Under the pieces are notes generated by a model. It saw only the letters and a program-made list of their open reading frames with translations. It did not search any database and was not told where the DNA came from. The translations under genes were made by a program, and so were the position numbers. 39,521 nucleotides of DNA from a virus: positions 1 through 39,521 of the IMG/VR virus record IMGVR_UViG_3300021090_000062. One strand, given 5' to 3'. Position 1 is the first letter of the stretch. The number at the start of each line of letters is the position of its first letter. Shown here in pieces: positions 1-39,521 of the stretch.

Positions 1-5
1 CAATG

Positions 6-947
6 TCATGAGTGTTGTGCCAAGCGGTTACTCAGTAGCCAATTGCGTACCGGGGTAAATTCATCACGTGTAAATACTGATTCGGCGCCCTCCCATTGGT
101 TAATCCCTAATGTTTTGCCTTCGGTCAAAACGCCCTTTACCAATTCCGTGAATTGATCTAAGGTACAGGGAACAATCATTCGTGACATTGCAGGAAATGC
201 AGTATCGTGATTTGTTTCAATCCTGAGGACGGTTTCAATCTGTACAGGTTCTTGCTGCATTGGTTCTTGCGGAATTTCATCTATAACGTTTTCTTCCTCT
301 ACCTCTTGCTCTTGCACTTGCACTTTACGTTGACGAAATGCAAATGCCCCAACACCAACCAGAAAAACGCCCATTCCTACAAATACAAACATTCTTAGAA
401 TAAAATCAACCATCCAATATCTAGAATAGTTTTCTGCATTGGTCATTGCAACCATCTGTGTAGGTGCCTCTTTTGTCGCTGTCAACGCACCGGCCATCAA
501 AGCCTGTTGCTGTGGGACCTGTGTATTGATTGCAGACTGTTGTGTCTGTGTAAGTGGGATTGACGTAAACGCGGCTGTTACTGTCCAACCATATACAATC
601 ATATTTTCAGATTGCGCTTGTTGTGTGCCCTGTGCATTTGACAAAGCTATCTCATGTTCCCGTTGCTCGTGGGCACTAGTCGCCTCTACAACCAAACGAT
701 TTGCCGCGTCTGCTTCTGCCTGAGAAGTTGCTGCCTGATTCAATGCAATAGCAACCTGAGATAATGCAACTTGTGAGGTTGCATTGAAATCAATCGTAGC
801 AGTGGGTATGGGCGTTTTTGTTTGTGGAATTGTCGTAGATTGCAAAGCACGATACTCAGTAGTAACGGGGGGAGTCTCGAAACTTACATTTGCCCCACTA
901 CATGCAACCATTAAAAACGCGATAACGATGTATAAAATCTTTGTCAT
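6..947 (-). CDS. Membrane lipoprotein with C-terminal winged-helix-like domain (N-terminal part)
   Basis: The start is preceded by GAGGTTAA. The first 17 residues form a lipoprotein signal with lipobox LMVAC, placing the N-terminus outside the membrane. A Thr/Ala/Gln-rich low-complexity region (about residues 35-170) follows, then one transmembrane helix (about 178-205), an acidic Glu/Gln linker and the beginning of a compact domain that looks like a winged helix. The stop at 6-8 uses two of the seven unmatched edge bases and is probably artificial. Through the circle junction the protein continues at 39395-39280 and would be 351 residues. Such Thr/Ala/Gln-rich lipoproteins are common in Chloroflexota, which is the main host clue. 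Function unknown. Confidence 0.8.
   Translation of the reverse strand: MTKILYIVIAFLMVACSGANVSFETPPVTTEYRALQSTTIPQTKTPIPTATIDFNATSQVALSQVAIALNQAATSQAEADAANRLVVEATSAHEQREHEIALSNAQGTQQAQSENMIVYGWTVTAAFTSIPLTQTQQSAINTQVPQQQALMAGALTATKEAPTQMVAMTNAENYSRYWMVDFILRMFVFVGMGVFLVGVGAFAFRQRKVQVQEQEVEEENVIDEIPQEPMQQEPVQIETVLRIETNHDTAFPAMSRMIVPCTLDQFTELVKGVLTEGKTLGINQWEGAESVFTRDEFTPVRNWLLSNRLAQHS
8..133. repeat. Terminal direct repeat, left copy (circular closure)
   Basis: These 126 bases are identical to 39396-39521. Bases 1-7 do not match the corresponding bases before the right copy. The repeat marks overlap of the two ends of a circular or terminally redundant genome of about 39,388 bp. A reading frame runs through the junction without interruption only when the right copy is used, which supports closure. 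Confidence 0.93.
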
Positions 948-1018
948 TTAACCTCATTCAGGAAGATTGCCAGAATGACAATCACAAATTTTATTTGAAC
1001 TTTGCCGAACGGTTTGCG

Positions 1019-1321
1019 TTACTGGCTGGCGTTTTGTGCCAACTCAGTTGATTTTTCAGACGGCGTAAGCCAGTCCAGTGCAAGCTGTGTTAGCCCGCAC
1101 TCAATTGGAAAGCGACCACTACGACCATCTTTCCAAACTGTATATTCAGCGAAGCCACGCCGAACAATCGCTTCAACTGTGGGAGTACCCCAGCAGGGGC
1201 CATTCCATGAATGCCAACCATCACGCGCCCAATACCCACCAGGGAAGCGAACCAATTTATTACCGTGACGCGCCATGTGATAAATTGCAGAGATCATCTT
1301 TTTCGATAACTCAATTTTCAT
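1019..1321 (-). CDS. Hypothetical protein, 100 aa
   Basis: Small soluble protein rich in Trp and Gly in its middle (GGYWARDGWHSWNGPCWG) with a basic start. The ATG at 1321 is chosen because AGG lies 4 bases upstream. A TTG at 1369 with GGAGG 10 bases upstream would add 16 residues and overlap the 33-residue gene. It resembles short phage domains that bind nucleic acid or sense a substrate, but I do not recognise a family. Confidence 0.65.
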   Translation of the reverse strand: MKIELSKKMISAIYHMARHGNKLVRFPGGYWARDGWHSWNGPCWGTPTVEAIVRRGFAEYTVWKDGRSGRFPIECGLTQLALDWLTPSEKSTELAQNASQ

Positions 1322-1359
1322 GTGACCTACTTTCGCAAAGAGCGGGCTAACGGATTGCG

Positions 1360-1461
1360 TTACCCGCAAGGGATAACGTCCTCCACTTCCTCAGGAAATG
1401 GGTCATATATCTCGATTGCATCTATTGCATATACTTCGCCATTGTCGTAGATAATTATCAT
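1360..1461 (-). CDS. Small acidic protein, 33 aa
   Basis: The ATG overlaps the TGA of the preceding gene (ATGA), as at most gene junctions here, which is the main support. The product is acidic, beginning MIIIYDNGEVYAIDAIEIYD. Function unknown. Confidence 0.55.
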   Translation of the reverse strand: MIIIYDNGEVYAIDAIEIYDPFPEEVEDVIPCG

Positions 1462-1640
1462 TTCAATTCATCTTTTTTTACTTTTTGTAATGCTTGAATT
1501 AATTTGTTTAATTCTTCTGGTTCAACAATTATAAAATTTTCTTCCTCTTCGTCACGTTGTGTAATATAAACGCAAGAAAAAGAGCCGTCTACATCATATG
1601 CTGTTTCAATATCCAAATATTTTGATATTTTTATTTTCAT
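1458..1640 (-). CDS. Hypothetical protein, 60 aa
   Basis: Starts in an ATGA overlap with the primase gene, with AGGAG 7 bases upstream. It has a short beta-rich N-terminal half, an acidic EEEEN stretch and a Lys-rich C-terminal helix. Its position downstream of the primase suggests a replication-linked accessory role, but nothing in the sequence identifies one. Confidence 0.7.
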   Translation of the reverse strand: MKIKISKYLDIETAYDVDGSFSCVYITQRDEEEENFIIVEPEELNKLIQALQKVKKDELK

Positions 1641-2542
1641 ATTAATACTCCTGTTGTCCGCGCCAATGCAGTAACAGCCATTGACTCAGACATATTATTC
1701 ATTCTTGCATACAAATTTATTGCATCAAGTGGCTTCATACCGCATACTTGACACCCATACAATTGCCGGCGCGTGTCAATCCATGCAGAGGGTTTATTGT
1801 CATCATGGAAAATACACTTACAAGCTAACCAACGTCCATCACCAGAAGTTTTATACGCATCTGGAAATAACGCCTCAATTCGCACAGACTGCTTAACTTT
1901 AGTAATTAGGTCAATATCTGTAACTTGTTGTGAAGCCGCCGCAAAGGGGTCATACTCAGTATCCTGGGGGGCTACCTCAAACTTACCCTCTATTTTCCCC
2001 ACAGAAACGCTAGGAGCTACACAAGGAAACAACTCCAATGGCAATATCGTTTCCAAATCCCACACCACAGGAAAAACTATATCGGTATTCATTGCCGTAT
2101 AAATCGCGCCACTTGGATGCGTGGATCCTGGTCCCACACAATAGCCGTGATATTTCACATCTACGCCATGGCGCTTTTGGTTATTGCCGCCAGTCGGCAT
2201 TGTCACATACACATGTGCACCGCGGGCAGTTTGGACCATGAATGGCATTGGTAAAACTTCCACGTGTTTATTTAACGTTGCGTAGTAGTCAAGCCACATT
2301 GCAAATGCATGCATGTCATCAAAGTCTAAGATAGCCAGGTTATTCCACCCAGCAATGACACCATAATTTTGCCAACCAGAATAAAGCCAATTGGTAACTT
2401 GGTACTCAGTAGCCAATGTTGTCTTATAAAGCTCCCACGTCCCACCCATCAGATTAGACGCTGGTTCCTTGCCACGATGCCGCAAGGGGATCACTGCAAT
2501 TCCCATTTTTACGAAAAGCTGTGCAAAAGCTAGTTTGTCCAT
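1637..2542 (-). CDS. Bifunctional primase-polymerase (AEP) with CHC2-type zinc finger
   Basis: A 301-residue protein. Residues 1-160 match the prim-pol (archaeo-eukaryotic primase) pattern: D73-F-D75 as the metal-binding pair, HVYV near 110, and the VDVKYHG..YCVGPGSTHPSG block around 127-145 typical of this family. A second module at about 235-300 has Cys241/Cys243, His246, Cys264 and Cys267 in the order expected of a CHC2 zinc finger, usually found in DnaG primases. It should prime and extend DNA together with the SF3 helicase encoded just upstream (2718-4073). The RBS is CTGGAG, 8 bases before the ATG. Fusion of the two primase-type modules is the notable point. Confidence 0.88.
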   Translation of the reverse strand: MDKLAFAQLFVKMGIAVIPLRHRGKEPASNLMGGTWELYKTTLATEYQVTNWLYSGWQNYGVIAGWNNLAILDFDDMHAFAMWLDYYATLNKHVEVLPMPFMVQTARGAHVYVTMPTGGNNQKRHGVDVKYHGYCVGPGSTHPSGAIYTAMNTDIVFPVVWDLETILPLELFPCVAPSVSVGKIEGKFEVAPQDTEYDPFAAASQQVTDIDLITKVKQSVRIEALFPDAYKTSGDGRWLACKCIFHDDNKPSAWIDTRRQLYGCQVCGMKPLDAINLYARMNNMSESMAVTALARTTGVLI

Positions 2543-2554
2543 ATTTTGTACTCC

Positions 2555-2708
2555 AGTTGTCTAACAGAATGTTTATGCGAAGTTGTCTGACAAATTAGTA
2601 GTGATAGTGGTGATACTGGTGAGACTTACGACATCCTTAATACCTTTTAAATCTTTTTTAGCCTCGCGATAGGTAAAAAGGGTTAAGGATAGGCTAAGCC
2701 TCACCAGT
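2555..2708 (-). other. Repeat-rich intergenic hairpin between helicase and primase; possible replication origin or structured leader
   Basis: This gap holds direct repeats AGTTGTCTRACA at 2555-2566 and 2581-2592, GTGATA/TGGTGA repeats at 2601-2623, and a long imperfect hairpin. In the hairpin, 2615-2628 pairs with 2695-2708 (14 positions, one mismatch), 2633-2640 with 2683-2690 (8 bp) and 2643-2648 with 2676-2681. No convincing gene lies here. Iterons plus an inverted repeat next to primase and helicase fit an origin, but a structured leader for the primase is equally possible. Confidence 0.5.
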
Positions 2709-2717
2709 CTCATTAAT

Positions 2718-4073
2718 TTATGGCACATTAGAGGCACTTGTCCAAACCGAAATTTCAACGCCTTGCCAGAATCTGCGACCACTTATAACAATTCTTTGAA
2801 AGCCTAATCGTTGCCATTCATCTGCCATACGAGTGCTGCTCAATGCTTTATGACCATTTTTAAAACACCAATCTTTATATTCATTGTATAAATCTTGTGC
2901 CCCAGTACGACACAGGTTATCCAATAAATTAATTACTGCGCCAATATCATCAAGGAACATTTTAGGAATATCGTTATGTGCCTGAAAATCTTTCGTTGCG
3001 TCTTGTATAGATTGAGGTACTAAAAACTTACCACGTTTACGAAGTCGGTCTAATCCTTCAAGTGCCCAGTTCAAAATACCAGCGCCTTCGGTTTTAATAC
3101 ACTCTTTCAGTTCAATACTTTTTTGATTTTCAGGAAGAGATGGAAATTTAATAACCTTCACGCGACGCATAATTCCATCATTAGCACTACTAACACGAGG
3201 CAAATCATTCATAGCCCAAATAATCTTTGCAATGGGAAGAATTTCTATTGCGTCATAGTATTTGCGTTCTACTGTAATAGTTTCACCGCTGATAATTTCA
3301 TTCACAATATAACTGGCAGTAATAAAACTTTCCGGCTGTTCAGCAGAATAAATTAATGTCTTTCCTGGTAAATTGCAAAGAGCAAATTTGGAACGTTCAA
3401 TATCTGTCAACCCAAGTTTCGCGGATCTTGACCCAAGCATTGCCTTAAATCCTTCAAGAATGGTTGATTTTCCACTTCCAGGAACCCCCTGAAGCCACAC
3501 AGCGATTTCATGACTTGTATCAGGAGTGAGAGAATATCCAGCAAACTCCTGCAAGAATTGTGATTCCTTTTGAATTCGTTGAAGTGCTTTTTTGAATTCA
3601 GGGCAGTCGGCAAATGGATCATAATCAAATGGCAGTTGTGATGTGAAATAAACACTTGGCGTATGAGGTAAAAGGCTTTTAGTTGGTATGTGAAGTACAC
3701 CATTCTTACATGGGATATATTCAGTGTTTGCATCCCATAGCACTAAAGGAATAACAATATCAACTCTTGCAAGTTCCATTACACTATCAACCAAGCTTGC
3801 AGAATTTCTAACACCCTCAGATTTTGCTTGATCGACAATATGTTTGATTTCCCGTTTGATTATGTCTCTTTCAATCACTGGATATATTCCATTGATATAT
3901 CTGCGCCATTCGCCCATACCATAAACAGTATGCCGGTTTCGCATCAACCAACGCGCGGCAAGCTGGGAATGATCAGGAGCGTTTGAACGGCTTCCCGGTT
4001 GGACCGCTGGTGGAATAGGCGCGGGGATTGCATCGTCATCAGGCGGAGGAGTGTATTGAGGATCAGCCATCAT
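2718..4073 (-). CDS. P4/D5-type superfamily 3 helicase
   Basis: A 451-residue protein. A Pro-rich N-terminus is followed by the D5-N-like region (CKNGVLHIPTKSLLPHTP around 122-139), then Walker A GVPGSGKST at 196-204, an acidic Walker B-like segment and the sensor-type IIWAMNDLPR motif typical of phage/plasmid SF3 helicases. The C-terminal 80 residues look like a winged-helix DNA-binding end. It would unwind the origin and work with the prim-pol of the next gene. The ATG overlaps the upstream stop (TAATG); a second ATG follows directly. Confidence 0.88.
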   Translation of the reverse strand: MMADPQYTPPPDDDAIPAPIPPAVQPGSRSNAPDHSQLAARWLMRNRHTVYGMGEWRRYINGIYPVIERDIIKREIKHIVDQAKSEGVRNSASLVDSVMELARVDIVIPLVLWDANTEYIPCKNGVLHIPTKSLLPHTPSVYFTSQLPFDYDPFADCPEFKKALQRIQKESQFLQEFAGYSLTPDTSHEIAVWLQGVPGSGKSTILEGFKAMLGSRSAKLGLTDIERSKFALCNLPGKTLIYSAEQPESFITASYIVNEIISGETITVERKYYDAIEILPIAKIIWAMNDLPRVSSANDGIMRRVKVIKFPSLPENQKSIELKECIKTEGAGILNWALEGLDRLRKRGKFLVPQSIQDATKDFQAHNDIPKMFLDDIGAVINLLDNLCRTGAQDLYNEYKDWCFKNGHKALSSTRMADEWQRLGFQRIVISGRRFWQGVEISVWTSASNVP

Positions 4074-4606
4074 TATTTGCCTTCAAGAATAAAAACTTCT
4101 GTTTCTGGTATGTCATTCAAAACATCTTGAATAGAAACTAACCTACATTCTGTATGATTGAATTGATCTGAAACCCATACGGGATACCGCGCGAATCTAT
4201 TATTTTCAAAAAACCAGTTTTGTAGTTTTTTGAAGGGCATAAGATAGCCTAACGCACTAATTCCATCTGACAATGTTAAACAATAAAACAAGAAATCGCA
4301 TTGACCATAAGCCATCCAACCCGGTCTTTCGTATCCCTTATTCGTGCATGACCAAAATTCCAAGCAGATTTTTTCATACAGATACCCAGGCCAGCGTACT
4401 ATTTTTTCCTCGATAGTTATGATGTTATTTCCCTCTTTTTGCAAGATAGTATCAATGGCCTCTTTTTGAAGTCTCTCAGAGAGTTTTCCTTTATCCATGA
4501 AAACGAATCGACTCTCGTGTCCAAATTTCTGATAAAAGGGTTTTAGCATTTCATCCCTTCTTCTTCTTTGATAGTCATCATCTGTTTTTGCATGACCATG
4601 TATCAT
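4073..4606 (-). CDS. Possible PD-(D/E)XK nuclease-like protein, 177 aa
   Basis: The ATG at 4606 overlaps the methyltransferase stop (ATGA) with GGGGGA 7 bases upstream; a longer start would intrude into that gene. Residues around Asp52 and I-E-E-K at 65-68, followed by Glu83 and a W-x3-Gly-Gln-x-Asp-F segment near 97-105, follow the Asp...Glu-x-Lys order of PD-(D/E)XK nucleases. Its overlap with an adenine methyltransferase is suggestive of a paired role, but whether it cuts DNA is untested and the assignment is tentative. Confidence 0.5.
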   Translation of the reverse strand: MIHGHAKTDDDYQRRRRDEMLKPFYQKFGHESRFVFMDKGKLSERLQKEAIDTILQKEGNNIITIEEKIVRWPGYLYEKICLEFWSCTNKGYERPGWMAYGQCDFLFYCLTLSDGISALGYLMPFKKLQNWFFENNRFARYPVWVSDQFNHTECRLVSIQDVLNDIPETEVFILEGK

Positions 4607-5694
4607 GATTGATTCCCCCATGCGTCCCAACCTTTGCGCTGGTTTCTAGCAAATAATTCAACCCTTTCAAGCTCTGGGTACATGCGTTCTATTATTTCGT
4701 AGACACATTCGGGTTTTACGCTGTGACCTGTTCGGGGTGCTTCAATAACCGAATCTGGTTTATTTTCTGGTGTTGGAATATCGCCACGAACACCAATAAA
4801 TAAATACTCATGTCTATTTCTAACCCAGTGACCGGGGCCAATGGAAGGTTTTACCCATACCATGCTTGTGCGATATTCGAATCCCCAAGCATCAAGAACC
4901 TGTATTCCTTTTTTTAACATGGGGGTTGTCGCCCAAAGGAAAATCACTGCATTTTCTGAGCAAATAGCATTTATCGGGATTTCACAAATCTTATCAATCG
5001 ACATGGTTGGATATTGATTTTCGATTTTTCGGCTATCGCTTATTGGATGTTCATATTGCCAAGGGGGATCGGCAAGAATGACGCTGTATTTTTTCCCTTT
5101 TTTGTCAAGCGGTTTATTGCCTTGTGATATTTTCTCTATCTTTGCCTCGCGTGTGAAACGCCGCCCATATTGCGAGACAGCCAATTTCCCGTTGTTGATA
5201 TTTTCAATAATGGTAACTGGCGCAATTTCGTAAATACGCTTTGCGCTTGCTACAAGTCGGGGAGAAACGTTCATCATTTTTGCGGCTTGTGCTTGTGATA
5301 GTGGTTTTGCTTCCCATGCGTTTATATCTTCTATGGGACTACCCCCGATATGCAAATTTGCAGAACGGTTTTGTTTTAGTGTGTCTGTGCGTTTCATATT
5401 TGCCAACTTTGCTGCTATCATTGCCCTCTGACTTTCGTTTAAATGACGGCGATGTAAATTGTGGCGCAATACAAACTCTAGCGGATCACTACCATGATTG
5501 AGAGTAATAAAAACAGGCTCAACTTTTGCCGCTTGTGCGGCTTTGTATCGGTTTCGTCCGTCTAGTATCTTATCTTCATACATCACAATTGGTGAGGACG
5601 TGTCATAGCCATTTACGCACATGTCCTCAACAAGTAAATTCAATTCCGCTTCACTCATCATTGGAAATAAATTAGCTAATTCATGAAATTCCAT
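4603..5694 (-). CDS. ParB-like domain fused to MT-A70 adenine-N6 methyltransferase
   Basis: A 363-residue protein. Residues 1-100 form a ParB/sulfiredoxin-type domain with ILDGRNRYKAA at 43-53, and a helix-turn-helix-like segment (PLSQAQAAKMMNVSPRLVAS) lies at 131-150. The C-terminal half carries ADPPW at 208-212, the catalytic motif of MT-A70 N6-adenine methyltransferases, and AVIFLWATTPML further on. It should methylate adenine in DNA, with the N-terminal part giving sequence recognition. It is preceded by a structured leader/small RNA and overlaps a nuclease-like gene. It may protect phage DNA from host restriction or mark specific sites. Confidence 0.9.
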   Translation of the reverse strand: MEFHELANLFPMMSEAELNLLVEDMCVNGYDTSSPIVMYEDKILDGRNRYKAAQAAKVEPVFITLNHGSDPLEFVLRHNLHRRHLNESQRAMIAAKLANMKRTDTLKQNRSANLHIGGSPIEDINAWEAKPLSQAQAAKMMNVSPRLVASAKRIYEIAPVTIIENINNGKLAVSQYGRRFTREAKIEKISQGNKPLDKKGKKYSVILADPPWQYEHPISDSRKIENQYPTMSIDKICEIPINAICSENAVIFLWATTPMLKKGIQVLDAWGFEYRTSMVWVKPSIGPGHWVRNRHEYLFIGVRGDIPTPENKPDSVIEAPRTGHSVKPECVYEIIERMYPELERVELFARNQRKGWDAWGNQS

Positions 5695-5720
5695 TATTTT
5701 CCTCTATATCAGTTTCAACG

Positions 5721-5826
5721 CAAAAAGCCGACTCCCTGTTTTTCTAGGTGCTTGTCACAGTCACGCAGGATTAACAGAGAATCGGCTATTTGACTAGAAA
5801 ACAAAAATCCCGCGAATGACTGTGAC
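5721..5826 (-). ncRNA. Candidate small RNA or attenuator with crossing stems and intrinsic terminator
   Basis: The predicted transcript starts near 5826, just below a promoter. Its first bases (5826-5817 then 5814-5806) pair with 5763-5754 and 5772-5764, giving 19 bp with a 2-base bulge. The loop of that stem holds 5787-5773, which pairs with 5740-5726 over 15 bp and is followed by a U-run: an intrinsic terminator with a long loop. A further 8-bp match joins 5801-5794 with 5747-5740. Two C-A mismatches in plus-strand sense become G-U pairs in minus-strand RNA, favouring leftward transcription. The methyltransferase gene begins 27 bases after the terminator. Confidence 0.6.
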
Positions 5827-5832
5827 GACTGC

Positions 5833-5861
5833 ATTTTATCACACATCTACGATGTTAGCAA
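5833..5861 (-). promoter_or_regulatory. Sigma70-type promoter for the small RNA/methyltransferase leader
   Basis: On the minus strand TTGCTA (5861-5856) and TAAAAT (5838-5833) are separated by 17 bases. It overlaps the end of the vWA gene and would start transcription near 5826. Confidence 0.6.
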
Positions 5862-6413
5862 AAGTTTTTGCACACTGCTTGCAAGCTCTTTGACACGGTC
5901 AGCGGTTACAGTCTGGCCGCCACTGGCATTGGCAAGGCGCTTTAGAAATTCCTGCCCGCTACCGCCGTCGGGTCCAACGAAGATGGTGTCAATGTGATTT
6001 TTATATGTCTTAGCAATTGCAAGAGCCTCACCCTCGCTATCCGGTTCACCGTCTGAGATAACAATAAATCTCATGCCACTTGTAAGATCACCCATTTTTG
6101 CAAATTTCAAGGCTTTGGCAAGGTCTGTCATACTGCCAAAATCAAATGGAATTCCACTGGGACAAAATTGCACATCATCTGAGAAACTCAGTAGGGCTAT
6201 CTTGCCTGGTAAACTCGCTTGCAATTGTTTGAGTTCGTCGCAAGCCACGTCATAGCGAGATTTGCCCTCGCGTGAGTCATTTGCGTGCATCGACCCAGAG
6301 GTATCACATAAAATTATTGCATCTGCATTGATAAAACTCTCTGCAATGGATTTACCGTTTTGTTGTGCAACGGCATTTAGCGAACCAGGTACTATTGCGT
6401 TTTGATTGCTCAT
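5847..6413 (-). CDS. von Willebrand factor A domain protein with intact MIDAS
   Basis: 188 residues. The start at 6413 overlaps the preceding stop (ATGA) and has GGAGG at good spacing. Almost the whole protein is a vWA domain: DTSGSM at 37-42 is the D-x-S-x-S metal-ion-dependent adhesion motif, and VISDGEPDS further on supplies the second conserved Asp. Such phage proteins are cytoplasmic (no signal or membrane segment here) and probably bind a partner through a metal ion. The partner is unknown; neighbours are a DUF4326 protein and a methyltransferase. Confidence 0.85.
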   Translation of the reverse strand: MSNQNAIVPGSLNAVAQQNGKSIAESFINADAIILCDTSGSMHANDSREGKSRYDVACDELKQLQASLPGKIALLSFSDDVQFCPSGIPFDFGSMTDLAKALKFAKMGDLTSGMRFIVISDGEPDSEGEALAIAKTYKNHIDTIFVGPDGGSGQEFLKRLANASGGQTVTADRVKELASSVQKLLLTS

Positions 6414-6709
6414 AACGCCTCCAAATATCCAAGCCATATATCACCGTGACAAAATTCATCGGGTTTGCACCAGCAAGCCAGGTGTTTAATGTCATCGCGC
6501 TTGCACTGTTCAATAAACTCTATCCGTAATGGATACTGTTCGGGCTTATACAGCCAATCACGAAATAGCTTTACCACGCGGTAGTTATTTTCGCTTGCAT
6601 ATTTTTTCTTGAACGGATTGCCAAATTGCGAGGGCCGGGTAATACAAAGTGTATTAGGCGGTAATTTTGCGCCTTTCTCGCGGGAACGTTGAATTCTGTC
6701 AATTTTCAT
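6410..6709 (-). CDS. DUF4326 domain protein
   Basis: 99 residues covering the whole DUF4326 pattern: RIQRSR near the start, KLPPNT, RPSQFGNPF in the middle, and the Cys/His motif ACWCKPDEFCHGD near the end. The family is common in phage and bacterial genomes; its function is not established, though the conserved Cys/His end suggests metal or nucleotide binding. It overlaps its neighbours on both sides, so it is part of the early operon. Confidence 0.85.
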   Translation of the reverse strand: MKIDRIQRSREKGAKLPPNTLCITRPSQFGNPFKKKYASENNYRVVKLFRDWLYKPEQYPLRIEFIEQCKRDDIKHLACWCKPDEFCHGDIWLGYLEAL

Positions 6710-6899
6710 GTTTCTCCTCTTGTTTTTCTTGCCATTCTGAATTTAGAAAATATAAACAGCCAACTTTTGAATCGCGCCATTGATAGAACCAAGCAGATAG
6801 ATACTGAGTACTCATCTGTCTTGCATCAATTTCATTAGCTACAAACGCCTGTAATTTTTGGTCGGGTAACTCACGGGGGTTAGTAATGACGGTCATCAT
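6699..6899 (-). CDS. Hypothetical protein, 66 aa
   Basis: The ATG at 6899 overlaps the stop of the J-domain gene and has GGAGG 7 bases upstream. The protein is helical in character, with a Trp/Tyr-rich core (YLSAWFYQW) and a charged Glu/Lys tail. It carries one TACT[C/G]AGTA site (6802-6810), read as Thr-Gln-Tyr. No family recognised. Confidence 0.7.
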   Translation of the reverse strand: MMTVITNPRELPDQKLQAFVANEIDARQMSTQYLSAWFYQWRDSKVGCLYFLNSEWQEKQEEKHEN

Positions 6900-7720
6900 G
6901 CCCACACCTCCTGAAACTTATCCGCGCCCTTCGGCCATGACACAACCAAAATGCGCCCGTTATTATCTCGAATATCTTCCCACGCGAATATCTTAGACAC
7001 TTGAAAAACACCAAGAATTTCTATACCCTCGCACATGATTAAGCCAGAACGAAGAGGACTTCTGTAGCCATCTGCAAGCACGTTATATACACTATTTTTG
7101 CTTGGCGCATTTCGTAAACTCATTTCAAACGCCAAGCCAGCATCATATTTTTCACGGTTCTTGGTCAAAACTTCATATGCATGTTGAATTGCCATAAATT
7201 GATCCTGTGCATTCGCCTCTTTACAGCGATCTGGGTGCCAGATAATTGCCATTCTTCGATAGCCCGTTTTGATTTCTTCATCGGCCGCGTCCCTATGGAT
7301 ACTGAGTACCGAATACAGCGTCGGTTGTTCATCTGGATGCATTGGCGCATCAAACCATTTGCACAGTACAGATTCAAAAAATACAACATTCCAACCATCT
7401 TTGTACCAGCCGTAAGCAGAACGTTCATCACTGCCACGGTCTTTGGTTGTACCAATGTAACGAACGTCAATAATTGCTTGTTTGATTACTGGCTTTGACT
7501 TGGCAACATCTGGCACAAATGGCAACTCGCCAAAATATTTATGACACAAGTTCTGGATTTTCGCCGCCTTACTGGGTGCGACTCGCCATACTCGTTTTGT
7601 TGGGTCATATCGTCTGTCTGATACTGGTACGGATGATTTCAAGTCCGCCACCATGCCGGCGTCATACGGAAAGGATAAAACGAGTTCATTGCCGTCTTGG
7701 ATGATTGAGCATTTAGACAT
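6896..7720 (-). CDS. J-domain protein with HARP-like N-terminal domain
   Basis: 274 residues. The start at 7720 has AAGGA upstream; the frame stays open further up, but only through the GC-rich structured non-coding region. Residues 1-55 resemble the short N-terminal domain of SNF2-type annealing helicases (FPYD...LK..P..RRYDPTKRVWRV). Residues about 134-196 are a J domain with the HPD triad at 162-164. A J domain recruits and activates Hsp70, so the protein may hand phage replication proteins to host DnaK, as lambda P and cellular DnaJ do in other phages. Confidence 0.82.
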   Translation of the reverse strand: MSKCSIIQDGNELVLSFPYDAGMVADLKSSVPVSDRRYDPTKRVWRVAPSKAAKIQNLCHKYFGELPFVPDVAKSKPVIKQAIIDVRYIGTTKDRGSDERSAYGWYKDGWNVVFFESVLCKWFDAPMHPDEQPTLYSVLSIHRDAADEEIKTGYRRMAIIWHPDRCKEANAQDQFMAIQHAYEVLTKNREKYDAGLAFEMSLRNAPSKNSVYNVLADGYRSPLRSGLIMCEGIEILGVFQVSKIFAWEDIRDNNGRILVVSWPKGADKFQEVWA

Positions 7721-7737
7721 AATTTTATTTTCCTTTT

Positions 7738-8425
7738 GAAGGGTTGCCCCGCCGCTCGTGCGCTTGCGCCTATTAGTTGCCGTTGATGCTTGCGCTGGTA
7801 ACGGCCTAAGCCCGATAGTTGAGTGACGCGGCGGGGGGATGGATGTACCCATCCTAGCTATACGGATCAGATGACCCGTAATACTTTGTGTTGCCCCCGC
7901 CCTCTTGCCCGTTGCCCTGATGTTCGGTTTACCCGTTGACCTTGGGACGGTCGGAGGGCGGGGGTATTGCGATAAACGGGCGGCAGGTGGGTGATCTATC
8001 CTGGCAATTGCCCCATCGCAAAGTATCGCTTGCGCGGCGACGCCCATATATCTATGATAAGGTGCTGTCAAGTACTGATAGGGCGGGAGGGTTACACTCC
8101 CTAGGCAGTTATCATCCTGCTTTCATGCGGGCGTTCTCCGTTAGTGTTTTGACCCTTGCCCCAGCGGATAAGACTGGGAGTACGTCATAGCTTCTCGGCT
8201 CAAGTTCCCGCGTTGCGCGTTTATTATGCGCCCCGCCCTGTCAGTACTCGACTGTAAAGGTGCTGTCTGTCCCCTTCGCTCCCGTCCACCTGCATTAGAC
8301 GGGAGCCAGGAGGATGTGTGTCTGCCGCTGTTCTTTCCTTGTCTCGCAAGATGAGACTATCACGGCAGGGAGATTCTAAAACGGGCGCAATTATTCTTGC
8401 ACGGCTCACACGTTGCCCGTAATAT
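7738..8425 (-). ncRNA. Large structured GC-rich non-coding region; candidate ornate phage RNA
   Basis: About 690 bases without a convincing gene, with GC content near 60 percent against roughly 42 percent elsewhere. Perfect stems: 7747-7755 with 7828-7836 (9 bp), 7779-7784 with 7800-7805, 7837-7842 with 7849-7854, 7861-7865 with 7876-7880, 7894-7904 with 7954-7964 (11 bp), 8278-8286 with 8298-8306 (9 bp), 8322-8327 with 8363-8368 enclosing 8341-8345 with 8353-8357, and 8381-8386 with 8415-8420. A long-range helix joins 8067-8087 to 8232-8252 (21 positions, two imperfect). GCGCAAGC occurs three times on the minus strand. Size and setting recall GOLLD and ROOL RNAs, but I cannot assign it to either. 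Confidence 0.65.
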
Positions 8426-8439
8426 TCAGTTACTGAGTA

Positions 8440-9141
8440 TTAAACACGCCGCAGGGTGATCGAAGGCTCGCCCTCTTTGCGCGCGTCTTTCAAAAATGGA
8501 TGGTCAAGTATCCATGCTTCCATCTTGTCTGTGTTCCAAGTGATACGCCCGGACACATAAACCGCGTGAAAGAATTTACCTTTGACTGATTTCTTGCCTG
8601 CTTTGACTTCGGCTTTAATCTCAGCCTCAAGTTTCTTTATGTTCTCTTCCACGTCTTCGGCTTTGCCAGAGAATTCAGCTTCGATTTCAAGTTTGCGTTG
8701 TGCAACCTGTGCGTATACCGCTTTTGTTTTAGCTTCAATTTCTGCTTGCAATCCTCGCTTACGAATATTGATAGAGTCAGTTAAAATGTCATCGTTTGCG
8801 CGTTTCTTTGCATTAATCATGATGCGTTGTTTTTCAATGTCTGAAAATTCGTTCATTAATTTCGTGCGTTGACGGTCAAGATCCGCAAGTTTTGTGGTCA
8901 ATTCATCAGGTATGACAATTTCAGAGAGTTCTTTTTCAATAAGTGCGTCAAAAGTTTTAGCAGTTGTCCGCATTGAATTTTCAATATCTGCCATTGCCTT
9001 TATGCCCTCATTGACAACCGCTTCCACTTCGGCAGGAATTTTTACATCGTCAAGTAACTTACGTTTGTCAATTTCAAGCAAGTCTTTTTGTGCGTGAAAT
9101 TCAGCGAGCGTGTCTAATTTTTGTTCAATGGTTTCGTTCAT
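8440..9141 (-). CDS. Coiled-coil protein of the recombination module
   Basis: 233 residues, almost entirely alpha-helical with long heptad-rich Lys/Glu/Leu stretches (about 1-175). A compact C-terminal end, SVKGKFFHAVYVSGRITWNT followed by PSITLRRV, is typical of phage proteins near single-strand annealing genes (Gp157/Gam-like group). It starts in an ATGA overlap with the RecT-like gene, so the two are probably made together; it may act as a nuclease inhibitor or partner of the annealing protein. The exact family is uncertain. A TACT[C/G]AGTA site directly follows its stop codon. Confidence 0.7.
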   Translation of the reverse strand: MNETIEQKLDTLAEFHAQKDLLEIDKRKLLDDVKIPAEVEAVVNEGIKAMADIENSMRTTAKTFDALIEKELSEIVIPDELTTKLADLDRQRTKLMNEFSDIEKQRIMINAKKRANDDILTDSINIRKRGLQAEIEAKTKAVYAQVAQRKLEIEAEFSGKAEDVEENIKKLEAEIKAEVKAGKKSVKGKFFHAVYVSGRITWNTDKMEAWILDHPFLKDARKEGEPSITLRRV

Positions 9142-9896
9142 GATGCACTCTCCAATTTTGCTTTTACCATTTCAATTTCTTCCGGCGTTTGTGGAATTTT
9201 GCCATCATTGGCAAACATGATTGCATCAGCGGAATACTGAGTAAGCAACTCATTCAACGGATCAAGACTTGGCACTACAACGGGTGTTGCATCAATCACA
9301 TCACCGGCTTCCGTCAAAGATACTCCATACATTTCAGGGGCCTTCATCAATGTTGTCATTCCCGCAGTTACATCAGGAAAGACCACATCAGCGGCAAAGC
9401 CCACCGCACGCCAAAGACACATATTTTCGGGATATTTCATCCATCCCGAATCAGGTTTGACCAATCCCGCACGTGTTGCATCTTCCAATGTGAAACGACC
9501 CGTAAAGCTGTGACCGTTATTTTTACGTTTCATGAAACATTCATAGCCAAGAAAAACGTTTTTGTCAGTTGTGATTTTCTTTATGGAAATTTCATCACAC
9601 AAAGGATTACTCAGTAGTAGGGCTAATGCACCACGCGGGTTTACGGATGGCTTTCCCTGAATCACTTGAACAAAATCAAATGAAGCCGTGATTGAAAAGC
9701 CACAGTCAAAGCCCTTGATCATAATTGCGTAGGCCTGTTCGGGTGATGTCACTCCGAATAAATGTGCCTTGTACATTCGTGGTGACATTTCCCAAATCAT
9801 TTTCTCAACGCCCGGAGTAAGCTCACGGGTTGCGGCGGTTTGAATTGCCAATGCGGTTATTGGTTGTGCGGGTTGTTTGAGTGTTTTAGGTTTCAT
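9138..9896 (-). CDS. RecT-like single-strand annealing protein
   Basis: 252 residues. The block EQAYAIMIKGFDCGFSITAS followed by FDFVQVIQGKPSVNPRGALALL matches the core of phage RecT-type annealing proteins, in which a helix is followed by I-x-G-K-P and an R-G-A-L segment. The protein would coat and anneal single-stranded phage DNA in recombination or replication. It lies between an ERCC4-type nuclease and a coiled-coil protein, all with overlapping starts. It contains two TACT[C/G]AGTA sites in different frames. Confidence 0.75.
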   Translation of the reverse strand: MKPKTLKQPAQPITALAIQTAATRELTPGVEKMIWEMSPRMYKAHLFGVTSPEQAYAIMIKGFDCGFSITASFDFVQVIQGKPSVNPRGALALLLSNPLCDEISIKKITTDKNVFLGYECFMKRKNNGHSFTGRFTLEDATRAGLVKPDSGWMKYPENMCLWRAVGFAADVVFPDVTAGMTTLMKAPEMYGVSLTEAGDVIDATPVVVPSLDPLNELLTQYSADAIMFANDGKIPQTPEEIEMVKAKLESAS

Positions 9897-10630
9897 GGTT
9901 GTTCTTCCTTTTGTAATACTTCCAATGATTGATTTTCTTCAAGGCCAAGCATGGTCTTGATAGTTTTTCTCGTTGCATATCCAATGGGTGTATTAATGGA
10001 CAAGTCTGTCAGTCCTGATAGTGCATGTGCAATATTGTTATCTGACCAATCTAAAATCTGTTGCACACGTTCAATGCCAATGCCAGGGAGGCCAGCTAAG
10101 AAAGTGGCCTTTGGGCCAAAAATGTTTGCCGGTCGTGGTGGCAATAATTTCATTTCAGGATCACGATTACGCTTACCAAGTCGCAGAATGCAATTTTCAT
10201 AATCATTTTGTCCATTGCAGAAGATAACAAATATGCCCATCTCTTGGGCACTCAGTATTGCGCCCATGACTGCGGCAAATCCCCATCCAGTAACGCCACG
10301 ATCTGTAATGACTTTGCCGTCATGACTTGCGGTAAACACATCGGTAATAATCAGGTACGGCCATGTGGTGACAGGTTGCCCTGCAAGCTGCTGCATGTTT
10401 CTTTCTTCGGTCATGCGTGCGAGTTGCGCAAAGAGCCTGTCAGATTTCAAAGAGCCGAGAAAATCCTCTGGTGTCTTACGTTCAATAATTAATGTACAGT
10501 TATCATCTGTAACCGCCACAACATCACCAGTTTCAAGAAATGCCATGGTGGTAGGAATGCCCCCAAATTTCAGGTTCTTGATTGATTCGGGTTCGCGGCT
10601 ATCAATTAGAATTGCAGTGATATTCGGCAT
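9893..10630 (-). CDS. ERCC4/XPF-type nuclease with helix-hairpin-helix end
   Basis: 245 residues; ATG at 10630 with AGGA upstream. IDSRE at 9-13, GD at 35-36 and the IIERKTPEDFLGSL block at 48-61 are the ERCC4 active-site pattern (E-R-K-x3-D). The C-terminal third has FLAGLPGIGIERVQQIL, a helix-hairpin-helix DNA-binding motif. The expected activity is cutting branched or flap DNA. Next to RecT it probably processes recombination intermediates, a role that RuvC- or RusA-like enzymes fill in many other phages. Confidence 0.87.
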   Translation of the reverse strand: MPNITAILIDSREPESIKNLKFGGIPTTMAFLETGDVVAVTDDNCTLIIERKTPEDFLGSLKSDRLFAQLARMTEERNMQQLAGQPVTTWPYLIITDVFTASHDGKVITDRGVTGWGFAAVMGAILSAQEMGIFVIFCNGQNDYENCILRLGKRNRDPEMKLLPPRPANIFGPKATFLAGLPGIGIERVQQILDWSDNNIAHALSGLTDLSINTPIGYATRKTIKTMLGLEENQSLEVLQKEEQP

Positions 10631-10654
10631 AATAAATTTCCTAAAATAATTGCT

Positions 10655-10738
10655 TTGGTGGTCAAGTCTTTCAACCTGACCACCAATCAAAAGGAGGGGT
10701 GAGGGCTGCAATAACCTCACCGCAGAGAGGGACTCTCT
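10655..10738 (-). other. Three consecutive hairpins in the ERCC4 gene leader
   Basis: Perfect inverted repeats lie side by side: 10655-10664 with 10677-10686 (10 bp), 10698-10704 with 10715-10721 (7 bp), and 10724-10729 with 10733-10738 (6 bp). They fill the gap between the 69-residue gene and the nuclease start. No U-run follows the last hairpin in the minus direction, so a plain terminator is unlikely. A structured leader, RNA-stability element or protein-binding RNA fits better. Confidence 0.6.
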
Positions 10739-10741
10739 ACG

Positions 10742-10951
10742 CTAAGGAACATCTAAATCAGTGCCCTCGAGAATTGTTTCTTCGATACTGAGTAGTAGAT
10801 TTATTGCCGCGTCACCATCACGAATATGTGCTGTAAGTGCAGCCGCTTCCAAATTCAAATGTTCAGCATAGGGCACATAGGCGGCAATCATGGCAACGGG
10901 CATTTGGTCAACATAACCAGTGTCGGGATCAATATAGATAACGGTATCCAT
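10742..10951 (-). CDS. Hypothetical acidic protein, 69 aa
   Basis: Starts one base after the stop of the preceding gene and has no clear Shine-Dalgarno sequence, so it is probably translated by coupling. It is acidic and helical, with a TACT[C/G]AGTA site read as Leu-Leu-Ser. No family recognised. Confidence 0.65.
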   Translation of the reverse strand: MDTVIYIDPDTGYVDQMPVAMIAAYVPYAEHLNLEAAALTAHIRDGDAAINLLLSIEETILEGTDLDVP

Positions 10952-10952
10952 G

Positions 10953-11714
10953 TTATGCCGCTAGGTTGAGTACTGCGAGTTCTGCTACTTCTGAGGATTC
11001 GGCGGTGAAATGTTTTGCGACAGTCGGATACTGAGTAAGCGCGGTTGTGACTGCGGCCTTCCAATCATCAGTAATTTTCTTGCCTTTGCAAACGTTAGGT
11101 ACGATCACCTTTAAAAAGGCCAATGCAGTTTGTTTCTCAGTCTCGATTGCATCAACAGGCGCAACGGGTTGCGTATCAGCAGACTTTCCACCATTTGCAA
11201 GATACGCCGCGCGGCAGGCATCCTCAGTATCATAGAATGCAATAAATTTCATGGTCTTTTTGACTGCCATTTCACCGGTGGGATTGCCTTGCAGGTCCTT
11301 CTTTTCATAAGGTCGGTCAAGACTATCCACGCGGGCAACGCGCGCCCATTTGCCGTTGATTTCACGGACGTTATCAAACCCGGCGGCCTTGATACTTGGC
11401 AGGGTGATTTTTGCCCACGTTGGAAATTCACCGATCCAGTCCTGTTCACAGGTTTTTGGATATTTCACGTCAATTTCAGGCAACGGTTGAATGTACACGT
11501 TGATTGAGGTGTAGCGCTTATGGTTGGGATTGCTCGAATCATATGCAACTTTGCCAACTCCCTTTTCCAAATGCACAGCAGATGCATTGATTTCAACCAA
11601 GCCAAACAAGTCATAGCTGGGGGGAGGTGTAATTACGGGATCTGATGCGCTTGCAAAGGGATCAATTTCAACAGGTTCTTCAACAACAGGTTCGGGGACA
11701 TTAGTTTGAGTCAT
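10953..11714 (-). CDS. Hypothetical early protein, possibly ssDNA-binding, 253 aa
   Basis: Good RBS (AAGGA) 8 bases before the ATG. An acidic Pro-rich N-terminus (about 1-32) is followed by a beta-rich domain (about 33-160) with several aromatic residues, and a helical C-terminal part (about 185-253). Its place beside the annealing protein and ERCC4 nuclease, and the beta-rich core, make a single-strand DNA-binding protein possible, but there is no diagnostic motif. It carries one TACT[C/G]AGTA site. Confidence 0.6.
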   Translation of the reverse strand: MTQTNVPEPVVEEPVEIDPFASASDPVITPPPSYDLFGLVEINASAVHLEKGVGKVAYDSSNPNHKRYTSINVYIQPLPEIDVKYPKTCEQDWIGEFPTWAKITLPSIKAAGFDNVREINGKWARVARVDSLDRPYEKKDLQGNPTGEMAVKKTMKFIAFYDTEDACRAAYLANGGKSADTQPVAPVDAIETEKQTALAFLKVIVPNVCKGKKITDDWKAAVTTALTQYPTVAKHFTAESSEVAELAVLNLAA

Positions 11715-11716
11715 GA

Positions 11717-12035
11717 TATTTTCCTTTTTGGTTAGTTTTGATTAGGATTGATTTGAGAAAAACAATTTTAAGGCATTCATATAGTTGGTATTAAAGGCTA
11801 TTCATTTGCCAACTCTCTGCAATCGGCGGCATGTACAAGGCAAGTTTCATAATCACACACTACCGTATCATCGCCAGCTAAAACAGCTTCGGCAGCAGCT
11901 TCCCAATTTTGCGCGGCTATTTCCAATTGCTCCGCGTGATATTGTTGGGGATCGTCACTATAATTTGTCATTGTGTTTTCCTTTTTGGTTAGTTTGATTT
12001 TGAGTTGATTTGAGTTGATTTGAATAAAACGATTT
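11717..12035 (-). repeat. Repeated leader segments and short tandem repeats
   Basis: The stretches just upstream of the genes starting at 11714 and 11971 share a nearly identical leader of about 25 bases: AT-rich, with AACTAACCAAAAAGGAAAA before the start on the minus strand. Beyond the second copy, about 11998-12035 has short tandem repeats of TTGAGTTGATTT type. They may have arisen by local duplication of the translation leader. Confidence 0.5.
11798..11971 (-). CDS. Small acidic protein, 57 aa
   Basis: AAGGA lies 7 bases before the ATG, within a leader nearly identical to that of the preceding gene. The product is acidic and Ala-rich, with three Cys residues near the end (VVCDYETCLVHAADC), possibly a small metal-binding or disulfide motif. 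Function unknown. Confidence 0.65.
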   Translation of the reverse strand: MTNYSDDPQQYHAEQLEIAAQNWEAAAEAVLAGDDTVVCDYETCLVHAADCRELANE

Positions 12036-12075
12036 GAATATGATTATTTTTGTGGGGAGAGCCCCCTACTGAGTA

Positions 12076-12348
12076 TCAATTCAACAACACCAAGTAATCG
12101 CGTTTTGCGTTTTGCCACTTGTGCCATGCGTGGCAACGTGTTGCATCAAACATTGCGGCTATCTCAAAGAAAAGATTGATCTGTTCGCGCGGGTCTTCAT
12201 TTTCAATGGCATCATCGTAAATTTTCCATGCTAGTTCGCTTTGTGCTTTTGCCTCAAAATAAGATTGCTTGTACCAGTCAATACTCCAAGTTATTTCACG
12301 AAGATGCGATGTAGACACTTCTGGTAAGCTCGTAAATATTAGTGACAT
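12076..12348 (-). CDS. Hypothetical protein, 90 aa
   Basis: GGGAG lies 7 bases before the ATG. Helical, Trp-rich protein with several evenly spaced Trp and Tyr residues, and no membrane segment. A TACT[C/G]AGTA site abuts the stop codon (12067-12075). No family recognised. Confidence 0.7.
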   Translation of the reverse strand: MSLIFTSLPEVSTSHLREITWSIDWYKQSYFEAKAQSELAWKIYDDAIENEDPREQINLFFEIAAMFDATRCHAWHKWQNAKRDYLVLLN

Positions 12349-12350
12349 AA

Positions 12351-12578
12351 TTACACTCCCTTTACAATGTAGCCGTTTTGATCTTCAAGATTAGCAGGGT
12401 GCCCGGCTCGGCGCTTTTCGCCTACTTGCACAATCGCATTATCACGATTGGTAAGTTCGCCTTTGCATTCTGTCCAGAAGCCTGCAACTCTTTCAATCCA
12501 AATTACGCGATATTTCAAAGGTATATAATCAATTTCAAGAAGCCCTATTTTTTCAAGAAATTCATCAAACTTGGTCAT
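12351..12578 (-). CDS. Hypothetical protein, 75 aa
   Basis: AAGG precedes the ATG by about 8 bases, and the gene lies 2 bases from its downstream neighbour. Mixed alpha/beta composition, with a charged middle (WTECKGELTNRD) and a basic GEKRRAGHP stretch. Early-region accessory gene without a recognised family. Confidence 0.65.
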   Translation of the reverse strand: MTKFDEFLEKIGLLEIDYIPLKYRVIWIERVAGFWTECKGELTNRDNAIVQVGEKRRAGHPANLEDQNGYIVKGV

Positions 12579-12580
12579 GA

Positions 12581-12733
12581 TTACACCTTTTCTTCTATGC
12601 CATTTTCGTTTTCAAGCCGCGCATCCACTCTTTGATATTTCTTGAACAGCACCAGAATTACAGCATTGGTACGATCAATCAGATTGCCATTAATCCATTT
12701 TTTGCCGTCATAATGCACACATCGGTATTTCAT
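12581..12733 (-). CDS. Small basic protein, 50 aa
   Basis: GGAGG lies 6 bases before the ATG, which also overlaps the preceding stop (ATGA). The product starts MKYRCVHYDGKKWINGNLID and ends in a charged helix. Function unknown. Confidence 0.7.
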   Translation of the reverse strand: MKYRCVHYDGKKWINGNLIDRTNAVILVLFKKYQRVDARLENENGIEEKV

Positions 12734-12885
12734 GACTGCCTCCATGCTTGATGCAATTGTCTTGCTTTTTCTTCGTATTCTTTCATCGCTTCGTTGACGG
12801 CTTTTGCAGCTGCGACGTGGTTTTGAGTTTTCTCAAACACAAGCCAGTAGATTGTTACATAATTAGGTTGGGTGAGTTTATTCAT
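12730..12885 (-). CDS. Small helical protein, 51 aa
   Basis: AAGGA is placed 6 bases before the ATG, and the gene ends in an ATGA overlap with the next one. Mostly a single amphipathic, Ala/Lys/Glu-rich helix ending HQAWRQS. Function unknown. Confidence 0.65.
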   Translation of the reverse strand: MNKLTQPNYVTIYWLVFEKTQNHVAAAKAVNEAMKEYEEKARQLHQAWRQS

Positions 12886-12923
12886 GTGTTTTCCTTTTGA
12901 ATTTGTTTAGGCATTCGTACTAG

Positions 12924-12994
12924 TAGCGAGCTTGGGAGTTGAACCCAATTAACTCAACTTATGGGGATGAGAAGATTCTGACCTTCCGCTCGCA
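12924..12994 (-). tRNA. tRNA-like gene, anticodon CAT (Met-type), degenerate
   Basis: 71 bases fold as a cloverleaf on the minus strand. The acceptor has 6 of 7 pairs (12994-12988 with 12931-12925). The D stem is AAGG/TCTT with a short 6-base loop. The anticodon stem has 4 of 5 pairs around the loop CCCATAA, and the T arm is TTGGG/CCCAA with loop TTCAACT. Position 33 is C rather than the near-universal U and the D loop lacks GG, so the tRNA may be degenerate or specialised. CCA is not encoded. Confidence 0.65.
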
Positions 12995-13036
12995 TCAATA
13001 TTCTTTTGTCTTCATCCAGGCCATAAATCCCAGACG

Positions 13037-13324
13037 TTATTTCTTCTCGCGTGTTGTGCCAACTTTCATGGCATTGGTAATGTGTCCAGCGGCGTTTTCA
13101 ATAAATGTGTCTTGTATTTTGCGTTCTTCCATGTACCGGCTGATTGCCGCCATTGCGTCTAACAATTCTTCTTGACTTCTAAATGGCAATCTTTGAAGGC
13201 TTTTTTGCTCAAGATCAGTAATGCGCTTTTCCAAATTTTTATGTCGTTCATACTGGGCATTAAATTCGCGCGCCAGCAAATACAGGCACCAAATTGCCAC
13301 AATAGGTATTAGAAGAGTTTCCAT
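13037..13324 (-). CDS. Membrane-anchored coiled-coil protein, 95 aa
   Basis: Residues 4-18 form a hydrophobic helix (LLIPIVAIWCLYLLA), followed by a heptad-like charged region (about 22-45) and a helical C-terminal part. This is an N-terminally anchored cytoplasmic protein. The start overlaps a small hydrophobic peptide gene upstream. As an early, PL-controlled gene it may affect host membrane or division functions, but no family is recognised. Confidence 0.65.
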   Translation of the reverse strand: METLLIPIVAIWCLYLLAREFNAQYERHKNLEKRITDLEQKSLQRLPFRSQEELLDAMAAISRYMEERKIQDTFIENAAGHITNAMKVGTTREKK

Positions 13325-13389
13325 AAGGCAATTACCAACTGAATTATGAGCAGAACAAAGAGGATACTGAGTAGGATTTTTATTTTCAC
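13309..13389 (-). CDS. Possible 26-aa hydrophobic peptide
   Basis: GTG start with AGG 5 bases upstream; the frame overlaps the start of the next gene. The product (MKIKILLSILFVLLIIQLVI then ALWKLF) is a single membrane helix. It includes a TACT[C/G]AGTA site. Support is only frame, overlap and composition. Confidence 0.4.
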   Translation of the reverse strand: MKIKILLSILFVLLIIQLVIALWKLF

Positions 13390-13435
13390 TGGTGCCTGAC
13401 TTTCGGACAATTTAGGTTTTCCATGCGAAAATAAA

Positions 13436-13645
13436 CTAATGAGACACAATGTATTCGGCTACAGTTACCGGCTTGTTTTTTAAATTTTTGCGTGCTTTCA
13501 GGGTCACGCCTTTGTAAATTTTCAACATATCCGCCACCACGTCATAAACGGGGCGCTGCTCCGCGGCCGCAATAATGTCAATTTCACGCTTGACGTCGGT
13601 TTTTACGTTCATTCGGATGAATTCGGTTTTTTCTGGTTTTGGCAT
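13436..13645 (-). CDS. Ribbon-helix-helix type DNA-binding protein, 69 aa
   Basis: RBS AAGGA before the ATG. EFIRMNVKTDVKREIDIIAA and the following helix (VYDVVADMLKIY) fit the strand-helix-helix pattern of Arc/CopG-type regulators. It is the first gene leftward from the strong early promoter and the operators, so it is well placed to act as an early regulator of its own promoter or of the repressor, as Arc or Cro do in other temperate phages. Confidence 0.7.
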   Translation of the reverse strand: MPKPEKTEFIRMNVKTDVKREIDIIAAAEQRPVYDVVADMLKIYKGVTLKARKNLKNKPVTVAEYIVSH

Positions 13646-13677
13646 GTGCGTTTTCCTTCGTGTAGTTTGTTCGTATA

Positions 13678-13693
13678 GTTTAGCGCACTAAAC
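13678..13693. promoter_or_regulatory. Operator 1 of the genetic switch
   Basis: GTTTAGCGCACTAAAC, with 6-bp inverted arms around a 4-base centre. It shares GTTT-N4-CACTAAAC with two other sites in the same gap and lies downstream of the leftward promoter. Confidence 0.7.
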
Positions 13694-13699
13694 ATTTTT

Positions 13700-13715
13700 G
13701 TTTCGTACACTAAAC
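13700..13715. promoter_or_regulatory. Operator 2 of the genetic switch
   Basis: GTTTCGTACACTAAAC, abutting the -10 box of the leftward promoter, so a bound repressor would cover the transcription start. Confidence 0.7.
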
Positions 13716-13743
13716 ATTCTACCACTTTACGTAATTGTGTCAA
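13716..13743 (-). promoter_or_regulatory. Strong leftward early promoter (PL-like)
   Basis: On the minus strand a perfect TTGACA (13743-13738) and TAGAAT (13721-13716) are separated by 16 bases. Operator 2 starts directly at its downstream edge. It would drive the leftward early genes. Confidence 0.8.
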
Positions 13744-13763
13744 GGGTAAACAACAAATATGTT
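13735..13763 (+). promoter_or_regulatory. Rightward repressor promoter
   Basis: TTGTGT (13735-13740) and TATGTT (13758-13763) are separated by 17 bases. Its -35 box overlaps that of the leftward promoter and operator 3 covers its -10 box, allowing autoregulation. Confidence 0.55.
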
Positions 13764-13776
13764 TTGCACACTAAAC
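13761..13776. promoter_or_regulatory. Operator 3 of the genetic switch
   Basis: GTTTTGCACACTAAAC, the third copy of the operator consensus, overlapping the -10 box of the rightward repressor promoter. Confidence 0.65.
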
Positions 13777-13793
13777 AAGAAAAATGAGACAAT

Positions 13794-14153
13794 ATGGCAG
13801 TGACTCGTAACTTCTTTGATTTTGTAGACTGGCTTAAAGATGAGATAAAAGCGGGGAGGTTAAAACGTTCTGCTATTGCTAATACTAAATTGGTAAGCAG
13901 GTCTGCCGTTACGAATTTATTTAATCGCACAACAAAATCATTAAGTGACAAAATGGCAAATGCTTTATCTATTGCAATGAGAATGGAAAAGGAAGATATT
14001 TATATAAAACTTGGAAGGATTAAATCAAAACCAAATATGCAAGACCCCTGGATTAAAAAAATGCTTACAAAACTTCAACATATTCCCCCAAAATGGCGAG
14101 ATCATGTAGAAAGAGCAATTGACGCTTTTACAATTACAGACCAAGATGAATAG
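13794..14153 (+). CDS. Helix-turn-helix immunity repressor, 119 aa
   Basis: Rightward, opposite to the lytic genes. Residues about 20-60 form a helix-turn-helix of the XRE/CI-like kind (RSAIANTKLVSRSAVTNLFN, then KSLSDKMANALSIAMRM). The C-terminal half is charged and helical and lacks the Ser/Lys pair of a self-cleaving peptidase, so induction is probably not by LexA-type autoproteolysis. It faces the strong leftward promoter across three operators, the standard layout for a lysogeny repressor. Confidence 0.82.
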   Translation: MAVTRNFFDFVDWLKDEIKAGRLKRSAIANTKLVSRSAVTNLFNRTTKSLSDKMANALSIAMRMEKEDIYIKLGRIKSKPNMQDPWIKKMLTKLQHIPPKWRDHVERAIDAFTITDQDE

Positions 14154-14184
14154 ATATTCTGTGCATTGGCCGGGGAGGTAGATA

Positions 14185-14334
14185 ATGAATACGTTCGTAA
14201 AATTCTTCACTGGCACCACGGGAATCATTTTAGCAATTGCGCTATGTGGTTTATGTTTGCTCATTACTATTGGCGCATTTTGTGTAATTTCAGGCGGCAC
14301 AATCATAGCAATTTCAGGGACCCCCATGCCGTAG
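14185..14334 (+). CDS. Small membrane protein co-oriented with the repressor, 49 aa
   Basis: GGAGG lies 6 bases before the ATG, 31 bp after the repressor stop, so it is probably expressed in lysogens. One or two hydrophobic helices cover residues 12-44 (IILAIALCGLCLLITIGAF). Small membrane proteins next to the repressor are often superinfection-exclusion or lysogenic-conversion factors; that role is an inference from position. A TACT[C/G]AGTA site follows 5 bases after the stop. Confidence 0.65.
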   Translation: MNTFVKFFTGTTGIILAIALCGLCLLITIGAFCVISGGTIIAISGTPMP

Positions 14335-14590
14335 ATAGATACTCAGTATCCGTCGGCTATGCTTGTAAACTCGTGCAACTATGTACATTATCCTACTTCA
14401 AGACAGGTAGGAAGAAATGCAGGGTTGTCAATTTGAATCTCCTAATCCTCCGAAGCCGAGGACCGCAGTTCGAGCCTGCGCGGGGGCACAAAATGACACT
14501 TATCCCGTCTGAAAGTGCATAGGATAATAATTATAGTTGAATAGATTTGAAGAAATGGAGATTGCTATCCTACACTATGTTTGCAGTTTG
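14335..14590. other. Integration region between the lysogeny genes
   Basis: No gene seen. Besides the tRNA-like core it has an inverted repeat CCTAC/GTAGG at about 14390-14411 and further TATCCTAC-like words near 14387 and 14566, on both sides of the core. These could be arm-type binding sites of the integrase or its excision partner. Confidence 0.4.
14447..14490 (+). other. attP candidate: 3' part of a tRNA-Arg(CCG)-like sequence
   Basis: From about 14449 the sequence reads like the 3' half of a tRNA: an anticodon-loop-like TCCGAA, the 3' anticodon strand GCCGA, a variable loop, a perfect T arm (CGCAG/CTGCG, loop TTCGAGC at 14464-14480) and an acceptor strand CGGGGGCA. The 5' half (GCCCCCG acceptor, D arm) is absent. 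Phages that insert into a tRNA carry such a 3' segment in attP so the gene is restored. It lies 650 bp from the integrase start. The anticodon reading CCG (Arg) is tentative. Confidence 0.75.
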
Positions 14591-14794
14591 TCAGTCATTT
14601 GTTTTTTCAATCATTAGCAGTATTGCTTGTTCTATATATTGTGTGCGAGTTGCATTGAGTCTGATGCGAGATTTTTCTGCTCGTTCTAATAATTCAGGAT
14701 CTGTTCGCCAGTCCCAACCCCTAACAAGTTTTCCGTATCGTTTGATACGGCGAGGGGAGGACTTTCGCCCTCCCTGTTTTCCATTTTTAGTCAT
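14591..14794 (-). CDS. Small basic DNA-binding-type protein, possible excision/regulatory factor, 67 aa
   Basis: Starts with ATGACTAAA overlapping the end of the preceding gene; AGG lies just upstream. A Lys/Arg-rich N-terminus (KNGKQGGRKSSPRRIKRYGK) is followed by a helical part (ELLERAEKSRIRLNATRTQYIEQAILLMI) like the helices of ribbon-helix-helix proteins. It ends next to the attP region and is expressed from a promoter pointing at attP, which suits an excisionase (directionality factor) or integrase regulator. Confidence 0.6.
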   Translation of the reverse strand: MTKNGKQGGRKSSPRRIKRYGKLVRGWDWRTDPELLERAEKSRIRLNATRTQYIEQAILLMIEKTND

Positions 14795-15008
14795 TCATCC
14801 TCACAATCCAGAAAACCTCATTTGCGCGGACGGTAACAACAGCAACAGCATTTTCTGGTGCAATATCACCGAGGGAACAACGATTACCGAGCATACTGCG
14901 TTGTGGGATCAGTCCCTCAGTTTTCAATTCGTCACTGACATCAAAAACACTCTGACCGGAGTTGCAAGTGCGGTTTGGAAAATCGTGGGTTGTTTTTTGG
15001 GTATTCAT
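14787..15008 (-). CDS. Hypothetical protein of the attP-proximal module, 73 aa
   Basis: AGGAGA lies 7 bases before the ATG at 15008; a longer frame would start upstream of the predicted transcription start and is rejected. Mixed alpha/beta composition with two Cys residues. Coupled to the basic protein downstream (overlapping stop/start). It may be a regulator or partner in the excision module; no family recognised. Confidence 0.6.
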   Translation of the reverse strand: MNTQKTTHDFPNRTCNSGQSVFDVSDELKTEGLIPQRSMLGNRCSLGDIAPENAVAVVTVRANEVFWIVRMND

Positions 15009-15055
15009 TTTATATCTCCTGTTTGTTTCGCTAGCCGAATTGCTAACGTACAATA

Positions 15056-15084
15056 ATTTTATTACATTGTACGTACAATGTCAA
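15056..15084 (-). promoter_or_regulatory. Strong leftward promoter of the attP-proximal module
   Basis: On the minus strand a perfect TTGACA (15084-15079) and TAAAAT (15061-15056) are separated by 17 bases. A perfect palindrome fills the spacer. It points away from the integrase, toward attP. Confidence 0.75.
15064..15081. promoter_or_regulatory. 18-bp perfect palindromic operator
   Basis: ACATTGTACGTACAATGT reads the same on both strands and lies between the -35 and -10 boxes of the promoter. A weaker second copy (ATTGCTAACGTACAAT) is at 15039-15054 near the transcription start. The sequence differs from the repressor operators, so a different protein probably binds here. Confidence 0.75.
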
Positions 15085-15140
15085 GAGTTCAGATATACCA
15101 ATATTTGATTGTAATGTTTTTGCAATGAAAGGATTTTGTC

Positions 15141-16097
15141 ATGTTATTTTCAAAAGCTGTTGAGGGATTTATTTTAGACGCTAAAGCTGGCAGGTACAGC
15201 CCAGCGCATGTGCCAACAATGCAGGGGTATTTGAAATATATTTGTAAATTTCTGGGTGATCCTGAGCTAGAGTCTATTACTTCGGATGATTTCATTCGAT
15301 ACATGCATCACCTCCATACTGAGTACCAACCTAAACGCTTTAACGGTGATGATTCACCATTGGCTTTATCATCAATAGATAATCATTGGAAAACAATACG
15401 CGGATTTTATAACTGGGCTGTGGAGGTTTTGGAATTAAAAGACCGTCCAGATCTAAAAATGAAACGCCCTAAATATGAATCGCCACAAGTTACACCCTTT
15501 TCAAAAGAAGAAATTATCAAACTTATTGAAGCCTGTCAATATACACAAGTAAAAAAACAGACTGGAAAAACATATAGAATTAAGCGCCCTAATTCCGAAC
15601 GTGACCGGGCTATTATCATGACGCTTTTGGATACTGGCATGAGACTGGGAGAGTTAACGCGTGTGCGCCTTGGAGACTTACGACTCGAATCTGGTGAAAT
15701 TCTTATTCGTCCCCACCGTGACGGACGTAAGTCAAAGGTAAGAACTGTGTTTTTAGGAACCCGTACACGCCAAGCAATATGGCGGTATATGGCTAAAAAT
15801 CAAATATCTATTGATGAAAATGATTTAATGTTGCCACTCTTCATTTTGCAAGGTGCATCCATACGATTACTGATTGGTAGAATTGGGAAAAATGCGGGCG
15901 TTTCTAATTCGCATCCGCACAGATTTAGGCATACATTTGCAATTACTTATCTTCGCAATGGGGGTGATGTTTTTACGTTGCAAAAAATGCTCGGGCACTC
16001 TACGCTGGATATGGTCAAACGATATTTGGATATTGTGCAATCAGATGTTTCAAATGCCCACCGCCACGCATCACCGGTAGACAACTGGAGATTATAA
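15141..16097 (+). CDS. int: Tyrosine recombinase (phage integrase)
   Basis: 318 residues; AAAGGA precedes the ATG. An N-terminal SAM-like core-binding domain (about 1-105) is followed by the catalytic domain. Arg168 (TGMRLGEL), His260 and Arg263 (HPHRFRHTF), His286 (LGHSTLDM) and Tyr295 (KRYL) form the full catalytic set, with a Lys near 199. It should insert the phage at a tRNA-Arg-like site using the attP segment 650 bp away. It is transcribed opposite to the lytic genes and converges on the tail genes at 16168. Confidence 0.95.
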   Translation: MLFSKAVEGFILDAKAGRYSPAHVPTMQGYLKYICKFLGDPELESITSDDFIRYMHHLHTEYQPKRFNGDDSPLALSSIDNHWKTIRGFYNWAVEVLELKDRPDLKMKRPKYESPQVTPFSKEEIIKLIEACQYTQVKKQTGKTYRIKRPNSERDRAIIMTLLDTGMRLGELTRVRLGDLRLESGEILIRPHRDGRKSKVRTVFLGTRTRQAIWRYMAKNQISIDENDLMLPLFILQGASIRLLIGRIGKNAGVSNSHPHRFRHTFAITYLRNGGDVFTLQKMLGHSTLDMVKRYLDIVQSDVSNAHRHASPVDNWRL

Positions 16098-16167
16098 ATA
16101 TATATCCCCCCTATACTCAGTACCCTTCCTCTTTCTTTATTATTAATATAGCTTGCTCATAATTCTC

Positions 16168-16920
16168 CTAAATTTCGTAAATTATTATCCCGCTAGAATA
16201 TTTACCGTTCGCGGCTGTCCACGCTTGCAAATCGGAGCGTGAATATAAAGTCAACACCGTTGCGGCCGATGGAACAATCCCCAACCCTGGTGTAGTTAAT
16301 AATACACCATTATCTTGAACTGGGGCTGTGTTGCAAAACCATTGTGCGTTACTTATAGTTTTTGCAGCAACAGGCAAACTTATTGTAAATGTCGTAGCAT
16401 TACTTGTGCCTGCTCCGCCCTGTACAAACACAAAATATACGGTGTTGCCCAATATTTTATATCTATATGCTGCAGATGTCGGATTTGCGGAAAAGCCTGT
16501 AATGGTAGGTGCAAAAGCAAACCACCCCGGCCAGCCGAACGGATTTTCAACATAAGAATATGAAATATCCGTAATAGCCGCATTTGCAACTACATAATCC
16601 GTATTGACAGCCACGGTTATCAAAGTAGCTGCGATGGTTGTCCCGACATAATACTTAAATCCCGCGCCCTGCTTGAAGCGTATCTTCACGTCTTTTTGGT
16701 ACGTCGTTGTCCCGTCCGTTGGAATGGTGATCGTGCTTGCACTCGCATATGTCCAGGTATCGTAAACAGGCGTCCAACCATGTGCGGGTGCAAGTGGTCC
16801 TATTTCCAGTCCGTTATCATCAATAAGATAATACCCGCTTGCCTTTGGATATAACTTCCACTTCCCAGAACTAGGGGTGGCAGGTGTGGAGCTTTCCTCT
16901 TGCATTAATAATTCAGCCAT
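16168..16920 (-). CDS. Distal tail/receptor-binding candidate, 250 aa
   Basis: Last structural gene of the leftward run. Gly/Ser/Thr/aromatic-rich with beta-strand-like repeats. Residues about 15-120 have a carbohydrate- or fibre-like character (GKWKLYPKASGYYLIDDNGL), and 130-250 form a second beta-rich domain. Position after the tail tip genes and composition fit a tail fibre or receptor-binding protein; there is no catalytic motif. Assignment rests on context. Confidence 0.55.
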   Translation of the reverse strand: MAELLMQEESSTPATPSSGKWKLYPKASGYYLIDDNGLEIGPLAPAHGWTPVYDTWTYASASTITIPTDGTTTYQKDVKIRFKQGAGFKYYVGTTIAATLITVAVNTDYVVANAAITDISYSYVENPFGWPGWFAFAPTITGFSANPTSAAYRYKILGNTVYFVFVQGGAGTSNATTFTISLPVAAKTISNAQWFCNTAPVQDNGVLLTTPGLGIVPSAATVLTLYSRSDLQAWTAANGKYSSGIIIYEI

Positions 16921-16928
16921 TGTTTACC

Positions 16929-17438
16929 TCAAATAATATTCAAATTTGCAGTGCCTTGCAAGTCCACGTTGTAATCAGCCATGTCTAAGCAATCAACATA
17001 TATGGCATTATTTCCCGTTGCTACGGTAAGATTACCCGTCAAAGTAGGACATACTTCCAAGTCAGGTCCATCATAATAATTCCAAATCGCGTCCAGCGTG
17101 CTTTCCCATAAATTTACATCTCTATAATCAAACGTCTGAATGTTACTTTCAATTACAGTTGATGTGCCAGCTATTGCAAGAGCAACCACTGCCAATCTAA
17201 TGAGTTCAATATTTGCCAATAAAGTGCTGAACATTACATAAGTCCCCGAAATTGTTGCAATAGTCGGAGCAGTTACATATGTAAAGGCAATTGGTGAAGC
17301 AAGCATAATAGCCGTAAGAGAATTTACAAGTTTTGCATTTTCATAAATGCGTACAAAATCGACAACGTTCATATATCCTTTGCTGGTTGGAGTGGTTATG
17401 TCAGAAAGAACACGGTCAATTATTGCAGTAGTATACAT
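16929..17438 (-). CDS. Hypothetical tail-associated protein, 169 aa
   Basis: 8 bp upstream of the possible receptor-binding gene. A helical, hydrophobic first half (about 35-105, without clear transmembrane topology) and a beta-rich Gly/Asn end with repeats such as LTGNLTVATGNNAIYVDCLD suggest a structural tail protein. No family recognised. Confidence 0.55.
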   Translation of the reverse strand: MYTTAIIDRVLSDITTPTSKGYMNVVDFVRIYENAKLVNSLTAIMLASPIAFTYVTAPTIATISGTYVMFSTLLANIELIRLAVVALAIAGTSTVIESNIQTFDYRDVNLWESTLDAIWNYYDGPDLEVCPTLTGNLTVATGNNAIYVDCLDMADYNVDLQGTANLNII

Positions 17439-17461
17439 GATATAATTATCTTATCTAATTA

Positions 17462-17487
17462 CCCCGCACAGCTTGAGACTGCCGGGG
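17462..17487. terminator. GC-rich stem-loop next to the HNH gene
   Basis: CCCCG at 17462-17466 pairs with CGGGG at 17483-17487 over a 16-base loop. Read on the minus strand it lies upstream of the 169-residue gene; the AT-rich following sequence has no true U-run. It may be a weak terminator or a remnant of the HNH insertion. Confidence 0.35.
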
Positions 17488-17518
17488 CTTGACCAAAGCG
17501 CACAGGAGGCGCATTGAT

Positions 17519-17989
17519 ATGAATATTTTAGCACAACAGAAAGATATTGATAGATTCTGGGGAAAAGTAAATAAAACAGATGACCCAAATGAATGTTGGT
17601 TATGGATGGCAAAATGGGGTGGAAATGGGTATGGTCAGTTAAGATGGAAAAATAATAATTGGCATTACGCCCACCGTGTAGCATATGAATTAACTTTCGG
17701 AGATATTCCGTTGGGATTAATTGTCTGCCATAAGTGCGATAATCCATTATGTTGTAATCCCAATCATTTATTTCTTGGAACTCAACAAGATAATATGAAT
17801 GATAAAGTACAAAAAAATAGACAATTGCACGGCGAAAGTATAGCAAATCATAAATTAACTCAGCAACAAGTTGATGAAATACGCCGACGCTATTCCGAAA
17901 AGAAAGAGAGTCAATATGAACTTGCCAAATTTTTCGGCATAGCTCAAGCGCACGTCTCCGACATTGTGAATCATAAAAGGTGGTCATAG
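17519..17989 (+). CDS. HNH endonuclease (free-standing homing type)
   Basis: 156 residues; ATG at 17519 with AGGAGG upstream. CWLWM.....NGYG and AHRVAYELTFGDIPLGLIVC, then HKCDNPLCCNPNHLFLGT, are the zinc-linked HNH pattern of phage homing endonucleases. The C-terminal part (LTQQQVDEIRRRYSEKKESQ, then YELAKFFGIAQAHVSDIVNH) is a helix-turn-helix used for target recognition. It is placed between tail genes on the opposite strand, a typical sign of an independently mobile gene. No intron is evident around it. Confidence 0.9.
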   Translation: MNILAQQKDIDRFWGKVNKTDDPNECWLWMAKWGGNGYGQLRWKNNNWHYAHRVAYELTFGDIPLGLIVCHKCDNPLCCNPNHLFLGTQQDNMNDKVQKNRQLHGESIANHKLTQQQVDEIRRRYSEKKESQYELAKFFGIAQAHVSDIVNHKRWS

Positions 17990-17995
17990 AATAAC

Positions 17996-19738
17996 TCATA
18001 GCGGAATTACAACTCCAGTGGCTTCCACCTTTGCAGTGAAACCACCTGAAAGGTCAAGCGTCATTTTTTCAATTATTGCGCCAATTTGTCTATCGTAGAG
18101 AGTGTCAATCAAAACAGAATCTCCCGCCGCAGCTTCTGGTGCATAAAGTTTCATCTTTTGCAAATATCTTTGCTGGTAATAATCATAAACTTTTTGAGTA
18201 ATAGCCCCAACATTTGCAGCACTCACTAAAGTTGCATCAGATATTCTTATTATGTTAGGCTTTACACTGGCATCAAGAGAGCCATTGTATACTCCATTTA
18301 TTTCGCCGGTTCTTGTATAGCCTTGTCCATCTAAAATAACCGTTCCTCCTACGGTAACAGTTATATCTACATAATTCCCACCGTTGTACGTCCAGGTTGC
18401 TGTAGCCGTTCCTGTTCTGCTCATTCCCGCAGTAGGCTCACTAAGTAAAACCCTGTAAGAACCAATTGCCAAAGTTCTACTAAAAACAGTTGTCAAATAA
18501 CTATTTTTTAACACTACATAGGGGATAATTTCAACGCCAGTTACAAGAGGCTTTAAAACTAAAGATTGTTGCATTCCCTTATCCGATTTTAATATTGTAA
18601 AATCAAAGACAGCCAATTCAGACGCCAAAGAATCTGCATAGATACGAATTACACCGCCACGCGAACAACTCACAGTAGCACCTATTACAAACGCAATTTG
18701 TTTCAAGGCTTCGCGGTAAGTACAAACCGGTATCCAACCAGAAATTACTACATCTTCCAAAATCGGATCTAAATCATATGGAAGATCAATTTCCCCCATA
18801 ATAGCCGCAATAAGAGTAATTACATCGGTTGTAGCATATCCTGAAACTCCTCCCCAAAGACCTCCAAGATAAATTGAAGATTCTAAAATATTTATTGTGT
18901 CCGACGCCTTGAATGTGATTATATTATCAGATGGATTTTCCCATGTATCCAAGAAAAAATGTCCAATATAAATCTGATCGTTTCCAACCACTTCATAAAC
19001 GTCTAAAGGCTGTTTATTTTGAAGGTCTGTATAATCACCTGTTGGATTGATAATACTAAAAGTCGCATCACTGGAAAATAAAAATAACTCCAGTGTGCCT
19101 ATTGGCAATTCAGTAGATAGGGGATTAACTTCCTCTACAACCACACATGATTTTATGTCCGCGCCCGTAAAGTGGATCACCTGTCCATAGTCAATACTTT
19201 GCAATCTCAAATAGCGATAAGGTTTATTTGTTCTGAGAAAAGTAATAACAATCTTTTTAAAGTTTGCTACTGGATGATTAGTATAAAATTCTGCGGTTGT
19301 AGGAGAATAATCCACATAATCTATGGATACATCACTAGAATTAAAAAATTCAACAGTCATATTTCCTATAAAATCATTAGTAAGAGCCGAGAAAATAAAA
19401 GTTAATCCATCTGTACTATGCACTGATGTAAAGGTTATTGTTAACTTTGGATGAGGCGCGGTAAAGTCTCCTTTACGATAAGTACCGGTATCACTACTAT
19501 TACTCATTTGGAGACTCATTAGACCAACATGTACATTTGTGGTATCAGTCGGCATGAGTTTGTATTTCCCATCTAACAGCCAGAAGTTGGGCTCAAATGA
19601 CCCATAAACGGCGCTTGAATTTGGGATTTCCAAATCTGCTACTTTAGAAAATGGTTGATTTTCTGAAGTAGCTGGAGTACTATCCTGTTTAATGGCAGGG
19701 TCATACAGAGCGAAATCAACCAGTGGCGAAGTTCTCAT
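17996..19738 (-). CDS. Tail-tip (Tal/hub-like) protein, 580 aa
   Basis: Third gene in the tape-measure, distal-tail, tip order. A beta-rich N-terminal region (about 1-200) is followed by a hub-like stretch (TLELFLFSSDATFSIINPTG through KASDTINILES, about 215-285). The end (DYYQQRYLQKMKLYAPEAA, then LIDTLYDRQIGAIIEKM) resembles the C-terminal domain of gp27/Tal-type baseplate hubs. No lysozyme or peptidase motif is seen. It starts in an ATGA overlap with the distal tail protein gene. Confidence 0.6.
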   Translation of the reverse strand: MRTSPLVDFALYDPAIKQDSTPATSENQPFSKVADLEIPNSSAVYGSFEPNFWLLDGKYKLMPTDTTNVHVGLMSLQMSNSSDTGTYRKGDFTAPHPKLTITFTSVHSTDGLTFIFSALTNDFIGNMTVEFFNSSDVSIDYVDYSPTTAEFYTNHPVANFKKIVITFLRTNKPYRYLRLQSIDYGQVIHFTGADIKSCVVVEEVNPLSTELPIGTLELFLFSSDATFSIINPTGDYTDLQNKQPLDVYEVVGNDQIYIGHFFLDTWENPSDNIITFKASDTINILESSIYLGGLWGGVSGYATTDVITLIAAIMGEIDLPYDLDPILEDVVISGWIPVCTYREALKQIAFVIGATVSCSRGGVIRIYADSLASELAVFDFTILKSDKGMQQSLVLKPLVTGVEIIPYVVLKNSYLTTVFSRTLAIGSYRVLLSEPTAGMSRTGTATATWTYNGGNYVDITVTVGGTVILDGQGYTRTGEINGVYNGSLDASVKPNIIRISDATLVSAANVGAITQKVYDYYQQRYLQKMKLYAPEAAAGDSVLIDTLYDRQIGAIIEKMTLDLSGGFTAKVEATGVVIPL

Positions 19739-20100
19739 GCCGGCGTCCTGGCTGGGCTGATTGCGATTATCGAGAATGAAAGATTGCGGAAATAATTAGT
19801 CGTTCCCGTCTTTGCAACTTCGTCACGGATTCCAGCAAAATAACAATTAAAGGTATCCCCTAAAATAACAACCTCATGTGTCTCGACGGGTTCGGTAAGT
19901 CTCAAATATAAGGCGGCATATGCACTAACATTATTTTTTGACATACCAACTTCAAGATCATAATTAAAATAAATCCCGATCAATTCTGAATGTAAAATCC
20001 CATCTTCCGTGCGCTCTGCATACTTGAAAAGTGATTCAGATTTGCGGTTTATCACCTTCAAAGGCACATCATAAGTAGTGCTGTCAATAACAATCGTCAT
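19735..20100 (-). CDS. Distal tail-like protein, 121 aa
   Basis: Between tape measure and tail-tip genes, where siphoviruses encode the distal tail (Dit) protein. It is shorter than typical Dit proteins and beta-rich throughout, as expected of the ring-forming N-terminal Dit domain. Overlapping starts tie it to both neighbours. The assignment is by position. Confidence 0.5.
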   Translation of the reverse strand: MTIVIDSTTYDVPLKVINRKSESLFKYAERTEDGILHSELIGIYFNYDLEVGMSKNNVSAYAALYLRLTEPVETHEVVILGDTFNCYFAGIRDEVAKTGTTNYFRNLSFSIIAISPARTPA

Positions 20101-21851
20101 GATGTCACTCCCGAATTAATCAAGCTGGGGCCGCGCCGCGTCTGCACCTTTTTTTGTCCGTCATATATTTTCTCGCTGTCAAGATACACGGGCATGTTAA
20201 CGGTAATCTCTCCACCGTTTGCGGTTTGCAGTTCTTCACGGACGATCTGACGAATCAAATCTGCTGGTGCCTCGATGTTCGTGCCCGACTTTTGATCTCC
20301 AAGAATAGCCGCAAATCTGGCATTTGGCGGGATTACCGCGCCCGTCGCTAATTGCGGGATTTGTGGAGGAGCTACATTGTTGATGAATGAAAATCCGGGT
20401 ATCAAACTGCCTACGGAATTAGCCGCATCAATAACCGCATTTATTCCGCCAATGATCGCATCTATCATTGTGTTTATAAAACCAATAATGTTATTGATAA
20501 CGCCTCTAACAATGTCCTTGATGCCGACGAAAATATCTGAAAAGCTCTCTCTTATTGAATTAAGTGCAATGTCAAACCCATTTCTAAGCGGATCAAGCAC
20601 GTGTACCCTAAACCAGTCTGCTATATTAGCCCACACTTCTAAACTCTTGTCTTTTGCTTCTGTAAGTCTGGCAATGATTGCGGCCTTTATCTCTTGAAAT
20701 TTTTGGATAATCGCGTCTTTTGCATTGATGACCCTTGTTATTAATCCGTCCCAAAGGGTTGTAAATAGGTTTTTCAACGGATCAATTACATTGGTTCTAA
20801 ACCATTCAGCGATAGCGTCCCACACTTCCATAATGGTATTCGCCACGCCCTTGAATAAATTAACGATTATGTTCGTCACGTTTGTTATTATCCAATCAAC
20901 AATGAGAAGGAAGATAGCCTTCAATTTTTCAGAGAAAGTTAAGTTATCATCCGTAATAATCGCCCACATCCCTTTGAACAATTCCACAATCGGATTTATT
21001 ATCGTAACCAAAAACCATCCGTTTATGGGAGCTAGGATGTTCTTAAATGCCTCGATACCATTCGCTATCATTTCACCCGCCCATGTGTTATTCCACCACT
21101 CTACAATTGGGTCAATGATGGTCGCTTTGAACCATGCCGCAATATTGCTCCATGTTTCTTTTATCTTGCCAATCGGGTCGTCCCACCATGAGGCAATAAT
21201 ATCTTTGATTGCTTGAACCCTACTCAGTATCTCATCTGTGACAGGAACTAACTGTGTCATAACCTGGGGTAGATCTGAAACATTGGTATTCGTGTCCGCT
21301 TCAGGACCTTGCAAAACATTGATCTGGTCAAATGCAGCAAGCGCACCTTGAGCGGCTTTCTTCGCCTTCTCTGTGTTCTTTGCCAAATCTTCGGCGGAAC
21401 CAACGACTACCTGCAATACTTCCTTTTGTCCAAAAAATGCGGCTGTAATCATGGCGACTTGATTGAAAAATCTTATTAACCAGTCAAGCGCCTGTTTGAT
21501 GTATGGGATTGCAAAGGTAATCAATGGGAGGAAAGCCGTCGCAATGGAGAATTTCAATTCCGTAAACTGGTTTTTTATTCCTTCGATGTCTTTACCAAGC
21601 TGTGACCCTTTCATGTTGACGTTGATTAAGTTCATCACAGATTCACGGATGGAACTAAACATCTGCTTGAGTGCCACGCCAAAAATGAGCAACGCCCCTA
21701 TACTGAGTGCCTTTGCAAATGTCTTAAGAGACTGCCCTAGTTTGGCAAATCCAGACGACATTTTAGACACACCTTTATTGAAGCCTTTTTCATCAACACG
21801 AGTGTCGATGCGGATATAGCCGTCTACACTGCCGGCAGTAATGGCTACCAT
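20097..21851 (-). CDS. Tail tape measure protein
   Basis: 584 residues, long and mainly helical, with a hydrophobic segment near 45-65. Residues about 220-450 contain several diverged copies of a Trp-rich unit (W..IA.WF....IDP...). The C-terminal end, PQLATGAVIPPNARFAAILG then DLIRQIVREEL, is a hallmark of tape measure proteins in many siphoviruses. It sets tail length and takes part in DNA delivery; by its length the tail should be short (roughly 80-90 nm by the usual 1.5 angstrom per residue rule). Start in a TAATG overlap. Confidence 0.9.
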   Translation of the reverse strand: MVAITAGSVDGYIRIDTRVDEKGFNKGVSKMSSGFAKLGQSLKTFAKALSIGALLIFGVALKQMFSSIRESVMNLINVNMKGSQLGKDIEGIKNQFTELKFSIATAFLPLITFAIPYIKQALDWLIRFFNQVAMITAAFFGQKEVLQVVVGSAEDLAKNTEKAKKAAQGALAAFDQINVLQGPEADTNTNVSDLPQVMTQLVPVTDEILSRVQAIKDIIASWWDDPIGKIKETWSNIAAWFKATIIDPIVEWWNNTWAGEMIANGIEAFKNILAPINGWFLVTIINPIVELFKGMWAIITDDNLTFSEKLKAIFLLIVDWIITNVTNIIVNLFKGVANTIMEVWDAIAEWFRTNVIDPLKNLFTTLWDGLITRVINAKDAIIQKFQEIKAAIIARLTEAKDKSLEVWANIADWFRVHVLDPLRNGFDIALNSIRESFSDIFVGIKDIVRGVINNIIGFINTMIDAIIGGINAVIDAANSVGSLIPGFSFINNVAPPQIPQLATGAVIPPNARFAAILGDQKSGTNIEAPADLIRQIVREELQTANGGEITVNMPVYLDSEKIYDGQKKVQTRRGPSLINSGVTS

Positions 21852-22474
21852 TATTTATTGCCTCGTTCAATGCGATATATCCAACCAAATTTCTTTGCCA
21901 TTTCAATATTCATTTTTTCAAGGGCATCAAATAACGGTTTTCCTTTTAAAACATCTTCAATGCCTTTGTTTGCCTGTTGTTGTAAAAATTTATTCGACGC
22001 ATCCCTAACCCTTAACATCAGGCTAACTCTTTTACTTGGGCTTCCCCATCCGTCCTCTGGACGCGTTATTACAAAAACATCTTTTCCATTCATAGAAACA
22101 GCCCTAAATTCAGCCGCATTAGAATAAACAAAATTTCTCAAATCTTCCGGGGATAACGACCCTTCATTTGGATGGTTATGAGTAAATGTGTTATTTTCCA
22201 TTGCCTTCAAAGTCTCCGAACTCAAGGCAACCTTATCAGCATCACCTTGAATCTCTTGAACAATATTTCCATCTTCATCTACAATTACTCCTGCTTCCGT
22301 AGATTTTCCTGCTAACCTTTTTTCGATTTCACCTAAAGATTTATCACGCTCCGATGGAAGTCCAGCGCCTTTTTGTAACGCCTTAACAAAAGAAGAGCCA
22401 TCACCAAACGTAAATTGTCCACCGTTTGAACTGCCAGCAGGTTCATGATTTGTATTTCCTGAGTGTTCCTTCAT
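21851..22474 (-). CDS. Protein with short Pro-Ala-Gly-Ser/GGQFT motif and NHP-type domain, 207 aa
   Basis: The N-terminus has EPAGSSNGGQFT (residues 11-22), closely like DPAGSDTGGQWT at the start of the 155-residue head-region protein. Around residues 98-112 is TFTHNHPNEGSLSPEDLR, a His-x-His-Pro motif with a following Ser/Asp as seen in JAB-like metallohydrolases and in some domains attached to MuF-type phage head proteins. The rest is helical. A virion-packaged enzyme or effector is possible. It lies between the tail chaperones and the tape measure. Confidence 0.6.
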   Translation of the reverse strand: MKEHSGNTNHEPAGSSNGGQFTFGDGSSFVKALQKGAGLPSERDKSLGEIEKRLAGKSTEAGVIVDEDGNIVQEIQGDADKVALSSETLKAMENNTFTHNHPNEGSLSPEDLRNFVYSNAAEFRAVSMNGKDVFVITRPEDGWGSPSKRVSLMLRVRDASNKFLQQQANKGIEDVLKGKPLFDALEKMNIEMAKKFGWIYRIERGNK

Positions 22475-23049
22475 TTTTTATTGACTCCGATCAATCTCAT
22501 AAACTCAGCCTCAGCCTCGCGTTCTTCCAATGTACGGTCGTCAATTTCTGGAACTTCCGCCATATCACCTAGTTCACGATATGCCCGCGCCTCTTCTTTG
22601 GTTGCTCTACCTGTTTTTACACGTAAGCGCAAAGACACCAACGAACCGAATGGGTTATCTTGACTAGCAAGTACCGCCATAAATAGCGCGGTAAAAATCC
22701 ACCAGTGCAACTCAGTAGTAGCTAGGTCAATTTTGTGAATTTGACGAAATGCAGAGAATATCATATCGGCATCCTTTGAGAAACTGTATACACGCGGAGC
22801 ATCATTGTCAGCATCGCTTTCCTTTCCTGCATTCAAGAACCACGAGCCGTGCTCCATTGCTTTTTTTACATCAGACGGTAATACGGGATATAAGTTACTA
22901 ATCATCACAGATTGCTTTTCAAGGCTGGACAATTCGTTATCCTCAAAAGCCAGCATGATACGCAAACAACTTCTAAAGTCTGTGTTGATCTTGTATTCTT
23001 TACCGTCTATTACAATGGATTCGGGAGGCGTATCCGTTAGTAAGTTCAC
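22471..23049 (-). CDS. Gp15-family tail assembly protein
   Basis: 192 residues; GTG start overlapping the preceding TAG, and ATGA overlap with the next gene. The pattern IVIDGKEYKINTDFRSCLRI near the N-terminus and the central Trp-rich helix (ELHWWIFTALFMAVL) match the phage Gp15 family found directly before tape measure genes. It probably acts as a tape-measure chaperone together with the preceding gene. Confidence 0.75.
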   Translation of the reverse strand: MNLLTDTPPESIVIDGKEYKINTDFRSCLRIMLAFEDNELSSLEKQSVMISNLYPVLPSDVKKAMEHGSWFLNAGKESDADNDAPRVYSFSKDADMIFSAFRQIHKIDLATTELHWWIFTALFMAVLASQDNPFGSLVSLRLRVKTGRATKEEARAYRELGDMAEVPEIDDRTLEEREAEAEFMRLIGVNKK

Positions 23050-23507
23050 TACTTCTTTTTACCTTTTACAGTACGCCCGTTTCGCTTTGCGCTTTCTGGA
23101 TTGGTATATTTTGCAATCTTTTCATGGCGCGTCTTTGAGATAAACGGACTGATACCGTTAAGGAATTGTTTAAACATATTCAGCGTTCTCGCACCCGCAA
23201 AAGCCTTTTGACTTGTACCTTCCCCAAAAGCATAATCAATCCGTTCGCAAATATAGTCACACGCGTCATGCAGAAGGGCAAGGCGGGCGGCCATATTGAC
23301 GGGTAACCCATCAGTTCCTAAAGCAGAAACCTTTTCGTTTTCCTCGGCGTGTGTCTGATATTCAGTCAGCTTTGTTTCAAATTCTGAAATCAATTGATAG
23401 AACTTTTCAACAAAGATTAGGTCAGACGGGTTAAATTCAATAACGCGGGCAGGATCATCGTTGACCATAATCCGCTTAACACCGGTATCAATTACAATAT
23501 TTTCCAT
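23049..23507 (-). CDS. Tail assembly chaperone candidate, 152 aa
   Basis: Placed between major tail protein and Gp15-like gene, where siphoviruses encode the first tail assembly chaperone. Mostly helical, with an N-terminal beta segment and a Lys/Arg-rich tail (KRNGRTVKGKKK). No obvious slippery frameshift site was seen joining it to the next gene; instead a TAGTG overlap couples the two. Confidence 0.65.
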   Translation of the reverse strand: MENIVIDTGVKRIMVNDDPARVIEFNPSDLIFVEKFYQLISEFETKLTEYQTHAEENEKVSALGTDGLPVNMAARLALLHDACDYICERIDYAFGEGTSQKAFAGARTLNMFKQFLNGISPFISKTRHEKIAKYTNPESAKRNGRTVKGKKK

Positions 23508-23521
23508 TGCCAGTACTTTCT

Positions 23522-23549
23522 AATAACCCGCCCAAGAGAGCGGGCTATT
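23522..23549. terminator. Stem-loop terminator after the major tail protein gene
   Basis: 10-bp stem: 23522-23531 with 23540-23549, 8-base loop. One plus-sense A-C mismatch becomes a G-U pair in minus-strand RNA, so it probably acts on leftward transcripts. The following sequence is AT-rich without a long U-run, so it may only partly terminate and reduce expression of the tail genes beyond it. Confidence 0.55.
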
Positions 23550-23552
23550 ATA

Positions 23553-24038
23553 TTAACTGAATACTTTGGTTGACGGATTGAAACTACCTTGCACAGGATC
23601 ACCCATGTAGTTAAAGGTAAAGCTGACCTTTGCGGGTACTCCACCATCACCACCTAAACCGTTATCCACCTGCACAGAAACGGCCTGTTTTGTGGCTGGG
23701 TATGCGCTTGACCCTGAGGTCTGATATAAGCGCACCTCTATAATGGTTGACTCGGCGTCGCTCAAAACCTTACGATTAACGCGAATGCCATCAAGCCATA
23801 TGAACACCGCATCGTCTGTGACTGCCGTCATTTCAACGGGCATAGTAGGCGCATACGAATCAAGTGAGATTGTTGCTGTATCTTCATGGATGTATGTCTC
23901 TGATGTATTGCTCGGATTCATGTTTGGTGTAGCCGATGAAACACCTACACCAAGCAGGCTGTAAACTGTCCCTGTTGTAGTAGCTACTCCTGTTGCATTA
24001 ACGTATGTTGCGACTTGGCTTCTCTTAATTTTTGCCAT
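23553..24038 (-). CDS. Major tail protein
   Basis: 161 residues, strongly beta-rich with many Thr/Ser/Val residues, the usual composition of tail-tube proteins. Near the end is VPAKVSFTFNYMGDPVQGSF, resembling the C-terminal strand of this family. It lies after the connector genes, before the tail chaperones, and is followed by a stem-loop that would keep its expression higher than downstream genes. Order and size support the call. Confidence 0.75.
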   Translation of the reverse strand: MAKIKRSQVATYVNATGVATTTGTVYSLLGVGVSSATPNMNPSNTSETYIHEDTATISLDSYAPTMPVEMTAVTDDAVFIWLDGIRVNRKVLSDAESTIIEVRLYQTSGSSAYPATKQAVSVQVDNGLGGDGGVPAKVSFTFNYMGDPVQGSFNPSTKVFS

Positions 24039-24048
24039 TTTATAACTC

Positions 24049-24783
24049 CTATTTTATTATTTCATGTTCGCCTGTGTTTAGCACAGTGCTAACGTAATCC
24101 CACGCGAAAAAATCAGCGGCGGATGTGGGAATATCGCCGACTAAATGACCTACAACACAGGAACGATCCTGGTACGCTTGAAAACCTGCGACTTTAGCAT
24201 TTTCAAAAAAGTTTCTATCCTCGCCGCCGCCAGTGTAATCATTATCCCATTTGAACCATACATCATTTACAATTTCACGCATCCCCTCTAAAACTGCGCG
24301 ATGGATCAATACGCAGGAAGTTGACGCAAACGAGATGGGAATAAGCGCATTATCTGGTCTTTCTTCCATAACGTAGGGTCCAAACTCTTTTATACAATCT
24401 GGATGGTCATAAAACCATTTGCGAGTTTCTTTGATCCGCGGCGAATATTCACCTGGTTTATCTGGATAATCCTGCCAAGTGTGCGGCATCGCAGGAGATG
24501 TTCTCATGAATATCAATGCAGACACAAGCGACTTATCCCATGATAAAAGTCTCATCAGCGTTTGCGGTACTCCTATTACATCCGCGTGCCATGACAGAAG
24601 CCAGTCGTCGCCACTATCTAAAAACTCTTTTACGGCCGCATTCCAGGAATATTTGATATTGTTCGCGCCAGTTCTTTTTAGCCGTAGTTTGATATTGTCA
24701 GGCGTTTCCAAATTCCACCACGACTCAACGCAAGGCCAGCGGGCAGAGTTATCAGCCGAGGGAATCCATAAAGTTATTTTCAT
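24049..24783 (-). CDS. Glycosyltransferase-like protein (GT-A type) within the tail module
   Basis: 244 residues. The N-terminal part begins like a Rossmann-type GT-A fold (MKITLWIPS); SGDDWLLSWHADVIG at about 57-71 carries a D-x-D-like HAD; and a late GGGEDRNFFENAKVAGFQAY block fits the acidic catalytic segment of family-2-like transferases. It would move a sugar from a nucleotide donor. Because it overlaps the gene before it and lies directly before the major tail protein, phage tail or capsid protein may be its substrate. Confidence 0.75.
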   Translation of the reverse strand: MKITLWIPSADNSARWPCVESWWNLETPDNIKLRLKRTGANNIKYSWNAAVKEFLDSGDDWLLSWHADVIGVPQTLMRLLSWDKSLVSALIFMRTSPAMPHTWQDYPDKPGEYSPRIKETRKWFYDHPDCIKEFGPYVMEERPDNALIPISFASTSCVLIHRAVLEGMREIVNDVWFKWDNDYTGGGEDRNFFENAKVAGFQAYQDRSCVVGHLVGDIPTSAADFFAWDYVSTVLNTGEHEIIK

Positions 24784-25208
24784 GGCTTATCCTGGTCGTA
24801 CTCTAATCGACATTGCATCGAATAAATTCCTGTGTCTGATTCGCCTTGTTGAAACAAAGCTGGCTGAGTCAACGCCTCGATAAGCGTCGGATGTTGATTG
24901 CTGTTCAATGTCGGCAATGTTCCCGCAATCGTCTGGCTTTCAAACCAGTCTGAGATACCTTCATAAAATCCGTTATTCGTAATTCGCTCCGCCTCATCAG
25001 CGGTTGAAGCCATCATTTGAAACGCAAACGGAAATTGTCTGAGACTTCCACCATCAATATATCCTTCAACGATCTTGTTACCTGGTTGCGGCGATATAGC
25101 AAACTCGTCTGGATTGCCACTTAGATAATCAACCATAACCACGCCACTTGCGCCAATACCTGAATAGGTTTTGATATAAGTCTTTAGCGCATTGATAATT
25201 GTGGTCAT
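24780..25208 (-). CDS. Tail terminator/minor capsid protein (Minor_capsid_3-like)
   Basis: 142 residues. The N-terminal helix (IINALKTYIKTY), the central beta strand with PFAFQMMASTADEAERITN, and the C-terminal YSMQCRLEYDQ strand fit the Minor_capsid_3/tail terminator type. In siphoviruses these form the ring that closes the tail tube at the head. It belongs to the three-gene minor-capsid set with the two genes before it. Confidence 0.7.
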   Translation of the reverse strand: MTTIINALKTYIKTYSGIGASGVVMVDYLSGNPDEFAISPQPGNKIVEGYIDGGSLRQFPFAFQMMASTADEAERITNNGFYEGISDWFESQTIAGTLPTLNSNQHPTLIEALTQPALFQQGESDTGIYSMQCRLEYDQDKP

Positions 25209-25609
25209 TTGCCGCCTGCCAGTTTGCGAGCGCCTTTGATGATGTCTTTTCCATCAACTGCTTTCATCCGCTCAAACCAAAACGGACCACGGAGAGGACC
25301 TGTTTGTGACCCAGGCTTACGCGGGGAGTAGTATTGTCTCTTAGCATACGGAGCAATCCACATCACAAGCCCGCTGCCTACATCAGTACCTAGAATTCCA
25401 GTCTTTATCAATGTACCAGTCAAAAGCGGGGTATACGGCTCACACCTACGGAGGACTTCACTATCTACAAATACCTGTGCATTTGAATACTTAGCTTGCC
25501 ATGCGCCGTAACTTTTGCCAGTGAACTTTCTTACATTCCACTTAAGCTCGGCTTTGCCATTTTTATTAAGAAATATCTGGCCTTTAGGAGTTTTGATAAT
25601 TGGCGTCAT
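25205..25609 (-). CDS. Minor capsid/neck protein (Minor_capsid_2-like), 134 aa
   Basis: The ATG at 25609 overlaps the preceding stop; the longer frame is not needed. FVDSEVLRRCEPYTPLLTGTLI around the middle (a helix followed by PxxTGxL) and IAPYAKRQYY are typical of HK97-gp10/Minor_capsid_2 type neck proteins. It probably sits between head connector and tail terminator. Confidence 0.75.
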   Translation of the reverse strand: MTPIIKTPKGQIFLNKNGKAELKWNVRKFTGKSYGAWQAKYSNAQVFVDSEVLRRCEPYTPLLTGTLIKTGILGTDVGSGLVMWIAPYAKRQYYSPRKPGSQTGPLRGPFWFERMKAVDGKDIIKGARKLAGGK

Positions 25610-26016
25610 TTTGCACCAATTTGCCAATGCCACATCGAAAGGCTTCCTGCCTGCATGGTATCCACTGATGATATTTGCAATACATCGTCGTACTTTGCTT
25701 TGAGACTTGTCATAGTAAAGCCACCTGTAATCTCATCAGTAACCAGACCTTTGACGATGTAATCACCGACTTGTAACGTCCATTTGCCAGTTTTTGTAAC
25801 GAGTGCCTGCCACGCTTTAGGCAATGTATAGTTAGCGCCTCTTGCATACGGGACATAAACAGCGGCTTGATCGGCAGCGATGTTTCCACCACTCGCAATG
25901 ACGTTACGCGCCTTACCACTTGACCATGTAACGTCTACGATCTGCGTTCTCTGATATAACTCTGACCCAGCAGACATATACTTATTGTAGATGGTGCAAT
26001 CTGCATTAGTTATCAT
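25606..26016 (-). CDS. Minor capsid/head closure protein (Minor_capsid_1-like), 136 aa
   Basis: Start at 26016, a few bases inside the preceding gene; the longer frame would overlap it by 100 bases. Beta-rich, with VDVTWSSGKARNVIASGG and WTLQVGDYIVKGLVTDEI, the pattern of head-closure/minor capsid 1 proteins. It is the second component of the neck cluster. Confidence 0.7.
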   Translation of the reverse strand: MITNADCTIYNKYMSAGSELYQRTQIVDVTWSSGKARNVIASGGNIAADQAAVYVPYARGANYTLPKAWQALVTKTGKWTLQVGDYIVKGLVTDEITGGFTMTSLKAKYDDVLQISSVDTMQAGSLSMWHWQIGAK

Positions 26017-26419
26017 CAAGCACGCCGCCATATTCACCAGACGCAAAACCACGAAATAACAAATCAGTATTTGCCAACCAGAGACTCGCGGCATTTGACA
26101 GTTGCTGTCCACTGGTTAGAGTTTTCTTTGCCCCAACAGCAAACGATACTGAGTAGTTACCTATACTTTCGCTTGTAATGCCATCTATACCGCCAGATCT
26201 GTCTTGTGTTTGCAATTCCTCCGCTACTGCGCACATGGCTTTTTTGATCTTGTCTATGGTTACTGTGTCTGTGGCCGCAGTTACTACCACGGCAGCGCGG
26301 TCAAAAGTAATTTGGTCGATCACCGCGGATGCCCGTAATGCTAATGCAGCAAAATCGGCAGAGACGATGGCAGTACCCAAGTATGTACCGGTATAAAAAG
26401 TGTAGTCCGCGTATGCCAT
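26006..26419 (-). CDS. Head-tail connector (adaptor) protein, 137 aa
   Basis: The N-terminal MAYADYTFYTGTYLG then DFAALALRASAVIDQIT, followed by IKKAMCAVAEELQ and a GITSESIGNYSVSF strand, fits the gp6-like connector family, in which a helical bundle docks on the portal. First of the four neck genes. It contains a TACT[C/G]AGTA site read as Tyr-Ser-Val. Confidence 0.78.
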   Translation of the reverse strand: MAYADYTFYTGTYLGTAIVSADFAALALRASAVIDQITFDRAAVVVTAATDTVTIDKIKKAMCAVAEELQTQDRSGGIDGITSESIGNYSVSFAVGAKKTLTSGQQLSNAASLWLANTDLLFRGFASGEYGGVLDDN

Positions 26420-26451
26420 CGTCTCAATCCTTATTTATTAGATTCTTTCTG

Positions 26452-26592
26452 TTATGTTTCTATTTCTAATTCTGCTAGCCAGTATCGACAATCTTGCATC
26501 GCGCCGATTATAGCGTTCCCATTTGCCTGTGTCTGTTCAAGTTCTTTTTGCAATTCGACCAGGCGTTTTTCAATAGCTTCTTTAGTTATCAT
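26452..26592 (-). CDS. Small coiled-coil protein, 46 aa
   Basis: The ATG overlaps the preceding stop (ATGA). The protein is one amphipathic helix (ITKEAIEKRLVELQKELEQT and on). Similar small helical proteins occur among phage head genes; function unknown. Confidence 0.6.
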   Translation of the reverse strand: MITKEAIEKRLVELQKELEQTQANGNAIIGAMQDCRYWLAELEIET

Positions 26593-27308
26593 GACGGAGC
26601 TGTATCCCATAACCGAATATAGCGAGTCGCAGATCCAATAAGTACCTTGATCCATCCTGCTTGTGTGCCGCCGTTTGTCTCGGTGGACTTTGCGGGCATC
26701 TCGTCATCAGGCAACCAAAGCAAGTTAGTAAATCCATTCGCCGTATTGGTCAGATGCAACAGGGATTTTGTCACACCAGAAGCGTTCTCGACATTAATAG
26801 CCGATACGTCCTGTGCACTTACGTCAGTCACATTGGATTGAACGGCCAGGAATATTGCAGCGGCCACACCGCCAGAGTTGAACGTCTCACCATTCAGCAA
26901 GAGTTTTGCAAATATGGGGAAAATGCCGACTGCGGGCGCGCCCGCTGCCGTCAATACTGTTGCACCGGCGTCTACTTCGCAAATAGCTTGCAGCGCAAAC
27001 ATGCTCTTACATGATGCTCCACTATCCATGAACGGAAACAAGCCAGCACCTAACACCTCCGCAACGCCGGTCGTGTGCAGTTCACGGTAATCTGTGTAAA
27101 CCTGCGCGGGGGTAGCACTGACCGTACCGCTGAAACTAATCCAGCCAGAGGCACGGGTAGGGTTGACGCTTGCGCCGCGAATTGCGTTAGTATTTGCTGG
27201 TAAAGTTATCCCTTCGAGATTAATTGGGTGACTCGTAGGTGTGCCGAAAGACAAATCTAGTTGATTTGCGAGTTTGTGTAACCAATCAATTCCGGTAATA
27301 CCGCCCAT
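26589..27308 (-). CDS. Putative head or neck structural protein, 239 aa
   Basis: Between the capsid gene and the connector gene. Ala/Gly/Thr-rich and beta-rich, with a helical N-terminus (GITGIDWLHKLANQL). Segments such as LFPFMDSGASCKSMFALQAI and the end AGWIKVLIGSATRYIRLW resemble virion proteins. A capsid decoration or internal head protein is likely, but no family is recognised. Confidence 0.5.
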   Translation of the reverse strand: MGGITGIDWLHKLANQLDLSFGTPTSHPINLEGITLPANTNAIRGASVNPTRASGWISFSGTVSATPAQVYTDYRELHTTGVAEVLGAGLFPFMDSGASCKSMFALQAICEVDAGATVLTAAGAPAVGIFPIFAKLLLNGETFNSGGVAAAIFLAVQSNVTDVSAQDVSAINVENASGVTKSLLHLTNTANGFTNLLWLPDDEMPAKSTETNGGTQAGWIKVLIGSATRYIRLWDTAPS

Positions 27309-27309
27309 A

Positions 27310-27504
27310 TTACACCTTACCTTTTCCCTTCTTAGAAGGGACTAATTCGGGAGTGACAGTAATGGGAGTCAATTCATCAGCCACCTTTTCAGATTCGGCT
27401 TCGGGGGCTTCCTCTTTGACCTCTACATACCCCGCGCGAAGCAACTCGGCAATTAACACATTGCTTTCAGTGTTTCGGTAAATACCATTCATATAGAGTT
27501 TCAT
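27310..27504 (-). CDS. Small Glu/Lys-rich protein after the capsid gene, 64 aa
   Basis: Starts 9 bp from the capsid gene. A short N-terminal domain (MKLYMNGIYRNTESNVLIAE) is followed by an acidic, then basic, low-complexity tail. Position suggests a minor head component or assembly aid. Function unknown. Confidence 0.6.
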   Translation of the reverse strand: MKLYMNGIYRNTESNVLIAELLRAGYVEVKEEAPEAESEKVADELTPITVTPELVPSKKGKGKV

Positions 27505-27512
27505 GGTTTTAC

Positions 27513-28400
27513 CTATGCTTTCTTGTGGAGATACACACCATCAACTTTGTTTGTATAAACAAACGCATCATGGTAGATGGAGTAGTCAAACAGCCAGTTA
27601 TCACTGTTTTGAACAACGTCAGGGGAGAAAATCTTATCCAAAGCCTGTTTAACAACCTGCACAACTGCCGAAGGATGAATCAACATAAAGTTAATATCCT
27701 TCGCGCTGCCATTCTTGGAATATCCACCAGCAGCCGCGGCGGTAGCACCAGCCTCAAGATCAATCGCGGTATAGAAGCGATTCTGAGGCACGCGCAAGAT
27801 TGTCATACGATCAAGGGTGTCCAAAATGCGATTAGCCGAATTCTCATTACCCAACATGCGGGTAACAGCAGCATCAATAAACTTGCCGACTGTTGAGGAC
27901 ACATAAAGCAAGCGTCCCTCAGGAGGCACTTCGTCCTCATCCAATTGCAGGGACGCAGCATCAACAGCGGCCAACACGGTTGATGCACTCAGAGTCGCCC
28001 CGGTTGTAGTTGAAATGCTTGACCAACTTGCATATTTTGCAAAGCGATAAGCGTCCACTTCTGGCACAACTTTTGTTCGCATAAACTCACCGGCAACCGT
28101 GCCAAAAGCCATACCGAGTGTTTCCTCGTCGTCCATGCGTGCAACTTTCAACTGGCGAGCTCGGGAAGCAGCAAGGGTCAAGGCTTCCCATGTGCCAATA
28201 ATTTCACCCACGGGATAATCAGCACCGCGAGCAAAATCACCCAGACCACCCATTGTGGTCTTAAAAACTTTCACGACATTTGCGCCGGCAAAGTCAATCG
28301 GTTTCGACATGGCATCCATGCGAGCCGTGACTGAGGCGTTTTTATAAATTTCATCCAAGATAGGCTGAAATTTAGTAATAAGATCAAATGACTGAGTCAT
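27513..28400 (-). CDS. Major capsid protein (HK97 fold, expected)
   Basis: 295 residues directly after the scaffold gene; AAGGA precedes the ATG. An N-terminal helical arm (QSFDLITKFQPILDEIYKN) is followed by a P-domain-like region with many Ala residues, and a late segment INFMLIHPSAVVQVVKQALD that resembles the A-domain core of phage capsid proteins. No protease gene is seen, so maturation probably depends on the separate scaffold only. Order (portal, minor head, scaffold, capsid, connector) and size support the call. Confidence 0.82.
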   Translation of the reverse strand: MTQSFDLITKFQPILDEIYKNASVTARMDAMSKPIDFAGANVVKVFKTTMGGLGDFARGADYPVGEIIGTWEALTLAASRARQLKVARMDDEETLGMAFGTVAGEFMRTKVVPEVDAYRFAKYASWSSISTTTGATLSASTVLAAVDAASLQLDEDEVPPEGRLLYVSSTVGKFIDAAVTRMLGNENSANRILDTLDRMTILRVPQNRFYTAIDLEAGATAAAAGGYSKNGSAKDINFMLIHPSAVVQVVKQALDKIFSPDVVQNSDNWLFDYSIYHDAFVYTNKVDGVYLHKKA

Positions 28401-28412
28401 TATTTATTTTCC

Positions 28413-28967
28413 TTATTTAGCAACAACTAGCCCCGCGCCCTGTCTTGCGGCGTCTACTATTTTGTCGCTAAGAACTGATTGATTGTTACCACCGGTAACA
28501 ATTTTAATTTCTTTGCTATCCTCAAACAGGTAATCATTTTCAGATTTGATTTTGGTAAGTTGCTCATTGAAGCGTTCAGCAATAAATTCGCCATTCGCAT
28601 CTTTAAGAGCCTCGCTACTCAGTAGGGCTGATACGGCTTTGGCATTCTTTGCTTTCGCCCCGGTCAACGCGCCTTCGAGCGCATGGTCAAATTTCAATGT
28701 AGCAAGTTGTTTTGCGGATTCAGTAGTAGCAGTTTCCGCTTTCAACTTCCAATCATCGGCAGCTTTTTGAATATCTTCAACTTTCATTCCTTTGAAGGTT
28801 TCAATTTGCTTGTTGGCTTCATCAAGCTGAGTTGCCAGGCTGGATTGATTCGCAGTAAGATCACTAATCTTTGTTTTGTGCGATTCAATATCTTTGCCGT
28901 GTAGCACGACAATTTGATCAGCGATTTCTTCGGTCAAACCAAGTTCTACCAACTGTTTTTTATTCAT
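28413..28967 (-). CDS. Scaffolding protein (Gp20 family)
   Basis: 184 residues from the ATG at 28967. MNKKQLVELGLTEEIADQIV at the N-terminus, a central coiled coil (about 25-65), and a C-terminal part ending DKIVDAARQGAG match the phage minor structural GP20/scaffold family. Scaffolds guide capsid assembly and leave the head before DNA packaging. A promoter and small terminator unit lie just upstream. It contains a TACT[C/G]AGTA site read as Leu-Leu-Ser. Confidence 0.85.
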   Translation of the reverse strand: MNKKQLVELGLTEEIADQIVVLHGKDIESHKTKISDLTANQSSLATQLDEANKQIETFKGMKVEDIQKAADDWKLKAETATTESAKQLATLKFDHALEGALTGAKAKNAKAVSALLSSEALKDANGEFIAERFNEQLTKIKSENDYLFEDSKEIKIVTGGNNQSVLSDKIVDAARQGAGLVVAK

Positions 28968-29068
28968 TACCTGTTTTCCTTTCAATTCATGGTTAGGCTT
29001 TATAAGTGGTTGCCTATCACTTACCGCCCGCGCCTTTAACGTTTCGCGGATAACGATTGTGTATAAAC

Positions 29069-29106
29069 AAAAAAGCCACGCTCACCCATTGCTGGGTAAA
29101 CGTGGC
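29069..29106 (-). terminator. Rho-independent terminator upstream of the scaffold gene
   Basis: Outer stem GCCACG/CGTGGC and inner stem ACCCA/TGGGT, followed on the minus strand by six U. It lies about 100 bases before the scaffold start, so readthrough or antitermination would be needed for upstream transcripts to reach the capsid genes. Confidence 0.8.
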
Positions 29107-29189
29107 CTAAGTCCCGTTCGGTAGTTGCGCCCTACCTAGAGGGTGTGACGCTGTAAACTGTGTCCTTTATCCTAAAGGCTTACGAACAT
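29069..29189 (-). ncRNA. Candidate ~115-nt small RNA or leader with intrinsic terminator
   Basis: Begins just below a good promoter and ends in a U6 run. Minus-strand elements in order: a 6-bp hairpin (29164-29169 with 29173-29178), a 5-bp hairpin (29120-29124 with 29132-29136), a possible closing pair of 29183-29187 with 29116-29120, and a terminator hairpin (29075-29080 with 29101-29106, inner 29084-29088 with 29093-29097). It could be a free small RNA or a leader regulating scaffold and capsid genes by termination. Confidence 0.6.
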
Positions 29190-29190
29190 A

Positions 29191-29219
29191 ATTATACACC
29201 CGTTACGCGGGCTTTTCAA
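29191..29219 (-). promoter_or_regulatory. Sigma70-type promoter upstream of the capsid genes/small RNA
   Basis: On the minus strand TTGAAA (29219-29214) and a consensus TATAAT (29196-29191) are separated by 17 bases. It overlaps the 3' end of the 84-residue gene. Confidence 0.75.
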
Positions 29220-29457
29220 CACTTTTTAATTGTCGTTGACGAATAACCTTTATTTCTTCAATACATTTTAAAACTTGTTTTTCATTTTCCCAATCTGGTT
29301 CATCTATCATAATATACCAATTATCAGGAAAATCAAGCCTAACTTTTCTTTCCATGCCAAAATCATAAAACTGTATTTTTGTTGGTTCATTTATGATTTC
29401 ACGGATTTTCTTAAACCATCTTTGAGTATAAGCATCCCATAAATCATCGTTCAACAT
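29203..29457 (-). CDS. Hypothetical protein, 84 aa
   Basis: ATG at 29457 (a GTG two codons earlier is possible), overlapping the 36-residue gene. Charged, Trp-rich and acidic (KVRLDFPDNWYIMIDEPDWE), with a helical Lys-rich end. It lies in the head region but looks like a small regulatory or accessory protein. No family recognised. Confidence 0.65.
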   Translation of the reverse strand: MLNDDLWDAYTQRWFKKIREIINEPTKIQFYDFGMERKVRLDFPDNWYIMIDEPDWENEKQVLKCIEEIKVIRQRQLKSVEKPA

Positions 29458-29554
29458 GAGCACTCACTTTCTTTATTTCTGAATCATACCAAGAAACATA
29501 CTGCTTGCACAGTGAATAAATCAACTGTAAAAACGATTTCATTTCATGTGTCAT
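29444..29554 (-). CDS. Small protein, 36 aa
   Basis: The ATG overlaps the minor head gene stop (ATGA), and the end overlaps the next gene. The product starts MTHEMKSFLQLIYSLCKQYV and is mostly one amphipathic helix. Overlaps at both ends support it. Function unknown. Confidence 0.55.
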   Translation of the reverse strand: MTHEMKSFLQLIYSLCKQYVSWYDSEIKKVSAHVER

Positions 29555-30708
29555 TTTGCACTGTCCTTATTGCTACTCAGTATCGTTTCTCTCACTGATT
29601 GCCTTTGCAGTCCAGTTTGTTTGATAAAACTTCGCATTGCCGCTTGCCATTCTTTTATTTTTGCAACCTCTGCAAAGTTGCTTAATTTCGCGGCTTCAAG
29701 CGCGTCTGATTGTCTCTTCAAAAATCGTATCTTGCGCTCAATAGCCCGCTGATACTGAGTAGCCTCATACACAGATATATCCTGTCCATTAAATTTGACA
29801 GTTTCTTTTTTGAAGTCCTTTAGCTCCTCTTTGCTATATGCATTTTCTGATATGCCCTCGAAAAATGGGTAGAATGAATGTCTGCAATTCCAACCTCCTA
29901 ACCCCCCCCCAGTCCCATAGCCAGTAGTTGCAACAAAATCTTTATATTTTTTATGGTTGCCAGAACGTGAGTAAATTTTTCCTTGCCATGATTCGTGATT
30001 AGCCGGGCCAACGCCTTTATTTCTCGCTCCGATATGCGCCGATACTCCAACCAAATCAGATCCCATTTCACCAGCGCGCTCAATTTGCAATTGGTTTGCA
30101 GTTTGTGCCACGCCAGTTAATACCGTTCGGCGCATTGCCACATCTAATTTATCTGTATGCCCTGAGGCATAATTTATAATTGACAATCCCTCAGCCGCCA
30201 TATTTTTTATAGCCATCCGTATTGCCTGATCGTATGACATCGCACCCGTACTAATTTGCAAATATGCCATGTCAGCGGCCTTGATAAAACTTTGATTTGC
30301 ATTTATCGCCGTTGTCATTGTGAGGTTACTCAGTATTCCTTGTGTCTTGGTAAGTCCCGCTTGAAGTGCGCGCAACATAGCGGGTGATAAATTCAATGGA
30401 ATGGGTTTCAATCCAGCGGCTTTATAAATTGCATCATCAAACTTAATTGCATTTACGCCGGCCTCTTTGAAAATTGCGCGTAAGGTCGTTTCAGATTTGC
30501 CAGTAAGTTTTGATAATTTTTGCAAAATATCTTTGTACAAAAAACCGCTTTCACTGAGTCTTTGTGTTTGCCATGCAGCGGACGCAAAATCAAGATTGCC
30601 GAGGCGGCGAGCAATATCGTTGATTACAGATTCCTCATACTGAGTATAAAGTTTAATTATTGGATTTGTCAGTGTCTCAAATTGATCTGATGTAAGCATG
30701 TTATTCAT
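29551..30708 (-). CDS. Minor head protein (Phage_min_cap2/MuF-related)
   Basis: 385 residues. A helical N-terminal part (about 1-200) is followed by the conserved block ARNKGVGPANHESWQGKIYS and GGWNCRHSFYPFFEGISE, the signature of Phage_min_cap2-type minor head proteins; it then has a charged C-terminal coiled coil. Such proteins sit inside or on the head near the portal. The poly-G run (9 G on the coding strand at 29902-29910) encodes Gly residues just before this block. Four TACT[C/G]AGTA sites lie within the gene. Confidence 0.85.
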   Translation of the reverse strand: MNNMLTSDQFETLTNPIIKLYTQYEESVINDIARRLGNLDFASAAWQTQRLSESGFLYKDILQKLSKLTGKSETTLRAIFKEAGVNAIKFDDAIYKAAGLKPIPLNLSPAMLRALQAGLTKTQGILSNLTMTTAINANQSFIKAADMAYLQISTGAMSYDQAIRMAIKNMAAEGLSIINYASGHTDKLDVAMRRTVLTGVAQTANQLQIERAGEMGSDLVGVSAHIGARNKGVGPANHESWQGKIYSRSGNHKKYKDFVATTGYGTGGGLGGWNCRHSFYPFFEGISENAYSKEELKDFKKETVKFNGQDISVYEATQYQRAIERKIRFLKRQSDALEAAKLSNFAEVAKIKEWQAAMRSFIKQTGLQRQSVRETILSSNKDSAK

Positions 30709-31168
30709 TCACCATTTGTTCTACTTTCAATCTGATGTCTTCTCTTATCGATTTTACTGTCTTTACTACTTGCGATAACATCTCGTCTTCATCATCTAAA
30801 TCAAAATCTTTCAATTTTTCAAGCGACGCCATAGCTGGCATTAATTCATTCCTAACTCTATTCTCAATATATATTTTTATTTTTTCTGGAATATCAAATG
30901 CAGCCTGTGGAAATGGAGATTTAATAATTAATCCCTCTGCACTTCCCATACCCGTTGCGCCATTTGCTGATACAAAAACTTTTCCTGATTTTTCTTTTCT
31001 AAACAGAAATCTTGCAGTTCCCTTCATTTCTTCGGCTGAAATTCCTTTACCTGCTAATCCCGCTCCCAATCTAGCCGCATTCTCAATAATATTCATTTGA
31101 TCGCTTGTCCACTGTCCGCCGGTATCACTCCCAGCGGGGTCACGAGGTTGATTAGGGTTATATGACAT
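30701..31168 (-). CDS. Head-region protein with Pro-Ala-Gly-Ser/GGQWT motif, 155 aa
   Basis: Starts NPNQPRDPAGSDTGGQWTSD; the DPAGSxxGGQ motif recurs in the 207-residue tail-region protein. The middle is mixed alpha/beta (ARFLFRKEKSGKVFVSANGA), with a helical acidic C-terminal half (LEKLKDFDLDDEDEML). Short motifs of this kind are often attached to minor head proteins and may mark cargo for the virion. Overlaps the minor head gene by 8 bases. Confidence 0.6.
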   Translation of the reverse strand: MSYNPNQPRDPAGSDTGGQWTSDQMNIIENAARLGAGLAGKGISAEEMKGTARFLFRKEKSGKVFVSANGATGMGSAEGLIIKSPFPQAAFDIPEKIKIYIENRVRNELMPAMASLEKLKDFDLDDEDEMLSQVVKTVKSIREDIRLKVEQMVNE

Positions 31169-31169
31169 G

Positions 31170-31265
31170 TCATTTACTCCAATCCCAAACGGGATTATAT
31201 ACAGATGGAATTTCAGAAACTTTTCTACATCTTGAAACTTCGATTAGAAAGGCTAAAACGGCCAT
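31170..31265 (-). CDS. Possible 31-aa peptide
   Basis: Small frame beginning MAVLAFLIEVSRCRKVSEIP and ending one base before the next start codon. There is no clear RBS; the only support is its tight fit between neighbouring genes. Confidence 0.35.
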   Translation of the reverse strand: MAVLAFLIEVSRCRKVSEIPSVYNPVWDWSK

Positions 31266-31292
31266 TTCACAAAATCCGGTCGTTTGTTTTCA

Positions 31293-31652
31293 TCAGCCAG
31301 TGTACCCTTTTGAACGCGCCCAAATTTCGAGCGCAGTAAGACGTAACTCTATTCCAGCAGGGACAACGACAACTGGAGGCTCATCTCCAACAAACTGCAT
31401 AAAGACACGGTTGGTATTCTGTATGCAGATCCATTCGGAAATGCCTGCACTGTCAGCTTCACTCACACGTCCCCATGTGGAGTTGTCCTTGTTAGTGACA
31501 AAGCTGTCAAGAAATCGCCGCGTACCTGCGTCAATTCTGCCAACTTGATTTGTGATCCAAACGCCGCCGATCTTATATTCAATAACTCGCGGTTCACGTC
31601 TGATGTTCACCGTACTTTTTGCTTCGTAAATTCCAGGTTGAAAATTCATCAT
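31293..31652 (-). CDS. SH3-like small protein, 119 aa
   Basis: GGAG lies 5 bases before the ATG. QPGIYEAKSTVNIRREPRV, then a tail of beta strands (VWITNQVGRIDAGTRRFLD, EWICIQNTNRVFMQFV), has the look of an SH3-type domain (STVNIRREP). The C-terminal 15 residues form a short helix. It may bind cell-wall peptide or another head protein. No signal peptide. Position between portal and head proteins favours a virion role. Confidence 0.6.
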   Translation of the reverse strand: MMNFQPGIYEAKSTVNIRREPRVIEYKIGGVWITNQVGRIDAGTRRFLDSFVTNKDNSTWGRVSEADSAGISEWICIQNTNRVFMQFVGDEPPVVVVPAGIELRLTALEIWARSKGYTG

Positions 31653-31673
31653 AGCTCCTTTTTTATATGTGCA

Positions 31674-31769
31674 TCATGGTTTATAAATATAAATGAACGA
31701 TAGGTATTCAGGATCACATCTTGACACAAGCGTCCCTATTATTGTTGCAATAATATTTCGTTTACTCAT
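31674..31769 (-). CDS. Small basic peptide, 31 aa
   Basis: GGAG stands 6 bases before the ATG, which is the main support. The product starts MSKRNIIATIIGTLVSRCDP and ends in an aromatic stretch. Function unknown. Confidence 0.5.
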   Translation of the reverse strand: MSKRNIIATIIGTLVSRCDPEYLSFIYIYKP

Positions 31770-31780
31770 TTTGTACTCCT

Positions 31781-33193
31781 CTATACTCCCAAATTTGCAG
31801 GGTCACTAAAAAAATCTTTTGGCTGTTCTTCCGTAACCATTGCAATATATTTGCGTGCAATTTCTTCTGTCTCGCCCTTTACCACCATGCGATATTCAAT
31901 TTTTGACATTAGTCCTGAGCCAACTTCCTGCAAACTATTAGCTAATAAAACATCATGGTCTGACACAACGCTGTCATCAAAGTAAAACACCGCATCATAC
32001 TTACCCTTTGGTGCGAGATTGTTTAGTGTCGCCCAAACATCCATTGCATAGAGCAATTGATTCAACGTGTCTTCTAATGCGCTTTGTGTATCTGTAATGG
32101 TTGCATAAGTGCGTTGTTTACTGGCTTTGATTTCGGTAGCAGTTAAAGCCACTGTGTTAGGATCTGAAATTGTTCCTGTCGCCAGTCCACATGTAAATTC
32201 AATGCGCTTTAGAATTGCATCAAGTCCATTGAGAATATTTACCTCTCGCAAGGTTGGTGACCATTCCTCGAATAACTCATCTTTGCCAATAGCGCCGGAT
32301 TGATTGAGAGTGCGATACAAACGCTTAATTGGTAAAATCGGTTTTCCGTCTGCATCCCTACTAAACGCCAAAACATCTGTATATAAAGCGCGTTTGCCAG
32401 ATTCAAACTCCCACAATAAATTACTCCATTGCTCATCTGCCTGTTGGATTAACTCAGTAGCGCGGGCATAGCATGACACACCAAGCGGGGAGGTTGGATC
32501 AATACTATTAGCCAGCGGAAATTTAAAATAAGCAAACAACGGACGGTCAATACCCGTAATTGTTGCTTCGGGTTGTAAGTTTGCCCATGCCGGCACATCC
32601 CCCAGAGGGCAAACACTACCGAGTGTATTTTGCGTTTGACTTTTGAAGGCATTATTAATTATCTTGTATCCCGCGTTAGTCATTGCATGAGATTCAAGGC
32701 GAGTATAATAATTTTGTCCGATTATTTTCGTGTCTGCAAACACACAGGCCGTCATCCCATTTTCATCAAACGCAACCGGATAAAATTGATCTGCTTGCAC
32801 AAAGTCAACTATAACTTTGTCGCCCTTTGGATATGGCTTCATCATTAGCCCACCCTTTGCCACTCCAAATTCTACTTTTTGCCGAATATCCTTAAGTGCA
32901 TTTACCATTTGCAAATACAGATAATCAGCGCGCGGGCTTCCTGATATTTCGCACTCCATTTCAATGGTGACGGCGCGAGATATTTCGGAGGCAATGGCAG
33001 CGGGTAATTGCAATGACTTTATATCGGCATTTAACCACGATGCCTGATTCATGTACATAAGAGTCCATGTTTGCAACGCATCCACCATAAGCGGGGAGAT
33101 TGCAACATTTATATTCAACGCTTGTTTTACGCTCGAAGTGTTTAACATTTTATTTATTTGCTCCCGTATCCATTGAAGGATTTTTTGAAACAT
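31781..33193 (-). CDS. Portal protein
   Basis: 470 residues. A helical N-terminus is followed by the SPP1-gp6-like middle (VDFVQADQFYPVAFDENGMT, TDTQSALEDTLNQLLYAMDV) and a late helical region with LSKIEYRMVVKG-type residues; the stem-like GTISDPNTVALTATEIKASK segment is characteristic of this group. It forms the ring through which DNA enters the head and to which the terminase docks. Placed just downstream of the terminase set and upstream of the minor head genes. Confidence 0.85.
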   Translation of the reverse strand: MFQKILQWIREQINKMLNTSSVKQALNINVAISPLMVDALQTWTLMYMNQASWLNADIKSLQLPAAIASEISRAVTIEMECEISGSPRADYLYLQMVNALKDIRQKVEFGVAKGGLMMKPYPKGDKVIVDFVQADQFYPVAFDENGMTACVFADTKIIGQNYYTRLESHAMTNAGYKIINNAFKSQTQNTLGSVCPLGDVPAWANLQPEATITGIDRPLFAYFKFPLANSIDPTSPLGVSCYARATELIQQADEQWSNLLWEFESGKRALYTDVLAFSRDADGKPILPIKRLYRTLNQSGAIGKDELFEEWSPTLREVNILNGLDAILKRIEFTCGLATGTISDPNTVALTATEIKASKQRTYATITDTQSALEDTLNQLLYAMDVWATLNNLAPKGKYDAVFYFDDSVVSDHDVLLANSLQEVGSGLMSKIEYRMVVKGETEEIARKYIAMVTEEQPKDFFSDPANLGV

Positions 33194-33203
33194 GATTTAC
33201 CTC

Positions 33204-34097
33204 TTAAGCGTCCGCAATTAACACCATAATAATTGACGCATCACATCTATTTGTATTTGCCGCTGTGCCACCTGCAAGTACTGACACTTTCCAATCTGCA
33301 CCAGTAGGTAGTTTTTGAAATGATAAATTATCATGACTGTCTGTATTTGCTGGAACATAATCATTATCTAGAAAATGATAAACAGTCGATAAACTTCTGT
33401 CTAATGTATTGACTGTACCCCTTAATCTCATATCCATCGGGTTGCCGATTGCGTGGGTAGTCCAGGAATGCAGATAAGCCGTATAACCCGCAGGAACACG
33501 CCCACGCCCTGACAGTGATTTATTTCCGCCCGCCGTGATCTGCTCCACTTCCACTGTACCGCCATTGATACGTAATCGAATATTGCCCGCCGCTACCTTC
33601 CCGCTACCAACTGATGTGACCTCCATCCATAGCACAGCATTCACACCAGTTAAGACAGCAGTAACTAAGGTAGTGCCATTTAGAATAATATTCGCGCTTT
33701 CAGTCAGAGTATTATTCGAGTCAAGATAAACAACTTTGACAGTTCCCACCCCCGTACCCTGCGGGTTTCCATCATCCGCCGCGCTTGATGAAATAATATC
33801 AAGCGTTGAATTGGAAAGCTCAGGATAATCGGCAACGGAATTGTCAAACTCTTTTACATCGTTCAATATGGAAGTGGAAGTGAAGCCTGCCCTACGCGCC
33901 ATAAGCTGCCAAACCATTGCCACATGCCCAGCCCAAAATCCAGATAATTGAATCGGCTCTATCATTGATTCCGAAACAACAATAGGCAAAGTCGTTACCT
34001 CGACTCTTACCGGATTGTCAGTATCATGTGCAAAGCCGTCTTTGTCATATAAAGATACTTCCTGTGTTTGTATGCCATTGGCATTGGCGTCTGTCAT
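33204..34097 (-). CDS. Putative virion protein, 297 aa
   Basis: ATG at 34097 in a TAATG overlap, with GGAGG upstream. Beta-rich and Gly/Thr/Asn-rich, with segments such as TLVTAVLTGVNAVLWMEVTS and KSLSGRGRVPAGYTAYLHSW, resembling head fibre or decoration domains. Between terminase/SH3 genes and the portal. No catalytic motif or membrane segment. Assignment is by composition and position. Confidence 0.5.
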   Translation of the reverse strand: MTDANANGIQTQEVSLYDKDGFAHDTDNPVRVEVTTLPIVVSESMIEPIQLSGFWAGHVAMVWQLMARRAGFTSTSILNDVKEFDNSVADYPELSNSTLDIISSSAADDGNPQGTGVGTVKVVYLDSNNTLTESANIILNGTTLVTAVLTGVNAVLWMEVTSVGSGKVAAGNIRLRINGGTVEVEQITAGGNKSLSGRGRVPAGYTAYLHSWTTHAIGNPMDMRLRGTVNTLDRSLSTVYHFLDNDYVPANTDSHDNLSFQKLPTGADWKVSVLAGGTAANTNRCDASIIMVLIADA

Positions 34098-34423
34098 TAT
34101 TGACCTCCACATAAATCAGACAATCGAATCCATTGCGCCGGCTTTATCATTACCCATGACCTGTCAGCACCATGAGACTGCTCACGGAGGCGAACGATAG
34201 TACCGGTACTCAGTAGATATAGGGGGATAAGTCCATCGTGCGGACTTCCATACACGGGCACATTGTCATCACAAATCACGCCCTCGCGCGGGAGGGTGTT
34301 ACCCATGATGACATCATCTTCAACTGCAATGACGGACAAACCATCCCCATGCAACGGATAATTACTCGGCAATGGATAGACATAAATAACGAACATTAGT
34401 AAAAGCTGTATAAGTTTTTTCAT
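34097..34423 (-). CDS. Secreted SH3-like protein, 108 aa
   Basis: A Sec-type signal peptide occupies residues 1-20 (KKLIQLLLMFVIYVYP). The mature part has beta strands ending with LLSTGTIVRLREQ and WVMIKPAQWIRLSDL, typical of bacterial SH3 domains. An exported SH3 protein in the late region could bind the cell wall, as an exclusion factor or lysis helper. No enzymatic domain is attached. Confidence 0.65.
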   Translation of the reverse strand: MKKLIQLLLMFVIYVYPLPSNYPLHGDGLSVIAVEDDVIMGNTLPREGVICDDNVPVYGSPHDGLIPLYLLSTGTIVRLREQSHGADRSWVMIKPAQWIRLSDLCGGQ

Positions 34424-34427
34424 TGAC

Positions 34428-34613
34428 TTACCTCTGTTGAGATTCTATAAATAATTTTGCAAGTTCAATTGGCGATTCCAAACACACAATCCATCTACCC
34501 GTAGTTGTTAGGATTTCCGAACCACTACCAATTACAGGAATAATTCTTTCAATCAAATCAGCGCGTAAATAAAACTTCTTAAAATCACAGGAAGTAAGTT
34601 CTATGAGTTTCAT
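34428..34613 (-). CDS. FlbD-like small protein, 61 aa
   Basis: Starts in a TAATG overlap with the terminase stop. The whole protein follows the FlbD/YlzI pattern: IELTSCDFKKFYLRADLIER, then a Gly, a Thr-Gly-x-Trp-x-Val turn and an ES-containing terminal helix. In bacteria FlbD is a small protein tied to flagellar genes, with a little-understood role. A phage copy directly behind the terminase gene is unusual; other small beta-rich proteins can look alike at this length. Confidence 0.6.
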   Translation of the reverse strand: MKLIELTSCDFKKFYLRADLIERIIPVIGSGSEILTTTGRWIVCLESPIELAKLFIESQQR

Positions 34614-36163
34614 TACTGACCTCTCACACGCCAAACAAGATTTAAAGCATAGCGAACGGAATCTATGCTGTGATTATCACGATCTGGATACTCAGAAATA
34701 TATTCCTCTTGTGAATTTTTCTCGTATTCATAATTGCTAAATTCTTCCTGCGTATATGGACATCGTTTTGGGTCAATAATAATAGATGTTAAATTTTCCA
34801 GCCAACGCAATGAATACTTAAGGCTTCCAGCAGGCTTTTCGCTTCCTCTAACGGTTGCGCCATATTTTTTAAAATCACCGATTGCTTTAGGTTCTGCAGA
34901 ATCACAAATCAATAAATCTGAATCGTTGTAACCATATTCTTTTATCTCTTTATATAAATCTTCATTGCTTGATTTCCATTTCCTAACCTCGCCAAAAATA
35001 TACAGAATTCTTTGAGCCGCATTGAAATAGCATTTTGAATAATGAGCGGGATCAATTGCAAAGCCCCAATCTAATCCATTGTGAGTAGGTTCAAATTCCT
35101 TTATTTCATCATCTGTAATTGTTCTTAATACAACATTTTCAAATACAGTACCACCCGTTCCTGTAACATCACCTAAATATTCATTATTAAATGCTTTTAA
35201 ATTTACACTTTTTAAGTGTTCAGCTTCCGCAATAAACACATCGCCAAGCCAATCATGAGGAATATTCAAATAATTGCTTGTGTGTTGATACTGAGTAGCT
35301 TTGGGTACTAAGCAATACTTGTTTATCCAATTTTGTGCCGAACGTGGGGGATTCCAAGATTTAATAAACCACATCCTATCACCGCCACGTAACGACTGCT
35401 CAATTTTTCTTATATGCTCCGCAGATTTGGCTTGATCTGCTTCTTCAACCCATAATATGCCAAGATACCCAAATGTCGGCTTCAATGATTTTATTTTGCC
35501 AACATCATCCAATCCGCGAAAGTATATTTTTTGCCCAGTTGGAAGATACTCAATTTCCATTGGAGACATAATGCACTTGAACTCATCCGATAAACCTAAC
35601 TCGCTAATTGCCCACTGCAACTGTGAATAAACACTATCACGAAGCGTGTTGCCCACCTGCCTCGTTGCCAGAGCGTGAACCAATGGATTATTCTTAATCA
35701 GATAAATAATTGCCAATGAAGCAAATGAGGATTTAGTAGAGCCGCGTCCACCCTTGAGAAGATACTCAGTATGTAAGCCTGCTTTTATGTCCCGGTAAAC
35801 GTCCAGAAAATCAGGCGCAATAATATCAGCGGGAATGTCAAACGATTTATTGTCACCAGTTGCATTTGAATGACTTAGATTTATATCTATCTTCGCCGGG
35901 CCGTCCAAATGATTGGCAACGAACTTGCTCAAATCAATATATTCTTTGGCATTGAGTTTTATCTTTGGCCGATGTCCTTTCCCCGCTTTAGAAAAGTCAA
36001 GATAGCCCGTTGCAAGTGCCTCTACTAATCTGCGCGCAAAATATGTCTTGTCCTGAATATTCCATTCAGCAACAAGCATATCCGCAATAGCACGACCTTT
36101 GGGAGGACCTCCCTTTGGATTTGGGGACGGCCCTCCTTTTACCCACAACGGATTACCGGGCAT
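34613..36163 (-). CDS. terL: Large terminase subunit with N-terminal DUF5681-like domain
   Basis: 516 residues. The N-terminus PGNPLWVKGGPSPNPKGGPP is a DUF5681-like motif, with a helical stretch to about residue 90. The ATPase has GGRGSTKS at 138-145 (Walker A) and LWVEEAD at 237-243 (Walker B). The nuclease has Asp365 (LDWGFAIDP), Asp421 (CDSAEP) and Asp496/Asp501 (DNHSIDS). It packages DNA into the portal. No separate small terminase gene was found, so the fused N-terminal domain may take its place. Confidence 0.93.
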   Translation of the reverse strand: MPGNPLWVKGGPSPNPKGGPPKGRAIADMLVAEWNIQDKTYFARRLVEALATGYLDFSKAGKGHRPKIKLNAKEYIDLSKFVANHLDGPAKIDINLSHSNATGDNKSFDIPADIIAPDFLDVYRDIKAGLHTEYLLKGGRGSTKSSFASLAIIYLIKNNPLVHALATRQVGNTLRDSVYSQLQWAISELGLSDEFKCIMSPMEIEYLPTGQKIYFRGLDDVGKIKSLKPTFGYLGILWVEEADQAKSAEHIRKIEQSLRGGDRMWFIKSWNPPRSAQNWINKYCLVPKATQYQHTSNYLNIPHDWLGDVFIAEAEHLKSVNLKAFNNEYLGDVTGTGGTVFENVVLRTITDDEIKEFEPTHNGLDWGFAIDPAHYSKCYFNAAQRILYIFGEVRKWKSSNEDLYKEIKEYGYNDSDLLICDSAEPKAIGDFKKYGATVRGSEKPAGSLKYSLRWLENLTSIIIDPKRCPYTQEEFSNYEYEKNSQEEYISEYPDRDNHSIDSVRYALNLVWRVRGQ

Positions 36164-36170
36164 TTACTTT

Positions 36171-36299
36171 TTATCCAATTAAAACCAAAACTGTCCAAAT
36201 CACCATAAGAATAAACGGCACATTTAGACCTACCACTAAACCAAGTAAAAGCACGATAGCCCAATATAGACACAGGGTTGCAATTGTTCCTTTGTTCAT
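36171..36299 (-). CDS. Small membrane protein, holin-like, 42 aa
   Basis: AAGGA lies 6 bases before the ATG. Two hydrophobic helices (about 6-24 and 27-41) with a short Asn/Pro turn give a hairpin membrane protein, MNKGTIATLCLYWAIVLLLG at the start. It is adjacent to another two-helix protein and a membrane coiled-coil protein, a cluster typical of phage lysis genes. Holin function is inferred. Confidence 0.55.
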   Translation of the reverse strand: MNKGTIATLCLYWAIVLLLGLVVGLNVPFILMVIWTVLVLIG

Positions 36300-36301
36300 A
36301 A

Positions 36302-36514
36302 TTATCCTTTTGTCTTTCGGAAACCCTCAAATCCGCGCTTGACAAAAAACGCGCGGACTGGAGCGCCAACGATCTCTACGCCGAGCTTTAGTAAAACGTA
36401 GACGATGAAGGCGAGCAGGGTCGGCTCATCAAGAGGAAAGTCAGGTAGGAATTGTTTGATAACTCCATACACCAGGGCAAGACCAAGAACTAAAATACTG
36501 TATTCAAGTTTCAT
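36302..36514 (-). CDS. Small membrane protein, holin candidate, 70 aa
   Basis: AGGAG upstream. Two hydrophobic helices (about 4-22 and 32-50) with an acidic turn (DFPLDEP) and a basic C-terminal tail (KRGFEGFRKTKG) give the usual class II holin layout. No endolysin gene was recognised beside it. Best holin candidate in the genome, by topology only. Confidence 0.6.
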   Translation of the reverse strand: MKLEYSILVLGLALVYGVIKQFLPDFPLDEPTLLAFIVYVLLKLGVEIVGAPVRAFFVKRGFEGFRKTKG

Positions 36515-36567
36515 TATTATTATTCTCCTATAATTCTTTACGCATCAGGCAGAATTGCCCGGTGGTT

Positions 36568-37050
36568 TCACTTTATAGACAGCTTGCCAGTTGCGCGCCT
36601 CAACGCGCCTAGTTCCGTTCCGTATTTTGCAATAGTCTCTGTATGTTCTGCGACCAACGCCTCCAACTCCCTGATGCGTTTTATTCTCTTATCATTTACG
36701 GATTGCAATTGTACGACCTGATTCATCAGGCTGGCTTTTATCATATTCACGGTCAATAATTCCTGTCTAAGCGTTTCGATGTCTATGTGCATCCTATCCA
36801 ATTCTTCACGCTTCGACTTCCGTTCTTTTTTCAGTTCGTCAAACATTTTCTGATTTTGTTCTATAAAACTGAAAACCTGCTCCTGTAGTTCGCGCTGTAT
36901 TTTAGTATTTGTTTCATCTGTGTCTGCAATTATTTTGCTTGTCTCTGCCTTGTTCTTGTTTCTATTGAGCCATGAATTCAGCACAGAGGCAAGGTATCCA
37001 AACACCGCACCGAGTAAGGCGGGAAACATGGCCGTTAAAAGTTCACTCAT
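36568..37050 (-). CDS. Membrane-anchored coiled-coil protein, spanin-like, 160 aa
   Basis: The ATG at 37050 overlaps the HD-GYP gene by 8 bases; GGTGGGG lies upstream. An N-terminal membrane helix (LLTAMFPALLGAVFGYLASV) precedes about 110 residues of coiled coil. That is the layout of an inner-membrane spanin, or of phage membrane proteins that hold lysis or cell-wall factors. The host may have a single membrane, in which case a spanin would be surprising, so the function is left open. Confidence 0.6.
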   Translation of the reverse strand: MSELLTAMFPALLGAVFGYLASVLNSWLNRNKNKAETSKIIADTDETNTKIQRELQEQVFSFIEQNQKMFDELKKERKSKREELDRMHIDIETLRQELLTVNMIKASLMNQVVQLQSVNDKRIKRIRELEALVAEHTETIAKYGTELGALRRATGKLSIK

Positions 37051-37636
37051 ACCCCACCATCGCTCGCTTAAATGCGGCGTATATTTCGGGATCAAACTTT
37101 GTCCCACTTTCCATGTCCATAATTTTCAAAGCCTCGGTAATGGTACGTGCTTTACGATCTGACCTAGTGTTTGTGATTGCATCATAGCAATCAACAGGAG
37201 AGAGCATCCTTGCCCAGAGAGATATTTGCAGTCCGATTAGTTTTTCTGGATACCCTGTCCCGTCCCAGTTTTCATGGTGCTGCCTAATGGCCTCTTCAAT
37301 ACGTGGATCGAAGCGCATATCCTTGATAAGATCAGCCCCGTTATTGGAATGTCCTTTCATGGTATCCATGTTTGACACTGAAAATTTGCGCCTATGCAAA
37401 ACATTATCAGGTATTCCAATCTTGCCAATATCATGAAGTATTGCAACATATTTCAACAGTACAATATCCGAGGTCGGAATATTCATTTCCTGCGCGAGAA
37501 CCTCTATTCGCGCCGCCATCCGCATACCATGTCCTTCTTCCCAAGTATCCACCAAAGTTAATGCATTGTTTGCAAACTCAGCAACCGCATCCAGGCGTAG
37601 AAGATTATCCGAACTCATTGATATTACATTTTTCAT
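37043..37636 (-). CDS. HD-GYP domain phosphodiesterase
   Basis: 197 residues, the whole of which is one HD-GYP domain. H36 in GHGMRM, HD at 68-69 (LHDIGKIGIP), His96 (KGHSNNGAD), HHENWDGTGYP at 120-130 and Asp149 make a complete catalytic set of a metal-dependent cyclic-di-GMP (or other cyclic dinucleotide) phosphodiesterase. No sensor domain or signal peptide is attached. A promoter lies upstream, with a TACT[C/G]AGTA site in its spacer. It could change host c-di-GMP signalling or remove defence-derived cyclic nucleotides. Confidence 0.9.
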   Translation of the reverse strand: MKNVISMSSDNLLRLDAVAEFANNALTLVDTWEEGHGMRMAARIEVLAQEMNIPTSDIVLLKYVAILHDIGKIGIPDNVLHRRKFSVSNMDTMKGHSNNGADLIKDMRFDPRIEEAIRQHHENWDGTGYPEKLIGLQISLWARMLSPVDCYDAITNTRSDRKARTITEALKIMDMESGTKFDPEIYAAFKRAMVGYE

Positions 37637-37708
37637 AATTCAATTTTATTTTTCTAAATAATCATCTAAAGGTGTACACTATCCTTTAGGAAGAAATACA
37701 ACGATAAA

Positions 37709-37729
37709 ATTATAGCACAATACTCAGTA
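37709..37729 (-). promoter_or_regulatory. Promoter -10 box with TACT[C/G]AGTA site in the spacer, upstream of HD-GYP
   Basis: A consensus TATAAT on the minus strand (37714-37709) has TACTGAGTA six bases upstream (37729-37721), between the -10 and expected -35 positions. No good -35 box is visible, so activation or repression at the 9-mer is plausible. Confidence 0.5.
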
Positions 37730-37743
37730 GGGGAGAGAAGAAA

Positions 37744-38154
37744 CTATTCCAACTCCATAGTTGCGAGTAATGCAGCGCGACATATTGCAAGTGGTACGGT
37801 TTTACCAAAGGCTTCAAAACCAAGCCCGAAGTTGCACGACCATTCACCGCGCAATAATTCAGGATCGCGCTTGCAAACTTTTACAACGTCGCAACCATTC
37901 TCATTACACAGTTTTTCTACCACTAGCCAAGCCGAAACAAGATCATCAGAATAATCTTTGTATGCGGTGTAGCGCCATTTGTGGCACTCTGAACACCAAG
38001 ACCGAGCACCACAATATCTCATCTGACTCCCGCAATAAGCACAAAGACAATCGTCAACTAATAGTTCTTTTGACGGAAGTCCCATCACAAAATGCGCTAT
38101 GTGCCAATCCAGCGTTACACCTGCGGGCATATTCAAAATATCATTTCTATTCAT
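37744..38154 (-). CDS. Phage ABA-sandwich-like protein with inserted zinc motif, 136 aa
   Basis: GGA upstream of the ATG. NRNDILNMPAGVTLDWHIAH and DYSDDLVSAWLVVEKL match a small phage family (ABA sandwich) found near early or regulatory genes. Between these is CAYCGSQMRYCGARSWCSEC, a zinc-ribbon-like insertion with four or more Cys. It probably binds metal; its role is unknown. Only 15 bases separate its end from the TACT[C/G]AGTA site of the HD-GYP promoter. Confidence 0.65.
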   Translation of the reverse strand: MNRNDILNMPAGVTLDWHIAHFVMGLPSKELLVDDCLCAYCGSQMRYCGARSWCSECHKWRYTAYKDYSDDLVSAWLVVEKLCNENGCDVVKVCKRDPELLRGEWSCNFGLGFEAFGKTVPLAICRAALLATMELE

Positions 38155-38194
38155 TGTTTTTCCTTTTCACGTGACGCGCACGCATGGTAGGCAC

Positions 38195-38296
38195 CTCCCC
38201 TACCCCAGCATGTCTATGTCCAAAATCATGCCATGAGCGAGTGGGAATTCCTCATACTCATGGCTCCTCATGCCCAAAATGCAGTGGGGGAGGGAG
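38195..38296 (-). other. Structured intergenic region, possible RNA element
   Basis: In a 173-base gap without a gene, 38195-38211 pairs imperfectly with 38279-38296 (CTCCC/GGGAG, CCCC/GGGG and GCAT/ATGC blocks), enclosing a perfect 8-bp stem, 38230-38237 with 38257-38264. Near-direct copies of ATGYCCAAAATSATG-like sequence occur at 38216 and 38270 on both sides of the inner stem, giving a symmetric cruciform. Confidence 0.5.
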
Positions 38297-38327
38297 AATT
38301 TTGTCGTTTTTGTACAAACGGCTAGCG

Positions 38328-38618
38328 TTAGCGGCGACGTTTCCGCGGCTTCTTCGCTCGCAAATCAAGACCGCCTTTTTGAATATGTTCCTGCATTTCG
38401 AGAGAATATCCCTTGAGAGACGCAGGCTTGAACCATTCAAATTGTGCTGGCAATTCTTGAGGAACACTGTAGAACGATGAATACATCATGCCTTTACAGC
38501 CTTTTGTTGCTTTGCAAAATATCATAAAAGGCGTAGTTCCGTTGTCAACATTCACCGTAATTACACCCTTGCCGCACGTCTGACAAACATACCTGTTTTT
38601 CATTCCTGATATTTCCAT
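38328..38618 (-). CDS. Small zinc-finger-like protein, 96 aa
   Basis: AGGAG upstream of the ATG. YVCQTCGKGVITVNVDNG followed by FCKATKGCKGMMYSS gives two Cys pairs in the order of a zinc ribbon. The C-terminus is a basic Lys/Arg tail (RAKKPRKRRR) suited to nucleic-acid binding. Likely a small regulatory DNA- or RNA-binding protein; no specific family is recognised. Confidence 0.7.
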   Translation of the reverse strand: MEISGMKNRYVCQTCGKGVITVNVDNGTTPFMIFCKATKGCKGMMYSSFYSVPQELPAQFEWFKPASLKGYSLEMQEHIQKGGLDLRAKKPRKRRR

Positions 38619-38630
38619 TCATTCTCCTTT

Positions 38631-38750
38631 TTAGTAAACAAGCCACATAACTGGCGCATAGTAGTTAGCCAACATAATGAGTGCCCATGCAAGCATGCCC
38701 GCCATTACCAACCCGAACATCACCCAAAATATAGTTTCAAATTTAGTCAT
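38631..38750 (-). CDS. Small membrane protein, 39 aa
   Basis: AAGGA precedes the ATG, which overlaps the previous gene by 8 bases. One long hydrophobic helix (FWVMFGLVMAGMLAWALIML). Function unknown; lies in a pair with another single-helix protein. Confidence 0.6.
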   Translation of the reverse strand: MTKFETIFWVMFGLVMAGMLAWALIMLANYYAPVMWLVY

Positions 38751-38868
38751 CGTTATCCTTCCAGTCATCTCTTATTGCATCCATCCACATTGACCACCCC
38801 ACCCAACCAAGCAGAAAAATTACCACCACGCCAAAAGCTATATCAAGCAAAATGTCATTCATATCCAT
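38743..38868 (-). CDS. Small membrane protein, 41 aa
   Basis: GAGG lies just before the ATG. One hydrophobic helix (IAFGVVVIFLLGWVGWSMW) and an acidic C-terminal tail (DDWKDNDD). Overlaps the next small membrane protein gene by 8 bases; the two may form one complex. Function unknown. Confidence 0.6.
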   Translation of the reverse strand: MDMNDILLDIAFGVVVIFLLGWVGWSMWMDAIRDDWKDNDD

Positions 38869-38886
38869 TACCTCATTATATTTTTG

Positions 38887-39186
38887 TCATTTTATTTCTT
38901 TGAAAGGTGATTTTAGATAATAGGCCAGCCAACCGGGAGTCCCAATTTTCGGAATAACAACCTTTACAACATGTTTTGAAATATGTCTTTTACACGTTGT
39001 ACAGACTTCGTTTATTCCTAATTGTCTCTGTACCCTCAATCCCGGAATGTGTTTTGGATCTTCGAGCCGCCTTGCCTCTGGTTTCGATATTCCTAAAGCT
39101 TTTGCAATCCATGAAAACGACTTTTGAGATTTGCCAGTTTTACGCCATTTCCGCACAAGAAGATACGTTTGCCTTAGTGTCATCAT
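38887..39186 (-). CDS. Helix-turn-helix/zinc-type small protein, 99 aa
   Basis: ATGATG at 39186; a TTG at 39243 would lengthen it by 19 residues. SWIAKALGISKPEARRLEDP resembles a helix-turn-helix, and CTTCKRHISKH supplies Cys and His residues as in a small zinc site. Probably a regulatory protein. Ends 15 bases before the start of a small membrane protein gene. Confidence 0.6.
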   Translation of the reverse strand: MMTLRQTYLLVRKWRKTGKSQKSFSWIAKALGISKPEARRLEDPKHIPGLRVQRQLGINEVCTTCKRHISKHVVKVVIPKIGTPGWLAYYLKSPFKEIK

Positions 39187-39279
39187 TGCGCCCAACCAAT
39201 ATGCCGTACATTGTTGGTACGGGACATAATTTTGGATTTGCAAAATTGCATCCGGAATCCGTTTTTCGTTTTTGGAGAA

Positions 39280-39521
39280 TTAATCATTTTCTGCCTCATT
39301 TTCAAACTTATATGCCGCCGGCAATGTGTGACTATTTAGCCACTCAATAAATATGCTTTCACCCTCTGCGGTTAGCATCAGTGCCCCACGTCCGGATGAG
39401 TGTTGTGCCAAGCGGTTACTCAGTAGCCAATTGCGTACCGGGGTAAATTCATCACGTGTAAATACTGATTCGGCGCCCTCCCATTGGTTAATCCCTAATG
39501 TTTTGCCTTCGGTCAAAACGC
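39280..39521 (-). CDS. C-terminal part of the junction-spanning lipoprotein/winged-helix protein
   Basis: The frame enters through the terminal repeat. It repeats the residues ending in NRLAQHS and then continues with SGRGALMLTAEGESIFIEWL to a stop at 39280. The GALMLTAEG segment resembles the wing of a winged-helix fold, following the helices encoded in the repeat. This is the natural end of the gene that begins at 947. It lies 36 bp downstream of a zinc-binding/HTH-like gene on the same strand. Confidence 0.8.
   Translation of the reverse strand, partial: VLTEGKTLGINQWEGAESVFTRDEFTPVRNWLLSNRLAQHSSGRGALMLTAEGESIFIEWLNSHTLPAAYKFENEAEND
39396..39521. repeat. Terminal direct repeat, right copy
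   Basis: Exact copy of bases 8-133. The sequence upstream of this copy (39389-39395) differs from bases 1-7, and it is this right-hand version that keeps the lipoprotein gene open. Confidence 0.93.

Follow-up and report, generated by a model that had tools for sequence, protein, structure and literature searches.

To date, few large structured RNAs have been described from phages. The best known, GOLLD and ROOL, are cage-forming RNAs that often lie near tRNA islands and have no established function (PMC12286853). GOLLD combines one conserved end with a variable remainder (PMC12286853). Group I and group II introns are also documented in phages (PMC12350094, PMC11878797).

The window analyzed here is the whole stretch of phage record IMGVR_UViG_3300021090_000062 (39,521 nt). 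It contains a long noncoding block on the gene-sense (minus) strand, which begins at the stop codon of a coiled-coil gene and runs to the tail preceding the Shine-Dalgarno sequence of a J-domain gene. The block and its neighbors are as follows:

9138..9896, minus strand: RecT-like annealing protein gene (PHROGs phrog_4171, E 1.6e-6)
8440..9141, minus strand: coiled-coil gene, upstream (84% identical in relative G001)
7738..8439, minus strand: structured noncoding block (z -6.4, no Rfam match, 5' and 3' ends recurring)
7731..7735, minus strand: Shine-Dalgarno AAGGA of the DnaJ gene (from sequence)
6896..7720, minus strand: J-domain (DnaJ) gene, downstream (Pfam DnaJ, E 8.5e-18)

No family in Pfam or PHROGs was found for the coiled-coil gene (8440..9141). 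The initial annotation had placed the block at 7738-8425; its start stands, and its end is better set at 8439. The GC excess reported there was reproduced, with values of 0.54-0.56 over 7600-8400 against ~0.38-0.46 in the flanks, and the mean GC content is 55% for the block versus ~42% for its surroundings. The block had also been said to hold no credible gene, and evidence of translation was named among the observations that would refute the proposed reading. Codon scores are negative in every block frame, the open frames giving -0.18 to -0.23, compared with +0.18 to +0.31 for twelve genes of the window. A 391-aa ORF listed from 8071 is an artefact, because the DnaJ gene begins at a conserved ATG at 7720. 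The repeated word mentioned earlier is CGCAAGC, present three times on the minus strand of the block (at 7762, 7788, and 8028); each copy lies within GCGCAAGC, and a GCAA-capped hairpin is possible for each. No promoter or terminator was detected around the block, and neither iterons nor further copies of the element were found elsewhere in the window. Searches of phage and plasmid records gave no DNA match to the block, and the homology seen in the DNA of ten related viral records is confined to its 5' domain.

Against dinucleotide-preserving shuffles, folding of the minus strand of the block gave z values of -5.7, -5.9, and -6.4 (160 shuffles), and when the minus strand of the whole stretch is divided into 55 non-overlapping 700-nt windows, the block is the most extreme folder. 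The second-strongest 700-nt window (28701-29401, z -5.0) overlaps a GP20-b RNA and a candidate small RNA. The antisense strand of the block gave z values of -3.7 (20 shuffles) and -5.4 (160 shuffles). Since both strands fold beyond chance, energy alone cannot fix the strand, and the strand preference by folding energy, which is unstable at few shuffles, was left out of the argument. When the first 125 nt were removed, the remainder still gave z values of -6.4 in the sense and -5.3 in the antisense orientation with the same type of shuffle.

The initial annotation had counted at least ten clean stems; the predicted fold contains 17 helices of at least 4 bp with a pairing probability of at least 0.9. 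The individual helices that it had listed were recovered as well, namely a 21-position long-range helix (8067-8087/8232-8252, 90% complementary, 144 nt enclosed), a perfect 11-bp helix (7894-7904/7954-7964), and a 9-bp stem (7828-7836/7747-7755). A further 11-bp hairpin lies at 8278-8306. Downstream of the 5' domain, the predicted elements are as follows:

8322..8368, minus strand: S2 stem CUGCCGU/GCGGCAG with an internal hairpin (pairing probability 0.99)
8270..8314, minus strand: 11-bp hairpin with a lower stem below (energy only, without homologue)
8067..8252, minus strand: multibranched domain closed by a long-range helix of 12+8 bp (probability 0.99-1.0, inverted repeat; energy only, without homologue)
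7971..8052, minus strand: weaker domain with closing stem AUGGGCG/CGCCCGU (pairing probability ~0.5)
7894..7964, minus strand: perfect 11-bp stem CCCCCGCCCUC/GAGGGCGGGGG with an inner stem (energy only, without homologue)
7861..7880, minus strand: 8-bp hairpin UACGGGUC/GAUCCGUA (energy only)
7837..7854, minus strand: 6-bp hairpin GGAUGG/CCAUCC (energy only)
7738..7836, minus strand: 3' terminal stem CCCCGCCGC/GCGGCGGGG with tail CAACCC (pairing probability 0.99)

The ~590-nt middle of the block (about 8310-7840) is without homologue in the collections searched, and its individual stems are therefore predicted from folding energy alone. The weaker domain at 7971..8052 bears a weak similarity to the element of G001; a score as high was reached in 40 of 10000 shuffles and in 3 of 256 genomic controls. 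The block was also considered as a tandem array of three short units, but the apparent second unit fails the motif test; the best candidate in the block for a repeated 5' motif and stem has a p value of 0.2 against shuffles.

The region 7500-8700 was scanned on both strands with the Rfam 15 covariance models (cmscan, up to E 5), as the initial annotation had proposed for GOLLD, ROOL, and other large phage RNAs, and no family was matched at E<=5 on either strand. GOLLD and ROOL are thereby rejected as identities of the block at that threshold. Group I and group II introns were also rejected, the Rfam models of their catalytic cores being unmatched, as were tRNA, tmRNA, and listed riboswitches, for which neither ARAGORN nor Rfam gave a match. 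The only Rfam match in the window is GP20-b (RF03003, 28994-29055, 62 nt), and ARAGORN found no tRNA or tmRNA in the window. Directly upstream of the GP20-b RNA is a candidate free-standing small RNA (29064-29190, minus strand, 127 nt, z -4.6) with a near-perfect promoter, TTGAAA-17-TATAAT (29219-29191), and a strong terminator hairpin (29108-29073). This locality is partly conserved, positions 29126-29204 being 83% identical in G001.

Related viral contigs were reached through the proteins of the neighboring genes. Eighteen loci with a RecT-like protein were fetched, and comparison of their noncoding gaps revealed similar sequence in L018, L045, and L046. From these three, together with L047, L003, and a weak model match in L059, a consensus for the first ~70 nt of the block was read as (TACTCAGTA-n)-GAATRTNNC-S1-GTTNYAGA. 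In the window, this region comprises:

8372..8439, minus strand: 5' domain TACTCAGTA-n-tGAATATTA-S1-(two small hairpins)-S1'-GTTTTAGAA (motif and stem recurring in relatives)
8381..8420, minus strand: S1 stem ACGGGC/GCCCGU around the hairpins ACG(UGUGAGC)CGU and GCAA(GAAUAA)UUGC (covariation)

The motif and stem were found in L018, L045, L046, L047, L003, L059, and G001. In the resulting eight-sequence alignment, 97.5% of the S1 cells are paired, with both-side changes in three of five pairs; this count is partly selected, the source search having required pairing. The S1 covariation score was reached by none of 500 shuffles. The motif pair search with pairing required returned five perfect matches in the fetched loci, against none in a single shuffled set. 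When pairing was no longer required, the junction copies still paired at four or five of the five positions, while 20 shuffled replicates yielded 73 matches with a single fully paired one. The window copy scored 22.6 against a profile built without it, a value reached by none of 200 shuffles.

G001 (42.7 kb), the closest relative, is largely collinear with the window by blastn, and its DnaJ is 77% identical. At the block site it carries 279 noncoding nt followed by two small ORFs, and it shares with the block only the first ~78 nt (85% identity over 52 nt). Between the two, the inner hairpin and the outer stem differ by one double change apiece, with pairing kept; by inspection, the S2 change is CUGCCGU/GCGGCAG in the window versus CUGACGU/ACGUCAG in G001. 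A stem of different sequence occupies the S2 position 3' of the motif in G001, L018, L046, L059, and L003 (P<=0.01 each), and the automatic test of this position was not significant for the window, L045, and L047. The search for homologues and covariation proposed in the initial annotation has thus yielded compensatory changes for the 5' domain and no homologues for the middle.

All six close relatives whose contig runs beyond recT (G001, L003, L045, L046, L047, and L018) carry the element, where a close relative is one with a RecT-like protein 62-72% identical; L049, whose contig ends inside recT, was left out. In these six, it lies directly after the recT-like gene or the following coiled-coil gene, and in the window, G001, L018, L047, and L003 the 5' domain starts a few bases past the upstream stop codon. 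The more distant L059 is a positional exception, with the element upstream of an ERCC4-nuclease gene and a terminator-like hairpin between the element and the next gene. The noncoding stretch bearing this element also holds a degenerate tRNA-like sequence (L059, 3560-3730) not called by ARAGORN. The gene downstream of the element varies in nearly every genome, being DnaJ, unrelated small ORFs, a 178-aa ORF, or ERCC4. As delimited by the recurring ends, the element measures ~115 nt in L003, 260-370 nt in G001, L018, L045, L046, and L047, and 702 nt in the window. The block had been presented as an isolated ~690-nt unit; it is instead the largest found among the members of a family whose ends recur and whose size varies. 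Whole-element folding is weak in L046, L047, and G001 (z -0.5 to -1.4). In G001 (locus L002), a 130-nt insert (4276-4405) precedes the conserved domain and itself opens with the TACTCAGTAGATGAATATTG start; it is possibly a diverged duplicate, its similarity to the window copy having a p value of 0.02.

Further members were sought by pattern. Motif scans of IMG/VR gave no additional members; exact-pattern scans of viral contigs with the 5'-region hairpins and the full motif gave G001 as the sole real match, the rest being chance; a scan based on TACTCAGTA returned the known L018 and L047 contigs and otherwise chance matches; and a J-domain alignment scan of GTDB genomes found no close relative.

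Other relatives carry small genes or nothing between recT and DnaJ, which makes this interval a variable accessory spot. In L022, L023, and L024, the DnaJ gene directly follows the recT-like gene, without RNA or accessory gene. L045 (6616-7281) and L047 (6267-6899) encode proteins of a second family, distinct from the first and 79% identical to each other, whose C-terminal part resembles a J-domain; a DnaJ gene of the window type was not found in the part of L047 examined. The gap before ERCC4 in L050 (2720-2780) and L054 (1435-1495) holds a 59-nt structured element, GGGAGTGGGAAGTGAGCCGAGCCGC, 90% identical between them, and the L050 copy adjoins a tRNA-like sequence. The early module of L055 (1392-1775 and 3714-3787) carries a tRNA with the amber-reading CTA anticodon, a tRNA-Thr, and a marginal tmRNA match.

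At the 3' end, relatives repeat one order of features: a terminal stem, GGCAA or GGGCAA, and the ribosome site of the next gene. This order was seen by eye, without statistics, in the window, G001, L003, L018, L046, L047, and L045. Examples, likewise by eye, are GCGGCGGGG-CAACCCTTCAAAAGGA in the window and CTGTGGC-AAGCAATTATTCAAAAGGA in L046. In the window, the terminal stem stops ~15 nt ahead of the Shine-Dalgarno sequence. Two modules recur among the relatives. Module D, GTGCGTYGT-hairpin-ACGTAAACAGTYCANAGGC, lies within S1 in L018 and within the following stem in L045 and L046, and its helix covaries, with both-side changes in three of seven pairs. Module M, GGTGAGAC inside TGCCARCAG/CTGYTGGCA, closes the 3' end in L003, L045, and L047, and is weaker in L046. 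In L050, a different noncoding gap holds a hairpin that looks like the GUGUGAGCC one seen in the window and in G001. These few sequences suggest an RNA scaffold with exchangeable parts, in which internal modules may have been swapped between helices. A conserved 3' end and module swapping in the relatives are partly shown by these comparisons.

The block is noncoding and strongly folded, its 5' domain is conserved with compensatory changes, and its position recurs. Most probably, it is a noncoding RNA of the early operon whose ends are conserved and whose middle changes fast. Read with the early recombination operon (nuclease, RecT-like, coiled-coil, RNA, DnaJ), the RNA would begin, just past the upstream stop codon, with a hairpin domain that is conserved throughout the phage group, and would end with the terminal stem and GGCAA tail right before the next ribosome site, whose conservation across the group is partly shown. 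Between these ends, the RNA would be replaced, duplicated, or enlarged phage by phage, reaching ~700 nt in the phage of the window. It may then be released from the operon transcript by cutting or termination and may act autonomously in trans, its changeable middle facing a changeable partner such as host defence or machinery. This fuller account, an operon-encoded RNA with conserved ends that is cut out or terminated and bears a changeable trans-acting middle, is advanced tentatively, at a little under an even chance. A more specific version, a cassette-like phage RNA with fixed ends and a swappable interior that here would form a trans-acting particle of GOLLD/ROOL size, perhaps against host defence, is considered rather unlikely.

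The gene behind the element differs in nearly every genome, and therefore no single regulated gene goes with it. This counts against a long structured cis leader, in which the RNA would be kept in the mRNA and control the translation or stability of the next gene, here DnaJ. Such a leader would suit the short distance from the terminal stem to the Shine-Dalgarno sequence, the order of stem, GGCAA, and ribosome site in several relatives, and the lack of any terminator found between the block and the DnaJ gene. However, conservation is best at the end most distant from that gene, the 5' end, which is anchored to the stop codon upstream, and a cis-regulator of 700 nt would be a long one; overall, a leader seems somewhat improbable. 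That same anchoring keeps alive the reading of a 3'-UTR element controlling the upstream recT-like or coiled-coil gene, e.g., as a stabilising stem or retroregulator. The sib element of phage lambda is a retroregulator. A retroregulator precedent is also mentioned in PMC2864571. The conserved domain lies within a few bases of the stop codon in the five genomes named above, and five relatives have a RecT-like gene upstream of it. Yet the coiled-coil gene stands between recT and the element in the window and G001, another gene precedes it in L059, and the 700-nt body would be left unexplained, so that control of the upstream gene is judged quite improbable.

The folding of both strands beyond chance, the variable accessory spot between recT and DnaJ, and the palindromic TACTCAGTA could also reflect a DNA-level element, i.e., a hairpin-rich recombination or replication site whose RNA folding is a by-product. 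This is very unlikely, given that iterons and repeated copies are absent from the rest of the window, that the conserved unpaired motifs are strand-specific, and that the few imperfect pairs in the conserved helices are, by inspection of a small number, mostly G-U on the gene-sense strand. The 5' domain might alternatively be a real small RNA joined to an unrelated 590-nt middle of foreign or decaying DNA (e.g., an old insertion) whose folding would follow from its GC content. The middle indeed lacks homologues, and at this site the close relative G001 instead carries a short element plus a pair of small genes. The folding of this part alone, however, reaches z -6.4 against dinucleotide-preserving shuffles of the same composition, and the 3' end of the window resembles by eye those of the relatives, so that an unrelated middle is likewise judged quite improbable. 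If the preferred reading of an early-operon RNA with conserved ends is true, the minimal form of ~115 nt and the giant form of ~700 nt, at one early-operon site of related phages, would make it possible to ask which part works and what the extra domains contribute. As a way for RNAs to evolve, module swapping among the helices of a single scaffold would be notable.

The RNA family with the GAATRTNNC-S1-GTTNYAGA 5' domain appears to be unlisted in Rfam 15. In the literature searched, no paper describing the family was found, and an unpublished or subscription-journal account is possible. The initial annotation had expected a new class if the block were neither GOLLD nor ROOL; its absence from Rfam and its homologues with a compensated 5' domain agree with this, but only the ends have homologues. 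Among other large Rfam bacterial RNAs, the raiA motif, OLE, and HEARO are, like the block, large and noncoding with many helices, but none was matched at E<=5, and no associated transposase or membrane-protein gene was seen. Phage introns are likewise ornate RNAs in phage operons; the block instead lies between genes and not within one. The GP20-b RNA is also a phage structured RNA, but it is 62 nt long and lies elsewhere in the window. ROOL is similar in size class, phage context, and density of structure, and differs in that no tRNA island is present in the window and that the family of the block spans ~115 to 700 nt. GOLLD lies often near tRNA genes, of which the window has none, though some relatives have tRNAs in the same early module; the block sits after recT-like or coiled-coil genes. 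The conserved region of GOLLD is at its 3' side, whereas the best-supported conserved domain of the block is at its 5' end. Of the resemblance to GOLLD and ROOL initially proposed, size, density, and phage context stand, and membership does not; the block resembles them in kind only. With GOLLD it shares, beyond a large, dense, phage-borne fold, the combination of one conserved end and a variable remainder (PMC12286853).
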